From Burkholderiales bacterium (GTDB taxonomy: Bacteria; Pseudomonadota; Gammaproteobacteria; Burkholderiales; Burkholderiaceae_C), in contig CANGHK010000037.1 of NCBI GenBank assembly GCA_947453625.1, forward strand, positions 1 to 51,203: DNA of 51,203 nucleotides, given 5' to 3'. Of the stretch, positions 1 through 51,203 are shown in pieces. The position numbers and the translations under genes were made by a program. The notes under the pieces were generated by a model. The model was not told where the DNA came from, ran no database searches, and saw nothing but the letters and a program-made list of their open reading frames with translations. Position 1 is the stretch's first letter, and the number at the start of each line of letters is the position of its first letter.

Positions 1-1
1 A

Positions 2-547
2 TCGCGACAAGCGGCCGAGAAGTTGACCCAGGACCCGTCGGCCTGGCAGCCCGACCTGCAATCGCTGCAGTTGCGCCGCCCTGCCGATCCGCGCCTGCTG
101 GCGTCGTGGCAGCCGGGCGCCTGGACCGGCGCGTTGCGCGAGGTCTTCGAATCCACCGCCGAGTTCATCACCACGCCAGTAGGCACCGCGGTAGAAACCT
201 ACCCGCCGCACCGCCTGCTGCTGCTGTGGCCGCCGCAGCACCCGGACGCCCCGACGCCCAGCCGCTGGCCGCAGGTGGTTCGGCTGTCCGCCTCGCCTGC
301 CGACCAGGCCGACCAGGCCTTGCTGGCGCTGGTGCCAGCCGACGCGCCGCTGTGGCTCAACCGGTCCGGCGCCGACATCGACTGGGCACTGGCCGCCGAG
401 ATCGTGCTGCACCACGACAGCGGGCTGCGGCCGTTCCAGACCCAGGGCTTGCGGGCCTTCATAGCGGCCGAGCGCGAGGCCACGTTCGCGCGGCTGAACG
501 CCGACTACCAGCAAGCCGCGCCGGGCGGGCCGGTGCTGAAGCGCTGA
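2..547 (+). CDS. Hypothetical protein, 5'-truncated at window edge
   Basis: The reading frame is open from the first complete codon of the window to a TGA at 545-547, so the gene probably begins outside. A TTG at 23 could serve as a start but has no clear ribosome site. About 181 residues are visible. They are soluble, rich in Trp, Pro and Leu, with no membrane segment or recognisable motif. The C-terminal part looks helical (an AEIVLHH stretch, then AFIAAEREATFARLNADYQ). I do not recognise the family. Coding is supported by frame-consistent G+C-rich codon use and by the position upstream of the SDR gene on the same strand. Function unknown. Confidence 0.55.
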   Translation, partial: SRQAAEKLTQDPSAWQPDLQSLQLRRPADPRLLASWQPGAWTGALREVFESTAEFITTPVGTAVETYPPHRLLLLWPPQHPDAPTPSRWPQVVRLSASPADQADQALLALVPADAPLWLNRSGADIDWALAAEIVLHHDSGLRPFQTQGLRAFIAAEREATFARLNADYQQAAPGGPVLKR

Positions 548-665
548 CGCCGGACGCCGGACGCGATGGGGAAAGTCGCTGGCTTTCCCGCATGGCCGGC
601 GGGGTCGGTCCGGCTAGCATCTAAGCCCCTGCCACCCCCCGAAGTCCCGCCATGACATTCCCGCC

Positions 666-1394
666 ATGACACGTGCCCGCTCAATCCTGGTCGTCGGCGC
701 CGGCGACGCCACCGGCGGCGCGATTGCCAGCCGTTTCGCGCGCGAAGGCCTGGTCGCCTGCGTCACCCGGCGCCACGCCGACAAGCTGACGCCGCTGGTC
801 GAGCGCATCCGCGCGGCCGGCGGCCAGGCGCATGGCTTCGGCTCGGATGCGCGCGACGAGGCCGCGATGGCCGCGCTGGTGTCGCAGATCGAGCGCGACG
901 TGGCGCCTATCGAGGTGGCGGTGTTCAACATCGGCGCCAACGTGCGCTTCGAGGTTACCGACACCACCGAGCGCGTCTACCGCAAGGTCTGGGAGATGGG
1001 CGCGCTGGCCGGCTTCCTGATGGGTCGCGAAGTGGCCAAGGTGATGATCCCGCGCGGCCGCGGCACCATCCTGTTCACCGGTGCGACCGCCAGCCTGCGC
1101 GGGTCGGCCGGCTTCGCGGCTTTCGCGGGCGCCAAGTTCGCGCTGCGCGCGCTGGCCCAGAGCCTGGCGCGCGAGCTCGGGCCGCAAGGCATCCATGTCG
1201 CGCATGTGGTGATCGACGGCGCGATCGACACCCAGTTCATCGCCCAGAACTTCCCCCAGCGCTACGCCCTGAAGGCGCAGGACGGCATCCTGAACCCCGA
1301 CCATATCGCCGAGACCTACTGGCAGCTGCACTGCCAGCCGCGCAGTGCCTGGACCCACGAGATGGATCTGCGGCCCTGGATGGAAAACTTCTGA
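666..1394 (+). CDS. SDR-family oxidoreductase-like protein with non-canonical active site
   Basis: This 242-residue protein has the Rossmann start of short-chain dehydrogenases (VVGAGDATGGAIA, residues 9-21) and an NNAG-like turn (FNIGAN, 87-92). The catalytic segment is unusual. Four residues before the conserved Lys157, where classical SDRs carry Tyr, there is Phe153. Thirteen residues before that, where Ser is expected, there is Ala140, with Thr141 next to it. The rest (ARELGPQGIHVAHVVIDGAIDT) follows the SDR fold closely. I believe a family of SDRs with this FAGAK segment is widespread in proteobacteria. The ATG at 666 is chosen over an out-of-frame ATG at 652. The DsbA-like gene starts 10 bp after the stop, so the two are probably co-transcribed. 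Oxidoreductase activity is uncertain. Confidence 0.85.
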   Translation: MTRARSILVVGAGDATGGAIASRFAREGLVACVTRRHADKLTPLVERIRAAGGQAHGFGSDARDEAAMAALVSQIERDVAPIEVAVFNIGANVRFEVTDTTERVYRKVWEMGALAGFLMGREVAKVMIPRGRGTILFTGATASLRGSAGFAAFAGAKFALRALAQSLARELGPQGIHVAHVVIDGAIDTQFIAQNFPQRYALKAQDGILNPDHIAETYWQLHCQPRSAWTHEMDLRPWMENF

Positions 1395-1404
1395 AAGCCC
1401 GACC

Positions 1405-2022
1405 ATGAACGACCAGACACCCGACAAGACCGCCGCCAAGACCGTCGAATTCTTCTTCGATTTCGGCAGCCCCACCACCTACCTGGCGCACACCCAGCTG
1501 CAGCGCATCGCCACTGAAGCCGGCGCCACGCTGGTCTACCGCCCGATGCTGCTGGGCGGGGTGTTCAAGGCCGCCGGCAACGCCAGCCCGGTGAGCGTGC
1601 CGGCCAAGGGACGCTGGATGGGCGACGACATCGCGCGCTGGGCTCGCCGCTGGGGCGTGCCGTTCAGCTTCAACCCGTTTTTTCCGATCAACACCCTGAC
1701 GCTGATGCGCGGCGCGGCCGGCCTGCAGTGGCGCCAGCCCGAGGACTTCAACCGCTATGTCGACGCGGTGTTCCAGGCGATGTGGGTGAACCCGCGCAAC
1801 CTGGGCGATGCGGCCACGCTGGCGGCGATGCTGACCGAGGCCGGCTTCGATCCCGCGGCCTTCATGGCGCTGGTCGGCGATGCCGAGGTCAAGGCCAGGC
1901 TGGTGGCCAACACCGAGGAAGCCGTGGCGCGCGGCGTGTTCGGCGCGCCGACCTGCTTCGTCGGCGAGGCGATGTTCTTCGGCCAGGACCGGCTGGACTT
2001 CGTGCGCGAAGCCTTGGGCTGA
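1405..2022 (+). CDS. 2-hydroxychromene-2-carboxylate isomerase family (DsbA-like thioredoxin fold)
   Basis: The 205-residue protein has the HCCA-isomerase pattern: an N-terminal strand leading into FDFGSPTTYL (Ser22 in the place that contacts glutathione in kappa-class GST relatives) and a late GVFGAPTCFV segment with the cis-Pro loop of the thioredoxin fold. HCCA isomerases act with glutathione in naphthalene-type aromatic breakdown, but many paralogues have unknown substrates, and no aromatic pathway genes lie nearby. The ATG at 1405 is preferred to an upstream in-frame start inside the SDR gene, because it lies 10 bp after the SDR stop and puts the first strand at the normal place. The gene converges on the radical SAM gene with only 13 bp between stops. 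A second member of the family is at 40279-40929. Confidence 0.85.
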   Translation: MNDQTPDKTAAKTVEFFFDFGSPTTYLAHTQLQRIATEAGATLVYRPMLLGGVFKAAGNASPVSVPAKGRWMGDDIARWARRWGVPFSFNPFFPINTLTLMRGAAGLQWRQPEDFNRYVDAVFQAMWVNPRNLGDAATLAAMLTEAGFDPAAFMALVGDAEVKARLVANTEEAVARGVFGAPTCFVGEAMFFGQDRLDFVREALG

Positions 2023-2035
2023 ACCCGGCAGTTCC

Positions 2036-3982
2036 TCAGCCCGGCGCCGCCAGCGCACGCGCGATGCGGTGGCGCGCCACGCGCGATTTGGGCACCGGGA
2101 AGTCGAACCACTGGCGCACGTCCTCGTCCAGCCCGATGCCGTGCATGTAGTTGTAGATCGCCTTCTTCAAGCCCACGCCCAGCGCATCGTGGTCGACGCC
2201 GGTCGGGTCGATGAAGCCGATGTCGTTCTTGGCAAAACTCACAGGCGGCAGCGGCTGCAGCGTCACGCCGTAGGCCGCCGGGTCGAGCCCGACCGGTGAG
2301 TGCACGGTGCAGGCGAAACGGTGGAAGAAGCCCGACTGGATGCAGCCGGCGGCAAACAACTGGCGCACATACTCCAGCGCATCCACCGTGTCCTGCACGG
2401 TCTGGGTCGGGAAACCGTACATCAGGTAGGCATGGACCAGGATGCCGGCGTCCGAGAAGCCCTTGGTCACGCGCGCCACCTGGTCCACCGACACGCCCTT
2501 GTTCATCAGCGCCAGCAGCCGGTCGCTGGCCACTTCCAGCCCGCCCGAGATCGCGATGCAGCCGCTGTCGGCCAGTTGCTGGCACAGCTCGGGCGTGAAG
2601 GACTTCTCGAAGCGGATGTTGCCCCACCAGGAGATCGCCATCTGGCGCCGCGCCAGCTCGGCGGCCAGCGACTTCAGCGCCTTGGGCGGCGCGGCCTCGT
2701 CGACGAAATGGAAGCCGGTCTGGCCAGTCTCGGCGACGACCGCCGCGATCCGGTCGACCAGCAGCTCGGCGCTGGCGGTCTCGTAGCGGCCGATGTAGTC
2801 CAGGCTGACGTCGCAGAAGCTGCATTTCTTCCAGTAGCAGCCATGTGCCACGGTCAGCTTGTTCCAGCGCCCGTCCGACCACAGCCGGTGCATCGGATTG
2901 AGCATGTCGAGCAGCGACAGGTAGCGGTCCAGCGGCAGGCCGTCCCAGGTCGGCGTGCCGACCTCGGCAAACGGCACCTCGGGCTCGACGAAGTTGGTGT
3001 AACGCACCGCAGCGCCGGCCGGCCGGTGGAAGGTCCGCACCAGCCGGCTGGCCGATCGCTCGCCCGCCAGATGGGCCAGCAGCGCCAGCAGCGGACGCTC
3101 GCCGGCATCGAGGGTGACGTAGTCGAAGAAGTCGAAGACCCGCGGCTCGCTCAGCTCGCGCAACTCGGTGTTGACGAAGCCGCCGCCCAGCACGGTGACG
3201 ATGGACGCATCAAAGGCCTTGACCGTCTGGGCGATTCGCAAGGCGGCGTAGACCGCGCCCGGGAAGGGCACCGACACCAGCACCACCGTCGGGGCGTGGC
3301 GCGCCAGCGCGGCCAGCGTCAGCTCGCGCAGCAGGCGGTCGACCAGGTTGGGCGCTGCCGCCAGCGCCGCGGCCAGCGGCTCGAAGGTCGGCTGGCTCAT
3401 CGCCAGCGACTCGGCGTAACGCACGAACTCGAAGCGCGGATCGACCGCCTCGCGCAACACGTCGGCGATGTCGTTGAGGTAGAGCGTGGCCAGATGCCGG
3501 GCCCGGTCCTGTACCCCCAGCGCGCCGAAGGCCCAGGCCATCGGGTCGCCGCCCTCGTCGTCGACATAGGCCTCGAGCGAATCGAAGCGCGGCCCCTCGG
3601 GCAGGAAGCCGCGGCTGCCTATGCGGTGCGCCAGCGTCGCGTCGCGCCCCTGCAGAAACGCCACGGTGGGCGCGATCGTCGCCAGGTACTGGTCGAAGCG
3701 CTCGCTGAACGCCGACACCCGCGGCGTGCGCTGAGCCGCAGGCAGCTCAGCGATGCACGCCTGCACGGCGGCCAGGCCGTCGCGCGACAGCAGCGCCAGG
3801 ATCAGCGCCAGCGCCAGGTCCTCCTGCACCGCGCTGACGCCGCGCGACCGCAGAAAACCGGTCAGGTAGGCGGTGGACGGGTAAGGCGTGTTGAGCTGCG
3901 TCATCGGCGGGATGACGGACAGCACCCGGATGGGACGGGGCGCGAGGGACGAAGAGGACGGCGGGGCGGGGCTGGCGGGCAT
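2036..3982 (-). CDS. B12-binding-type radical SAM protein
   Basis: The 648-residue protein has an N-terminal region resembling the cobalamin-binding domain of class B radical SAM enzymes (SVIPPMTQLNTPYPSTAYLT near residues 20-40, then a strand ending VTVLGGGFVN). A radical SAM barrel follows, with Cys382, Cys387 and Cys390 (CYWKKCSFC) as the likely [4Fe-4S] ligands. The spacing is CX4CX2C rather than the usual CX3CX2C. Later barrel strands are visible (ISGGLEVASDRLLALMNKG, AYLMYGFPTQT). The DxHxxG cobalamin-ligating motif is not evident, as in some members. The substrate is unknown. The ATG at 3980-3982 sits 5 nt after a minus-strand GACAAT box, and the divergent membrane-protein gene starts 33 bp away. 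Confidence 0.85.
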   Translation of the reverse strand: MPASPAPPSSSSLAPRPIRVLSVIPPMTQLNTPYPSTAYLTGFLRSRGVSAVQEDLALALILALLSRDGLAAVQACIAELPAAQRTPRVSAFSERFDQYLATIAPTVAFLQGRDATLAHRIGSRGFLPEGPRFDSLEAYVDDEGGDPMAWAFGALGVQDRARHLATLYLNDIADVLREAVDPRFEFVRYAESLAMSQPTFEPLAAALAAAPNLVDRLLRELTLAALARHAPTVVLVSVPFPGAVYAALRIAQTVKAFDASIVTVLGGGFVNTELRELSEPRVFDFFDYVTLDAGERPLLALLAHLAGERSASRLVRTFHRPAGAAVRYTNFVEPEVPFAEVGTPTWDGLPLDRYLSLLDMLNPMHRLWSDGRWNKLTVAHGCYWKKCSFCDVSLDYIGRYETASAELLVDRIAAVVAETGQTGFHFVDEAAPPKALKSLAAELARRQMAISWWGNIRFEKSFTPELCQQLADSGCIAISGGLEVASDRLLALMNKGVSVDQVARVTKGFSDAGILVHAYLMYGFPTQTVQDTVDALEYVRQLFAAGCIQSGFFHRFACTVHSPVGLDPAAYGVTLQPLPPVSFAKNDIGFIDPTGVDHDALGVGLKKAIYNYMHGIGLDEDVRQWFDFPVPKSRVARHRIARALAAPG

Positions 3983-3987
3983 GGCCG

Positions 3988-3993
3988 ATTGTC
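3988..3993 (-). promoter_or_regulatory. Candidate -10 box (GACAAT) for the radical SAM gene
   Basis: On the minus strand GACAAT is followed by 5 nt and then the ATG of the radical SAM gene, so transcription would start at or next to the start codon. The same box-to-ATG layout recurs at several genes in the window. No convincing -35 element is visible. Confidence 0.5.
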
Positions 3994-4002
3994 GCGGTGG
4001 CC

Positions 4003-4008
4003 GACAAT
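4003..4008 (+). promoter_or_regulatory. Candidate -10 box (GACAAT) for the gene at 4016
   Basis: GACAAT lies 7 nt before the ATG at 4016. Together with the oppositely oriented box at 3988-3993 it forms a back-to-back promoter pair within 33 bp between two start codons. That leaves almost no room for 5' untranslated regions. Confidence 0.5.
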
Positions 4009-4015
4009 CCCGGGG

Positions 4016-4738
4016 ATGAAACACCCGATCCTGCTGGCGCTGGGCGCCGGCCTGCTGGTCTTGCTGGCGGCGTTTGCCGCACCGCTGTGGCACATGGTCC
4101 GGGGCTCGGCCGCGCCGGCGGCGGCTCAGGCGCAAGGCCTGCCCTGGCAGGTGCAGGCCGGTGCCGACGGCACGCTGCAGGTCTTCGGCCTGACGCTGGG
4201 CCGCGACACGCTGGCCGAGGCGCGGGCGCGCATCGGCGACGGCCTGCAGGTGGCACTGGTGGCGCGGCTGGGCGAGGTCGGCGCGCTCGAGGCGCTGGCC
4301 GACCCCTTCGCCGCCGGCTTTGTCTCGGGCCGGCTGGTGCTGGCCTTCGACGTGCCGCCGCAGACGCTGCGGCGCTGGCGCGAGCATGCGCCGCGCTCGC
4401 AACCCATGGACGAGGGCCTGCGGCGCTTCGAATTGCTGGCCGCCGATCGTGACGAGATCAGCCGCTCGGCGCTGGCCGGCCTGAGCTTCGTGCCCGCTGT
4501 GCGCCTGACCGAGGCCGATGTGCGGCAACGCTTCGGCGCGCCAGCAGCCGAGGTGGGGCTGGGCGCCGGCGCCAAGGTGCTGCTCTACCCGGCCATCGGC
4601 TTGGCTGCGACGGTAGGCCAGGCCAGCCGCGGGGTGCTGGAATATGTGGCGCCACGGGATTTCGAGACCCGCTTGCGCGCGCCGCTGGCGGCCGCCAAGC
4701 CGGTTTTGGCCGCAGCTTCGGCACCGGCTTCCGACTGA
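4016..4738 (+). CDS. Conserved hypothetical protein with N-terminal membrane anchor
   Basis: The 240-residue protein starts with a single hydrophobic segment (residues 4-25, ILLALGAGLLVLLAAFAAPL) that acts as a signal peptide or anchor. An Ala-rich linker and a soluble domain follow. The domain contains LPWQVQAGADGTLQVFGLTL and a later ALAGLSFVPAVRLTEADVRQRFG segment ending in a strand that may bind a hydrophobic partner. I recall similar unassigned proteins in other Burkholderiales but no function. The ATG at 4016 gives a good signal segment and is preceded by a -10-like GACAAT. It is transcribed divergently from the radical SAM gene, so a shared role is possible but unproven. Confidence 0.75.
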   Translation: MKHPILLALGAGLLVLLAAFAAPLWHMVRGSAAPAAAQAQGLPWQVQAGADGTLQVFGLTLGRDTLAEARARIGDGLQVALVARLGEVGALEALADPFAAGFVSGRLVLAFDVPPQTLRRWREHAPRSQPMDEGLRRFELLAADRDEISRSALAGLSFVPAVRLTEADVRQRFGAPAAEVGLGAGAKVLLYPAIGLAATVGQASRGVLEYVAPRDFETRLRAPLAAAKPVLAAASAPASD

Positions 4739-4828
4739 AAACCGAACTTATGCAACCAGCTTGTCAAAGGCGGTCCGAGTTTGTGGCCTAATCCTGGGTT
4801 GACTTTCACAACGCACCGGAGTTTTTCC

Positions 4829-4996
4829 ATGGCCAACAAGATCATCACCGAAGCCGAACGCCGTGCCACGCCGCGTCCCGCAGCCCCTGCCGGCGTCTGT
4901 TTCACCGCGCCCAAGGGCCAGAAGATCAGCCTGGAACGCGGCTCGCACACCCGCAGCAAGAAGAACCCCGGCAAGCGCCCCCGCAAGGGCGGCTGA
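4829..4996 (+). CDS. Small basic protein, 55 aa
   Basis: The ATG at 4829 opens a 55-residue protein ending in a strongly basic tail (RGSHTRSKKNPGKRPRKGG). It holds one Cys in AGVCFTAPKGQK and no membrane segment. The tail suggests nucleic-acid or ribosome binding, but that is only composition. Support for coding comes from codon use, the clean spacing after the previous gene, and a 27-bp near-perfect palindrome 7 bp after the stop that could end the transcript. A CGGAG sequence (4817-4821) lies about 7 nt before the ATG. I do not recognise the family. Confidence 0.6.
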   Translation: MANKIITEAERRATPRPAAPAGVCFTAPKGQKISLERGSHTRSKKNPGKRPRKGG

Positions 4997-5003
4997 GGCT
5001 GGA

Positions 5004-5030
5004 CACAAACAGTCCTGAGGACTGTTTGTG
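5004..5030. terminator. 27-bp palindrome, probable hairpin terminator
   Basis: Two perfect 13-nt arms (CACAAACAGTCCT and its complement) flank a single central G. The palindrome lies 7 bp after the stop of the 55-aa gene. The right arm carries a short T-rich stretch, but no U-run follows, so it may be a pausing, processing or bidirectional structure rather than a classical intrinsic terminator. Being A+T-richer than its surroundings, it stands out. A dimeric repressor site is the alternative. Confidence 0.5.
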
Positions 5031-5145
5031 CCTGCCGAAGCGGCCGAGCTCTGCGAGGCCGTGGGAGAGGATGGCATGCCGAAGCCGACCACGCGAGCGC
5101 ATCCGAAGCCAGTTGTCGAGTGCCCCCGCCGTTGACTGATCCCGC

Positions 5146-6843
5146 ATGCTGAGAATCACCGAACTGCGCCTGCCGCTGGACCATGGCCAGCAGGCATTGC
5201 GCGTTGCCGTGCTGGCGAAGCTGGGCCTGCCCGACCCCGAACTGGCCGGCTTCAGCCTCTTCAAGCGCAGCTACGACGCGCGCAAGAAGTCGGCGGTGGT
5301 GCTGACCTATACCGTCGACTGCACGCTGGCCGCCGGCGTGGACGAGGCTGCCCTGCTGCTGCGCCATGCGGGCGACAGCCACATCCGGCCCAGTCCGGAC
5401 ACCGACTACAAGCCGGTGGGCCATGCGCCTGCCGATTTCGCGGCCGGTGCGTCGCGGCGTCCGGTGGTGATCGGCTTCGGCCCCTGCGGCCTGTTCGCGG
5501 CGCTGGTGCTGGCCCAGATGGGCCTGCGGCCCATCGTGCTGGAGCGCGGCAAGGCGGTGCGTGAACGCACCAAGGACACTTGGGCGCTGTGGCGCCAGGG
5601 GGTGTTGACGCCAGAGTCGAACGTTCAGTTCGGCGAAGGTGGCGCCGGCACGTTCTCCGACGGCAAGCTCTGGAGCCAGATCAGCGACCCGCGCCATCTG
5701 ACGCGCAAGGTGCTGAACGAGTTCGTCAAGGCCGGCGCGCCCGAGGAAATCCTCTATGTCGCCAAGCCGCATATCGGCACCTTCCGACTCGTCGGCATGG
5801 TCGAGAAGATGCGCGCCGACATCGAGGCGCTGGGCGGCGAGATCCGCTTCGGCCAGCGGGTGGCCGATGTACTGATCGAGAGCGGGCCGGCGGGCCGTTC
5901 GGGCCGACACATTCGCGGTCTGACGCTGGCCAGCGGCGAGCAGATCGCCACCGACCATGTGGTGCTGGCGGTGGGCCACAGCGCGCGCGACACCTTCGAG
6001 ATGCTGCATGGCCGCGGCGTGTTCATGGAAGCCAAGCCGTTTTCGGTCGGCTTCCGCATCGAGCACCCGCAGTCGCTGATCGACCGCGCGCGCTTCGGCC
6101 CCAGCGCCGGCCACCCCATCCTGGGCGCCGCCGACTACAAGCTGGTGCACCATGCCGGCAACGGCCGCTCGGTCTACAGCTTCTGCATGTGCCCGGGCGG
6201 CACCGTGGTGGCGGCCACCTCCGAGGCCGGCCGGGTGGTGACCAACGGCATGAGCCAGTACTCGCGCAACGAGCGCAATGCCAACGCCGGCATCGTCGTC
6301 GGCATCTCGCCGCAGGACTACCGGCTGGACAAGACCGCCAGCGGCCCGGTCAACCCGCTGGACGGCATCGCCTTCCAGCGCCACTGGGAGTCGCGCGCCT
6401 ACGCGCTGGGCGGCGAGAACTACCATGCGCCGGCGCAACTGGTGGGCGATTTCGTCGCCGGCCGCCATGGCAACAAGGTCGCGCGTACGCTGGGCAGCGT
6501 GCTGCCGTCCTACCAACCCGGCGTGCTGCTGACCGACCTGGCCGAGCCCGGCCGCGGCAGCCTGCCCGACGAGGCCCTGGCGGCGATCCGCGAGGCGCTG
6601 CCGGCTTTCGAGCGCCAGATCGCGGGCTTCGCGATGAAAGACGCGGTACTCACCGGGGTCGAGACCCGCACCTCGTCTCCGCTGCGCATCACCCGCGGCA
6701 AGGACATGCAAAGCCTCAACGTGGCCGGTCTCTACCCGGCCGGCGAGGGCGCGGGCTATGCCGGCGGCATCATGTCAGCCGGGGTCGACGGCATCGAGGC
6801 CGCCGAGGCGGTGGGCCGCAGCCTGCTGGGCCAGACCGCCTGA
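5146..6843 (+). CDS. FAD-dependent dehydrogenase (COG2509-like)
   Basis: The 565-residue protein begins with a small domain of about 100 residues (ITELRLPLDH, SLFKRSYDARKKS). An FAD-binding Rossmann motif follows, VVIGFGPCGLFAALVLAQMG (about residues 105-125), ending in an acidic strand (IVLERG). A second conserved block has NVQFGEGGAGTFSDGKLWSQ, and the C terminus has LYPAGEGAGYAGGIMSAGVDG, the FAD-closing motif. This order matches the large uncharacterised FAD-dependent dehydrogenases found in many bacteria. Physiological substrate and electron partner are unknown. It is cytosolic with no signal peptide. The ATG at 5146 begins the conserved first strand. The gene stands alone between the 27-bp palindrome and a convergent Bug receptor gene. 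Confidence 0.9.
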   Translation: MLRITELRLPLDHGQQALRVAVLAKLGLPDPELAGFSLFKRSYDARKKSAVVLTYTVDCTLAAGVDEAALLLRHAGDSHIRPSPDTDYKPVGHAPADFAAGASRRPVVIGFGPCGLFAALVLAQMGLRPIVLERGKAVRERTKDTWALWRQGVLTPESNVQFGEGGAGTFSDGKLWSQISDPRHLTRKVLNEFVKAGAPEEILYVAKPHIGTFRLVGMVEKMRADIEALGGEIRFGQRVADVLIESGPAGRSGRHIRGLTLASGEQIATDHVVLAVGHSARDTFEMLHGRGVFMEAKPFSVGFRIEHPQSLIDRARFGPSAGHPILGAADYKLVHHAGNGRSVYSFCMCPGGTVVAATSEAGRVVTNGMSQYSRNERNANAGIVVGISPQDYRLDKTASGPVNPLDGIAFQRHWESRAYALGGENYHAPAQLVGDFVAGRHGNKVARTLGSVLPSYQPGVLLTDLAEPGRGSLPDEALAAIREALPAFERQIAGFAMKDAVLTGVETRTSSPLRITRGKDMQSLNVAGLYPAGEGAGYAGGIMSAGVDGIEAAEAVGRSLLGQTA

Positions 6844-6855
6844 ACTGACGCCAAA

Positions 6856-6874
6856 CGGGCGCAAACACCGCCCG
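6856..6874 (+). terminator. Weak hairpin between convergent genes
   Basis: CGGGCG, a 7-nt loop and CGCCCG lie 13 bp after the FAD dehydrogenase stop, followed by CTGCTTTGTCTC. The stem is 6 bp and the T-tract short, so termination on the plus strand is plausible but not strong. Confidence 0.4.
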
Positions 6875-6888
6875 CTGCTTTGTCTCGC

Positions 6889-7884
6889 TCAGTCGGCCGT
6901 CGCCCCCGACTCGCGCACCACACGGCCCAGGCGCACCGATTCGGTCCGGATCAACTGGCCGAACTGCTCGGCGCTGCCCGCCACCACCGGGGTGCCCAAT
7001 TCCTCCCATTTCTTGCGGAACGCCGGGTCCTTGAAGATCGCGTTCAGCGTGCTGTTGAGCCTGGCGATGATGGGCTCGGGCGTGCCGGCACGCACCACGA
7101 TGCCGTGCCAGGCCGTGGTCTCGAAACCGGCCAGACCGGCCTCGGCCATCGTCGGCACATTGGGCAGCGCCGGGCTGCGCTTGAGCGATGTCACCGCCAG
7201 CGGGGTGAGCTTGTCGGTCTTGACGAACTGCAGCGAGCTGCCCAGCACGTCGAACATCACCTTGACCTGCCCGCCGACCAGGTCGTTGAGCGCCGGGCCG
7301 GCGCCGCGGTAAGGGATGTGCGCCAGCTTGACCCCCGCCGCACGCCCGAACATCTCGCCTGCCAGATGCTGCGGCGTGCCGTTGCCGGCCGAGGCGAAAC
7401 TGAAGTCACCCGGGCGCAGCCTGGCCTGGGCGATGAAGTCCTTGACGGTCTTGATGCCGGTCGACGGGTGGACTTCGAACAGCAGCGGAAACGACGAGAT
7501 CTGGATCACAGGCGCCAGGTCGATCAGCGCGTTGAACGGCATGCTCTTGTACAGGCTGCCGTTGACCGCCATCGGACCGCTGGCCGCCAGCAGCAGTGTG
7601 TGGCCGTCGGCCGGGGCCTGTTTGGCGACCTCGGCGCTGCCCAGGTTGCCGCCGGCGCCGCCCTTGTTCTCGACCAGCACGGGCTGGCCGAGCCGGGCCG
7701 CCAGCTCGGGTTGCAGCAGACGCGCCATCAGGTCAGTGGGGCCGCCCGGCGGGTAAGGCACGACGAAGCGGATGGGGTGCGACGGGAAAGCGGCCTGGGC
7801 CTGGGCGCCGGCCGTGGCCAGCAGCGCCAAAGCCGCTGCGAGACCCAGCGCGGCACGGCGCGGAGAGAACGGGATCTTCTGCAT
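6889..7884 (-). CDS. Bug/TctC-family periplasmic solute-binding protein
   Basis: The 331-residue protein has a signal peptide (about residues 1-32: a basic start, an Ala/Leu core, then AGAQAQA). It continues with the Bug-family hallmark FPSHPIRFVVPYPPGGPTDL and ENKGGAGGNLG. These proteins bind carboxylates or other small organic acids in the periplasm for tripartite tricarboxylate transporters, and the family is greatly expanded in Burkholderiales. No TctA or TctB membrane partner is encoded here, so it may serve a distant transporter. It lies 58 bp downstream of the BKACE enzyme gene on the same strand, which suggests that its ligand is a carboxylate handled by that enzyme. Confidence 0.93.
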   Translation of the reverse strand: MQKIPFSPRRAALGLAAALALLATAGAQAQAAFPSHPIRFVVPYPPGGPTDLMARLLQPELAARLGQPVLVENKGGAGGNLGSAEVAKQAPADGHTLLLAASGPMAVNGSLYKSMPFNALIDLAPVIQISSFPLLFEVHPSTGIKTVKDFIAQARLRPGDFSFASAGNGTPQHLAGEMFGRAAGVKLAHIPYRGAGPALNDLVGGQVKVMFDVLGSSLQFVKTDKLTPLAVTSLKRSPALPNVPTMAEAGLAGFETTAWHGIVVRAGTPEPIIARLNSTLNAIFKDPAFRKKWEELGTPVVAGSAEQFGQLIRTESVRLGRVVRESGATAD

Positions 7885-7942
7885 GGTGTGTCTCCAGAGT
7901 GGTCTTGCGCAGCCATCTGCAGCGGTGCCGGTCAGCGATCCG

Positions 7943-8761
7943 TCATCCGCCAAAGCGCCGCCGCAGGTCCTGCGCCGTGGCCAGTGGCCGGCCCAGGCTG
8001 CGCGCCATGTCGGCCGATTGCAGCACCAGCGCAGCGTTGTCGGGCGCGGTGCTGCCGTCCTTGAGCAGCAGGTTGTTCTCGAAACCGACCCGCACATGGC
8101 CGCCCAGCGCGGCGGCAGCCGTCGCGCAGGCATGCTCGGTGGCGCCGAAGGCGCACATCGCCCAGGGCTCGGGGCCGATGTGGGCAGCGACGAAGGGCAG
8201 CAGGTCGAGCGGGCTGGAGACCTGGCCCGCGCTGTAGCGGCCGAGCACGAACAGCAGGAACCAGGGCGCGTCGGGCACCGTGCCGACAGCGCGCAGCGCC
8301 TGCCAGCGCCGCAGGTCGGCCAGGTCGTAGAGGATCACCTGGGTCATCACCCGCTCGCGCGCCAGCCAGCCGAAGAAATCGGCCAGCCCGGCGTCGCCGA
8401 TCTCGGGCTGGTCGAGCTCGCGCAGGCCCACCGACACCGCCTCGGGCCGCACCGCGCGCACCATCGCGATCTGGGCCGGCGCGGCGTAGACCCGGGCCGC
8501 CTCGCTGGTGACCTGCAGCACCAGTTCGTTGCCGACCGCCGCATGCACCACGCGCAGCGCCTCGCGGTAGCCCTCGACATCCAGGCTGTGGCGGCCCTGG
8601 GCGTCGCGGATATGCAGGTGCACCATCGCCGCACCGGCCTGCAGGCAGCGCCTGGCCTCGGCCGCCAGCGCGCGCGGGGTCAGCGGCACGGCCGGATGGT
8701 CGACGGCCTGCTTGTAGGCGCCGTTCGGCGCGACTGTCAGGATCAGGGGGTCGTTGGACAT
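7943..8761 (-). CDS. 3-keto-5-aminohexanoate cleavage enzyme family (BKACE, DUF849)
   Basis: The 272-residue TIM-barrel protein has the family metal site: a His-x-His strand (MVHLHIRDAQGRHSLD) and a late VRVGFENNLLL segment with the conserved Glu-Asn. BKACE enzymes use Zn and acetyl-CoA to cleave beta-keto acids to acetoacetate plus a new CoA ester. The substrate varies by clade and cannot be read here. The gene follows the RND pump gene by 33 bp and precedes the Bug receptor by 58 bp on the same strand, so all may share a transcript. Pairing of BKACE with a carboxylate receptor suggests an uptake-and-cleavage module. Confidence 0.9.
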   Translation of the reverse strand: MSNDPLILTVAPNGAYKQAVDHPAVPLTPRALAAEARRCLQAGAAMVHLHIRDAQGRHSLDVEGYREALRVVHAAVGNELVLQVTSEAARVYAAPAQIAMVRAVRPEAVSVGLRELDQPEIGDAGLADFFGWLARERVMTQVILYDLADLRRWQALRAVGTVPDAPWFLLFVLGRYSAGQVSSPLDLLPFVAAHIGPEPWAMCAFGATEHACATAAAALGGHVRVGFENNLLLKDGSTAPDNAALVLQSADMARSLGRPLATAQDLRRRFGG

Positions 8762-8794
8762 GGCTGCTCAGCTTGGGGTGGGTCAGCGGAAGGC

Positions 8795-11700
8795 TCAGAC
8801 CGGGCCGGCCTTAACCGCGACCGTGACCTCGGGCGTGGTGACCGGACCCTTGCCGCTGAACCGGTCCAGCGCCAGGTAGATCACCGGCGTGATGTAGAGC
8901 GTGATCGCCTGCGAGAACAGCAGCCCGCCGACGACCGCCACGCCCAGTGGCTGGCGCAACTCGGCACCGGCACCCAGGCCCAGCGCGATCGGCAGCGCAC
9001 CCATCAGCGCGGCCAGCGTCGTCATCATGATCGGCCGGAATCGCAACACACAGGCCTCGCGTATCGCCTGCTGCGGCGTCATGCCGCCGTGGCGCTGTGC
9101 GTCGAGCGCGAAGTCGATCATCATGATTGCGTTCTTCTTGACGATGCCTATCAGCAGCAGGATGCCTATGGTGGCGATCAGCGTCAGGTCCATGTCGAAG
9201 AGCTTGAGCGTCAGCAGCGCGCCCACCGCCGCCGAGGGCAGCCCGGCCAGGATCGTGATCGGGTGGATGTAGCTCTCGTAGAGCACACCCAGCAGCACGT
9301 AAATCACCAGCAGCGCGCCGACGATCAGCACCACCTGGCTGCCCTGCGAGCTCTTGAACACCGCGGCGTCACCGCCGTAGGTGGTGATCACCGAGTCGGG
9401 CAGGCGGATCTCCGCGCGCGCCCGGTCGATGCGGTTGGTGGCGTCGCCCAGCGCCGCGCCCGGGGCCAGGTTGAACGACACCGTGACCGCCTGCAACTGG
9501 CCGACATGGTTGATCGAGGTCGGCCCGACGGTGCGCTTGACCGTCGTGAAGGCCGACAGCGGCACCAGCGCCCCGGTGGACGCGCGGACGTAGACGCCGC
9601 CCAGCGCGCTCTCGTCGGCCTTGGCCTGCGGCGCCACCTCCATGATCACCTGGTAACTGTCCACCGTGGTGAAGATGGTGCTGACCTGGCGCTCGCCGAA
9701 GGCGCTGAACAACCCCGAGCGGATCGCGTCAACCGACACGCCCAGCGCGTTGGCGCGAGCGCGGTCTATGGCCAGCGTGGCCTGCAGGCCACGCAGCTGC
9801 GAATCGCTGGTGACGTCACGGAACAGCGGGTCGGCGCGCAGTTTGTCCTGCAGCTTGATCGCCCAGTCGTTCAACTCACCGGCCTGCACGCTCTGCAGGA
9901 TGTACTGGTACTGGGCCTTGCTGGGTCGGCCGCCGAGTTGCAGGTTCTGCGTCGGCCGCATGAAGACGTTGATGCCGGCCACGCCGCGCAGCTTCTTGCG
10001 CAAGCCCTCGATCACCTGCTTCATCGGCGGGCGTTCGCCGCGCGGCTTGAGGTTGATGAACATCCGGCCGGTGTTCTGCGAGCCCTGGCCACCGTTGAAC
10101 GAGGTCGCGCTGGCCACCGCCGGGTCGGCGCGGAACACCGCCGCGGCGCGGTCCTGCAGCCGCACCATCTCCTCGAAAGAGACGTCCTCGGCGCCTTCGG
10201 TGCTGACGTTCATCTGGCCGATGTCCTCCTCCGGGAAGAAGCCCTTGGGGATGGAGGTGAACAGCCAGCCGGTGGCCAGGAAGGTCAGCAGCGCCACCAG
10301 CAGCACCAACTTGCGCCAGCGCAGCGCGCCGTCCAACGTGCGGGTGTAGCCACGCAGCGTGGCGTCGAAAGCGCGTTCGAAGCTGCGCACCAGCATGCCC
10401 GGCGGCTTCTTGTGCTGCTCGTCGGTGAGGAAGCGGCTGGCCAGCATGGGCACCAGCGTCAGCGAGACGAAGGCCGACGCGACGATGGCCAGCGCGACGA
10501 TCACCGCGAACTCGTGGAACAGCAGGCCGATCACGCCCGGCATGAAGAAGATGGGGATGAACACCGCCACCAGCGAACTGGAGATCGACAGGATCGTGAA
10601 GCCGACCTCGCGCGAAGCGCGCAGGGCAGCCTGGAAAGGGTCTTCGCCATGCTCGACATGGCGCATGATGTTCTCGAGCATCACGATCGCGTCGTCGACC
10701 ACCAGGCCGACGGCCAGCGTCAGACCGAGCAGCGAGATGTTGTCTATGGTGTAACCCAGGCCCCACAGCATCGCCAGCGCGCCCAGCAGCGACACCGGAA
10801 GCGACAGCGTCGGTATAACGGTGGCGACGAAACGCCGCAGGAACAGGAAGATCACCAGCACCACCAGGCCAATCGTGCCCAGCATCGTCAGCGTGACGTC
10901 GTGCAAGGCCTCGCGGATCGAGACCGAACGGTCATTGACCACGTCGATGCGCACCGACTGCGGCAGCTGGGCCCGGAAGCCGGGCAGCTTGGCCTTGATC
11001 GCATCGACCACCGCGACGGTGTTGGCGTCGGGCTGGCGCTGTATCGCCAGCGTGATCGCGGTCTCGCCGTCGAAGTTGGCCGAGCTCTTCAGGGTCTCGA
11101 AGCTGTCCTCGACCTGCGCCACGTCGCGCAGCCGCACGGTGTTGCCGTTTTTCGCGCTGACGATCAGTTCAGCGTACTCGGCCGCGCTGGCGAGCTGCTT
11201 GTTGGCCTGCAGCGTCAGGATCTGGCGCGGACCCTCCAGCGTGCCCACTGGCGTATTGGCGTTGGCCGCCGTCAGCACCAGGCGCAGATCATCCAGGCTG
11301 AGGTTGCGCGTGGCCAGCGCGCTGGGGTCTACCCGCACCCGCACCGCAAAGCGCTTGGCGCCATAGATGCTGACCTGGGCCACGCCGTTCAGCGTGGACA
11401 AGGTGGGCGAGATCAGGTGCTCGGCAAAGTCCTGCAGGTCGGCCAGGTTCATGGCCGGCGAGGTCAGCGCCAGGAACAGGATGGGCGCGTCGGCAGGGTT
11501 GACCTTGCGGTAGCTGGGCGGCACCGTCATCTCGATAGGCAGCGTGCGCTGGGCACGCAGCAGCGCCGCCTGCACATCGACCGCGGCCAGGTCGATGTTG
11601 CGCGACTCGTCGAACTCCAGCGTCACCGTGGTGCTGCCCAGGGTGTTGGTCGAGCTGATCACCGCCAGCGCGGGGATGGTCTGGAACTGCTTTTCCAGCT

Positions 11701-11896
11701 GCAGCGCCACCGAGGTGGCCATGGTCTCGGGGCTGGCGCCCGGCAGGATGGCCGAGACGTTGATCACCGGCGTGTTGTAGCTCGGCAGCGCGGCCACCGG
11801 GATCTTGCCCAGGCCGATGATGCCCGCGGCGATGATCGCCAGGTTCAGCAGCACCGTCATCACCGGACGGCGGATGAATAGCTCGGACAGGTTCAT
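8795..11896 (-). CDS. RND multidrug efflux pump, inner-membrane transporter (AcrB/MdtB-like)
   Basis: The 1033-residue length is normal for HAE1-type RND pumps. The N terminus (LSELFIRRPVMTVLLNLAII) is typical. The proton-relay Asp pair lies in TM4 (LTLAVGLVVDDAIVMLENI) and the matching Lys in TM10 (LLLIGIVKKNAIMMIDFAL). Porter-domain motifs such as GYTIDNISLLG and IPKGFFPEEDIGQ are intact. It should form a trimer exporting hydrophobic compounds with the adaptor encoded just upstream. Its ATG overlaps the adaptor stop by 4 bp (ATGA), so translation is coupled. No outer-membrane channel gene follows, so a TolC-type protein must come from elsewhere. Confidence 0.97.
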   Translation of the reverse strand: MNLSELFIRRPVMTVLLNLAIIAAGIIGLGKIPVAALPSYNTPVINVSAILPGASPETMATSVALQLEKQFQTIPALAVISSTNTLGSTTVTLEFDESRNIDLAAVDVQAALLRAQRTLPIEMTVPPSYRKVNPADAPILFLALTSPAMNLADLQDFAEHLISPTLSTLNGVAQVSIYGAKRFAVRVRVDPSALATRNLSLDDLRLVLTAANANTPVGTLEGPRQILTLQANKQLASAAEYAELIVSAKNGNTVRLRDVAQVEDSFETLKSSANFDGETAITLAIQRQPDANTVAVVDAIKAKLPGFRAQLPQSVRIDVVNDRSVSIREALHDVTLTMLGTIGLVVLVIFLFLRRFVATVIPTLSLPVSLLGALAMLWGLGYTIDNISLLGLTLAVGLVVDDAIVMLENIMRHVEHGEDPFQAALRASREVGFTILSISSSLVAVFIPIFFMPGVIGLLFHEFAVIVALAIVASAFVSLTLVPMLASRFLTDEQHKKPPGMLVRSFERAFDATLRGYTRTLDGALRWRKLVLLVALLTFLATGWLFTSIPKGFFPEEDIGQMNVSTEGAEDVSFEEMVRLQDRAAAVFRADPAVASATSFNGGQGSQNTGRMFINLKPRGERPPMKQVIEGLRKKLRGVAGINVFMRPTQNLQLGGRPSKAQYQYILQSVQAGELNDWAIKLQDKLRADPLFRDVTSDSQLRGLQATLAIDRARANALGVSVDAIRSGLFSAFGERQVSTIFTTVDSYQVIMEVAPQAKADESALGGVYVRASTGALVPLSAFTTVKRTVGPTSINHVGQLQAVTVSFNLAPGAALGDATNRIDRARAEIRLPDSVITTYGGDAAVFKSSQGSQVVLIVGALLVIYVLLGVLYESYIHPITILAGLPSAAVGALLTLKLFDMDLTLIATIGILLLIGIVKKNAIMMIDFALDAQRHGGMTPQQAIREACVLRFRPIMMTTLAALMGALPIALGLGAGAELRQPLGVAVVGGLLFSQAITLYITPVIYLALDRFSGKGPVTTPEVTVAVKAGPV

Positions 11897-13245
11897 GGTG
11901 CGCGAACCCCGCTGCTGGCCGGGCCGCTGCTTGCAGCCACTGCGCCAGACGCCGCGCCTGCGCCGCCTCCTGCACCAGTTCTTGCGCTCGATGCGCCGCG
12001 GCCGGCGTCGGCCGCGCGCTCGATCAGCGGCGTGCCGGGACGCACGTTCTGCCGGCCGTCGAGCACGACGCGCTCACCCGGCTTCAGGCCCGAGACCACC
12101 GCCTCGGTGCCGGCCGAGGCCAGGATCTTGACCGGTCGAATCAGCGCCAGGTTGCCCGGACCGGCGACGAACACCGCCGTGCCGCGCGCACCCTGCACGA
12201 TCGCCGCCTGCGGCACGACGATGACGTCGGGCAGGGTCTGCAGCGCCATCTTCACGGTAACGTAAGCCCCTGGCCACAGCGCCTGGTCCTTGTTGCCGAA
12301 CACCGCCTTGACCTTGACCGTTCCCGAGGCCGCGTCCACCGTGCTGTCGACGAAGCTGAGCTTGCCCTGGCGGGTGCCCGAACCGCCGACCGGTGTGTCG
12401 GGCAACGTGGCGCTGACCACGCCGTTGCCCGACGCCAGCGCCTTCAAGGCATCCGGCAGGTTGCGTTGCGGCAGGTTGAAGGCCACCGCCATCGGGTCGA
12501 TCTGGGTGATGGTCAGCAGCGCCGGGCCGATGGGCGAGACGCTGCTGCCCGGGAACACCGCGATCGGTCCGACCCGCCCGGCGCCCGCGGCGCTGATGCG
12601 CGAGTAGGTGAGCTGGGCCTTCAGCGCGTCTATCGCCGCCCGGTCGGCGGCGACCACCGCCTGCTGGCCGTCGACGTTGGCCTGCGCGGTGTCGACCGCA
12701 CCCTGCGATATGAAGTTCTTGGCCAGCAAATCCTGGTTGCGGGCGAGTTGGCGGCGCGCGTCGGCCAGCGCGGCCTCGTCCTTGAGCAGTTGGGCCTCGG
12801 CCTTCTTCAGGTTCGCCTCGTCAATGCGGGCGTCGAGCGTGAACAAGGCCTGGCCACGCTGCACGAACTGGCCTTCCTTGACATGCACTGCCAGCACCTG
12901 GGCGCTGACCTGGGGCTTGACGTCGACGCTGCTGAGCGCCGTCACAGTGCCGCTGGCCTCGAGCGCCAGCGTGAAGTCACGCGTCGCTGCACGCACCAGC
13001 GTCACGCTGACCGGTGGGGCGGACGAGGCTGCGGCTGGCGCCGAGGCGCCGGCCGCAGCAGACGAGGCCGCCGCCAGCGAGACGCTGGACGCGGCCGGGG
13101 CGGCCGCATCGGCGCCAGCGCCTGGCGGGCTGCAGGCCGCCAGCGTGGCGACGAGCAGCAAGGCCCCTACGCCGCACCGGACGGGCTCTCGGGCTTCGGT
13201 CAAGCGTTCAGGCAGCGGTGCGACATACAGGACAGGCCGATTCAA
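11893..13245 (-). CDS. RND efflux periplasmic adaptor lipoprotein (MdtA/AcrA-like)
   Basis: This membrane-fusion protein has a lipobox (LLLVATLAAC, Cys38 when counted from the chosen start), an Ala/Ser-rich linker, a lipoyl half-motif (ALSSVDVKPQVSAQVLAVHV), a coiled-coil hairpin (about 140-220), and beta-barrel and membrane-proximal domains. A low-complexity Ala/Gly/Ser tail ends the protein. The frame opens with TTG at 13245, and another TTG about 14 codons in (13203) is also possible, so the start is uncertain. The stop overlaps the pump's ATG. The gene lies 21 bp after marR on the same strand. It bridges the inner-membrane pump and an outer-membrane channel. Confidence 0.93.
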   Translation of the reverse strand: MNRPVLYVAPLPERLTEAREPVRCGVGALLLVATLAACSPPGAGADAAAPAASSVSLAAASSAAAGASAPAAASSAPPVSVTLVRAATRDFTLALEASGTVTALSSVDVKPQVSAQVLAVHVKEGQFVQRGQALFTLDARIDEANLKKAEAQLLKDEAALADARRQLARNQDLLAKNFISQGAVDTAQANVDGQQAVVAADRAAIDALKAQLTYSRISAAGAGRVGPIAVFPGSSVSPIGPALLTITQIDPMAVAFNLPQRNLPDALKALASGNGVVSATLPDTPVGGSGTRQGKLSFVDSTVDAASGTVKVKAVFGNKDQALWPGAYVTVKMALQTLPDVIVVPQAAIVQGARGTAVFVAGPGNLALIRPVKILASAGTEAVVSGLKPGERVVLDGRQNVRPGTPLIERAADAGRGASSARTGAGGGAGAASGAVAASSGPASSGVRAP

Positions 13246-13266
13246 TGCGGTCTCCAGGCAAACGGA

Positions 13267-13740
13267 TCAAGGGGATTGGACAAGGCGGAAAGCGGCTTCG
13301 AGCACGCCCAGACCGTCCACCAGCGCGGTGAGTTCTTGCGGCGTACGGCCTTGCAGCGAGCGCGCCAGGTCGGACTGGGTCCGGCTGCGCATGCGCTCGA
13401 GCACCGCCAGGCCGTCGACACACAGCCGCAGTTCGCTGCGGCGGCGGTCGGTGCTGCAGTCGCGCGACTGCAGATAACCGGCGCGCACCAGGCGGTCGGC
13501 CATCGCTGACGCAGTGGCCAGCGTGACGCCCAGAAACCCGGCCAGCGCGCTGACCGAGCAGCCCGGGTGGGCTTCGATGAAGTTCAGGCCGCGGAACTGC
13601 GGCACCGTCAGCGGCCCGTCGAGCTGGGCCCGCATCGCCAGCCGCATCGCGTCCATCACGCCCGGCAACACCCCCATCACCCGCGACGCGGCAGCCTGGG
13701 CGTCGGGCGGCGGGCGGACTTCGGAGGGCAGGACGGGCAT
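13267..13740 (-). CDS. MarR-family transcriptional regulator
   Basis: The 157-residue protein has the winged-helix pattern of MarR: LTVPQFRGLNFIEAHPGCSV, then a recognition helix region (LAGFLGVTLATASAMADRLV), then a wing with SRDCSTDRRRSELRL containing the usual Asp-Arg-Arg. Being first in a minus-strand run marR-adaptor-pump, it is most likely the local repressor, released by pump substrates, and may control itself. The region upstream of its start holds a possible operator (13784-13798). The ligand is unknown. Confidence 0.92.
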   Translation of the reverse strand: MPVLPSEVRPPPDAQAAASRVMGVLPGVMDAMRLAMRAQLDGPLTVPQFRGLNFIEAHPGCSVSALAGFLGVTLATASAMADRLVRAGYLQSRDCSTDRRRSELRLCVDGLAVLERMRSRTQSDLARSLQGRTPQELTALVDGLGVLEAAFRLVQSP

Positions 13741-14163
13741 GGAAACAGACGGCCAGGGGTTGGGGTCTTTCGGAATTGCTTCGTGACGCTAACAGTCAGC
13801 ATACCAAAGCGTGCCGCTCGATGATTCAGGCTTTTTACCAATATTGCGTGGCTTTCGCTTTTTTGATGTGCCGAGACCTGGCCGATGGCACGGCGATGCG
13901 GTCCCGGACGGGTCTCGAACTGGCAGCCCGCGCGGCGCGAGACGCGCCACCCCTTCGCAGGCGCTCGTCCGTGCGCAGGCACGGCCGCGCGTCCGGCTCA
14001 GGCTTGCAGCCCGCGCGGCGCGAGACGCGCCGCCCCTTCGCAGGCGCGCGTCCGTGCGCAGGCACGGCCGCGCGTCCGGCTCAGGCTTGCAGCCCGCGCG
14101 GCGCGAGACGCGCCGCCCCTTCGCAGGCGCTCGTCCGTGCGCAGGCACGGCCGCGCGTCCGGC
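13741..14163. other. 423-bp intergenic region between marR and the DUF429 gene
   Basis: No gene is seen. The first part (13741-13923) is A+T-richer and contains the marR promoter region, with T-runs around 13830 and 13860. The rest is three copies of an 83-bp G+C-rich repeat. Open frames crossing it on both strands only translate the repeat in shifting frames, since 83 is not divisible by 3. They are not credible proteins. Confidence 0.8.
13784..13803 (-). promoter_or_regulatory. Candidate marR promoter and operator
   Basis: On the minus strand TATGCT (13803-13798) could be a -10 box. The interrupted palindrome TGAC-N7-GTCA (13784-13798) overlaps the predicted transcription start 44 bp before the marR ATG. 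That position suits an autorepressor. The half-sites are only 4 bp, so this is a weak call. Confidence 0.3.
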
Positions 14164-14169
14164 TCAGGC
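13924..14169. repeat. 83-bp tandem repeat, three copies, hairpin-rich
   Basis: Copies start at 13924, 14007 and 14090. The last is 80 bp long. They differ at only two positions. Each unit holds two small hairpins: GGCGCG-AGA-CGCGCC, and CCGTGC-GCAG-GCACGG. The final copy ends over the stop codon of the DUF429 gene, so each unit carries, on the minus strand, the GCCTGAGCC that forms that gene's last codon and stop. Near-identity of the copies implies recent expansion. Confidence 0.95.
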
Positions 14170-14979
14170 ACTGACGATCCATCCCTCCAGCGCGTCGACA
14201 GCCGCTGGCAAGCCCCAACCCGGGGTGCGCGCCGCCCAGCCCGCCTGCACCAGGCACAGCACCGCGTCCAGCGCGTCGCCGCTGGGGTCGTCGGCCAGCA
14301 CGTCACGCTGGCCGGCGGTCAGCTTCAGGCGCAGGCCCAGCCGGGTGCGGCCCTGTTCCAGCGCCTCGACGATGTCCTTGCGAGCGATCAGCCGGTCGGG
14401 CGTGTGCTTGGCGGCGTCGTCGCTCTTGTAGGAGCGGCGCGCGATCAGCTCGCGGGCCAGCAGCCCCGGGTAGGCCTCCAGCGCCACCCGGCCGAGGTCG
14501 CCCTGACCGGGCGCGTGGGCCGGAAACGACAGCCCGGCGGCCTGCAGCAAGGGCAGGCCGGCGTGCAGCATATAGGCCACCGGCGGGTTGACCCACTTCA
14601 TCGAGGGACTGGACCCGGCCGGCAGGTCGCAGGCCCGGTGGGCGAACTTGCCGCCCACGGGCCGGGCGTCGCAAAAGGCGGCGAAGGTGTCGCGGATCTC
14701 GGGTCGCTCCAGCGCGGCGTAATGCGCGATGCTGGCCGGCCAGGTAGTGGGCCAGCCGAGGTGTTCGACCAGTTCGCGCGGCAGGCCGAATGGCAGGTCG
14801 AAGCCGCCTACCCAGGGCCCGGGCTGGGCCAGCCAGGCACCGAAGGCCTCGAGCGTGTCGAAGCGCTGCAGGCCGCCGAACTGCAGCACCGCGCCGTGCA
14901 GCATGCCGCTGGCCATCACGATGGGCTTGCGCCGGCTGGGACGGCTGGAGAAATCGACGCCGATCACGCGTTGTGTCAT
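14164..14979 (-). CDS. DUF429 domain-containing protein
   Basis: The 271-residue protein begins with a DUF429-type strand (MTQRVIGVDFSSRPSRRKP). Conserved pieces follow: VGGFDLPFGLPRELVEHLGW, ARPVGGKFAHRACD and a C-terminal DDPSGDALDAVLCLVQAG. The opening VDFS and later acidic DALDA resemble RNase H-fold metal sites, a fold suggested for the family. I infer a possible nuclease-like or regulatory role, not a proven one. The ATG at 14979 is preceded by GACAAT 7 nt away. An upstream in-frame start at 15060 would add 27 residues of low quality. The stop lies in the last unit of the 83-bp repeat. Confidence 0.8.
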   Translation of the reverse strand: MTQRVIGVDFSSRPSRRKPIVMASGMLHGAVLQFGGLQRFDTLEAFGAWLAQPGPWVGGFDLPFGLPRELVEHLGWPTTWPASIAHYAALERPEIRDTFAAFCDARPVGGKFAHRACDLPAGSSPSMKWVNPPVAYMLHAGLPLLQAAGLSFPAHAPGQGDLGRVALEAYPGLLARELIARRSYKSDDAAKHTPDRLIARKDIVEALEQGRTRLGLRLKLTAGQRDVLADDPSGDALDAVLCLVQAGWAARTPGWGLPAAVDALEGWIVSA

Positions 14980-14986
14980 CGCCGGG

Positions 14987-14992
14987 ATTGTC
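14987..14992 (-). promoter_or_regulatory. Candidate -10 box (GACAAT) for the DUF429 gene
   Basis: Minus-strand GACAAT, 7 nt, then ATG. The sequence GACAATCCC-GGCG-ATG is nearly identical to that before the gene at 4016 on the other strand. Confidence 0.5.
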
Positions 14993-15079
14993 AGCCCGCC
15001 GGCGCGCGCTGGCCGGCACAGACCCTCTGTCCCCGGCATGACTGACAGGCCGGGCCCCAACCGTGATCATCAGTCCACG

Positions 15080-16027
15080 ATGAAACTGCCGCTGTTCTGG
15101 GAGGCGTTGGCGCAGCGCGCCGCGCATTGGAGCCCCACCACCCGGGGGCTGATCTGGACCAGCGCCGCCGGCCTGACCTTTTCGATGCTCAACGCCTTGA
15201 TGCGGGCGCTGACGCAGCATATCGACCCGTTCCAGGCCCAGTTTCTGCGCTATTTCTTCGGCCTGCTGGTGCTGCTGCCGGTGATGGCACACCGCAGTTT
15301 CTCGGGCTACTGGCCGCGCCAGGTGGCGCCGCAATTCACCCGCGGCGCGGTGCATACCGCCGGGCTGTGCCTGTGGTTCAGCGCCCTGCCCCGCATCCCG
15401 CTGGCCGACATGACGGCGATAGGCTTCACCGCGCCCATCTTCATCATGATCGGCGCCTATGTGTTCTTCAAGGAGCCGATGCGCTGGGCCCGCTGGCTGG
15501 CCTGCGGCCTGGGTTTTGTCGGCGTGCTGATCGTCGTCGGCCCCAAGATGTCGGCCAGCGGCGGCCTCTACCACCTGCTGATGCTGGCCGCGGCGCCGGT
15601 GTTCGCGGCCTCGTTCCTGCTGACCAAGGCGCTGACGCGGCACGAGTCGCCGGGCGTGATCGTCGTCTGGCAATCGATCTCGGTGTCGATCTTCAGCTTG
15701 CCGCTGGCGCTGTGGCAATGGCAGTGGCTGGGCGGGTGGGAATGGGCTGCGTTCGCGCTGTGCGGCGTGCTGGGCAGCGCCGGGCATTACTTCCTGACAC
15801 GCTCGTTCATGGCCGCCGACATCTCCGCCACCCAGTCGGCCAAGTTCCTCGACCTGGTCTGGTCGGCGCTGATGGGCTGGCTGCTGTTCACCGACATCCC
15901 CAGCCAGTCCACCCTGATCGGCGGCACGCTGATCTGCGCATCGACGATCTGGGTCGCGCGGCATGAGTCGCGGCAGTCCCGCGGCGCGCAGCGCGCCGCC
16001 GCAGCGGACGCCTCAGGCCTGGTCTGA
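15080..16027 (+). CDS. EamA/DMT-superfamily transporter
   Basis: The 315-residue membrane protein has about ten hydrophobic segments arranged as two EamA repeats. Typical signatures are [54 protein letters not shown] and, in the second half, [23 protein letters not shown]. Members export amino acids or other metabolites, and the substrate is not readable. The ATG at 15080 begins the conserved cytosolic start. The C terminus is an Arg/Ala-rich tail whose last 15 bp overlap the convergent VF530 gene. Confidence 0.92.
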
Positions 16028-16333
16028 AGTCTCGCCCGGCCCCGGCCCGGCCCGGCGCTGCTCGCGCAGCATGAACAGGTAGAGCCCCTCGACCTTGTCG
16101 CGCGCCCAGGGCGTCTTGCGCAGGAACTTCAGGCTCGACCCCATACTCGGGTCGCTGGTGAAGCAGCGCACCGGGATGCGCTCACCCAGCCCGGCCCAGC
16201 CGTAATGCGCGGCCAGCGCGCTGACGATGGCTTCCAGCGTCAGGCCGTGCAGCGGGTTGCGCGACTGCTGGGGGGACGGGTTGGGGGACGGGGGCTTGCC
16301 GGACGGGTCGGGCGGCGGCACGGTGCTGGACAT
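16013..16333 (-). CDS. VF530-family (DUF2132) small DNA-binding protein
   Basis: The 106-residue protein has a Pro/Ser-rich N-terminal tail of about 30 residues. The compact VF530 domain follows: [40 protein letters not shown] and [19 protein letters not shown]. The solved Vibrio relative is a small helical protein considered DNA-binding, and its role is unclear. ATG at 16333 is used. Another ATG three codons upstream (16342) is possible. Its 3' end overlaps that of the EamA gene by 15 bp on the other strand. Confidence 0.88.
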
Positions 16334-16400
16334 GCCCGGCATTCTGTCAGCCGCCGGCCGGAACGATAAAGTCGGCTCTCCGATCCGCCCCAGGACTGCC

Positions 16401-17465
16401 GTGACCCTTGCCCACCCCGAACTCGTGCACGCGCTGCGTGGCAGCCACCTCGAATCGCTGCACCGCGGCGCGATCGCCATCGTCGACGGCGACGGCAGGC
16501 TGGTGCAGTCGCTGGGCGACATCGACCGCCCCATCTTCCCGCGCTCGGCCTGCAAGGTGCTGCAGGCGCTGCCGCTGGTGGCCGGCGGCTCGGCCGATGC
16601 GCTGGGCCTCAGCGACGAGGAGCTGGCGCTGGCCTGCGCCTCGCATGGCGGCGAACCGCGCCACACCGCGACGGCAGCGGCGATGCTGGCCAAGGCCGGG
16701 CTGGACGAGGGCGCGCTGGAATGCGGCAGCCACTGGCCCAGCTTCGACGGCGCGCTCAAGGCGCTGGCGCGCGAAGGCCGCGTCCCGGGCGCGCTGCACA
16801 ACAACTGCTCGGGCAAGCACTCGGGCTTTGTCTGCGTGGGCTGCCTGATGGCGCGCGCCGCCGGCCGCGAGCCGGCCGAGTTCGTCCGCGGCTACCTGCG
16901 GCCCGAGCACCCGGTGATGCGCGAAGTGACCGCCGCGCTGGCCGCGGCCACCGGCGCCGACCTGTCGCGGGCCCCGGTGGGCACCGACGGCTGCTCGATC
17001 CCGACCTTCGCCATCCCGTTGCGCCAGCTGGCCCATGGCTTCGCCCGGGTCGCCACCGGCGTCGGGCTGTCGGCCGACCACGCGCGTGCCGCCCAGCGGC
17101 TGCGCCAGGCGGTGGCCAGGGCGCCGTTCTTCGTCGCCGGCAGCGGGCGTTTCGACACAAGGGTGATGGAGCGGCTGGGCGAGCGGGTGTTCTGCAAGGT
17201 CGGCGCCGAAGGCGTGTTCTGCGCCGCGCTGCCCGAGCAAGGGCTGGGTGTGGCGATCAAGGTCGACGACGGCAACAACAGCCGCGCCGCCGAGGTGGTG
17301 ATGGCCGCGGTGATCGAGGCCCGGGTGCGGCTGGACGACGCCGAACGCGCTTTCCTGCGCAGCTTGAGCGACCTGGCGCTGGTGAACTGGAACGGCATCA
17401 CCGTCGGCCGGCTGCAGGCCAGCGCCGGCCTGCGCACCGCACTGGGTGGCGGCGCGGCGGACTGA
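16401..17465 (+). CDS. Asparaginase, Rhizobium etli type (asparaginase II family)
   Basis: The 354-residue protein matches the thermolabile R. etli AsnA family (PF06089), unrelated to E. coli-type asparaginases. Its active-site set is visible: Ser49 and Lys52 in [10 protein letters not shown], Cys136 in [12 protein letters not shown], and a second Cys in [25 protein letters not shown] and the C-terminal [13 protein letters not shown] segment also fit. It should hydrolyse L-asparagine to aspartate and ammonia in the cytosol. The GTG at 16401 begins the conserved [10 protein letters not shown] region and is preferred to starts inside the VF530 gene. A GATAAA near 16364 may be its -10. Confidence 0.9.
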
Positions 17466-17503
17466 AGCCCGACAGCGCCGCAAGGTCCGAAATCCCCGCA
17501 CAC

Positions 17504-17548
17504 CGATCACCCCGATCACCCCGATCACCCCGCTCACCCCGCCCACCG
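17504..17548 (+). repeat. 9-bp tandem repeat (CGATCACCC), five decaying units
   Basis: Units run CGATCACCC three times, then CGCTCACCC and CGCCCACCG, ending just before the HpaB-family gene's leader. The decay toward the gene suggests an older slippage array. Such a repeat so near a start codon could change spacing to the promoter as copy number varies. Confidence 0.85.
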
Positions 17549-17558
17549 GAGCCCGCCC

Positions 17559-19238
17559 ATGCACCAAGCTGCCGACACCCCCCCGCTGATGACCGGCGCC
17601 GACTACCGCGAGTCCTTGCGCCGCTACCAACCCCGGGTCTTCGTCGACGGCCGCAAGGTCGACAGCGTGGTCGACGAACCCGCTTTCCAGCCCGGCCTCA
17701 ACGCGATCGCGCTGACCTACGACTTCGCCCACCAGCCGCGCTACGCGCCGATCATGACGGCGGTCCAGCACAGCAGCGGCAAACGCGTCAACCGCCTCAC
17801 CCACATCAACACCAGCTCGGGCGACCTGCTCAACAAGCTGGAGGCGGTGCGGCTGATCTGCCAGGAGACCGGGTGCGCCCAGCGCTACCTGACGCAGGAC
17901 GCGATGAACGCGATCGGCCAGGTGACGGCGCGCATCGATGATGCGAATGGCGCGCCGCGCGGCCAGGGCGAGGCCACCGGCCGCTACCTGGACTACCTGC
18001 ACCGGGTGCAGGACCAGGACTTGACGCTGGGCATCGCGATGACCGATGCCAAGGGCGACCGCAGCCGCCGGCCGCACCAGCAGGCCAACCCCGACAGCTA
18101 CTTGCACATCGTCGAGCGCAACGTGCTGCGCGACGGCGTGCGCGGCATCCTGATCTCGGGCGCCAAGGCCATCGTCACCGCCGCGCCCTATGTGCACGAG
18201 CTGCTGGTGATGCCGTCGCGCAACATGCTGCAGGCCGACGCCGACTTCGCGGTCTGCTGCGCGGTGGCCATAGACGCCCCCGGCCTGACCATCGTCGCCC
18301 GCCCCGCCGGCCGTCCCGGCGAAAAACTCGAGCATGGCGCGGCGCTGTTCTCGCGCAAATACGGCCAGAGCACCGGCGTCTGCCTGTTCGACCGCGTCTT
18401 CGTGCCCATGGAACAGGTCTTCTACGCCGGCGAGTGGGAACATTCCGGCCACCTGACCTACAGCTACGCCACCCACCACCGCCACACCTGCATCGCCGCC
18501 CGGGCCGGTTTCGGCGACCTGCTGATAGGCGCTTCGGCGATGATCTGCGAGGCCAACGGCCTCGACCCCGGCGCCGAGAGCCATTTGCGCGAGCAGATGG
18601 TCGAGCTGATCACCATCACCGAGAGCTTCTTCGCCTGCGGCGTGGCCGCCAGCGTCTACGCCAAGCTCGACGCGCCCAGCGGCATCATGATGCCCGACCC
18701 GGTCTTCGCCAACATCGGCAAGCTGCTGCTGGCGACCAAGATCTACGACATGCACCGCATCGCCCACACCGTCAGCGGCGGGCTGATCGTCACCCTGCCC
18801 GGCCCGGACGAAGACCACAACCCCGAGACCGCGGCCAAGCTGTCCGAGGTGTTGCGCGCCAACCCCGACGTGCCCTACGAACAGCGCATCGAGGTGGCGC
18901 GCTTCATCGAGGACCTGACCGCCGGCTACCAGGGCGGCTGGTACAGCGTGATCAGCCTGCATGGCGGCGGCTCGCCGGCGGCGATGAAGCAGGAGATCTG
19001 GCGCAACTACCCGGTGGGCAACAAGGTCGAGTTGGTCGAGCGTCTGCTCGAGCGCGGCGTGGTCGGCGCGGACGGCGAGCTGGCCGTGCCGCACGACCCG
19101 GCGCGCGCCATCACCCGCAACCGCCAGCCCGGGCAGTGCTGCGACACCGGCTGCACCCCGCCCGGCCAGGCGGTGATGGTGGACTTGCCGACGGTGGCGG
19201 CAACGCTGCCGTCACGCGCCAGGGCCGCCGGCCACTGA
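17559..19238 (+). CDS. HpaB / 4-hydroxybutyryl-CoA dehydratase-superfamily flavoprotein
   Basis: The 559-residue protein has the acyl-CoA-dehydrogenase-like fold of 4-hydroxyphenylacetate 3-hydroxylases (MTGADYRESLRRYQPRVFVD at the start, then AIVTAAPYVHELLVMPSRNM, and FDRVFVPMEQVFYAGEW). The related AbfD dehydratase binds a [4Fe-4S] cluster by three Cys and a His. Here the matching places read CAQRY (second Cys replaced by Tyr), and HHRHTCIAARAG lacks the later Cys at the expected spacing. So it is more likely a flavin monooxygenase-type protein. It is longer than E. coli HpaB by about 40 residues, owing to a C-terminal Cys-containing tail (PGQCCDTGCTPPGQ). No HpaC reductase is nearby. Substrate unknown. 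Confidence 0.85.
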   Translation: MHQAADTPPLMTGADYRESLRRYQPRVFVDGRKVDSVVDEPAFQPGLNAIALTYDFAHQPRYAPIMTAVQHSSGKRVNRLTHINTSSGDLLNKLEAVRLICQETGCAQRYLTQDAMNAIGQVTARIDDANGAPRGQGEATGRYLDYLHRVQDQDLTLGIAMTDAKGDRSRRPHQQANPDSYLHIVERNVLRDGVRGILISGAKAIVTAAPYVHELLVMPSRNMLQADADFAVCCAVAIDAPGLTIVARPAGRPGEKLEHGAALFSRKYGQSTGVCLFDRVFVPMEQVFYAGEWEHSGHLTYSYATHHRHTCIAARAGFGDLLIGASAMICEANGLDPGAESHLREQMVELITITESFFACGVAASVYAKLDAPSGIMMPDPVFANIGKLLLATKIYDMHRIAHTVSGGLIVTLPGPDEDHNPETAAKLSEVLRANPDVPYEQRIEVARFIEDLTAGYQGGWYSVISLHGGGSPAAMKQEIWRNYPVGNKVELVERLLERGVVGADGELAVPHDPARAITRNRQPGQCCDTGCTPPGQAVMVDLPTVAATLPSRARAAGH

Positions 19239-19268
19239 GCGTCCCGCGGGCGGCACGGCGCCTTGCCC

Positions 19269-19274
19269 GACAAT
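19269..19274 (+). promoter_or_regulatory. Candidate -10 box (GACAAT) for the DUF2805 gene
   Basis: GACAAT, six C residues, then ATG at 19281. A run of six C in place of a purine-rich ribosome site argues that translation does not use a Shine-Dalgarno sequence here. Confidence 0.5.
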
Positions 19275-19280
19275 CCCCCC

Positions 19281-19526
19281 ATGGCCCGCCCCATTCCCCG
19301 TCTGACCCCCGTCGAGATCGAAAGCATCATCAAGACCGCCTGGGACGACCGCCCGCCGTTCAGCCGGGTGCTGATGCAGCATGGCCTGGAGCCCGGCCAG
19401 GTGGTGCAACTGCTCAAGCGCGAGCTGACGCCCAATGCGTTCAAGGTCTGGACCGCCCGCACCCGTGGGGTGGCGCTGCCGCCGCAGCCCCCGGCGCGCC
19501 GCATGCCCCCGAGAACCGGGCGCTGA
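19281..19526 (+). CDS. DUF2805 / TIGR03643 family small protein
   Basis: The 81-residue protein has the family pattern: LTPVEIESIIKTAWDDRPPF, then MQHGLEPGQVVQLLKRELTP and FKVWTARTRG. The segment resembles a helix-turn-helix, so nucleic-acid binding is a fair guess, but function is unknown. The ATG at 19281 directly begins the conserved part, and an upstream in-frame TTG at 19263 adds only six residues. The tail is Pro/Arg-rich. Confidence 0.8.
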   Translation: MARPIPRLTPVEIESIIKTAWDDRPPFSRVLMQHGLEPGQVVQLLKRELTPNAFKVWTARTRGVALPPQPPARRMPPRTGR

Positions 19527-19688
19527 GGGCCGCGCCGCCCCGCGGGTCAACCAGCGTTGCGGGGTGGGGGCGCTTTCTGGCAGACTGGCACGATCCCACG
19601 CTCCACCGGTGATCGACGAATGCACTGCACAACTTCCGGGTCCCGGCCCACCGCCAACACCACGGCCGCGACCCCGCGGGCCCGCTGA

Positions 19689-20177
19689 ATGCCGATGCAC
19701 AGCACGATTGAAGGGCTGGGGCACGCGGCGCCTGACGCCGCCGCCAGCCAGAGCCCGGTGTTCTTCCTGGTCTACATCAGCGCGGCCGTCACCTGGTTCT
19801 CGCCCACAGCCTTGCGCGACCTGCTGGCCACGGCCCGCGCCAGCAACGAAAAGGCCGGCATCACCGGCATGCTGCTGTACAAGGACGGCAACTTCATGCA
19901 GGCGCTGGAGGGCGAGGAGACCACCGTGCGCGCCCTGTACCGCCACATCGCCGCCGACCGGCGCCACTGCGGCGTGGTCGTCATCGACAGCGGCCACAGC
20001 GAGACGCGCCAGTTCGGCGCTTGGCGGATGGGCTTCTCCGACCTGCAGGTCGTCGAGGGCGGTGATCTGCCCGAGGGCTACAGCGCCTTTCTGAACCGGC
20101 CGCTGGACGACGCCGACCTGGAATGGACGCCGCATCGCTGCTGGCAGATGCTGAGGGTGTTCCGGCAACTCGACTGA
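19689..20177 (+). CDS. BLUF-domain blue-light photosensor
   Basis: The 162-residue protein is essentially one BLUF domain. The flavin-switch residues are present: Tyr29 (LVYIS), Asn53 (ASNEKAGITG), Gln71 (NFMQALEG), and Trp112 with Met114 (AWRMGF). BLUF proteins bind FAD and rearrange the Tyr-Gln hydrogen bonds in blue light. Here no GGDEF, EAL or other output domain is fused. A helical C-terminal cap (residues 128-162) probably carries the signal to a partner. An extra 20-residue tail precedes the domain. ATG 19689 or the next ATG at 19695 could be the start. The partner is not identifiable. The neighbours are DUF2805 and a convergent MFS gene. Confidence 0.93.
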   Translation: MPMHSTIEGLGHAAPDAAASQSPVFFLVYISAAVTWFSPTALRDLLATARASNEKAGITGMLLYKDGNFMQALEGEETTVRALYRHIAADRRHCGVVVIDSGHSETRQFGAWRMGFSDLQVVEGGDLPEGYSAFLNRPLDDADLEWTPHRCWQMLRVFRQLD

Positions 20178-20202
20178 GGCGGCCGGCCGGGCCGCGCGAA
20201 GG

Positions 20203-21405
20203 TCAGGGCGACCGCGCGCACCAGAACGCCAGCACCGCGGCCACGCCCAACGCGGCCAGCACCAGCAGCATCTCGCGGTAGCCTGGCAGCATCAGCAGCA
20301 AGGCGGTGGCGGCCAGCGGCGCCGAGGCCCTGGCCACCAGGCCGATGCCCGACATCAGTCCGCCGATGCGTCCGACGTGAGATCGACCGAAGTACAGCGG
20401 CACCAGGCCGCCACGCACGATCGTCACCAGGCCGTTGGCAACGCCGAAGATGCCGGCAAACACCAGCAGCGAGACCAGGCTGCGGCCCAACGCAAACAGC
20501 GTCATCGCCACCGGCAGCGCGCCCAGCACCACCGCGCCCAGCACGCGCAAGCTCCAGCCGCGCCCCACCAGCACATAGAGCAGTCGGCCGGCGACCTGGG
20601 CCGGGCCCACCGCCATCACCACCAGCAGCGCGTCGGCCAGCGCCACACCCTTGTCGGCAAAGGCCGGCATCACATGCGCCCACAGCGCGGCCTGGGCAAA
20701 GGCGTAGAGCGCGAAACACAGCGTCAGCAGCCAGAAGCCACGGTGGCCCAGCGCCTGCCGCAGCGTGGTGTCGGCCAGCGGGTCCTCGTGCGCCGGCCCG
20801 GCCACCAGCGCCGGGCCGCGCAGCGCCCAGGCATGCAGGGGCGCCAGCGCCAGTTGCACGACGCCCAGCACCAGCAGGGTCTGGCGCCAGTCCAGACCCC
20901 AGCGCAGCAGCTCGGCCACCGCAGGAAAGCTCAGCGTGCTGGCAAAGCCGCCGACCAGGGTCAGCGCCGTGATGCCGTCGCGGTAGCGGGTGGGGTAGCG
21001 CTTGGTCAGCACGGCGAAGGCCGGTTCGTAGAGCGTCATCGCCATCGCCGCGCCCAACACCGCCCACACCGCGTACAGCATCCAGGGCGCGGTGACCTGC
21101 GACCAGGCGATCACGCCCAGACCGGCGAGCAAGGACCCGCCAGTCATCACCGCCCGGCCGTGGCCGGCGTCTATCGCCGCGCCCACCGCATAGGTGGCCG
21201 CGCCACAGAACGCCAGGCCGAGCGTGAGCGCAGCCATCAGCGTGGGCTGGCCCCAGCCCAGCGTGCGGTCCATCGGCAGCACCAGGCTGGAGAAGGCGTA
21301 GTACAGCACCCCCCAACTCAGCAACTGGCCCAGCGCCAGCGCCCAGACGGTGGCGCGGTAGCCCGCTCCTGCAGCCGGCAGGGCGCCGGAATTGATCTCG
21401 CTCAT
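20203..21405 (-). CDS. Major facilitator superfamily transporter
   Basis: The 400-residue protein has twelve hydrophobic segments and an MFS layout. It starts ATVWALALGQLLSWGVLYYA. The first half has TLYEPAFAVLTKRYPTRYRD, and the second half ends FGRSHVGRIGGLMSGIGLVARA. The pattern recalls monocarboxylate-type bacterial MFS proteins, but the substrate is unknown. The frame opens GTG-ATG (21408, 21405); the ATG is chosen. A minus-strand GATAAT ends 8 nt before the ATG. It is divergent from the acyl-CoA dehydrogenase pair across about 110 bp, so it may import their substrate. Confidence 0.9.
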   Translation of the reverse strand: MSEINSGALPAAGAGYRATVWALALGQLLSWGVLYYAFSSLVLPMDRTLGWGQPTLMAALTLGLAFCGAATYAVGAAIDAGHGRAVMTGGSLLAGLGVIAWSQVTAPWMLYAVWAVLGAAMAMTLYEPAFAVLTKRYPTRYRDGITALTLVGGFASTLSFPAVAELLRWGLDWRQTLLVLGVVQLALAPLHAWALRGPALVAGPAHEDPLADTTLRQALGHRGFWLLTLCFALYAFAQAALWAHVMPAFADKGVALADALLVVMAVGPAQVAGRLLYVLVGRGWSLRVLGAVVLGALPVAMTLFALGRSLVSLLVFAGIFGVANGLVTIVRGGLVPLYFGRSHVGRIGGLMSGIGLVARASAPLAATALLLMLPGYREMLLVLAALGVAAVLAFWCARSP

Positions 21406-21413
21406 CACCGAGG

Positions 21414-21419
21414 ATTATC
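21414..21419 (-). promoter_or_regulatory. Candidate -10 box (GATAAT) for the MFS gene
   Basis: Minus-strand GATAAT lies 5 nt before the GTG and 8 nt before the ATG of the MFS gene, so the transcript would begin at or very near the start codon. Confidence 0.5.
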
Positions 21420-21455
21420 CCGGCTGCCCCTGTCGCAGCAGGGACAAACGAAAAT

Positions 21456-21465
21456 CGAACGGTCG
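21456..21465. promoter_or_regulatory. Possible TetR-like operator between divergent genes
   Basis: CGAACGGTCG is an imperfect 10-bp palindrome (8 of 10 positions) set in A-rich flanks in the 110-bp space between the MFS and acyl-CoA dehydrogenase starts. It recalls TetR-type sites before acyl-CoA metabolism genes. No regulator gene is adjacent, so this is tentative. Confidence 0.25.
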
Positions 21466-21518
21466 TGCTAAAAACCGAGACCCGCGCCTGTCGCGCGCCG
21501 TACGGAGACCGCAACACC

Positions 21519-22712
21519 ATGGACCTGAACTTCACCCCGGAAGAACTGAGCTTCCGCGCCGAGATCCGGCAATGGGTGGCTGAAAACCTGCCCAAGGACA
21601 TCAGCCACAAGGTGCTCAATGCGCTGCGCCTGTCGTTTGACGACATGCAACGCTGGCACAAGATTCTGGGCAAGAAGGGCTGGCTGGGCTACCACTGGCC
21701 GACCCAGTTCGGCGGCCCGGGCTGGACCGCCGTGCAGCGCCACCTGTTCGAGGAAGAATGCGCGCTGGCAGGCTCACCCCGCATCATCCCCTTCGGCCCG
21801 GTGATGGTCGCCCCGGTGATCATGACCTTCGGCACGCCCGAGCAGCACCAGCGCTTCCTGCCCGGCATCGCCTCGGGCGAGGTCTGGTGGAGCCAGGGCT
21901 ACAGCGAGCCGGGATCAGGCTCGGACCTGGCCTCGCTCAAGACCCGCGCGATCCGTACATCCACAAGCTCGGGCGACAAATTCATCGTCAACGGCCAGAA
22001 GACCTGGACCACGCTGGGCCAGTACGGCGAGTGGATCTTCTGCCTGGTGCGCACCAGCACCGACGGCAAGCCGCAGACCGGCATCAGCTTCCTGCTGATC
22101 GACATGAAGAGCCCCGGTATCACGGTGCGGCCGATCATCACGATGGACGGCGAGCATGAGGTCAACGAGGTCTGGTTCGACAACGTCGAAGTGCCGGCCG
22201 AGAACCTGGTCGGCGAGGAGAACAAGGGCTGGACCTACGCCAAGTTCCTGCTCTCGCACGAGCGCACCGGCATCGCCGACGTCAACCGCGCCAAGCGCGA
22301 GCTGGAGCGGGTCAAGCGCATCGCCCGGGCCGAAGGTGTCTACGACGACGCCCGCTTCCGCGACCAGGTGGCCGCGCTCGAGGTCGACATCGTGGCGTTG
22401 GAGATGATGGTGTTGCGCGTGCTGTCGGCCGAGAAGAGCGGCCGCAACTCGCTCGACGTCGCCGGGCTGCTGAAGATCCGCGGCAGCGAGATCCAGCAGC
22501 GCTATGCCGAGCTGATGATGCTGGCCGCCGGCCCGGCCGCGCTGCCGTTCCAGCATGAGGCGATGGAGCCCGGCTGGCAGGGCGACTTCGCGGGTGCGGC
22601 CGAATGCGCACCGCTGGCCGGCACTTACTTCAACATGCGCAAGACGACGATCTACGGTGGGTCGAACGAAGTGCAGCGCAACATCGTCTCGCAGACGGTT
22701 CTGGGAGCCTGA
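21519..22712 (+). CDS. Acyl-CoA dehydrogenase, large subunit of a two-chain enzyme
   Basis: The 397-residue protein has the N-terminal helical domain (MDLNFTPEELSFRAEIRQWV), an FAD-binding middle (WWSQGYSEPGSGSDLASLKT, INGQKTWTT-like VNGQKTWTTLGQYG) and the C-terminal four-helix domain. At the MCAD catalytic Glu position the loop reads YGGSNEVQR, with Gly instead of Glu. A Glu248 in LLSHERTGIA occupies the place used by isovaleryl-CoA dehydrogenase-type enzymes and is the likely base. The second dehydrogenase starts 2 bp after the stop. Such pairs form alpha2beta2 enzymes for pimeloyl-CoA, steroid side chains or other bulky acyl-CoAs. Substrate unknown. Confidence 0.92.
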   Translation: MDLNFTPEELSFRAEIRQWVAENLPKDISHKVLNALRLSFDDMQRWHKILGKKGWLGYHWPTQFGGPGWTAVQRHLFEEECALAGSPRIIPFGPVMVAPVIMTFGTPEQHQRFLPGIASGEVWWSQGYSEPGSGSDLASLKTRAIRTSTSSGDKFIVNGQKTWTTLGQYGEWIFCLVRTSTDGKPQTGISFLLIDMKSPGITVRPIITMDGEHEVNEVWFDNVEVPAENLVGEENKGWTYAKFLLSHERTGIADVNRAKRELERVKRIARAEGVYDDARFRDQVAALEVDIVALEMMVLRVLSAEKSGRNSLDVAGLLKIRGSEIQQRYAELMMLAAGPAALPFQHEAMEPGWQGDFAGAAECAPLAGTYFNMRKTTIYGGSNEVQRNIVSQTVLGA

Positions 22713-22714
22713 CC

Positions 22715-23848
22715 ATGGACTTCAACTTCTCCGACGACCAGAATTCGCTGCGCGACGCCGTGGCCCGCTGGGTCGAAAAAGGCTTCGATTTTCCGCGCCG
22801 CCATGCGCTGGCCAAGGCCGGTGGCAAGACCCGGGCGCTGTATGCCGAGCTGGCCGAACTGGGCCTGACCGGCCTGGCCATTCCTGAGGCCCATGGCGGC
22901 ATGGGATTCGGCGCCACCGAGGCGATGGTGGTGATGGAAGAGCTGGGCCGCGGCCTCGTCAACGCGCCCTACGCCGCCGCCGCGCTCGTCGTGCCCACGC
23001 TGCTCTCGGCCGCGCCGGCCGAATTGCAGGCGGCCTGGCTGCCCAAGATCGCCTCGGCCGAGGCGCTGGTGGTGCCGGCGCTGCAGGAGCGCGGCGCGCG
23101 CTACAAGCTCAACCATGTCACGACCACCGCCACGCAGACCGCGACGGGCTGGGTGCTGAATGGCCAGAAGAGCGTGGTGCCCGCCGCCGACGAGGCCGAT
23201 GCCTTCGTCGTGCCGGCGCGCATCGCGGGCGCCACCGATGCACCGGCCGGCATAGCCCTGTTCCTGGTCACGACCGGGACCCAGGGCGTCAGCGTCACCG
23301 GCTACCCGACCCAGGACGGCGGCCGCGCCGGCGAGTTGATGCTGGCCAACGCCGGCGCCGAGCTGATCACGGCCGACGGCCACGCCCTGCTCGAGCAGGC
23401 GGTGGATGTCGGCATCGCCGCGACCTGCGCCGAAGGCGTCGGACTGATGGACAAGATGCAGGCGATCACGGTCGAGTACATGAACACGCGCAAGCAGTTC
23501 GGCAGCACGCTGGCCGGCTTCCAGGCGCTGCGCCACCGCATCGCCGACGTCAAGATGCAGGTCGAACTCGGCCGCTCGATGAGCTTCTACGCCAGCCTCA
23601 AGCTGGGCGAAGCCCCGGCGCAACGCCGCCGCGCGCTCAGCCAGGCCAAGGTGCAACTGGGGCAGAGCATGCGCTACGTCGGCCAGCAATGCACCCAGAT
23701 CCACGGGGGCATAGGCGTGACCGACGAGTACATCAGCAGCCATTACTTCAAGCGCCTGACGATGCTCGAGATGGCCTATGGCGACACGGCACACCACCTG
23801 GGCGAGGTCTCCGCCCGCATGCAGGACACCGCGGGCGTGTTTGCTTGA
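22715..23848 (+). CDS. Acyl-CoA dehydrogenase, small subunit of a two-chain enzyme
   Basis: The 377-residue protein is a diverged acyl-CoA dehydrogenase: MDFNFSDDQNSLRDAVARWV, then IPEAHGGMGFGATEAMVVME, and the C-terminal CTQIHGGIGVTDEYISSHYF. The FAD-domain motifs are weak, and the last helix reads LEMAYGDTAHHL without a catalytic Glu. This is usual for the non-catalytic partner in heteromeric enzymes, which still helps bind FAD. ATG 22715 lies 2 bp after the large-subunit stop, so the two are co-translated. It ends at the edge of a hairpin-rich intergenic element. Confidence 0.92.
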   Translation: MDFNFSDDQNSLRDAVARWVEKGFDFPRRHALAKAGGKTRALYAELAELGLTGLAIPEAHGGMGFGATEAMVVMEELGRGLVNAPYAAAALVVPTLLSAAPAELQAAWLPKIASAEALVVPALQERGARYKLNHVTTTATQTATGWVLNGQKSVVPAADEADAFVVPARIAGATDAPAGIALFLVTTGTQGVSVTGYPTQDGGRAGELMLANAGAELITADGHALLEQAVDVGIAATCAEGVGLMDKMQAITVEYMNTRKQFGSTLAGFQALRHRIADVKMQVELGRSMSFYASLKLGEAPAQRRRALSQAKVQLGQSMRYVGQQCTQIHGGIGVTDEYISSHYFKRLTMLEMAYGDTAHHLGEVSARMQDTAGVFA

Positions 23849-24016
23849 GGATCAAGGTGCGAACCAGCAACCGCCGCGGATCCGGCTCTGCCGGTCCGCT
23901 GGCTGGCCTTGCAGGCCGCGCCGGGCCTTGCAGCCCGGCTCCTCGCCAGGCATGGCAGGTCCGCGGGACCCGCCTTGTCCGGGCTCGGCCCCCTGGAGGG
24001 GGCGCGCGTAGCGCGT
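23849..24016. repeat. Hairpin-rich intergenic element (REP-like)
   Basis: The space after the dehydrogenase pair contains successive stem-loops: GCCGGGC-cttgca-GCCCGGC (23920-23939), GGTCC-gcg-GGACC (23959-23971), CCCC-tgga-GGGG (23991-24002) and CGCGC-gta-GCGCG (24003-24015). It is followed by AGGGGG. I recall CCCCCTGGAGGGGG-type sequences as common repeats in Comamonadaceae genomes; copy number cannot be checked in this window. The element runs right up to the P1 peptidase frame and supplies an in-frame TAG at 24009. Confidence 0.65.
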
Positions 24017-24029
24017 AGGGGGTGGTCCC

Positions 24030-25010
24030 ATTTTTCCTGGTGCCATCACCGACATCGCCGGCCTGACCGTCGGCCATTTCACCGACGCCCGCCGCCCCAC
24101 CGGCTGCACCGTGCTGCTGTGCCCGCAAGGCGTGGTAGCCGGGGTCGACGTGCGCGGCGCCGCGCCCGGCACGCGCGAAACCGATCTGCTGCACCCGCTC
24201 GCCACGATCGAGGCCGTGCACGCGCTGTTGCTGACCGGCGGCAGCGCCTTCGGCCTCGCCGCGGCCGACGGCGTGATGCGCTGGCTGGAGGAGCGGGGCC
24301 ATGGCGTCGAGGTCGGCCCTTGCCGGGTGCCCATCGTGCCGGCCGCGGTGCTGTTCGACCTGTGGGTGGGCGACGCCGCGATCCGGCCCGATGCCGCCGC
24401 CGGCTACCAGGCCTGCCAGGCCGCCAGCCCCTTGCACCCGGCGCAGGGCAGCGTGGGTGCCGGCGCGGGCGCCTCGGTGGGCAAGCTGTTCGGCATCCAG
24501 CGCGCGATGAAGGGCGGCATAGGCACCGCGTCGATCAAGGTGGGCGCGATCACCGTGGCCGCGCTGGTGGCCGTCAACGCCGTCGGCGATGTGGTCGATC
24601 CGGCCAGCGGCCGGGTGATCGCCGGCGCCCGCGCCGACGACGGCCTGACGGCGCTCGACACGATGGCCGCGCTGTGCGACGGTCAGATCCCCGCCCACCT
24701 GATGGCCGGCATGGCCACCACCATCGGCATCGTCGCCACCGACGCGCGCCTGAGCAAGGCCCAGACCAACAAGCTGGCCGCTATGGCGCATGACGGCCTG
24801 GCGCGCGCCATCAACCCGGTGCACACCGCCAGCGACGGCGACGCGCTGTTCGCGCTGGCCACCGGCGACAGCGGCCTACCCGGCCACCTGACCGTGCTGG
24901 GCGCGCTGGCCGCCGAGGTGACGGCGCGCGCGGTGCTCAACGCGGTGCGCGCCGCCATCGGCCTGACCAGGCCCGACCTGCCCTCGTCGCGGGACCTGGG
25001 CCTGGCTTGA
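24030..25010 (+). CDS. P1-family (DmpA/S58) aminopeptidase, start codon unusual
   Basis: The protein has the conserved P1 N terminus (PGAITDIAGLTVGHFTDARR), a LLLTGGSAFGLAAADGVMRW block, QGSVGAGAGASVGKLFG, and KGGIGTASIKVGAITVAALV. Family members self-cleave into two chains and act on N-terminal residues or amides. An in-frame TAG at 24009-24011 closes the frame, and no ATG, GTG or TTG lies between it and the conserved start. The best candidate is ATT at 24030, 7 nt after AGGGGG. A GTG at 24111 would remove the first 25 conserved residues. The gene may use a rare start, or its 5' end may have been replaced by the repeat element. It is otherwise intact, and its stop lies 60 bp before the lipoprotein hydrolase gene. 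Confidence 0.75.
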   Translation: MFPGAITDIAGLTVGHFTDARRPTGCTVLLCPQGVVAGVDVRGAAPGTRETDLLHPLATIEAVHALLLTGGSAFGLAAADGVMRWLEERGHGVEVGPCRVPIVPAAVLFDLWVGDAAIRPDAAAGYQACQAASPLHPAQGSVGAGAGASVGKLFGIQRAMKGGIGTASIKVGAITVAALVAVNAVGDVVDPASGRVIAGARADDGLTALDTMAALCDGQIPAHLMAGMATTIGIVATDARLSKAQTNKLAAMAHDGLARAINPVHTASDGDALFALATGDSGLPGHLTVLGALAAEVTARAVLNAVRAAIGLTRPDLPSSRDLGLA

Positions 25011-25070
25011 CCGGTGCCGGGGCCAGCCCAGCCATCCCCTCCATACGATCCCCCCACCCGCAGGACACCC

Positions 25071-26456
25071 ATGATCCCCGCCCCGATGTTCCGCCGCCGC
25101 ACCCTGGCCGCCTTGCTGGCCGCCGCCCTGCTGGTCGCTTGCGCCAGCGCGCCGCCGCCCGCCGCCACCCTGCCACCCATCGTCTTCGTGCACGGCAACG
25201 GCGACAGCGCCGCACTCTGGACCACCACCGCCTGGCGCTGGGAGAGCAACGGCTGGCCGCGCGCCCGGCTGCACGCGGTCGACTTCCCCTACCCCTCGTC
25301 GCGTGACGACGACACCGTGGCGCAGGACGGCCGCAGTTCGACCGACGAGCAGCGGCGCACGCTGTCGGCCGAGGTCGACGGCGTGCTGGCGGCGACCGGC
25401 GCCAGCCAGGTCGTGCTGATGGGCAACTCGCGCGGCGGCAACGCGATCCGCAGCTACATCGCCAACGGCGGCGCGGCCAAGGTGTCGCACGCCATCCTGG
25501 GCGGCACGCCCAACCACGGGGTGCAGGCCAATCCGGCCTCGCGCCCGAACAACGAGTTCAACGGCGCCGGGCCCTTCCTGCTCGGCCTGAACGCCCCCAA
25601 GGGTCCGAACGGCGACGAGGTGACGCCCGGCCCGCGCTGGATGACGCTGCGCTCGGACAACAACGACAAGTTCGCCCAGCCCGACGGGCTGTGGATAGGC
25701 GCCAAGGGCACACCGACCAACGTCACGTTCGAAGGCCCGGCGCTCAAGGGCGCCACGAACCTGGTGCTGCCGGCGCGCGACCACCGCGAGGTCAGCTACC
25801 ACCCGGAGGCCTTTGCTGCCGCCTACCGCTTCGTCACCGGCCGCGCACCCGCCACCGCCTCGGCGCTGCACATCGCGCCCGAGGCCCAAGTGGTGCTGGG
25901 CGGCAAGGTCAGCGGCTTCACCGCGGCCGGCCCCACCAATCTGCCGCTGGCCGGGGCCCAGGTGGCGGTCTATGCGGTCGACCACGCCACCGGTGCCCGG
26001 CTGGGCGCCGCCCTGATCGACCGGGCCGTCGGCGCCGATGGCCGCTGGGGCCCGGTCAGCACCGATTCGCGCACGCCGCTGGAGATCGTGCTGGCCGCGC
26101 CGGGCTTTGCGACCACGCACTTCTACCGCTCGCCCTTCGCCCGCTCGTCGGACCTCGTCAACCTGCGTCCCGAGCGGCTGGCCGAGGCGGACAAGAGCGC
26201 TGGCGCGGTGGTCAGCTTCACCCGCCCACGGGCCTACTTCGGCCTGCCGCGCGACAGCGTCTTGCTCGACGGCGCGCCCGCCCAGGGCATTCCGGTCGGC
26301 GTGGCCGGGGTGGCCAGCGCCAAGCTCAAGCTGGCCAGCGCCGAGGCCAGGCCGGTGGTGGGCGAGTTCAGTTCGGGCGTGGTCCGCGAGCGCATCGTCG
26401 GCGTCACCTGGCCAGCCAGGGACAATCAGCTCACCGTGCTGGAACTGCACGAATGA
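25071..26456 (+). CDS. Alpha/beta-hydrolase lipoprotein
   Basis: The 461-residue protein has a basic start (MFRRRT), a hydrophobic segment and a lipobox LLVACAS (Cys24), so it should be a lipid-anchored envelope protein. The hydrolase domain shows an oxyanion strand (PIVFVHGNGDSAALW) and the nucleophile elbow GNSRGG (Ser120), with a likely catalytic His in the ARDHREVSYHPEA region. A C-terminal beta-rich part of about 180 residues begins near VVLGGKVSGFTAAGPTN and looks like a carboxypeptidase-regulatory or Ig-like domain. Lipase or polyester hydrolase activity is an inference from fold only. ATG 25071 places the signal peptide correctly. Confidence 0.85.
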   Translation: MIPAPMFRRRTLAALLAAALLVACASAPPPAATLPPIVFVHGNGDSAALWTTTAWRWESNGWPRARLHAVDFPYPSSRDDDTVAQDGRSSTDEQRRTLSAEVDGVLAATGASQVVLMGNSRGGNAIRSYIANGGAAKVSHAILGGTPNHGVQANPASRPNNEFNGAGPFLLGLNAPKGPNGDEVTPGPRWMTLRSDNNDKFAQPDGLWIGAKGTPTNVTFEGPALKGATNLVLPARDHREVSYHPEAFAAAYRFVTGRAPATASALHIAPEAQVVLGGKVSGFTAAGPTNLPLAGAQVAVYAVDHATGARLGAALIDRAVGADGRWGPVSTDSRTPLEIVLAAPGFATTHFYRSPFARSSDLVNLRPERLAEADKSAGAVVSFTRPRAYFGLPRDSVLLDGAPAQGIPVGVAGVASAKLKLASAEARPVVGEFSSGVVRERIVGVTWPARDNQLTVLELHE

Positions 26457-26490
26457 CGATCGGATGAGCACCCCATGACACGGTCGCCCC

Positions 26491-27204
26491 ATGCGGATTG
26501 ACGAGATCCTGTTCAGCCAGGGCTTCGGCTCGCGGCGCGAGTGCGCCGGCCTGCTGGTCGCCAGGCTGGTGCGGGTGGCCTGCCAGGTCGTGACCGACCC
26601 GGCCGCCGAGTTCGACCCCACCGACCTGCAGTTCGAGGTCGAGGGCCAGCCCTGGACCTACCAGGCCACGTCGCTGGTGCTGCTGCACAAGCCCACCGGC
26701 TACGAATGCTCGCAAAAGCCCACCACCTGGCCGAGCGTCATGCTGCTGCTGCCCGCGGCGCTGCGCCGGCGCGGCGTGCAGCCGGTGGGCCGGCTCGACC
26801 AGGACACCACTGGCCTGCTGCTGCTGACCGACGACGGCAAGCTGATCCACCGCCTGACCTCGCCCAAGCACCATGTGCCCAAGGTCTACGAGGTCGGCTG
26901 CGAGCGGCCGGTCGACGAGGCCCAGGTGCAGCAGCTGCTGCACGGCGTGGTGCTCGACGACGACCCCAAGCCGGTGCTGGCCGAGGGCTGCGAGGCCACC
27001 GGCGAGCACAGCCTGCGGCTGACGCTGGTCCAGGGCAAGTACCACCAGGTCAAGCGCATGCTGGCCGCCGTGGGCAACCACTGCAACAGCCTGCATCGCA
27101 GCGCCTTTGGCGCGCTGACGCTGGCCGACGGGCCCGCGCCGGGGCAGTGGCGCTTCGTCACCGACGCCGAGCGCGCGGGCTTGATGGCCAAGACGCCGCG
27201 CTGA
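26491..27204 (+). CDS. Pseudouridine synthase, RsuA family
   Basis: The 237-residue protein begins with an S4-like RNA-binding part (RIDEILFSQGFGSRRECAGL). The synthase domain follows, with the catalytic Asp103 in PVGRLDQDTTGLLLLT, then KVYEVGCERPVD and the C-terminal QGKYHQVKRMLAAVGN. The family makes pseudouridine 516 in 16S rRNA (RsuA) or sites in 23S rRNA. The short form with this signature fits RsuA best, but the exact target is not certain. A 7-bp hairpin 24 bp after the stop may end the transcript. Confidence 0.92.
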   Translation: MRIDEILFSQGFGSRRECAGLLVARLVRVACQVVTDPAAEFDPTDLQFEVEGQPWTYQATSLVLLHKPTGYECSQKPTTWPSVMLLLPAALRRRGVQPVGRLDQDTTGLLLLTDDGKLIHRLTSPKHHVPKVYEVGCERPVDEAQVQQLLHGVVLDDDPKPVLAEGCEATGEHSLRLTLVQGKYHQVKRMLAAVGNHCNSLHRSAFGALTLADGPAPGQWRFVTDAERAGLMAKTPR

Positions 27205-27228
27205 GAAGGTCTCGCTTCGAACGCGATT

Positions 27229-27251
27229 GGGGTCGATGGCCGCGCGACCCC
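27229..27251 (+). terminator. Hairpin after the pseudouridine synthase gene
   Basis: GGGGTCG (27229-27235), a 9-nt loop and CGACCCC (27245-27251) form a 7-bp stem 24 bp past the stop. No U-tract follows, so it may only stabilise the 3' end. Confidence 0.35.
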
Positions 27252-27380
27252 TGGGCCAACACCCGATGGACAGCGCCACCCGGCGCAAGTTACAACCACC
27301 GGGCCGCCCCGCCGGCCCGGCCAGGGCGGGACGCGCAGCCCACCACAGCCGGGATCATGCCCTTCAAGGAGACATGCGCG

Positions 27381-28553
27381 ATGAGTCATCGGATGCGTTT
27401 CGGAATTTTCCTGGCCCCATTCCACAAGCCCGGCATCAACCCGACCCTGGCGCTCGAGCAGGACCTGGAACTGGTGCAGTGGCTGGACCGCTGCGGCTAT
27501 GACGAAGCCTGGTGCGGCGAGCACCACTCGGCCGGCACCGAGATCAGCGCCAGCCCAGAGATCTTCATGGCGGTGGCCTCGCAGCGCACACGCCACATCA
27601 AGCTCGGCTCGGGCGTGACCAGCGTGAGCTACCACAACCCGCTGTGGGTGGCCGAGCGCATCGTGCAGCTCGACCACCTGACCCGCGGCCGGGTGATGCT
27701 GGGCCTGGGGCCGGGGTCGCTGCCCAGCGACGGCATCATGGTCGGCCTGTCGCAGACCCAGACCCGACCGCTGCTGGAAGACGGCCTGGGCGTGATCATG
27801 AAGCTGCTGACCAGCGATGAGCCGGTCACCTTCAGGAACGACCGCTGGGACTTGCGCGACGCCCGGTTGCACCTGCGGCCCTACAGCAACCCGCTGTTCG
27901 ACATCGCGGTGCCGGCGGTGGCCTCGCCCACCGGCCCCAAGCTGGCCGGCATGCACGGCATAGGCTTGCTGTCGATAGGCGCGACCACGGCCGCGGGCTT
28001 CGACGCGCTGGCGCTGCACTGGGACGTGATGGAGGCGCAAGCCGCCCACTACAAGACCCAGGTCAACCGCGACAAGTGGCGGCTGGTGGGCATGGTGCAT
28101 TGCGCCGAGACCATGGACCAGGCCTACCGCGACGTCGAATACGGCATGGAACAGTGGTTCGACTACTTCCAGGCCGTTGCGGCCTTCCCGCAGATGGCAG
28201 TGCCGGGCAACAACGTCAAGGAGATGATCTCCTTCGTCAACGATTCGGGCTTCGGCGCGATCGGCACGCCCGACATGGTCAACAAGCAGATCGACCGGCT
28301 CTGGCAGCAATCGAACGGTGGCTTCGGCGCCTACCTGATGCTGGCCCACAACTGGGCCAACTTCGACGCCACGCGCAAGAGCTACGACCTGATCGCGCGC
28401 CATGTGTTCCCGCGCTGGCAGGGCCAGATGTCGACCCAGGCCGCCGCCGACCGGGCCAGGGCTTCGCGCCCTGAACTGGCCGCCATCCACAGCCAGGCGG
28501 TGGAAGCCGCCACCCAGCGCTACGCCGCCGAGACCGCGGCCCGCGGCGCCTGA
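27381..28553 (+). CDS. LLM-class (luciferase-like) flavin monooxygenase
   Basis: The 390-residue protein has the bacterial-luciferase barrel: RFGIFLAPFHKPGINPTLAL, then CGYDEAWCGEHHSAGTEIS, RHIKLGSGVTSVSYHNPLWV and RIVQLDHLTRGRVMLGLGPG. The family uses reduced FMN supplied by a reductase to oxidise hydrocarbons, terpenes or sulfonates. The substrate cannot be told here, and no reductase is encoded nearby. The ATG at 27381 has AAGGAG 9 nt upstream and is preferred to the in-frame ATG at 27357. It is a single gene with its own 176-bp leader region. Confidence 0.92.
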   Translation: MSHRMRFGIFLAPFHKPGINPTLALEQDLELVQWLDRCGYDEAWCGEHHSAGTEISASPEIFMAVASQRTRHIKLGSGVTSVSYHNPLWVAERIVQLDHLTRGRVMLGLGPGSLPSDGIMVGLSQTQTRPLLEDGLGVIMKLLTSDEPVTFRNDRWDLRDARLHLRPYSNPLFDIAVPAVASPTGPKLAGMHGIGLLSIGATTAAGFDALALHWDVMEAQAAHYKTQVNRDKWRLVGMVHCAETMDQAYRDVEYGMEQWFDYFQAVAAFPQMAVPGNNVKEMISFVNDSGFGAIGTPDMVNKQIDRLWQQSNGGFGAYLMLAHNWANFDATRKSYDLIARHVFPRWQGQMSTQAAADRARASRPELAAIHSQAVEAATQRYAAETAARGA

Positions 28554-28617
28554 CCGCCCGCCCCGTCACGTCCCCGCGCGAGCGGCGGACGTGACAGCGA
28601 CTGCAGTCCGGCATCGC

Positions 28618-28623
28618 GATAAT
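28618..28623 (+). promoter_or_regulatory. Candidate -10 box (GATAAT) for ribF
   Basis: GATAAT, CGCGCG, then the ribF ATG at 28630. With only 6 nt between box and ATG, the transcript would be leaderless. No -35 hexamer at the normal distance is convincing. Confidence 0.5.
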
Positions 28624-28629
28624 CGCGCG

Positions 28630-29646
28630 ATGCAGATATTTCGGGGACTTCAGGGCGCGACCAGAGCGCAGCGCCACGGCGCTTCGGCCGGTTGCGCGGT
28701 GACCATCGGCAATTTCGACGGTGTGCACCGCGGCCACCAGGCGATGCTGGCGCTGCTGATCAACGAGGCCCGCCACCGCGGCGTGCCGTCCTGTGTGATG
28801 AGCTTCGAGCCGCATCCGCGCGACTACTTCGCGCGCCTGGCCGGACGCCCGGACGCGGCGCCGGCACGCATCGCGACGCTGCGCGACAAGCTGTCCGAGC
28901 TCGAACGCTGTGGCGTCGACCAGGCCGTGGTGCTGCGCTTCGACGAGCGCTTCGCGGCGCAAAGCCCGCAGGCCTTCATCGACGACGTGCTGGTGCGGGG
29001 CTTGCAAGCGCGCTATGTGCTGGTGGGCGACGACTTCCGCTTCGGTGCCCGGCGCGTCGGCGACTACGCGATGCTCGACGCCGCCGGGGCCGCACAAGGC
29101 TTCGACGTGGCGCGCATGATGAGCTACGAGGTGCATGGGCAGCGGGTCTCGAGTTCGGCGGTGCGCGAGGCCCTGGCCGCTGGCGACATGGCGCGCACTG
29201 CCGCCTTGCTGGGCCGGCCCTACGCGATCAGCGGCCATGTCGTGCACGGCAGGAAGCTGGGCCGCACGCTGGGATTTCGCACCCTGAACCTGCGCTTCGC
29301 CCATGCCAAGTCCGCGGCGATGGGCATCTTCGTGGTGCAGGTCCACGGCCTGGGCGACCATCCCTTGGCCGGCGTGGCGAGCCTGGGCGTGCGGCCGACG
29401 GTGGAAGACGCCGGTCGGGTGCTGCTGGAGGTGCATTGCCTGGACTGGCCTGCCGGGATGGATACCGAGGCCGCCTACGGCCGCTGCATCAGCGTCAGCC
29501 TGCTGCACAAGCTGCACGACGAGCGCAAGTACCCCTCGCTGGACGCGCTGCAGGCCGGCATCGCCCAGGACACGGCCGACGCCAGGGCCTGGTGGGCGCG
29601 CCCGCGCGGCCCGGAAACCGGCGCTGCGCAGGCCCGCGCGGCCTGA
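28630..29646 (+). CDS. ribF: Bifunctional riboflavin kinase / FAD synthetase
   Basis: The 338-residue protein has the N-terminal nucleotidyltransferase domain (VTIGNFDGVHRGHQAML with its HxGH-like GVHRGH, then SFEPHPRDYF and VGDDFRFG). The C-terminal riboflavin kinase domain carries ISGHVVHGRKLGRTLGFRTLNL, in which the usual PTxN reads FRTLN, and ASLGVRPTVEDAG. It converts riboflavin to FMN and then FAD, feeding the many flavoproteins here. The order ribF-ileS is the usual one in proteobacteria. The ATG follows a GATAAT box by 6 nt. A short Arg/Ala tail is variable. Confidence 0.96.
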   Translation: MQIFRGLQGATRAQRHGASAGCAVTIGNFDGVHRGHQAMLALLINEARHRGVPSCVMSFEPHPRDYFARLAGRPDAAPARIATLRDKLSELERCGVDQAVVLRFDERFAAQSPQAFIDDVLVRGLQARYVLVGDDFRFGARRVGDYAMLDAAGAAQGFDVARMMSYEVHGQRVSSSAVREALAAGDMARTAALLGRPYAISGHVVHGRKLGRTLGFRTLNLRFAHAKSAAMGIFVVQVHGLGDHPLAGVASLGVRPTVEDAGRVLLEVHCLDWPAGMDTEAAYGRCISVSLLHKLHDERKYPSLDALQAGIAQDTADARAWWARPRGPETGAAQARAA

Positions 29647-29668
29647 ATTCCGGTCTCGGACCCGCCCG

Positions 29669-29674
29669 TACAAT
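29669..29674 (+). promoter_or_regulatory. Candidate -10 box (TACAAT) upstream of ileS
   Basis: TACAAT matches the sigma-70 -10 consensus at five of six positions. It is followed by CTGGCC and an ATG at 29681. Transcription from here would give ileS a leader of about 185 nt beginning with a 29-codon frame. Confidence 0.45.
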
Positions 29675-29680
29675 CTGGCC

Positions 29681-29770
29681 ATGGGTGTTTCGTTCAAACC
29701 ACAGGCCCGCGTGCACGCCGCCACGCACCGCCAGACCACGCGCGACCGAATTCAACGCTCGCCGCTCTGA
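29681..29770 (+). CDS. Possible 29-aa leader ORF before ileS
   Basis: The ATG at 29681, 6 nt after TACAAT, opens a 29-codon frame (MGVSFKPQARVHAATHRQ, then a basic tail) ending at 29770, 97 bp before ileS. Five Arg and one Lys make it basic. It has only one Ile codon, so it is not an isoleucine attenuation peptide. It may be a leaderless small protein, a leader peptide, or chance. Conservation in relatives would decide. Confidence 0.3.
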   Translation: MGVSFKPQARVHAATHRQTTRDRIQRSPL

Positions 29771-29867
29771 CGCTGCCCCCCACGGCGGCCGGCCAGCCCC
29801 ACTGGCCGCCACCGCGCCTCCCCCCAAGCCTTGACGAGCGCGCCGGCAACCCCGGCGTGAAGCTGCC

Positions 29868-32744
29868 ATGACCGACGCCATCCGCCCCGACGCTGCGCCC
29901 GCCGCCACCGACTACCGCGCCACGCTGAACCTGCCCGACACGCCGTTCCCGATGCGCGGCGACCTGCCCAAGCGCGAGCCGGGCTGGGTCAAGCAGTGGC
30001 AAGACGAAGGCCTCTACAAGCAGCTGCGCGACGCACGCTGCAACGCGCCCAAGTTCATCTTCGCCGATGGCCCGCCCTACGCCAACGGCCAGATCCACAT
30101 GGGTCACGCCGTCAACAAGGTGCTCAAGGACATGGTGGTCAAGTCGCGGCAGCTGGCGGGCTTCGATGCCCAGTTCGTGCCGGGTTGGGACTGCCACGGC
30201 CTGCCGATCGAGAACGCGATCGAGAAGAAACACGGCCGCAAGCTCAGCCGCGACGACATGCAGGCCAAGAGCCGCGCCTTCGCGACCGAGCAGATCGGCC
30301 AGCAGATGACCGACTTCAAGCGCCTGGGCGTGCTGGCCGACTGGGACCACCCCTACCGCACGATGGACTTCGCCAACGAGGCCGGCGAGATCCGCGCCTT
30401 CAAGCGGGTGATCGAGCGCGGCTTCGTCTACCGCGGCTTGAAGCCGGTCTACTGGTGCTTCGACTGCGGCTCATCGCTGGCCGAGTTCGAGATCGAGTAC
30501 GCCGACAAGAGCAGCACGACGCTGGACGTGGCCTTCCCCTGCGCCGAGCCCGACCGGCTGGCCGCGGCCTTCGGCCTGGCCCGGCTGGACAAGCCGGCGT
30601 TCGCGGTGATCTGGACCACCACCGCCTGGACCCTGCCCGCCAACCAGGCCCTCAACCTGAATCCGGCGCTCGAGTACGCGCTGGTCGACACCGAGCGCGG
30701 CCTGCTGGTGCTGGCCAGCTCGCTGGTCGAGAAATGCCTGGCGCGCTATGGCGTTGCCGGCCAGGTGCTGGCCACGGCGCTGGGCGAACAGCTGGGCGGC
30801 TTCAACTTCCGCCACCCGCTGCACGCAGTGGACGCCGGCTACGACCGGCTCAGCCCGGTCTACCTGGCGGATTACGCCACCGCCGACGACGGCACCGGGC
30901 TGGTGCATTCATCGCCCGCCTACGGCGTCGACGACTTCAATTCCTGCCGCGCCCACGGCATGACGACCGACGACATCCTCAACCCGGTGCAGGGTTACGG
31001 CAGCTACGCGGCGGACTTTCCGCTGTTTGGCGGGCTGAACATCTGGAAAGCCGTGCCGGTGGTGATCGAGGCGCTGCGCGCGGCCGGCCATCTGATGGCG
31101 ACCGCGCCGCTGAGCCACAGCTACCCGCATTGCTGGCGCCACAAGACGCCGGTGATCTACCGCGCCGCTGCGCAGTGGTTCATCCGGATGGACGAGGAGA
31201 CCGGCGCCAACCAGGGCGTGTTCGCCAAGGACAAGGCGCCCAAGACGCTGCGCCAGACCGCGCTGGAGGCCATCGAGCACACCGGCTTCTACCCCGAGAA
31301 CGGCCGCGCCCGGCTGCGCGACATGATCGCCAACCGGCCCGACTGGTGCATCAGCCGCCAGCGCAGCTGGGGCGTGCCGGTGCCCTTCTTCCTGCACAAG
31401 GATTCGGGTGAACTGCACCCGCGCACGATGGAGATCCTCGACCAGGCCGCGGCCATCGTCGAGGCTGGCGGCATCGAGGCCTGGAGCCGGGTCACGGCCG
31501 AAGAGATCCTGGGCGCCGAGGATGGCGCGGCCTACGCCAAGAGCAGCGACATCCTGGAGGTCTGGTTCGACTCGGGATCGACCTTCTGGCATGTGCTGCG
31601 CGGCACCCATGCCGATTCGCACGGCAGCCTGGGCCACCACGACGTCGGCCCCGAGGCCGATCTCTACCTGGAAGGCCATGACCAGCACCGCGGCTGGTTC
31701 CACTCATCACTCTTGCTGGCCTGCGCGATCTTCGACCGCGCGCCCTACCGGCAACTGCTGACCCACGGTTTCACGGTCGACAACCAGGGCCGCAAGATGA
31801 GCAAGAGCCTGGGCAACGGCATCGAGCCCCAGGTGATCAGCCAGAAGCTGGGCGCCGAGATCATCCGGCTCTGGGTCGCGGCCAGCGACTACTCGGGCGA
31901 CATCGCCGGCGACGACAAGATCCTGGCCCGGGTGGTCGACGGCTACCGCCGGATCCGCAACACGCTGCGCTTCCTGCTGGCCAATGTCAGCGATTTCGAT
32001 GTCGCCACCGACTCGGTCGGCCCCGACGAGATGCTGGAGATCGACCGCTGGGCGCTGGCCCGCGCCAGCGAGCTGCAGGACGAGATCCTGGCCCATTTCC
32101 AGGTCTACGAATTCCACCCGGTGGTCTCCAAGCTGCAGCTCTACTGCTCGGAAGACCTGGGCGCGTTCTACCTCGACGTGCTCAAGGACAGGCTCTACAC
32201 CAGCGCGCCCAAGAGCCTGGAGAGGCGCAGCGCGCAGACCGCGCTGTGGCACATCACCCAGGCCATGCTGCGCTGGATGGCGCCCTTCCTGAGCTTCACC
32301 GCCGAGGAGGCCTGGACCCTGTTCGCGCCCGGCCATGGCACGATCTTCAAGCAGACCTACTGGCCGCTGGCCACGCCCGACGCCGGGCTGCTGGTCAAGT
32401 GGGCCGCCGTGCGCGAAGTGCGCGAGACGGTGAACAAGGCGATCGAGGCGGCACGCACCGCCGGTGAACTGGGCTCGTCGCTGCAGGCCAATGTCGTCGT
32501 CACCGTGCCGCCCGAGGCCCACGCCCTGCTGGCCTCGCTGGGCGAGGACTTGCGCTTCGTGCTGATCACCTCCGAGGCCACGCTGGCCGAGGGCGAGGCG
32601 CTGGCAGTGACTGTCAGCACCGCGACGGCCCCGAAGTGCGCGCGCTGCTGGCATTACCGCGACGATGTGGGCGCTGATGCCACTCACCCGACGATCTGCG
32701 GGCGCTGCATTGGCAACCTGCTCGGCGGGGGCGAGCTGCCGTAG
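29868..32744 (+). CDS. ileS: Isoleucyl-tRNA synthetase
   Basis: The 958-residue length is normal for bacterial IleRS. The HIGH motif reads HMGH (77-80, in [12 protein letters not shown]), and KMSKS lies near 643-647 ([11 protein letters not shown]). The editing domain has [18 protein letters not shown]. The tRNA-binding region includes [16 protein letters not shown]-terminal zinc site holds CARCWHY and CGRC, the eubacterial arrangement. It charges tRNA-Ile. Unusually for the ribF-ileS-lspA order common in proteobacteria, no signal peptidase II gene follows; the next gene is a carboxylase. Confidence 0.98.
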
Positions 32745-32896
32745 CGGGTCCCGTCACTGGCCTGATCACCAAGGTGACGCGGTGCCGGCGGTCCCGCCCC
32801 TAGGATCGCCGGCATGAAGGCCAAGACAGCGACTATCGCCCGCCGCGGCAACCGCTCGGCACCGTCGGTGCGCCCCAGCTTGGCCGCGGGGAACCC

Positions 32897-35800
32897 ATGT
32901 TCAAGAAACTGCTGATCGCCAATCGCGGCGAGATCGCCATCCGGATCATCCGCGCCGCCCAGGACCTGGGCATCGCCACCGTCTCGGTCTACGCCCGCGA
33001 CGACACCGACGCGCTGCACCGCACGCTGGCCGACGAGGCGGTGGCGCTGGACGCCAGCGGCCCCGCCGCCTACCTCGACATCGCCGCGCTGGTCGCAGTC
33101 GCGCGCGGGCAGGCTTGCGAGGCGGTGCACCCGGGTTACGGTTTCCTCAGCGAACGCGCCGACTTCGCCCAGGCCTGCGCCGACGCCGGCCTGGTCTTCA
33201 TCGGCCCGACGCCGGCCCAGCTCGCGCTGTTCGGCGACAAGGCCAGCGCCCGGCACCGGGCGGCCGAGCATGGCGTGCCGCTGCTGCCGGGCACCGCCGC
33301 GGCCAGCCTGGCGCAGATCGAGGCCTTCTTCGCCGCGCAGCGGGCGCTAGACCCGGGCTGCGGCGTGATGCTCAAGGCGGTGGCGGGCGGTGGCGGGCGC
33401 GGCATGCGCGCGGTGCACGACCCGGCCGCGCTGGCCGAGGCCTACGCGCGCTGCTCCGCCGAGGCACTGGCCGCGTTCGGCGTCGGGGCGGTCTATGCCG
33501 AGAAGCTGATCGCGCAGGCGCGCCATATCGAGGTGCAGGTGATAGGCGACGGCCGCCAGGTGATGGCGCTGGGCGAGCGTGAATGCACGCTGCAACGCCG
33601 CTTCCAGAAACTGGTCGAGATCGCGCCCAGCCCCAACCTGCACCCCGCGCTGCGCGAGCAGCTGATCCAGGCTGCGCTGACGCTGGCGCGCAGCACCGCC
33701 TACCAGGGCCTGGGCACCTTCGAGTTTCTGGTCGATGACGGCTCAGCCGAGTTGCCTTTCGTCTTCATCGAAGCCAACCCGCGGCTGCAGGTCGAGCACA
33801 CGGTGACCGAGGAGGTCACCGGCGTCGACCTGGTCCAGGCGCAGATCGCCATCGCCGCCGGCCGCACGCTGGCCGCGCTGGGGCTGGATCCGGCCCACCC
33901 ACCGCCGGCGCGCGGCTTTGCGGTGCAGTGGCGCATCAATGCCGAGACCCTGGACGACCAGGGCCAGGCGCGGCCGGCGTCGGGCTTGATCACGCGCTGC
34001 GATCTGCCCGGCGGACACGGCGTTCGCGTCGACAGCCATGCCCGCAGCGGGCTGGCGCCGTCGCCGCATTACGACAGCCTGCTGGCCAAGGTGATCGTCA
34101 GCCACCGCAGCGGCCATTTCGACGAGGTGTTGCGGCGCTCGCAGCGCGCGCTGGCCGAATGCCGGATCGAGGGCCTGGCCACCAACCTGCCGCTGCTGCG
34201 GCTGCTGGCCGGCCATGAGGCGCTGCACCACCACCGCGTCCACACGCGCTGGCTGGAGGCCGAATGGCCGGCGCTGCAGGCCGGGCTGGCCGGACACAGC
34301 GACGCGCTGGCGCTGCTGCCGCCGGCCCACGCCACGGCGGCCACCGAGGAGAGCGCGCTGCCGGCGGGGCAGTTCGCGCTGCGCGCGGGCATGGCCGGCC
34401 GCGTCGTGCAGTTCAACGCGGCGGTGGGCGACACGCTGGCCGCCGGCAGCGAGGCCCTGGTGCTCGAGGCGATGAAGATGCAGCATGGGCTGAACTGCCC
34501 GGGCGCGGCCCGCGTCGTCGCACTCGGCGTGGCCGCGGGCGATTTCGTCGTCGAAGGCCAGTTGCTGATGCGGCTGGAAGCCGTGAACGAAGCCCAGGCC
34601 GAGGCCGCCGAGGCCGCGACGCACGACCTCGACCATGTGCGCCCCGACCTGCAGCGGGTGCGCGACCGCGACGCCTTGCTGCTCGACGCGGCCCGCCCGG
34701 CGGCGGTCGCGCGGCGCCACGCCGCGGGCGGCCGCACCGCGCGCCAGAACGTCGACGACTTGTGCGATGCGGGCTCGTTCATCGAGTACGGCGGCTACGC
34801 GATCGCTGCGCAGTCGCGCCGCAGAACGCTGGACGACCTGGTCCGCAACACCCCGGCCGACGGCATGGTCACCGGCATAGGCGCGGTCAACGGCGGCGAC
34901 TTCGGCCCCGAGCACAGCCGCTGCGCGGTGATGGCCTATGACTACACCGTGCTGGCCGGCACCCAGGGCTGGCGCAACCACCACAAGAAGGACAGGCTGC
35001 TGGGCCTGGCGCACCAGTGGAAGTTGCCCACCGTGCTGTTCGCCGAAGGCGGTGGCGGCCGGCCGGGCGATGTCGACATGCCCATCGTCGCGGGCCTGAA
35101 CAACCACACCTTCAGCCAGTTCGCCGCGCTGTCGGGCAAAGTGCCGGTGGTGGGCGTGGTGCATGGCCGCTGCTTTGCCGGCAATGCCGCGCTGCTGGGC
35201 TGTGCCGACGTGATCATTGCCACCCTTAGCGCCAACATCGGCCTGGGCGGCCCGGCGATGATCGAGGGCGGCGGGCTGGGGGTGTTCCGCCCCGAGGAGA
35301 TCGGCCCGGCGGCCGACCTGCACCACAACGGCGTGATCGACATCCTGGTCGACGACGAGGCCGCCGCCGTGGCGGCGACCAAACAGTACCTGGGCTTCTT
35401 CCAGGGCCGCCATGCCCACTGGACCGCGGGCGACGCGCGCGCGCTGCGCCACCTGATCCCGGAGAACCGCCAGCGTGTCTACGACATGCGCGCGGTGCTG
35501 ACGGCGCTGGCCGACAGCGGATCGGTGCTGGAGTTGCGCGCGGGATTCGGCACCGGCATGGTCACCGCGCTGGCCCGCATCGAGGGCCGGCCGGTCGGCA
35601 TCTTCGCCAACAACCCGCACCACCTGGGCGGCGCGATCGACCCCGACGGCGCCGACAAGGCCGCCCGCTTCATGCAGTTGTGCAACGCCCATGGCCTGCC
35701 CCTGCTGAGCCTGTGCGACACACCGGGCTTCATGGTCGGGCCCGAGGTCGAGCGCCAGGCGCAGGTGCGCCATGCCTGCCGGCTGTTCGTCACCGCCGCC

Positions 35801-36199
35801 CACCTGCAGGTGCCCTGCTTCACGGTGGTGGTGCGCAAGGGTTACGGCCTGGGCGCGCAGGCGATGGCGGTGGGGGGCTTCGACGCGCCGGTGTTCACCG
35901 TCGCCTGGCCGACCGGCGAATTCGGCGCGATGGGGCTGGAAGGCGCGGTCAAGCTCGGCTACCGCAAGGAGCTCGAGGCTGCGGCCGCCGGCCCCGAGCG
36001 CGAGGCGCTGTATGCCAAGTTGGTGGCCCAGCAGTACGCCAACGGCTCGGCGATCAACATGGCCACCACGCTGGAGATCGACGCGGTGATCGACCCGGCC
36101 GAAACCCGGGCCTGGCTGGTGCGCGGCATGGACAGCGCGCCGGTCGCACCCCGCGGCAGCCCGGGCGCGCCGGCAGCGCGCTTCGTCGATGTCTGGTGA
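32897..36199 (+). CDS. Single-chain acyl-CoA carboxylase (biotin carboxylase-BCCP-carboxyltransferase)
   Basis: The 1100-residue protein joins three parts. Biotin carboxylase occupies about residues 1-450 (MFKKLLIANRGEIAIRII, a GGGGRGMR ATP loop, FIEANPRLQVEHTVTEEVTG). A biotinyl domain follows with EAMKM, Lys527. A fused carboxyltransferase occupies about 580-1095 (GVVHGRCFAGNAALLGCADV, GGAIDPDGADKAARFMQLC, LCDTPGFMVGPEVE, WPTGEFGAMGLEGA). This architecture matches the long-chain acyl-CoA carboxylases (LCC) described from Rhodopseudomonas, Mycobacterium avium and Deinococcus, which carboxylate acyl-CoAs of varied length. All catalytic signatures look intact. It stands apart from the two-gene methylcrotonyl-CoA carboxylase at 43-47 kb, so the genome has two biotin carboxylases here. 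Physiological substrate is open. Confidence 0.93.
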   Translation: MFKKLLIANRGEIAIRIIRAAQDLGIATVSVYARDDTDALHRTLADEAVALDASGPAAYLDIAALVAVARGQACEAVHPGYGFLSERADFAQACADAGLVFIGPTPAQLALFGDKASARHRAAEHGVPLLPGTAAASLAQIEAFFAAQRALDPGCGVMLKAVAGGGGRGMRAVHDPAALAEAYARCSAEALAAFGVGAVYAEKLIAQARHIEVQVIGDGRQVMALGERECTLQRRFQKLVEIAPSPNLHPALREQLIQAALTLARSTAYQGLGTFEFLVDDGSAELPFVFIEANPRLQVEHTVTEEVTGVDLVQAQIAIAAGRTLAALGLDPAHPPPARGFAVQWRINAETLDDQGQARPASGLITRCDLPGGHGVRVDSHARSGLAPSPHYDSLLAKVIVSHRSGHFDEVLRRSQRALAECRIEGLATNLPLLRLLAGHEALHHHRVHTRWLEAEWPALQAGLAGHSDALALLPPAHATAATEESALPAGQFALRAGMAGRVVQFNAAVGDTLAAGSEALVLEAMKMQHGLNCPGAARVVALGVAAGDFVVEGQLLMRLEAVNEAQAEAAEAATHDLDHVRPDLQRVRDRDALLLDAARPAAVARRHAAGGRTARQNVDDLCDAGSFIEYGGYAIAAQSRRRTLDDLVRNTPADGMVTGIGAVNGGDFGPEHSRCAVMAYDYTVLAGTQGWRNHHKKDRLLGLAHQWKLPTVLFAEGGGGRPGDVDMPIVAGLNNHTFSQFAALSGKVPVVGVVHGRCFAGNAALLGCADVIIATLSANIGLGGPAMIEGGGLGVFRPEEIGPAADLHHNGVIDILVDDEAAAVAATKQYLGFFQGRHAHWTAGDARALRHLIPENRQRVYDMRAVLTALADSGSVLELRAGFGTGMVTALARIEGRPVGIFANNPHHLGGAIDPDGADKAARFMQLCNAHGLPLLSLCDTPGFMVGPEVERQAQVRHACRLFVTAAHLQVPCFTVVVRKGYGLGAQAMAVGGFDAPVFTVAWPTGEFGAMGLEGAVKLGYRKELEAAAAGPEREALYAKLVAQQYANGSAINMATTLEIDAVIDPAETRAWLVRGMDSAPVAPRGSPGAPAARFVDVW

Positions 36200-36285
36200 G
36201 TTCCGGCACAGCCAGCGCCGCTGAGACCACCCGCCAGGCGACTTGACGGCCGGCGTGCCAGCCCGGGCAGTGGCAGACTGCGGCG

Positions 36286-37548
36286 ATGAAGATCCTGCTC
36301 AAGTTGCTGGCCACCGTCCTGCTGACACTGGCCACGGCCGTGGCGGCGCTGTTGTGGGCCGCGCTGGACGCATCGCCAACCGTGCCGCCGGCCGCTGCCG
36401 TCACGCTGGCCGACATCGACCGCGCCGTGCGCCTGCTGCAGCGCAACGACCCCCGTGGCAAACTGCCCGGCATCCAGCGCAGCGTCGTGCTGACGCCGCG
36501 CGATCTGGTGTTGCTGATCACGCAGGCCGGCCGCCACCACGGTGAACCTCGGGTGCAGGTGGTGTTGCAGCCCGGGCTGGCGCGCTTGAGGCTCAGCCTG
36601 CCGCTGCCCGCCAACCCCTTCCGCCACTGGCTCAACCTCGACGCCGACCTGCGCGAAACCGCGGCGCTGCCCGCGGTGGAGCGCCTGACGCTGGGCGGCC
36701 TGCGGCTGCCCGGCGCGCTGGCCGAAGCGGTGCTGCCGCGGTTGCTGGTGTTGCTGGACCTGCGCACCCAGGGCGCGCTGGCGCAACGCCTGGTCAGCCA
36801 TGTGGGCATCGCCGCGCAGCAGTTGACGCTGAGCTATGCCTGGCCCGCCGACCCGCCACAGCCACTGGCCAGCAACCTGCTGGCGCCGCAAGACAGTGCC
36901 CGTCTACAGGTCTACACCGAGCGTCTGGCCAGACTGAGCACCGAACTCGCGGCGACCGGGCCGGTGTCGCTGGCCCGCTTGCTGCCGCCGGTGTTCGAGC
37001 TGGCGCGCCAGCGCTCGACCGACGACGCCAGCGCGGCGCTCGAGAACCGGGCGGCGCTGATGGCGCTGGCCTTCCTTGTCAACGACCAGGCCTTGCAAGG
37101 CCTGGTGCGCAACGGCGGCTCATCAGCGCCCGGCCGGCCGCTGAACGTCACCTTGCTGGGCCGGCACGACACGCCCCAGCATTTCCTGGTCTCGGCCGCG
37201 CTGTCGGCCAAGGGCGGCGGCGCGCTGGCCGACGCGGTCGGGCTGTACAAGGAGATGGCCGACTCACAGGGCGGCAGCGGCTTCAGCTTCAACGACCTGG
37301 CCGCCGACCGCGCCGGCACAAGGCTGGGCCTGCTGGCCGTGGGCAATCCGATGGCCTTCCAGGCCAGGCTGGCGGCCGGCGTGCGCGAAACCGAACTGAT
37401 GCCGGTGGTGGACGACCTGCCGGAGTCCTTGACCGAGCGCCAGTTCCGCCAACGCTTCGGCGGCGTCGGCGCGCCGGCTTACCGGCAGATGGTCGACGAC
37501 ATCGAATCGCGCTTGGACTCGCTGCCCCTGCTGCAGGCGCCGCGCTGA
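36286..37548 (+). CDS. Hypothetical membrane-anchored protein
   Basis: The 420-residue protein starts with a signal or anchor segment (LLKLLATVLLTLATAVAALL, residues 5-24) followed by a large extracytoplasmic region with no Cys. The region alternates hydrophobic strands and helices (ITQAGRHHGEPRVQVVLQPG, ALMALAFLVNDQALQGLV) and ends FRQRFGGVGAPAYRQMVDDI. I do not recognise a family, although similar unassigned proteins occur, I believe, in Burkholderiales. It may be periplasmic. The gene converges head-on with the universal stress gene, with 1 bp between stops. It lies 86 bp after the carboxylase. Confidence 0.75.
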   Translation: MKILLKLLATVLLTLATAVAALLWAALDASPTVPPAAAVTLADIDRAVRLLQRNDPRGKLPGIQRSVVLTPRDLVLLITQAGRHHGEPRVQVVLQPGLARLRLSLPLPANPFRHWLNLDADLRETAALPAVERLTLGGLRLPGALAEAVLPRLLVLLDLRTQGALAQRLVSHVGIAAQQLTLSYAWPADPPQPLASNLLAPQDSARLQVYTERLARLSTELAATGPVSLARLLPPVFELARQRSTDDASAALENRAALMALAFLVNDQALQGLVRNGGSSAPGRPLNVTLLGRHDTPQHFLVSAALSAKGGGALADAVGLYKEMADSQGGSGFSFNDLAADRAGTRLGLLAVGNPMAFQARLAAGVRETELMPVVDDLPESLTERQFRQRFGGVGAPAYRQMVDDIESRLDSLPLLQAPR

Positions 37549-37549
37549 T

Positions 37550-37993
37550 TCAGTGCAGCACCAGCAGCGGCAGCCTGCAGTTCGACAACACGTTCTTGGT
37601 GTGCGAGCCGAACAGCAACTCCCCGAAGGCGCCGCGCCCATGGGTGAGCATCACGATCATGTCGCAACCGGCGTTCTCGGCCTGATCGACGATGGCGCGG
37701 TCGACGCCGTCGGTGCGCGCATGCAGGCCACTGAAGGCCACGCCGGCCTCGGCCGCCAAGGCCTCGAAGCGGGTCAGGATCTCGCGCGCATGGGCGTCGG
37801 TGCGCTCGATATGCCGGGTGCTGACAGCCTCATAGGCCTTCATCGTGCCGCCCATCGCGGGCATGGGTACATCGGGCTCGACCACGAAACCGGTGACGGC
37901 CGCACCCAGTTGGCGGGCCAGCGCGATGCTGGCCTGCATCGCACGTTCGCTGCCGGCGCTGCCGTCCACGGGCACGAAGAGCTTGCGATACAT
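37550..37993 (-). CDS. Universal stress protein (UspA family)
   Basis: The 147-residue protein has the Usp fold: MYRKLFVPVDGSAGSERAMQ at the start, and the ATP-binding loop MLTHGRGAFGELLFGSHTKN near the end, followed by LPLLVLH. The Gly-rich loop is of the nucleotide-binding kind. Usp proteins help survival in starvation and stress. It lies after the small membrane protein and MHS symporter genes on the same strand, but an 88-bp gap and a terminator-like hairpin further upstream suggest separate control. Confidence 0.92.
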   Translation of the reverse strand: MYRKLFVPVDGSAGSERAMQASIALARQLGAAVTGFVVEPDVPMPAMGGTMKAYEAVSTRHIERTDAHAREILTRFEALAAEAGVAFSGLHARTDGVDRAIVDQAENAGCDMIVMLTHGRGAFGELLFGSHTKNVLSNCRLPLLVLH

Positions 37994-38081
37994 GACAGAC
38001 CTTGATTGGACAACGAGGGTTGTCACTGTAGGCAGTTCCCCCGGCGCCCAGGTTGATGCCGGTCAAGCCGGCCGCTTCAGT

Positions 38082-38273
38082 TCATTTCGACGCGGAGGAC
38101 ACGGCTTCCGGCGCCGAAGCCGGCACGGCGGCCGGCGCGGATGCGGCGGCCTCGGAGTGGCCCCCCGTCACGTCGTGCTTCTCGCCGCCCATGTCGACGT
38201 TGCCGCCGTTCTTCTTGAGCACGAACAGCGCCACGGCGGCGAACACGATGAAGGCGACGAGCAGTTTCCACAT
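38082..38273 (-). CDS. Small single-span membrane protein, 63 aa
   Basis: The protein is one hydrophobic helix (WKLLVAFIVFAAVALFVLK, residues 2-20), then GGNVDMGGEKHDVTGGHSEA and an Ala/Pro/Ser-rich acidic tail. I recall similar short proteins beside MHS-type symporter genes in Comamonadaceae, which supports it being real, but its role is unknown. It could be a transporter accessory subunit or assembly factor. A strong hairpin separates it from the symporter gene upstream, so it may be expressed by read-through or from its own promoter. Confidence 0.65.
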   Translation of the reverse strand: MWKLLVAFIVFAAVALFVLKKNGGNVDMGGEKHDVTGGHSEAAASAPAAVPASAPEAVSSASK

Positions 38274-38316
38274 GGTTGAAAAGTCCTGGATTGAAGAAGT
38301 GGGGGTCTGACGACAA

Positions 38317-38339
38317 ACCGGGCGCCTGCGGCGCCCGGT
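38317..38339 (-). terminator. Intrinsic-terminator-like hairpin after the MHS symporter gene
   Basis: A perfect 10-bp stem (ACCGGGCGCC and its complement) with a 3-nt loop lies 25 bp past the symporter stop. On the minus strand it is followed by TTGTCG, and the stem itself ends in T, so a short T-rich tract exists. It is the best stem of the intergenic hairpins in the window. Confidence 0.6.
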
Positions 38340-38364
38340 CGGGTCACAAGGGATCCGTGGGGGA

Positions 38365-40071
38365 TCAGTCGCGGGCGTAGATGTCGACGTCCTTGGTCTC
38401 GCGAACGAACAGCAGGCCGATCACGAAGCACACTGCGGCAATCACGATCGGGTACCACAGACCGTAGTACATGTTGCCATTGGCCGCCACCATCGCGAAG
38501 GTGACCGAGGGCAGCAGGCCGCCGAACCAGCCGTTGCCGATGTGGTACGGCAGGCTCATCGAGGTGTAGCGGATGCGGGTCGGGAACAGTTCCACCAGCA
38601 TCGCCGCGATCGGACCGTAGACCATGGTGACGTAGATCACCAGGATGGTCAGGATGCCGACCACCGACCACCACTGGCCGCCCATGAACTCGATCGGCTT
38701 GGCCTTGGGCGGGTAGCCCGCGGCCTTAAGCGCTTCGGCCAGGTCCTTCTTGAAGGCTCCGATGGCCTTGGCCGAAGCGTCGTCGAACTTGTGGCCGCCG
38801 GCGGTGGTGCTGGCCGTAGGCGGGGTCAGTTCCTTGTCGCCGACCTTGATGGTGGTGGGCGTGCCGGCCGGGGCAGCCACGTTCTCGTAGCTCGCCGAGC
38901 TTTGCGTCAGCGCGCGCTTGGCGATGTCGCAGCCGGACAGGAAGTCGACCTCACGGGCGATCGGGCTGCCCTGAAACGAGCAGGTGCCCGGGTCGGCCTT
39001 GACGCTGATCTGCGCGGTGACCTGGGCCTTGGCCAGTTCGGGGTTGGCCGCGCCAGTCAGCGCCTTGAACAGCGGAAAGTAGGTCAGCACCGCCAGCAGC
39101 ATGCCGGCCAGGATGATGGGCTTGCGGCCGATCTTGTCCGACAGCGTGCCGAAGATCACGAAGAACGGTGTGCCGATGATCAGCGACACCGCCACCATGA
39201 TGTTGGCCGTGGCTGAGTCCACCTTCAGCACGTTGGCCAGGAAGAACAGCGCGTAGAACTGGCCCGTGTACCAGACCACGCCCTGGCCCATCACCAAGCC
39301 GAACAGCGCCAGCAGCACGATCTTCAGGTTCTTCCACTGGCCGAAGGACTCGGACAGCGGCGCCTTGGAGACCTTGCCTTCTTCCTTCATCTTCTTGAAG
39401 GCGGGCGATTCGTTCATCGACAGCCGGATCCAGACGCTGATGGCCAGCAGCAGGATCGAGACGATGAACGGCACGCGCCAGCCCCAGTCGCCGAAGGCAA
39501 CGTCGCCCAAGAAGGTGCGGGTGCCGAGGATGACCATCAGCGACAGCATCAGGCCCAAGGTGGCGGTGGTCTGGATCCACGCCGTGTAGGCGCCGCGCTT
39601 GCCGTGCGGCGCATGCTCGGCCACGTAGGTGGCGGCACCGCCGTACTCGCCGCCCAGTGCCAGGCCCTGCAGGATGCGCAGGCCGACCAGGATGATAGGC
39701 GCGGCCACGCCGATCGACGCATAGCCGGGCAGCACGCCGACGATGAACGTCGACAGGCCCATGATCAGGATGGTCACCAGGAAGGTGTACTTGCGGCCGA
39801 TCATGTCGCCGAGGCGGCCGAACACCAGCGCGCCGAAAGGCCGCACGATGAAGCCGGCAGCGAAGGCCAGCAGCGAGGCGATGAACTGCGCCGTCGGGTC
39901 GAGTGCGGCGAAAAACTGCTTTCCGATGAAGACGGCGAGCGAACCGTAGAGGTAAAAGTCGTACCACTCGAAAACTGTGCCGAGCGAGGACGCGAAGATG
40001 ACCTTCTTCTCCTCGCCGGTCATCGGTGCGTCATGTGCTGCGACCTTCATCGCGCCTGATGCTGTAGCCAT
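38365..40071 (-). CDS. MFS metabolite:H+ symporter (MHS family) with large loop insertion
   Basis: The 568-residue protein starts with an MHS signature (IFASSLGTVFEWYDFYLYGS, GFIVRPFGALVFGRLGDMIG, ILQGLALGGEYGGAATYVAE). After the segment ILAGMLLAVLTYFPLFKALT it carries a loop of about 115 residues, with two Cys (GTCSFQG, FLSGCDIAKRAL), before the next span GGQWWSVVGILTILVIY. Typical MHS proteins (ProP, KgtP) are about 430-500 residues, so the insertion is notable. The second half ends with ELFPTRIRYTSMSLPYHIGN. Likely substrates are carboxylates or osmolytes. ATG 40071 fits. Over 200 bp of non-coding sequence precedes it. Confidence 0.92.
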   Translation of the reverse strand: MATASGAMKVAAHDAPMTGEEKKVIFASSLGTVFEWYDFYLYGSLAVFIGKQFFAALDPTAQFIASLLAFAAGFIVRPFGALVFGRLGDMIGRKYTFLVTILIMGLSTFIVGVLPGYASIGVAAPIILVGLRILQGLALGGEYGGAATYVAEHAPHGKRGAYTAWIQTTATLGLMLSLMVILGTRTFLGDVAFGDWGWRVPFIVSILLLAISVWIRLSMNESPAFKKMKEEGKVSKAPLSESFGQWKNLKIVLLALFGLVMGQGVVWYTGQFYALFFLANVLKVDSATANIMVAVSLIIGTPFFVIFGTLSDKIGRKPIILAGMLLAVLTYFPLFKALTGAANPELAKAQVTAQISVKADPGTCSFQGSPIAREVDFLSGCDIAKRALTQSSASYENVAAPAGTPTTIKVGDKELTPPTASTTAGGHKFDDASAKAIGAFKKDLAEALKAAGYPPKAKPIEFMGGQWWSVVGILTILVIYVTMVYGPIAAMLVELFPTRIRYTSMSLPYHIGNGWFGGLLPSVTFAMVAANGNMYYGLWYPIVIAAVCFVIGLLFVRETKDVDIYARD

Positions 40072-40278
40072 GGGTTGTCTCCTGAGATCACAAGAATCGA
40101 CACCGGGGTGCCGCGTGAGGCGGACTATTGGCGGGCGGTCTGACCGGTTTCTGACGACTAGCCAACAAAGGCTTACAAAATTAGGCGCAACCCTGACGCT
40201 GAATTTCACGATGCGGAAAATAGAGACCTACCTGATGAAAGCCCTGAGGTCCCGGCCCCAAAGCCCTGAGGCCCGGTG

Positions 40279-40929
40279 TCAGGTTCGCAGGCGCTGCTGG
40301 CCAGGCGGCTGGCGGCCCGCCTCGTCCCAGGCCGGGCCGTCGAACCAGGCGTCGCCGGTGAGGGCGGCGCGCAGCATCGGCAGCGCGTCCAGGCCGAAGA
40401 AGGCCCGGCCGTCGCAGGTCAGCGTGGGCACGCCGAAGACCCCGGCGGCAGCCGCCGCCTCGGTGCGTTCTCGCAGTTCGGCCTTGACCTCGGCGCAGGC
40501 CGGGTCGCGCTGCGGCGCCACGGACTGCGTCAGTCGGTCCAACGCGTCGGGCGCGTTGGGGTCGGCGCCGTCGCGGCACCAGACATGGCGGAACAGCAGG
40601 TCCACGACACGGCGGCTGGGCGTGCCGCCGGCCGGCGCGGCGGCCAGCGCCAGGCGCTGCAGCGCCAGCGGGTTGAACGGGTGTGGACGCGGCAGTTGCA
40701 GCCGGCTGCCCTGCTGTTGCGCCAGCCAGGCCACTTGGCGGTAGGTCCAGGCCCGCTTGGGCTCGATCTCGGCCGGGCCTTTCTGGCCCCAGTGGCCCAG
40801 CAGTCCGGCCAGCAGCAGCGGCTGGTAGTCCACCACCAGGCTGATGCCTTCGAGCGCCTGCGGCAGGCGTTCGAAGGCCAGCCAGGCGTAGGGCGAGATG
40901 ACGTCGAAATGAAAACTGATGTGCTTCAT
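40279..40929 (-). CDS. DsbA-family / HCCA isomerase-like protein
   Basis: The 216-residue protein shows the kappa-GST/HCCA isomerase start (FHFDVISPYAWLAFERLP, Ser12), a helical insert, and VFGVPTLTCDGRAFFGLDAL near the C terminus with the cis-Pro loop. A glutathione-dependent isomerase or oxidoreductase is likely. A second, diverged member is at 1405-2022. It is the last gene of a four-gene minus-strand unit starting with HMG-CoA lyase and lies 20 bp after the DUF1289 gene. Confidence 0.88.
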   Translation of the reverse strand: MKHISFHFDVISPYAWLAFERLPQALEGISLVVDYQPLLLAGLLGHWGQKGPAEIEPKRAWTYRQVAWLAQQQGSRLQLPRPHPFNPLALQRLALAAAPAGGTPSRRVVDLLFRHVWCRDGADPNAPDALDRLTQSVAPQRDPACAEVKAELRERTEAAAAAGVFGVPTLTCDGRAFFGLDALPMLRAALTGDAWFDGPAWDEAGRQPPGQQRLRT

Positions 40930-40949
40930 GCCAGGCCGCCAGTGAGGTT

Positions 40950-41183
40950 TCAGAGTCCGGGCTCGGCGCGTGCCGGCCCGGCCGGGGCCTGCAGCGCGCG
41001 CCAGGCGGCTCGGCGGGTTCCAATGCGCTTCAGCACCAGCCGCTTGGCGCCGTCGTCCAGCCCGCCCCAGGTGGCAATCTCGTCCAGCGTGCGCAGGCAG
41101 CCCTGGCACCAGCCGCTGGCCGCGTGCATCTGGCACACGCTGATGCAGGGGCTGGGCACCGCGGCGCTCACTGCGGCCTTCAT
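40950..41183 (-). CDS. DUF1289 protein, 77 aa
   Basis: The small protein carries the DUF1289 Cys pattern: PSPCISVCQMHAASGWCQGC followed by LRTLDEIATWGGLDD and a basic helical tail. Four spaced Cys suggest a metal or Fe-S site. Function is unknown, although the family is very common in proteobacteria. Its ATG overlaps the YbaK-like stop by 4 bp, so translation is coupled. Confidence 0.9.
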   Translation of the reverse strand: MKAAVSAAVPSPCISVCQMHAASGWCQGCLRTLDEIATWGGLDDGAKRLVLKRIGTRRAAWRALQAPAGPARAEPGL

Positions 41184-41698
41184 GCCGACTCCACCACGTC
41201 GGCCGCCGCCGCACCGGTCATAGCCAGCAACTCGTCGGGCGACAGGCAGAAGACACCGTTGGGATGACCGGCGGCGGCCCATATCTCGGCAAATCGGAAC
41301 AGTTCGCGGTCGACCAGCACCACCGGCGGGTGGGCATGGCCCAGGGGCGAGACGCCGCCGATCGAGAACCCGGTCTGCTGCTTGACGAAGGCGGCGTCGG
41401 CGCGGCCTATCGCGCCGACCTGGGCCGCCACCTTGCGCTCGTCGACCCGGCGGTCGCCCGAGGCCACCACCAGCACCGCCAGGCCGTCGGCGCGGCGGCG
41501 GAAGATCACGCTCTTGGCGATCTGGCCGGTGTCCACGCCCAGCGCCTGGGCCGCCTCGACGCAGGTGCGGGCCGGCAGGTCCAGCCAGCGCGGCCGGTGG
41601 CGGTGGCCCTGCGCGGCCAGCAGACCGGCGACGCGGCGAAACCCCTCGGGCCGCTCAACGGCGGCGTCGCCCTGAGCCACGGCCTTGACCTCGGTCAC
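41180..41698 (-). CDS. YbaK/EbsC-family aminoacyl-tRNA deacylase
   Basis: The 172-residue protein has the YbaK fold with the key Lys in DTGQIAKSVIFRRRADGLAV, then LVVASGDRRVDERKVAAQVG and a substrate loop VKQQTGFSIGGVSPLGHAHP. Such proteins hydrolyse mischarged tRNA (YbaK: Cys-tRNA-Pro; ProX: Ala-tRNA-Pro). Which applies is unclear. The start is a GTG (41698) that overlaps the HMG-CoA lyase stop as GTGA, so translation is probably coupled. The 3' end likewise overlaps the DUF1289 gene. Confidence 0.9.
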   Translation of the reverse strand: MTEVKAVAQGDAAVERPEGFRRVAGLLAAQGHRHRPRWLDLPARTCVEAAQALGVDTGQIAKSVIFRRRADGLAVLVVASGDRRVDERKVAAQVGAIGRADAAFVKQQTGFSIGGVSPLGHAHPPVVLVDRELFRFAEIWAAAGHPNGVFCLSPDELLAMTGAAAADVVESA

Positions 41699-42621
41699 GC
41701 GAACACCCGCCCACGCTTGATCAGCAAGGCCTTGCCGACGCGCGAGACCGGCGCGCGGCCCAGCAGGTCGGAGATGAAAGCGCCGGCATCGACCAGCGCA
41801 TCGAGGTCGATACCGGTGTGGATGCCCATGCCCTGCAGCATGAACACCACATCCTCGGTGGCCACGTTACCGGTCGCGCCCTTGGCATAGGGACAGCCGC
41901 CGAGTCCGGCCACGCTGGTGTCGAAGTTGTGGATGCCCATCTGCAGACAGGCCAGGATGTTGGCCAGCGCCTGGCCGTAGGTGTCGTGGAAATGCCCGCT
42001 CACCTGGTCGAGGGGGTAATGCTTGAGCGCCCGCTCCATCGCCGCCTGTACCCGGCGCGGCGTGCCCACGCCGATGGTGTCGGCCACGCCGCAGTGGTCG
42101 ACACCGATCTGCTTGAACAGCTTGACCAGATGCTCGACCTCGTCGGGCGTCACCTCGCCCTGGTAGGGGCAGCCCAGCGCGCAGGAGATCGCCGATCGCA
42201 CCTTGAGCCCGGCAGCGTGCGCCGCGGCCACCACCGGCGCGAAACGGGCTATGCTCTGCTCGATGCTGCAGTTGATGTTGCGCTGGCTGAAGGCCTGGGT
42301 GGCGGCGCCAAAGACGACGATCTCGTCGGGCCGCGTCACCTCACCGCCGACCAGCGCAGCCTGCAGCCCCAGCATGTTGGGCACCAGCACGCTGTGGCGC
42401 ACGCCGGCCGGGCGCGCGATGGCCGCCATCACCTGGGCGTTGTCGGCCATCTGCGGCACCCATTTCGGGCTGACGAAGCTGGTGACCTCGATCTCGCGCA
42501 GGCCGGCGGCCTGCAGGCGCCGCACCAGTTCGACCTTGTGCGCGGTGGCCACCGGCTGCGCCTCGTTCTGCAGCCCGTCGCGTGGACCGACTTCGACCAA
42601 GGTGACATGTTCAGGAATCAT
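41695..42621 (-). CDS. mvaB: Hydroxymethylglutaryl-CoA lyase
   Basis: The 308-residue TIM-barrel protein has the family hallmarks: VTLVEVGPRDGLQNE near the start, the metal-binding HFHDTYGQALANIL, and the signature loop AGLGGCPYAKGATGNVATED with the catalytic Cys. It cleaves HMG-CoA to acetyl-CoA and acetoacetate, the last step of leucine breakdown, completing what MccA/MccB begin. It heads an operon with ybaK-like, DUF1289 and DsbA-like genes, so it is not in one transcript with mccB-mccA. The two units are separated by a gene on the opposite strand. Confidence 0.96.
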   Translation of the reverse strand: MIPEHVTLVEVGPRDGLQNEAQPVATAHKVELVRRLQAAGLREIEVTSFVSPKWVPQMADNAQVMAAIARPAGVRHSVLVPNMLGLQAALVGGEVTRPDEIVVFGAATQAFSQRNINCSIEQSIARFAPVVAAAHAAGLKVRSAISCALGCPYQGEVTPDEVEHLVKLFKQIGVDHCGVADTIGVGTPRRVQAAMERALKHYPLDQVSGHFHDTYGQALANILACLQMGIHNFDTSVAGLGGCPYAKGATGNVATEDVVFMLQGMGIHTGIDLDALVDAGAFISDLLGRAPVSRVGKALLIKRGRVFA

Positions 42622-42647
42622 CGTGCCGGCCTTTTCGTTGGGAACCG

Positions 42648-42653
42648 ATTATC
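42648..42653 (-). promoter_or_regulatory. Candidate -10 box (GATAAT) for the HMG-CoA lyase operon
   Basis: Minus-strand GATAAT lies 26 bp before the ATG, giving a leader of about 20 nt. Unlike the leaderless-type boxes elsewhere, this one leaves space for a ribosome site. No -35 is clear. Confidence 0.35.
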
Positions 42654-42752
42654 GCGGCCACCGGCCACCCGTTGCCACGGCATGGGGATGGCGGGCCGGC
42701 GCGGGCGGCGCACAATCGCCGCCTTGCTGGAGCGACATCCCGGGAGGCTGGC

Positions 42753-43142
42753 TTGCCGATACCGTTGAGCCGATTGCAGATCGCCCAACTGCTGCACCCC
42801 TTGCTGCAACGCGAGATCGGCCATTCGATCGAGATCGAACGCCTGCTCGGCGATCCACGCTATGCCCGCGACGTGCTGCTGGTTTGCGACGCCCTGCCCG
42901 ACAGCGCGCTGCGGGCGCTGGCAGCGGCGTTTCGCGCCAGCATGCCGGTCATCGGCGCGACGGCGCCAGGCTCTGCCCGGCGCCCGACCGATCACGGCCT
43001 GTCGCGCGACAGCACGGGTTTCGGGCTGTCGCAACCCGCCACCGCACCCGCCCAGGCCGAGCCGGTGCGCCGAGCGACGGGTCGCGACCGATCGGCCACC
43101 AAGCCACGCAGGTCCTGGCTGGCACGCCTGACGCGCCGCTGA
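42753..43142 (+). CDS. Hypothetical protein, TTG start
   Basis: A TTG at 42753, with GGGAGG 5 nt upstream, opens a 129-residue protein. The first 65 residues are compact and look conserved (LSRLQIAQLLHPLLQREIGH, SIEIERLLGDPRYARDVLLV). The rest is a disordered basic tail ending SWLARLTRR. A possible membrane or ribosome association from the tail is only a guess. It is read away from the HMG-CoA lyase gene and towards mccA, separating the two leucine-breakdown units. I recall similar N termini in Burkholderiales. No function known. Confidence 0.6.
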   Translation: MPIPLSRLQIAQLLHPLLQREIGHSIEIERLLGDPRYARDVLLVCDALPDSALRALAAAFRASMPVIGATAPGSARRPTDHGLSRDSTGFGLSQPATAPAQAEPVRRATGRDRSATKPRRSWLARLTRR

Positions 43143-43175
43143 ATCGGCCCGCGCATCCAGGCCCAGGCGCCCAGC

Positions 43176-45194
43176 TCAGTCTTCCAGCCGCAGCAGTTCA
43201 GCGCCTTCGGCCACCGGATCGCCCACCGCGTACAGCAGCTCGGCCACCACGCCGTCGCGCGGCGCGTGCAGCGTGTGCTCCATCTTCATCGCCTCCATCA
43301 CCGCCAGCGCCTGGCCCTGGCTGACCGCGTTGCCCGCCTGGACCAGGAAGGCGATCACCTTGCCCGGCATCGGCGCGGTCAGGCTGCCGCCCTCGGCAGC
43401 GCCTTCGCCGGCATGGGCGATGGCGTCGATCTGGCGCAGCACGATGCTGGCCTCGGGTGCGAACACCGCCACCCGCTCGCCCTGGGAATAGACCGCCAGG
43501 CGCAGCCGGCGCTCGCCCAAGGTGGTGTCGTACTGCCCACCGCCGAGCGCGCGCGAGCTGATCGCCCAGCGCTGGACGCCTATCTGCAGTTCGCTGCGGG
43601 CCTGCGCCGACGGGCGATGCGGCCGTGCCAGCGCCACCGCGTGCACCACGCCGGCATGCTCGATGTCGAAATGCCGGCGCGCCCCGCCGTGCAGGCGCCA
43701 GCCGTCCAGGCGCGACCAGGGGTCGGCGCCTTCGAGTTCGGCCTCGTCGGCCAGCGTACGCGCCACCACGCCGGCGGCGGCGATCTCCAGCGCCAGCGGC
43801 GGCTGGCCCAGCAGCACCGCGCGCTCGCGCTCGATCAGCGCGGTGTCGAGGTCGGCGGTGGCGAACGCGGTGCTGGCAACCACCCGGCGCAGAAAGGCGA
43901 CGTTGGTGTGCAACCCGACGATGTGGGTGGCGGCCAGCGCCGCGTCCAGCCGCGCCAGGGCCTGGGCCCGGTTGTCGCCCCAGACGATCAGCTTGGCGAT
44001 CATCGGGTCGTAATGCGGGGTGATCGCATCGCCCTCGCGGACGCCGGCATCGACGCGCACCGGGCCGTCCGCGCTGGTGCGCTCGAAAGCCCGGTGCGGC
44101 GGCCAGCGCAGCGTGTCCATCGTCCCGGTGGCGGGCAGGAAACCGGCGTCCGGGTTCTCGGCGCAGATGCGGGCCTCGATCGCATGGCCTTGGATGCGCA
44201 ACTCATCCTGGCGCAGTGGCAAAGGCTGGCCGGCGGCCACGCGCAGTTGCCACTCGACCAGGTCGAGGCCGGTGATGGCCTCGGTCACCGGGTGCTCGAC
44301 CTGGAGCCTGGTGTTCATCTCCATGAAGTAGAAGCGCAGGTCACCATCGTCGACCTCCTCGGCGATGAACTCGACCGTGCCCGCGCCGACATAGCCCACC
44401 GCCAGCGCCGCCGCCACCGCGGCCGCGCCCATCTCGGCCCGGCGCTCGGCCGACATGCCAGGCGCCGGCGCTTCTTCCAGCACCTTCTGGTGGCGGCGCT
44501 GCACCGAGCAGTCGCGCTCGAACAAGTGGATGCAGCCGCCCAGGCTGTCACCAAAGACCTGGATCTCGATATGGCGCGGCCGCAGCACATAACGCTCGAC
44601 CAGCACATGGTCGTCACCGAAACTCGATTTCGCCTCGCGCTGGCAGGACGCCAGCGCGGCGGCGAAGTCTTGGTCTCTGTCGACGCGCCGCATGCCCTTG
44701 CCGCCACCACCGGCGCTGGCCTTGATCAGCACCGGGTAGCCGATTCGCGCCGCCTCGCGCGCCAGCAGCGCGGGGTCGTTGTCCACGCCGTGGTAGCCAG
44801 GCACCAGCGGCACGCCGGCTTTTTCCATCAAGGTCTTGGCGGCCGACTTGCTGCCCATCGCCGCGATCGCCTCGGCCGGCGGGCCGATGAAGACGACACC
44901 GGCCGCCGCGCAGGCGCGCGCGAAACCGGCGTTCTCGGACAGGAAGCCGTAGCCCGGGTGCACGGCCAGGGCGCCGGTGGCCAGCGCCACCTCGAGGATG
45001 CGGTCGGCGCGCAGGTAGCTGTCGCGCGGCGCCGGCCCGCCTATGCACACCGCTTCGTCGCAGGCCATCACATGGCGCGCGCCGGCATCGGCCTCGGAGT
45101 ACACCGCCACGGTGCGTATGCCCAAGCGGCGCGCGGTGGCGGCGACCCGGCAAGCGATCTCTCCACGATTGGCAATCAGAATTTTCTTGAACAT
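43176..45194 (-). CDS. mccA: Methylcrotonyl-CoA carboxylase, biotin-containing alpha subunit
   Basis: The 672-residue protein has biotin carboxylase (MFKKILIANRGEIACRVAAT, the ATP loop GGGGKGMR, FMEMNTRLQVEHPVTE), a middle linker domain, and a C-terminal biotinyl domain with EAMKM, Lys637, 35 residues before the end. The carboxyltransferase partner is encoded upstream on the same strand, which fits MCC of leucine breakdown (3-methylcrotonyl-CoA to 3-methylglutaconyl-CoA). The start codon lies in a 120-bp tandem repeat and in the loop of a 19-bp inverted repeat, so translation control is likely. ATG 45194 is certain from the conserved N terminus. Confidence 0.95.
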   Translation of the reverse strand: MFKKILIANRGEIACRVAATARRLGIRTVAVYSEADAGARHVMACDEAVCIGGPAPRDSYLRADRILEVALATGALAVHPGYGFLSENAGFARACAAAGVVFIGPPAEAIAAMGSKSAAKTLMEKAGVPLVPGYHGVDNDPALLAREAARIGYPVLIKASAGGGGKGMRRVDRDQDFAAALASCQREAKSSFGDDHVLVERYVLRPRHIEIQVFGDSLGGCIHLFERDCSVQRRHQKVLEEAPAPGMSAERRAEMGAAAVAAALAVGYVGAGTVEFIAEEVDDGDLRFYFMEMNTRLQVEHPVTEAITGLDLVEWQLRVAAGQPLPLRQDELRIQGHAIEARICAENPDAGFLPATGTMDTLRWPPHRAFERTSADGPVRVDAGVREGDAITPHYDPMIAKLIVWGDNRAQALARLDAALAATHIVGLHTNVAFLRRVVASTAFATADLDTALIERERAVLLGQPPLALEIAAAGVVARTLADEAELEGADPWSRLDGWRLHGGARRHFDIEHAGVVHAVALARPHRPSAQARSELQIGVQRWAISSRALGGGQYDTTLGERRLRLAVYSQGERVAVFAPEASIVLRQIDAIAHAGEGAAEGGSLTAPMPGKVIAFLVQAGNAVSQGQALAVMEAMKMEHTLHAPRDGVVAELLYAVGDPVAEGAELLRLED

Positions 45195-45224
45195 GGCCTA
45201 CCTCGATCGTGGAGAGATCGCCTG
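45151..45224 (-). promoter_or_regulatory. Inverted repeat looping out the mccA start codon
   Basis: The arms are 45151-45169 and 45206-45224, each 19 nt, with 18 identical complementary positions. In the mccA mRNA the odd pair is G-U, so all 19 can pair. The 36-nt loop holds GAGG and the ATG. The 3' arm falls in codons about 9-15 of mccA, so the upstream arm copies part of the coding sequence in reverse orientation. This could control initiation. Confidence 0.6.
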
Positions 45225-45314
45225 CTTGCGCTTCGCGCAACAGTCGCTTTGGCTGCGCCGCCCCGGGCTTCGCCCGCGGTCACCACGATGGGCCATCAGG
45301 ATCTTCTTGAACAT
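45198..45314 (-). CDS. Upstream ORF 2 of mccA, 38 codons
   Basis: ATG 45314 opens MFKKILMAHRGDRGRSPGRR and then a basic stretch ending ISPRSR, with TAG at 45200-45198. The stop is followed by GCC and the real mccA ATG, so a ribosome ending here could restart at once. The first six residues match MccA exactly. The frame is the same as mccA because the repeat is 40 codons long. It may be a regulatory leader rather than a functional peptide. Confidence 0.45.
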   Translation of the reverse strand: MFKKILMAHRGDRGRSPGRRSQSDCCAKRKQAISPRSR

Positions 45315-45317
45315 GGC

Positions 45318-45434
45318 CTACCTCGATCGTGGAGTGATCGCCTGCTTGCGCTGCGCGCAACAGTCGCTTTGGCTGCGCCGCCCCGGGATTCGCCCGCGGT
45401 CACCACGATGGGTCATCAGGATCTTCTTGAACAT
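45318..45434 (-). CDS. Upstream ORF 1 of mccA, 38 codons
   Basis: ATG 45434, 34 nt past the mccB stop and preceded by the same GAGG site, opens MFKKILMTHRGDRGRIPGRR and a tail ending ITPRSR, with TAG followed by GCC and the ATG of upstream ORF 2. It differs from ORF 2 at a few codons, all substitutions with no frame loss. Retention of the frame and stop in both copies may be selection or simply recent duplication. Confidence 0.45.
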   Translation of the reverse strand: MFKKILMTHRGDRGRIPGRRSQSDCCAQRKQAITPRSR

Positions 45435-45468
45435 GGGCTACCTCGATCTTGGGGAGTTGGCCTGCACA

Positions 45469-47103
<1,635 letters not shown>

Positions 47104-47189
47104 GCGGTCTCCGGCGCCGGGGTCGGCTTGGGGCTGGGTGCTGATCGAGAAATTCGCTGCCAGCCTAACCGACGCTGACAGAGCGACCG

Positions 47190-47219
47190 ATTATCACGTT
47201 ACGTTTACGTAAACGTCAA
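47190..47219 (-). promoter_or_regulatory. mccB promoter with MerR/LiuR-like operator in its spacer
   Basis: On the minus strand TTGACG (47219-47214) and GATAAT (47195-47190) are separated by 18 bp, good sigma-70 elements. The perfect 16-bp palindrome ACGTTTACGTAAACGT (47201-47216) sits in the spacer and overlaps the -35. MerR-family regulators bind there, and the sequence resembles the LiuR sites reported for branched-chain amino acid genes. Predicted start is near 47182, about 80 nt before the mccB ATG. No liuR gene is in the window. Confidence 0.65.
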
Positions 47220-47494
47220 TCAAACACGCATGCGCTGCTCGGGGCAAGGCCTGCGTAGAGCGGGTCGAGCGTGCGTGGCCGGGCTCGCCGCAGCCACGCC
47301 GCGTCAGCTTAGGGGTGGGTGTCCAAACCCGGCGGGCCAGCGTCGGCAAGTTCGTGAAAATGGTTGCCGGATCCTCCGCGGCAAGACGGCGGCCTGCGAT
47401 GCTGCCACGTCCGATCGCCGCGCTGGCCCAACAGGCCGTCGAGCGCGCCTTGCAACAAGCCTGATGCCGCCCCTTGCCCCGAATCTGTCCGACC

Positions 47495-47905
47495 ATGACC
47501 CTCTTGCCCACGCCACGCCAATCCGCCCGAGGCCGCCGCCCTGCCGCCTTGGCCTGGGCCGCGTTCGCCTTGTTCGGGACCGCCGGCGCAGCCGACCACT
47601 GTGCCGGCTCGGCCAACGAAACTACCTTGCTGACCTGCAGGCATGCCCGGTTCGACGACGCCAGCCGCCGGCTCGAGCAGGCGGTCGAAAAACTGCGGCA
47701 GCGCTACCAGGACGATGAACCTGCGCGCTGGGCCCTGTTGTCCGCTTCGCAGCGAGCCTGGCACAGCCACTTGCAGGCCGAGTGCCGGTTCAGGACCTAC
47801 GAATCCAGCACCGGCAGCGCTTTCCAGACCTACCTGCTGACCTGCCTGGCCGAACTCAGCGAGCAGCGACTGCAGGACCTCGATCGGGTGCTCGCCCAGC
47901 CCTGA
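47495..47905 (+). CDS. Secreted DUF1311 / LprI-like protein (lysozyme-inhibitor family)
   Basis: The 136-residue protein has a signal peptide (about residues 1-33: basic RGRRPAALA, hydrophobic core, FGTAGAADHC). A short domain with four Cys follows (36, 48, 97, 117), matching the DUF1311 pattern of Cys spacing with SQRAWHSHLQAEC in the middle. Mycobacterial LprI, a DUF1311 protein, inhibits lysozyme. Most other members are unstudied. It is periplasmic. The next gene, 57 bp downstream on the same strand, encodes a lysozyme-like protein, which suggests an inhibitor/enzyme pair. ATG 47495 gives the best signal peptide. Confidence 0.8.
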   Translation: MTLLPTPRQSARGRRPAALAWAAFALFGTAGAADHCAGSANETTLLTCRHARFDDASRRLEQAVEKLRQRYQDDEPARWALLSASQRAWHSHLQAECRFRTYESSTGSAFQTYLLTCLAELSEQRLQDLDRVLAQP

Positions 47906-47962
47906 CCGAGCGCCGCTCCAGGCAACCTTCCCCCGGGCTAGCCACTCACCGCGAGGTACAGC

Positions 47963-48601
47963 ATGACCACCGACAGCACCGCCGCGATCGACACCCCGGA
48001 CATCGGCCGCGTCACCTGGGAAGCCGAAGGCATGGAAGGCGGCCCCTACCACAGCCGCAAGCTGCATGTCCCCACCGGCTCGTCTGGCCTGACGCTGGGT
48101 CGCGGCTACGACATGAAGGAGCGCAGCAGCGCCAGCATCGCACAGGACCTGGTCGACGCTGGCGTCTCGCCCGACACCGCGGCGCTGATTTCCCAGGCCG
48201 CAGGCCTGACAGGCGCGGCCGCCCGCCAGTTCATCCAGGACCGCCACCTCGAAACCTTCGAGATCACGCCGGCAGGCCAGAAGGCCTTGTTCCTGCACAC
48301 TTACGCGGCGCTGAAGAAAGACGTCCAGCGCATCAGTGACAAGCCCGAGGTGGTGCAGGCCTACGGCGCCTGTGCGCTGGACAGCACCGACCCGGCCATC
48401 GTAGACATCCTGGTCGACCTTCGGTTTCGCGGCGACTACACCGGTGCCTCGCGCGCATGGGTGCAGAGACCGGCGGCCCGGAACGACTTGCCGGCGTTCA
48501 TCCAGACGATGAAAGACGCGGCGAACTGGACCAACGTGCCCAGAGACCGGTTCCAGCGCCGCTATGCCTTCCTGGAACTGGCCCTGGCGGCCAAGGCCTA
48601 G
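47963..48601 (+). CDS. Phage-lysozyme/pesticin-like muramidase domain protein
   Basis: The 212-residue protein has a T4-lysozyme-type start: EG at residues 22-23 (WEAEGMEGGPYHSRK), where T4 lysozyme has its catalytic Glu11-Gly12, then GLTLGRGYDM (Thr44), matching the TIGIGH strand with Thr26. The GRGYDMK motif is the kind seen in pesticin C-terminal-like muramidases. The rest is helical. There is no signal peptide, holin or phage gene nearby, so export would need another route such as type VI secretion, or the target is internal. Preceded by the LprI-like gene. Enzymatic activity is inferred. Confidence 0.75.
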   Translation: MTTDSTAAIDTPDIGRVTWEAEGMEGGPYHSRKLHVPTGSSGLTLGRGYDMKERSSASIAQDLVDAGVSPDTAALISQAAGLTGAAARQFIQDRHLETFEITPAGQKALFLHTYAALKKDVQRISDKPEVVQAYGACALDSTDPAIVDILVDLRFRGDYTGASRAWVQRPAARNDLPAFIQTMKDAANWTNVPRDRFQRRYAFLELALAAKA

Positions 48602-48836
48602 ACCGATCACGCCGGCACCGCAGTCGGGCGCTCGGCCAGACTGCCATCAAACTCAACCAAGAAGTGTTGCGCCACAACATCGGTCAGGCCTTGTTTATGT
48701 CAATTTGCATGCGATTAAAAGGTGCTGGACCGCGTGGCTTGATGCATTCCAAGCCGGGCAGGGGCACGGCGACGTGAAATGAATATACGGACCCGCCAGG
48801 AATGGTGGGCCGGTTCTCATCTCACCGGAGAAAACC

Positions 48837-49448
48837 ATGCTCAAGCAATCTCTCATCACGCTGGCGGCTGCAGCCGCCCTCGCCGCCGCACTGCCCGCGC
48901 AAGCGCAGGACACCGGCATCTGGCTGGTCCGTGCCCGTGCCGTGCACCTCGATTCGGCCAACAAGGACGACACCGGCAATGGCGTGACCATCAACAACAA
49001 GTGGCTGCCCGAGGTCGATTTCAGCTATTTCTTCACGCCCAACTTCGCAGCCGAGTTGATCCTGACCGTGCCGCAGAAGCAGACTGTCTATTCCAACGGC
49101 GTCGAGATCGGCAGCTTCAAGCACCTGCCGCCCACGCTGACGGCGCAGTACCACTTCACCAGCCTGGGCCAGTTCCGCCCCTACCTGGGTGCCGGCGTCA
49201 ACTACACCCGGCTGAGTTCGGTGAACTTCAACAGCAATGTGGCCGCGCTAGGCTTGAGCTTGAAGAACGACAGTTGGGGCTTGGCGCTGCAAGCCGGCGT
49301 CGACATGCCGATCGGCGGCGGCTGGATTCTCAATGCCGACCTGAAGAAGGTGCAGATCGGCACCACGATCTACTCCCACGGTGCCGACTTGGGCAAGTTC
49401 AAGATCGACCCGCTGCTGTTCGGCTTGGGGGTGGGCAAGCGCTTCTGA
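48837..49448 (+). CDS. ompW: OmpW-family outer-membrane protein
   Basis: The 203-residue protein has a signal peptide (cleavage after ALPAQA, near residue 23), then the OmpW pattern: GIWLVRARAVHLDSANKDD, YFFTPNFAAELILTVPQKQT, PPTLTAQYHF and FRPYLGAGVNYTR. The C terminus ends in Phe (GLGVGKRF), as needed for barrel assembly. OmpW is an eight-stranded barrel thought to pass hydrophobic molecules. A GGAG lies 6 nt before the ATG. Its upstream region has a short TTG-TTTATG-TCAA sequence, which I do not accept as an FNR site. Confidence 0.95.
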   Translation: MLKQSLITLAAAAALAAALPAQAQDTGIWLVRARAVHLDSANKDDTGNGVTINNKWLPEVDFSYFFTPNFAAELILTVPQKQTVYSNGVEIGSFKHLPPTLTAQYHFTSLGQFRPYLGAGVNYTRLSSVNFNSNVAALGLSLKNDSWGLALQAGVDMPIGGGWILNADLKKVQIGTTIYSHGADLGKFKIDPLLFGLGVGKRF

Positions 49449-49487
49449 CCTGAGGCACCGGCCCGCTGTGGTTTCAGCCCAGTCGCC

Positions 49488-50084
49488 TCACGCTGGCCGC
49501 TGCCACACCACGCCATCCTCATTGAGGATCGCGTCCAGCGGCACGTCGTGCGGCTCGGCCTTCAGCCAGGGGATGAATCCGTGCGAATAGCCCACGCCCA
49601 CGGTATACGGCCGGGGCGTCAGCGCGGCCAGCGTGCGGTCGTAGAAGCCGCCGCCATAGCCCAGTCGGGTGCCGTCCGGGCCGTAGCCCACGCAGGGCAC
49701 CAGCAGCAGCGCGGGCTGGAATTCCTCGGTGTCCTTGGGCTTGGGGATGCCGTAGGCGTCCTCCTCCATCGGGCAACCCGGGTACCAGACATGGAAGCGC
49801 AACTGTTTGGTGTCGCGCTCGATCACCGGCAGGCCGATGCGACGCCGCTCTTCGGCCTCGCTCCAGCGGTACAGTGCCGGCAGGGCGTCGAACTCGCCCT
49901 TGATAGGCCAGTAGGCACCGACCGATGTCTCGTCGCGCCCCACCAGCCAGACCCGCAGCACCTGCTGCAGGTGCACCGCGCGCTGGTGCCGGTCCAGCAT
50001 GGCCAGGCGTTCGGCCTGCAGTTGGCGGCGCAACTGGCCCTTGTCCTGGGACGGTTCAAAGCTGAGACTGAAGGTATTGCTCAT
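49488..50084 (-). CDS. 5-formyltetrahydrofolate cyclo-ligase
   Basis: The 198-residue protein has the YgfA/MTHFS signatures: GAYWPIKGEFDALPAL, then RFHVWYPGCPMEEDAYGIPK and the ATP/folate loop VPCVGYGPDGTRLGYGGGFY-DRTLA. It converts 5-formyl-THF to 5,10-methenyl-THF with ATP, rescuing a dead-end folate. The ATG at 50084 follows a GACAAT by 6 nt. The 66-bp gap to the divergent GST gene is too small for a 6S RNA gene, which often neighbours this gene elsewhere. Confidence 0.95.
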   Translation of the reverse strand: MSNTFSLSFEPSQDKGQLRRQLQAERLAMLDRHQRAVHLQQVLRVWLVGRDETSVGAYWPIKGEFDALPALYRWSEAEERRRIGLPVIERDTKQLRFHVWYPGCPMEEDAYGIPKPKDTEEFQPALLLVPCVGYGPDGTRLGYGGGFYDRTLAALTPRPYTVGVGYSHGFIPWLKAEPHDVPLDAILNEDGVVWQRPA

Positions 50085-50090
50085 TGCCAG

Positions 50091-50096
50091 ATTGTC
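50091..50096 (-). promoter_or_regulatory. Candidate -10 box (GACAAT) for the cyclo-ligase gene
   Basis: Minus-strand GACAAT, CTGGCA, ATG. The 6-nt spacing repeats that of ribF and the DUF2805 gene. Confidence 0.5.
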
Positions 50097-50150
50097 GACC
50101 ACAGGCCGGTGCTTGGCCTGGCATCGATGCACAGACCCGGAGACCTCGTC

Positions 50151-50846
50151 ATGCTCAAGCTCTACATCGGCAACAAGAACTACTCGTCCTGGTCGATGCG
50201 GCCCTGGGTGTTGCTGCGCCATTTCGCCATCCCGTTCGAGGAGGTGGTGCTGCGCTTCGACGGCTTCGAGCCCGGCTCGCGCTTCAAGCAGGCTGCACGC
50301 CGGCTCTCGCCGGTGGCCCAGGTGCCGGTGCTGGTGCATGGCGACCTGGTGGTGTGGGACACGCTGGCAATCGCCGAGTACCTGGCCGAGTACGCCGCCG
50401 AGTTCTTTCCGGAACAGGCCTTGTGGCCGCGCGACCAGGCCGCCCGCGCCCGCGCCCGCAGCCTGTGCGCCGAGATGCATAGCGGCTTTGCGGCGCTGCG
50501 CGGCGCCTGTCCGATGAACATCGAGGCCGCGCTGCCCGAGGTCGGCGCCCGCGTGCTGGCCGGGCAGCCGGGGGTCGCGGCCGACCTGGCGCGGCTGGTG
50601 GCGATGTGGCGCGACGCGCTGTCGGCCAGCGACGGGCCCTTCCTGTTCGGGGACTTCAGCGTGGCCGACGCCTATTTCGCACCGGTGGCGGCGCGTCTGC
50701 GCACCTACGCCCTGCCCTTGCCGGACGATGTCGCCGCCTATCTCGACCGGCTATGGGCCAGCCCCGGGGTGGCCGCTTGGGTGCACGAAGCGCTGGCCGA
50801 ACAGGATTTTCTGGATTTCGAGGAACCTTACCGGCAGCGCCGCTGA
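50151..50846 (+). CDS. Glutathione S-transferase family protein
   Basis: The 231-residue protein shows a thioredoxin-like N domain (LKLYIGNKNYSSWSMRPWVL, with likely catalytic Ser in the SSWS region; then QVPVLVHGDLVVWDTLAIAE, the cis-Pro and glutathione-binding part). A helical C domain follows, with FLFGDFSVADAYFAPVAARL. It resembles the YfcF-like or zeta-related bacterial GSTs. The substrate is unknown. The ATG at 50151 directly begins the first strand. It is divergent from the cyclo-ligase gene. Confidence 0.92.
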   Translation: MLKLYIGNKNYSSWSMRPWVLLRHFAIPFEEVVLRFDGFEPGSRFKQAARRLSPVAQVPVLVHGDLVVWDTLAIAEYLAEYAAEFFPEQALWPRDQAARARARSLCAEMHSGFAALRGACPMNIEAALPEVGARVLAGQPGVAADLARLVAMWRDALSASDGPFLFGDFSVADAYFAPVAARLRTYALPLPDDVAAYLDRLWASPGVAAWVHEALAEQDFLDFEEPYRQRR

Positions 50847-50955
50847 CGGCCTGCGTGAGCGGCCAGGACCGCAGCGAGGCGGCGCCTGGGTTACAGTGGT
50901 CGGCACAGCGCGAAACGTGCTCCGCCCTCGCGCACCCCTACCGGGCAGCGCTCCG

Positions 50956-51203
50956 ATGACTGGCTTGCTCTCCTTGTTCCGCACCTTGACGCTGGCCCGC
51001 CTGGCCGCCGGCCTGCTTGCCGCCGCCGGCCTGCTTGCCGCCGCCGGCTTGGCACTGCCCCTCAGGGCGGTCGCCCAGAACAGCAAACTCGACACCACCG
51101 TGGTCGAGGCCCGCGACGCAGCGCGCAAGCACGACCGCAACCGCCTGGCTGCAGCGCGCGCCGCGATGCAGGCCGGGCAGCATCCGCTGACGCCCTGGGT
51201 CGA
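50956..51203 (+). CDS. Lytic transglycosylase (Slt-like), N-terminal part, cut by window edge
   Basis: ATG 50956 opens a signal peptide with an 18-bp internal duplication that repeats the residues GLLAAA. After cleavage near AVAQ the sequence LDTTVVEARDAARKHDRNRL and HPLTPWV match the start of the helical U-domain of soluble lytic transglycosylases. The catalytic domain would lie beyond the window. It would cut peptidoglycan in the periplasm. The assignment is from the first 80 residues only. Confidence 0.7.
   Translation, partial: MTGLLSLFRTLTLARLAAGLLAAAGLLAAAGLALPLRAVAQNSKLDTTVVEARDAARKHDRNRLAAARAAMQAGQHPLTPWV

Follow-up and report, generated by a model that had tools for sequence, protein, structure and literature searches.

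Translational attenuators of the ermC and cat type consist of a short leader open reading frame (ORF) with its own Shine-Dalgarno sequence, followed by a hairpin that limits the real start of the gene. The element that we describe here, which lies at the start of biotin-carboxylase genes in Burkholderiales, resembles them in its leader ORF and in a hairpin predicted to limit the real start, which leader translation would open, but its leader copies the gene's own start, ends at or over the real start and recurs across paralogues, and it has no known inducer. It is also similar to translationally coupled overlapping genes of the ATGA type, in which the upstream frame likewise stops on or next to the real start, with the difference that this upstream frame is a start-copy upstream ORF (uORF) inside an insertion with a co-varying arm. 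Like the REP/BIME palindromes and the RPE palindromic elements of Rickettsia, it is a short hairpin repeat that is sporadic and sometimes tandem; unlike them, it is located at gene starts, together with a duplicated start, and gives one to four model matches per matching genome in the family search. Last, mobile translational bypassing elements (byps) likewise contain hairpins and are inserted close to flanking codons that match, but the element differs from byps in its second Shine-Dalgarno sequence and start codon, so that no ribosome hop is needed.

The window, by which we mean the whole 51,203-nt stretch of DNA analyzed from a Burkholderiales bacterium, carries the element between mccB and mccA (Table 1). 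The initial annotation described there a 120-bp repeat, which is evident in the sequence, in self-comparison and in the tandem repeat search with TRF (period 120, 2.5 copies, 92% matches), with ATGs at 45434, 45314 and 45194 in one frame (120-nt spacing, minus strand) and two 38-codon upstream ORFs closing with TAG before the next ATG, both of which hold in the ORF listing. The interval proposed for it, 45181..45450, marks the repeat but is slightly short (repeat at 45163-45465), and the copied mccA start is indeed present, with a length of about 12 codons instead of six, reading MFKKIL(M)(T/A)HRGD versus MFKKILIANRGE. The two units are 93% alike. The arms of helix P3 form a 20-nt inverted repeat (95%), absent from the initial annotation, that spans the real mccA start and would place the Shine-Dalgarno sequence and start codon inside a 36-nt loop; the predicted energy needed to open this start is 16.3 kcal/mol with the leader free versus 7.4 kcal/mol with the arm occupied. 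An in-frame N-terminal extension of MccA is ruled out by the TAG stops of both uORFs, and the two tandem units would act as a two-step relay from mccB to mccA.

Table 1. Features of the mccB-mccA region, in positions of the window
Feature	Positions	Strand	Details or basis
mccA-type biotin-carboxylase subunit gene, 672 aa	43176..45194	-	Real start ATG 45194
mccB-type carboxyltransferase gene, upstream of mccA	45469..47103	-	
uORF 1, 38 codons, opens with the mccA start copy	45318..45434	-	TAG ends 3 nt before ATG 45314
uORF 2, 38 codons, second mccA start copy	45198..45314	-	TAG ends 3 nt before ATG 45194
Repeat unit 1, 120 bp	45315..45434	-	Repeat search
Repeat unit 2, 120 bp	45195..45314	-	Repeat search
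Hairpin P1, unit 2, CGGGC GAA GCCCG	45264..45276	-	Sequence and predicted fold
Mini-hairpin M, unit 2, GGC GCA GCC	45251..45259	-	Co-varies in relatives
Hairpin P2, unit 2, TTGCGC GAA GCGCAA	45226..45240	-	Predicted fold; co-varies in relatives
Helix P3, upstream arm, complementary to mccA codons ~9-15	45206..45225	-	
Helix P3, gene-side arm, within mccA	45150..45169	-	

Over the whole window, TRF returned nine further rows, one of them a comparable long array at 13923-14169. This array has three near-identical, hairpin-rich 83-bp units and starts near the stop codon of a minus-strand frame.

A search of the own genome with the repeat led to places on two other contigs, where, as in congeners, the same layout precedes other biotin-carboxylase genes. 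The common anatomy is an ATG with about 12 copied codons of the gene, a hairpin-bearing spacer of about 80 nt, an arm complementary to gene codons 10 to 15, a Shine-Dalgarno sequence and the second, real start, and five kinds of biotin-carboxylase gene are preceded by it. Of the five own-genome genes that encode a Biotin_carb_N domain, three (accC-type, pccA-like and mccA) have a start copy upstream, and none was seen before the C5 gene or the gene at window position 32897 (best upstream match, 20 and 22 of 36, respectively). Parsing of 114 loci gave 109 rows, of which three register duplicates and two tandem rows with spacing of >200 (L390 and L400) were dropped, leaving 104 elements that are related to one another, so that the counts below are not independent. 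L322, L323, L368, L371 and L382 gave no parsed row, with the element visible by eye, L384 repeats L189, and L036 and L043 are without the start copy or truncated by a contig end. When each of the 104 elements is assigned to the best matching of the five own-genome genes, 44 fall to mccA-type, 30 to pccA-like, 20 to accC-type and 8 to C5-type genes and 2 to the type at window position 32897. In most of 11 examples, the predicted fold contains P1, the GGC-GNA-GCC mini-hairpin M, P2 and the long P3 between the gene and the arm before the Shine-Dalgarno sequence; P3 was not formed in the single-sequence fold of the accC element of G018. The longest hairpin has a GNA triloop in 48 of the 104 spacers (GCA in 37, GAA in 6 and GTA in 5).

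To follow the distribution of the element, we used a model (R1) built from the spacer alone, which includes the arm mirroring carboxylase sequence. It had four confident matches in the own genome, all at carboxylase starts, as well as weaker ones, of which the four read (L063 to L066) look by eye like chance matches in coding sequence. Within the genus, 9 of 21 genomes (G000, G001, G006, G008, G009, G011, G013, G017 and G018) have matches of >33 bits, one of which, in G011, is at a non-carboxylase gene. The family search with the spacer model reached 80 of 399 genomes and 51 of 141 genera at an E value of 1e-5 or better. All 89 fetched loci are carboxylase starts (85 by pattern and 4 by reading), which is partly expected because the model carries the arm mirroring carboxylase sequence; five listed places (G252 C202, G252 C265, G379, G318 and G399) were left out of the fetch. 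The wider samples gave matches in 13 of 399 genomes for the order (10 outside the family; the loci read from these are carboxylase starts by eye) and in 4 of 398 for the phylum, one of them outside the order. In G424:C2 (2784864-2785175), G432:C1 (778192-778571) and G147:C12 (836526-837196), three close model matches each are apparently tandem units.

A start copy (at least 25 of 36 bases) was found in 6 of the best 80 of 588 named mccA loci, those of Paracidovorax citrulli, an Acidovorax MAG, a Burkholderiales MAG, Variovorax paradoxus 110B, "Candidatus Propionivibrio aalborgensis" and Azoarcus taiwanensis; start copies of V. paradoxus 110B and A. taiwanensis read MFKKILIANRGDQ... or MFEKILIANRGDQ.... 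Presence between relatives is sporadic. Many dispersed extragenic copies, as in REP/BIME elements, were not found: the four confident matches of the own genome all fall at carboxylase starts, for a model trained on carboxylase spacers, and a DNA search of six named genomes gave, among the matches listed, at most one strong place per genome (one each at E < 1e-6 in four of the six, and none below E 1e-3 in G063 and G065), next to many short, weak matches. A location of the element on plasmids was rejected: a distant search with the window produced matches covering about 14 to 16% of the query in the 20 of 22 records listed, roughly half of which lie under annotated carboxylase genes while no gene is listed for the others, and the same search with the V. 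paradoxus element had no match. In Rfam, window positions 44800 to 45900 had two matches, both far below the gathering score, and five named loci had none at the gathering score, so that no known RNA family was recognized in them. Our literature search, with most subscription papers outside its coverage, found no description of the element.

As in an attenuator, a leader ORF with a ribosome site stands before the gene, 103 of the 104 elements having both a start codon and an open frame. The start codon is at the aligned place in 98 and in frame 3 to 9 nt upstream in 5, and a Shine-Dalgarno-like motif precedes 54 of 103 start copies and 82 of 103 real starts, versus 9% of random 15-mers. In all 104 elements, the frame of the start copy runs without a stop up to 25 nt before the real start, compared with 71 on average and at most 84 when the spacers were base shuffled (200 shuffles). 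Openness alone is weak evidence, since the other two spacer frames are open in 74 and 96 of the 104 and GC-richness explains part of it. In 103 of the 104 elements, the stop lies from -22 to +19 nt relative to the real start, with +8 in 58, and the spacing equals 1 modulo 3 in 71 of 106 rows. Altogether, 102 of the 104 elements combine a start codon, an open frame and a stop near the real start. The two exceptions are L389 (G114:C29), where the start copy carries a frameshift, its ATG frame stopping at -51, and L364 (G320:C1), whose uORF continues in frame into its carboxylase gene. L389 is possibly a decayed relay, and one broken copy per 104 fits decay and leaves the argument unaltered; L364 possibly represents an N-terminal extension of the carboxylase.

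Differences between copy and gene are distributed as 57, 34 and 331 over codon positions 1, 2 and 3, and those between copies, in 82 related and thus non-independent pairs, as 67, 38 and 356. The spacer has no such codon-position bias and its peptide is not conserved. Because the third-position bias is found in the copy and not in the spacer, the start copy behaves as coding and the spacer as structured and simply open. Part of the bias could have originated before the insertion.

Pairing in the helices was scored across an alignment of references (49 of 50, L398 being left out). In M, P2 and P3, 94.3% of the cells are paired versus 86.9% when shuffled, with 114 double-change cells versus 30, and slid controls paired in <44%. 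In P3, two-sided changes occur at the third position of gene codons 10, 11 and 12, which indicates that the arm follows silent changes of the gene; of its 17 pairs, eight have one-sided changes only, and in three the sole departures are unpaired cells. The same arm can also form an alternative helix, O, with the 5' side of P2; helix O is likewise paired in most cells, although one of its pairs is often broken. Arm-gene duplexes reach -51.5 kcal/mol with the own gene versus -46.5 kcal/mol when swapped, 28% of the swapped ones being at least as strong. For 102 elements, opening the real start is predicted to cost a median of 15.7 kcal/mol when the leader is free and 7.1 kcal/mol when the arm is occupied, next to 9.3 kcal/mol for the empty-site model and 8.9 kcal/mol for the start copy. 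In 100 of these elements, the predicted cost of opening the real start is higher for a free leader than for an occupied arm, and in 85 it exceeds that of the start copy. Co-variation and predicted energies agree with a helix that would limit the real start, which, according to these models, would be buried unless the arm is occupied.

How the element arrived is best seen in Variovorax, where Variovorax beijingensis lacks it and V. paradoxus 110B has it, both with the same upstream sequence and first start. The extra DNA is placed after codon 12 of the native start, an empty site with a duplicated target as for transposon insertion, seen in this one pair. From this one clear pair, the start copy would be the native start; the leader is likewise duplicated in the Acidovorax and Azoarcus loci. 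The nearest relative of the spacer core is at the same paralogue in 68 of 104 elements (31 on average and at most 50 with shuffled labels) and at another paralogue in 36, some with 93 to 95% identity over the short core, a pattern that suggests inheritance together with the gene as well as transfer from one paralogue to another. We infer that the element is mobile.

In the mccA gap of the eight congeners read, where the initial annotation proposed to look for conservation of repeat and frame, the outcome speaks partly for and partly against it: the start copy is present with its frame in G001 and G009, and the element is absent in G005, G008, G011, G013 and G020. G006 retains the spacer and has its start copy deleted, the frame being kept by fusion of an upstream ORF that is continuous with the spacer frame and stops at -2, the same stop position as in G001; this locus serves as a natural test in favor of dependence on the upstream frame. 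The idea that the repeat takes the place of a hydratase gene proved mostly wrong, as one of the eight congeners readable at the mccB-mccA gap has such a gene (G009, by eye) and the other gaps hold other ORFs; in the own genome, 40 ECH_1 matches are listed, with methylglutaconyl-CoA hydratase not singled out among them.

Start duplications with similar hairpins were also found before other genes, with gene names assigned by eye. They precede murG in the own genome (three units), G008 (one) and G006 (at least two), a C25 gene of the own genome (two units), a ferredoxin gene (own C1) and an alpha-E domain gene (G011), and the start copies encode other peptides. In the five of these six non-carboxylase loci that were measured (the murG of G006 was left out), all eight uORFs are open, with ends from -12 to +10 nt relative to the next start. 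The arm-gene duplex is above shuffles at the ferredoxin gene and, by about 2 standard deviations, at the murG of G008, and no better than shuffles at the own murG, C25 and alpha-E genes. Arm occupancy has a predicted gain of 1.4 to 8.7 kcal/mol. An arm-gene helix is convincing only at the ferredoxin gene and, less so, at the murG of G008. A CGGCGMAGCC core is common to the murG, C25 and alpha-E cases, which were found by that pattern or by the spacer model, and was not seen in the ferredoxin spacer. The own-genome scan for start duplications covered about 0.84 of 5.18 Mb; scans of 400 kb each in G109 and G135 showed no clear non-carboxylase case. Together with those before accC-type and pccA-like genes, the elements before murG argue against a role specific to the balance of MccA and MccB.

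Other arrays were observed along the way. The G109 scan contained one 83-bp tandem repeat. At L131 (G003:C12, ~811250, minus strand), the last codons and stop of an RpoD-like gene (by eye) are duplicated in 100-bp units ending CGGCGAAGCC. In G000:C5, the end of a XerC/D-like recombinase gene (by eye) is duplicated around a multi-hairpin insert at 65130-65450 (L175), with similar hairpins at 59120-59420, and G000:C3 has a hairpin-rich 71-bp array of 3.4 copies at 57166-57405 (L158).

We consider it probable that the element is a structured insertion that has spread among carboxylase genes and makes the gene dependent on translation of the start-copy uORF. Ribosomes would load on the exposed start copy, and the ribosome translating the uORF through the spacer would melt the arm otherwise paired with the gene; left free, the arm-gene helix P3 would close the real start in a loop. 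The uORF ribosome would terminate at or over the real ATG and then reinitiate there. Termination-reinitiation coupling had already been suggested in the initial annotation, and comparison lends it good support, through the combination of signals kept in 102 of 104 elements and the predicted structure hiding the real start. The insert may move among biotin-carboxylase genes by recombination between them, proposed because their starts are alike, or by transposition, and it would persist because the relay keeps the gene expressed. We extend this only tentatively to a type of small mobile DNA whose insertion just within a gene start would duplicate that start and which would keep the host gene alive by ribosome relay, common at Burkholderiales biotin-carboxylase genes and also found before murG, ferredoxin and alpha-E domain genes in this genus.

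A regulated attenuator, in which the uORF senses a signal (for instance, isoleucine or leucine supply or the carboxylase product) by stalling and switches P3 versus helix O, seems rather unlikely. In its favor, P3 and O exclude each other, compete for one arm and are each paired in most cells, changes in the start copy fall mainly at third codon positions, and all 89 fetched family loci are at biotin-carboxylase genes, with a model carrying some carboxylase signal. Against it, the element comes and goes between relatives and stands before accC-type as well as mccA-type genes, the peptide encoded by the spacer lacks conservation, and in G006 an unrelated upstream ORF stands in for the start copy. 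That same G006 locus, without a start copy and with its frame kept, makes it very improbable that the MFKKILIANRG... peptide itself works as a decoy or nascent-chain signal for the carboxylase, as do the other peptides encoded at non-carboxylase genes, and the third-position bias that would favor such a peptide could reflect the ancestry of the copy. The conserved uORF frame and stop position, and an arm that tracks silent gene changes, speak against purely selfish or neutral structured DNA, a foldback element or template-switching product whose arms come from the insertion mechanism without any effect on expression; we regard this as unlikely, even with the GNA triloops, the tandem arrays, the gene-end duplications of similar look and the sporadic presence in its favor. 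As for a recent, meaningless duplication private to mccA, the likeness of the two window units would suggest it, but the same anatomy in 80 of 399 family genomes, in other families and in isolates such as V. paradoxus 110B and A. taiwanensis leaves it almost no credence. The congener loci and the family genomes rule out a local neutral repeat, and the element is not a private tandem repeat of mccA.

For annotation, the structured insertion with a ribosome relay that we favor carries a warning, as the first good start of such a gene may belong to the uORF. This reading can be tested directly in natural pairs with and without the element, such as the two Variovorax species. The element is a widespread cis element tied to central carboxylases of fatty-acid synthesis and of leucine and propionyl-CoA catabolism, and it points to translational coupling as a way in which a gene could tolerate an insertion in its coding start.
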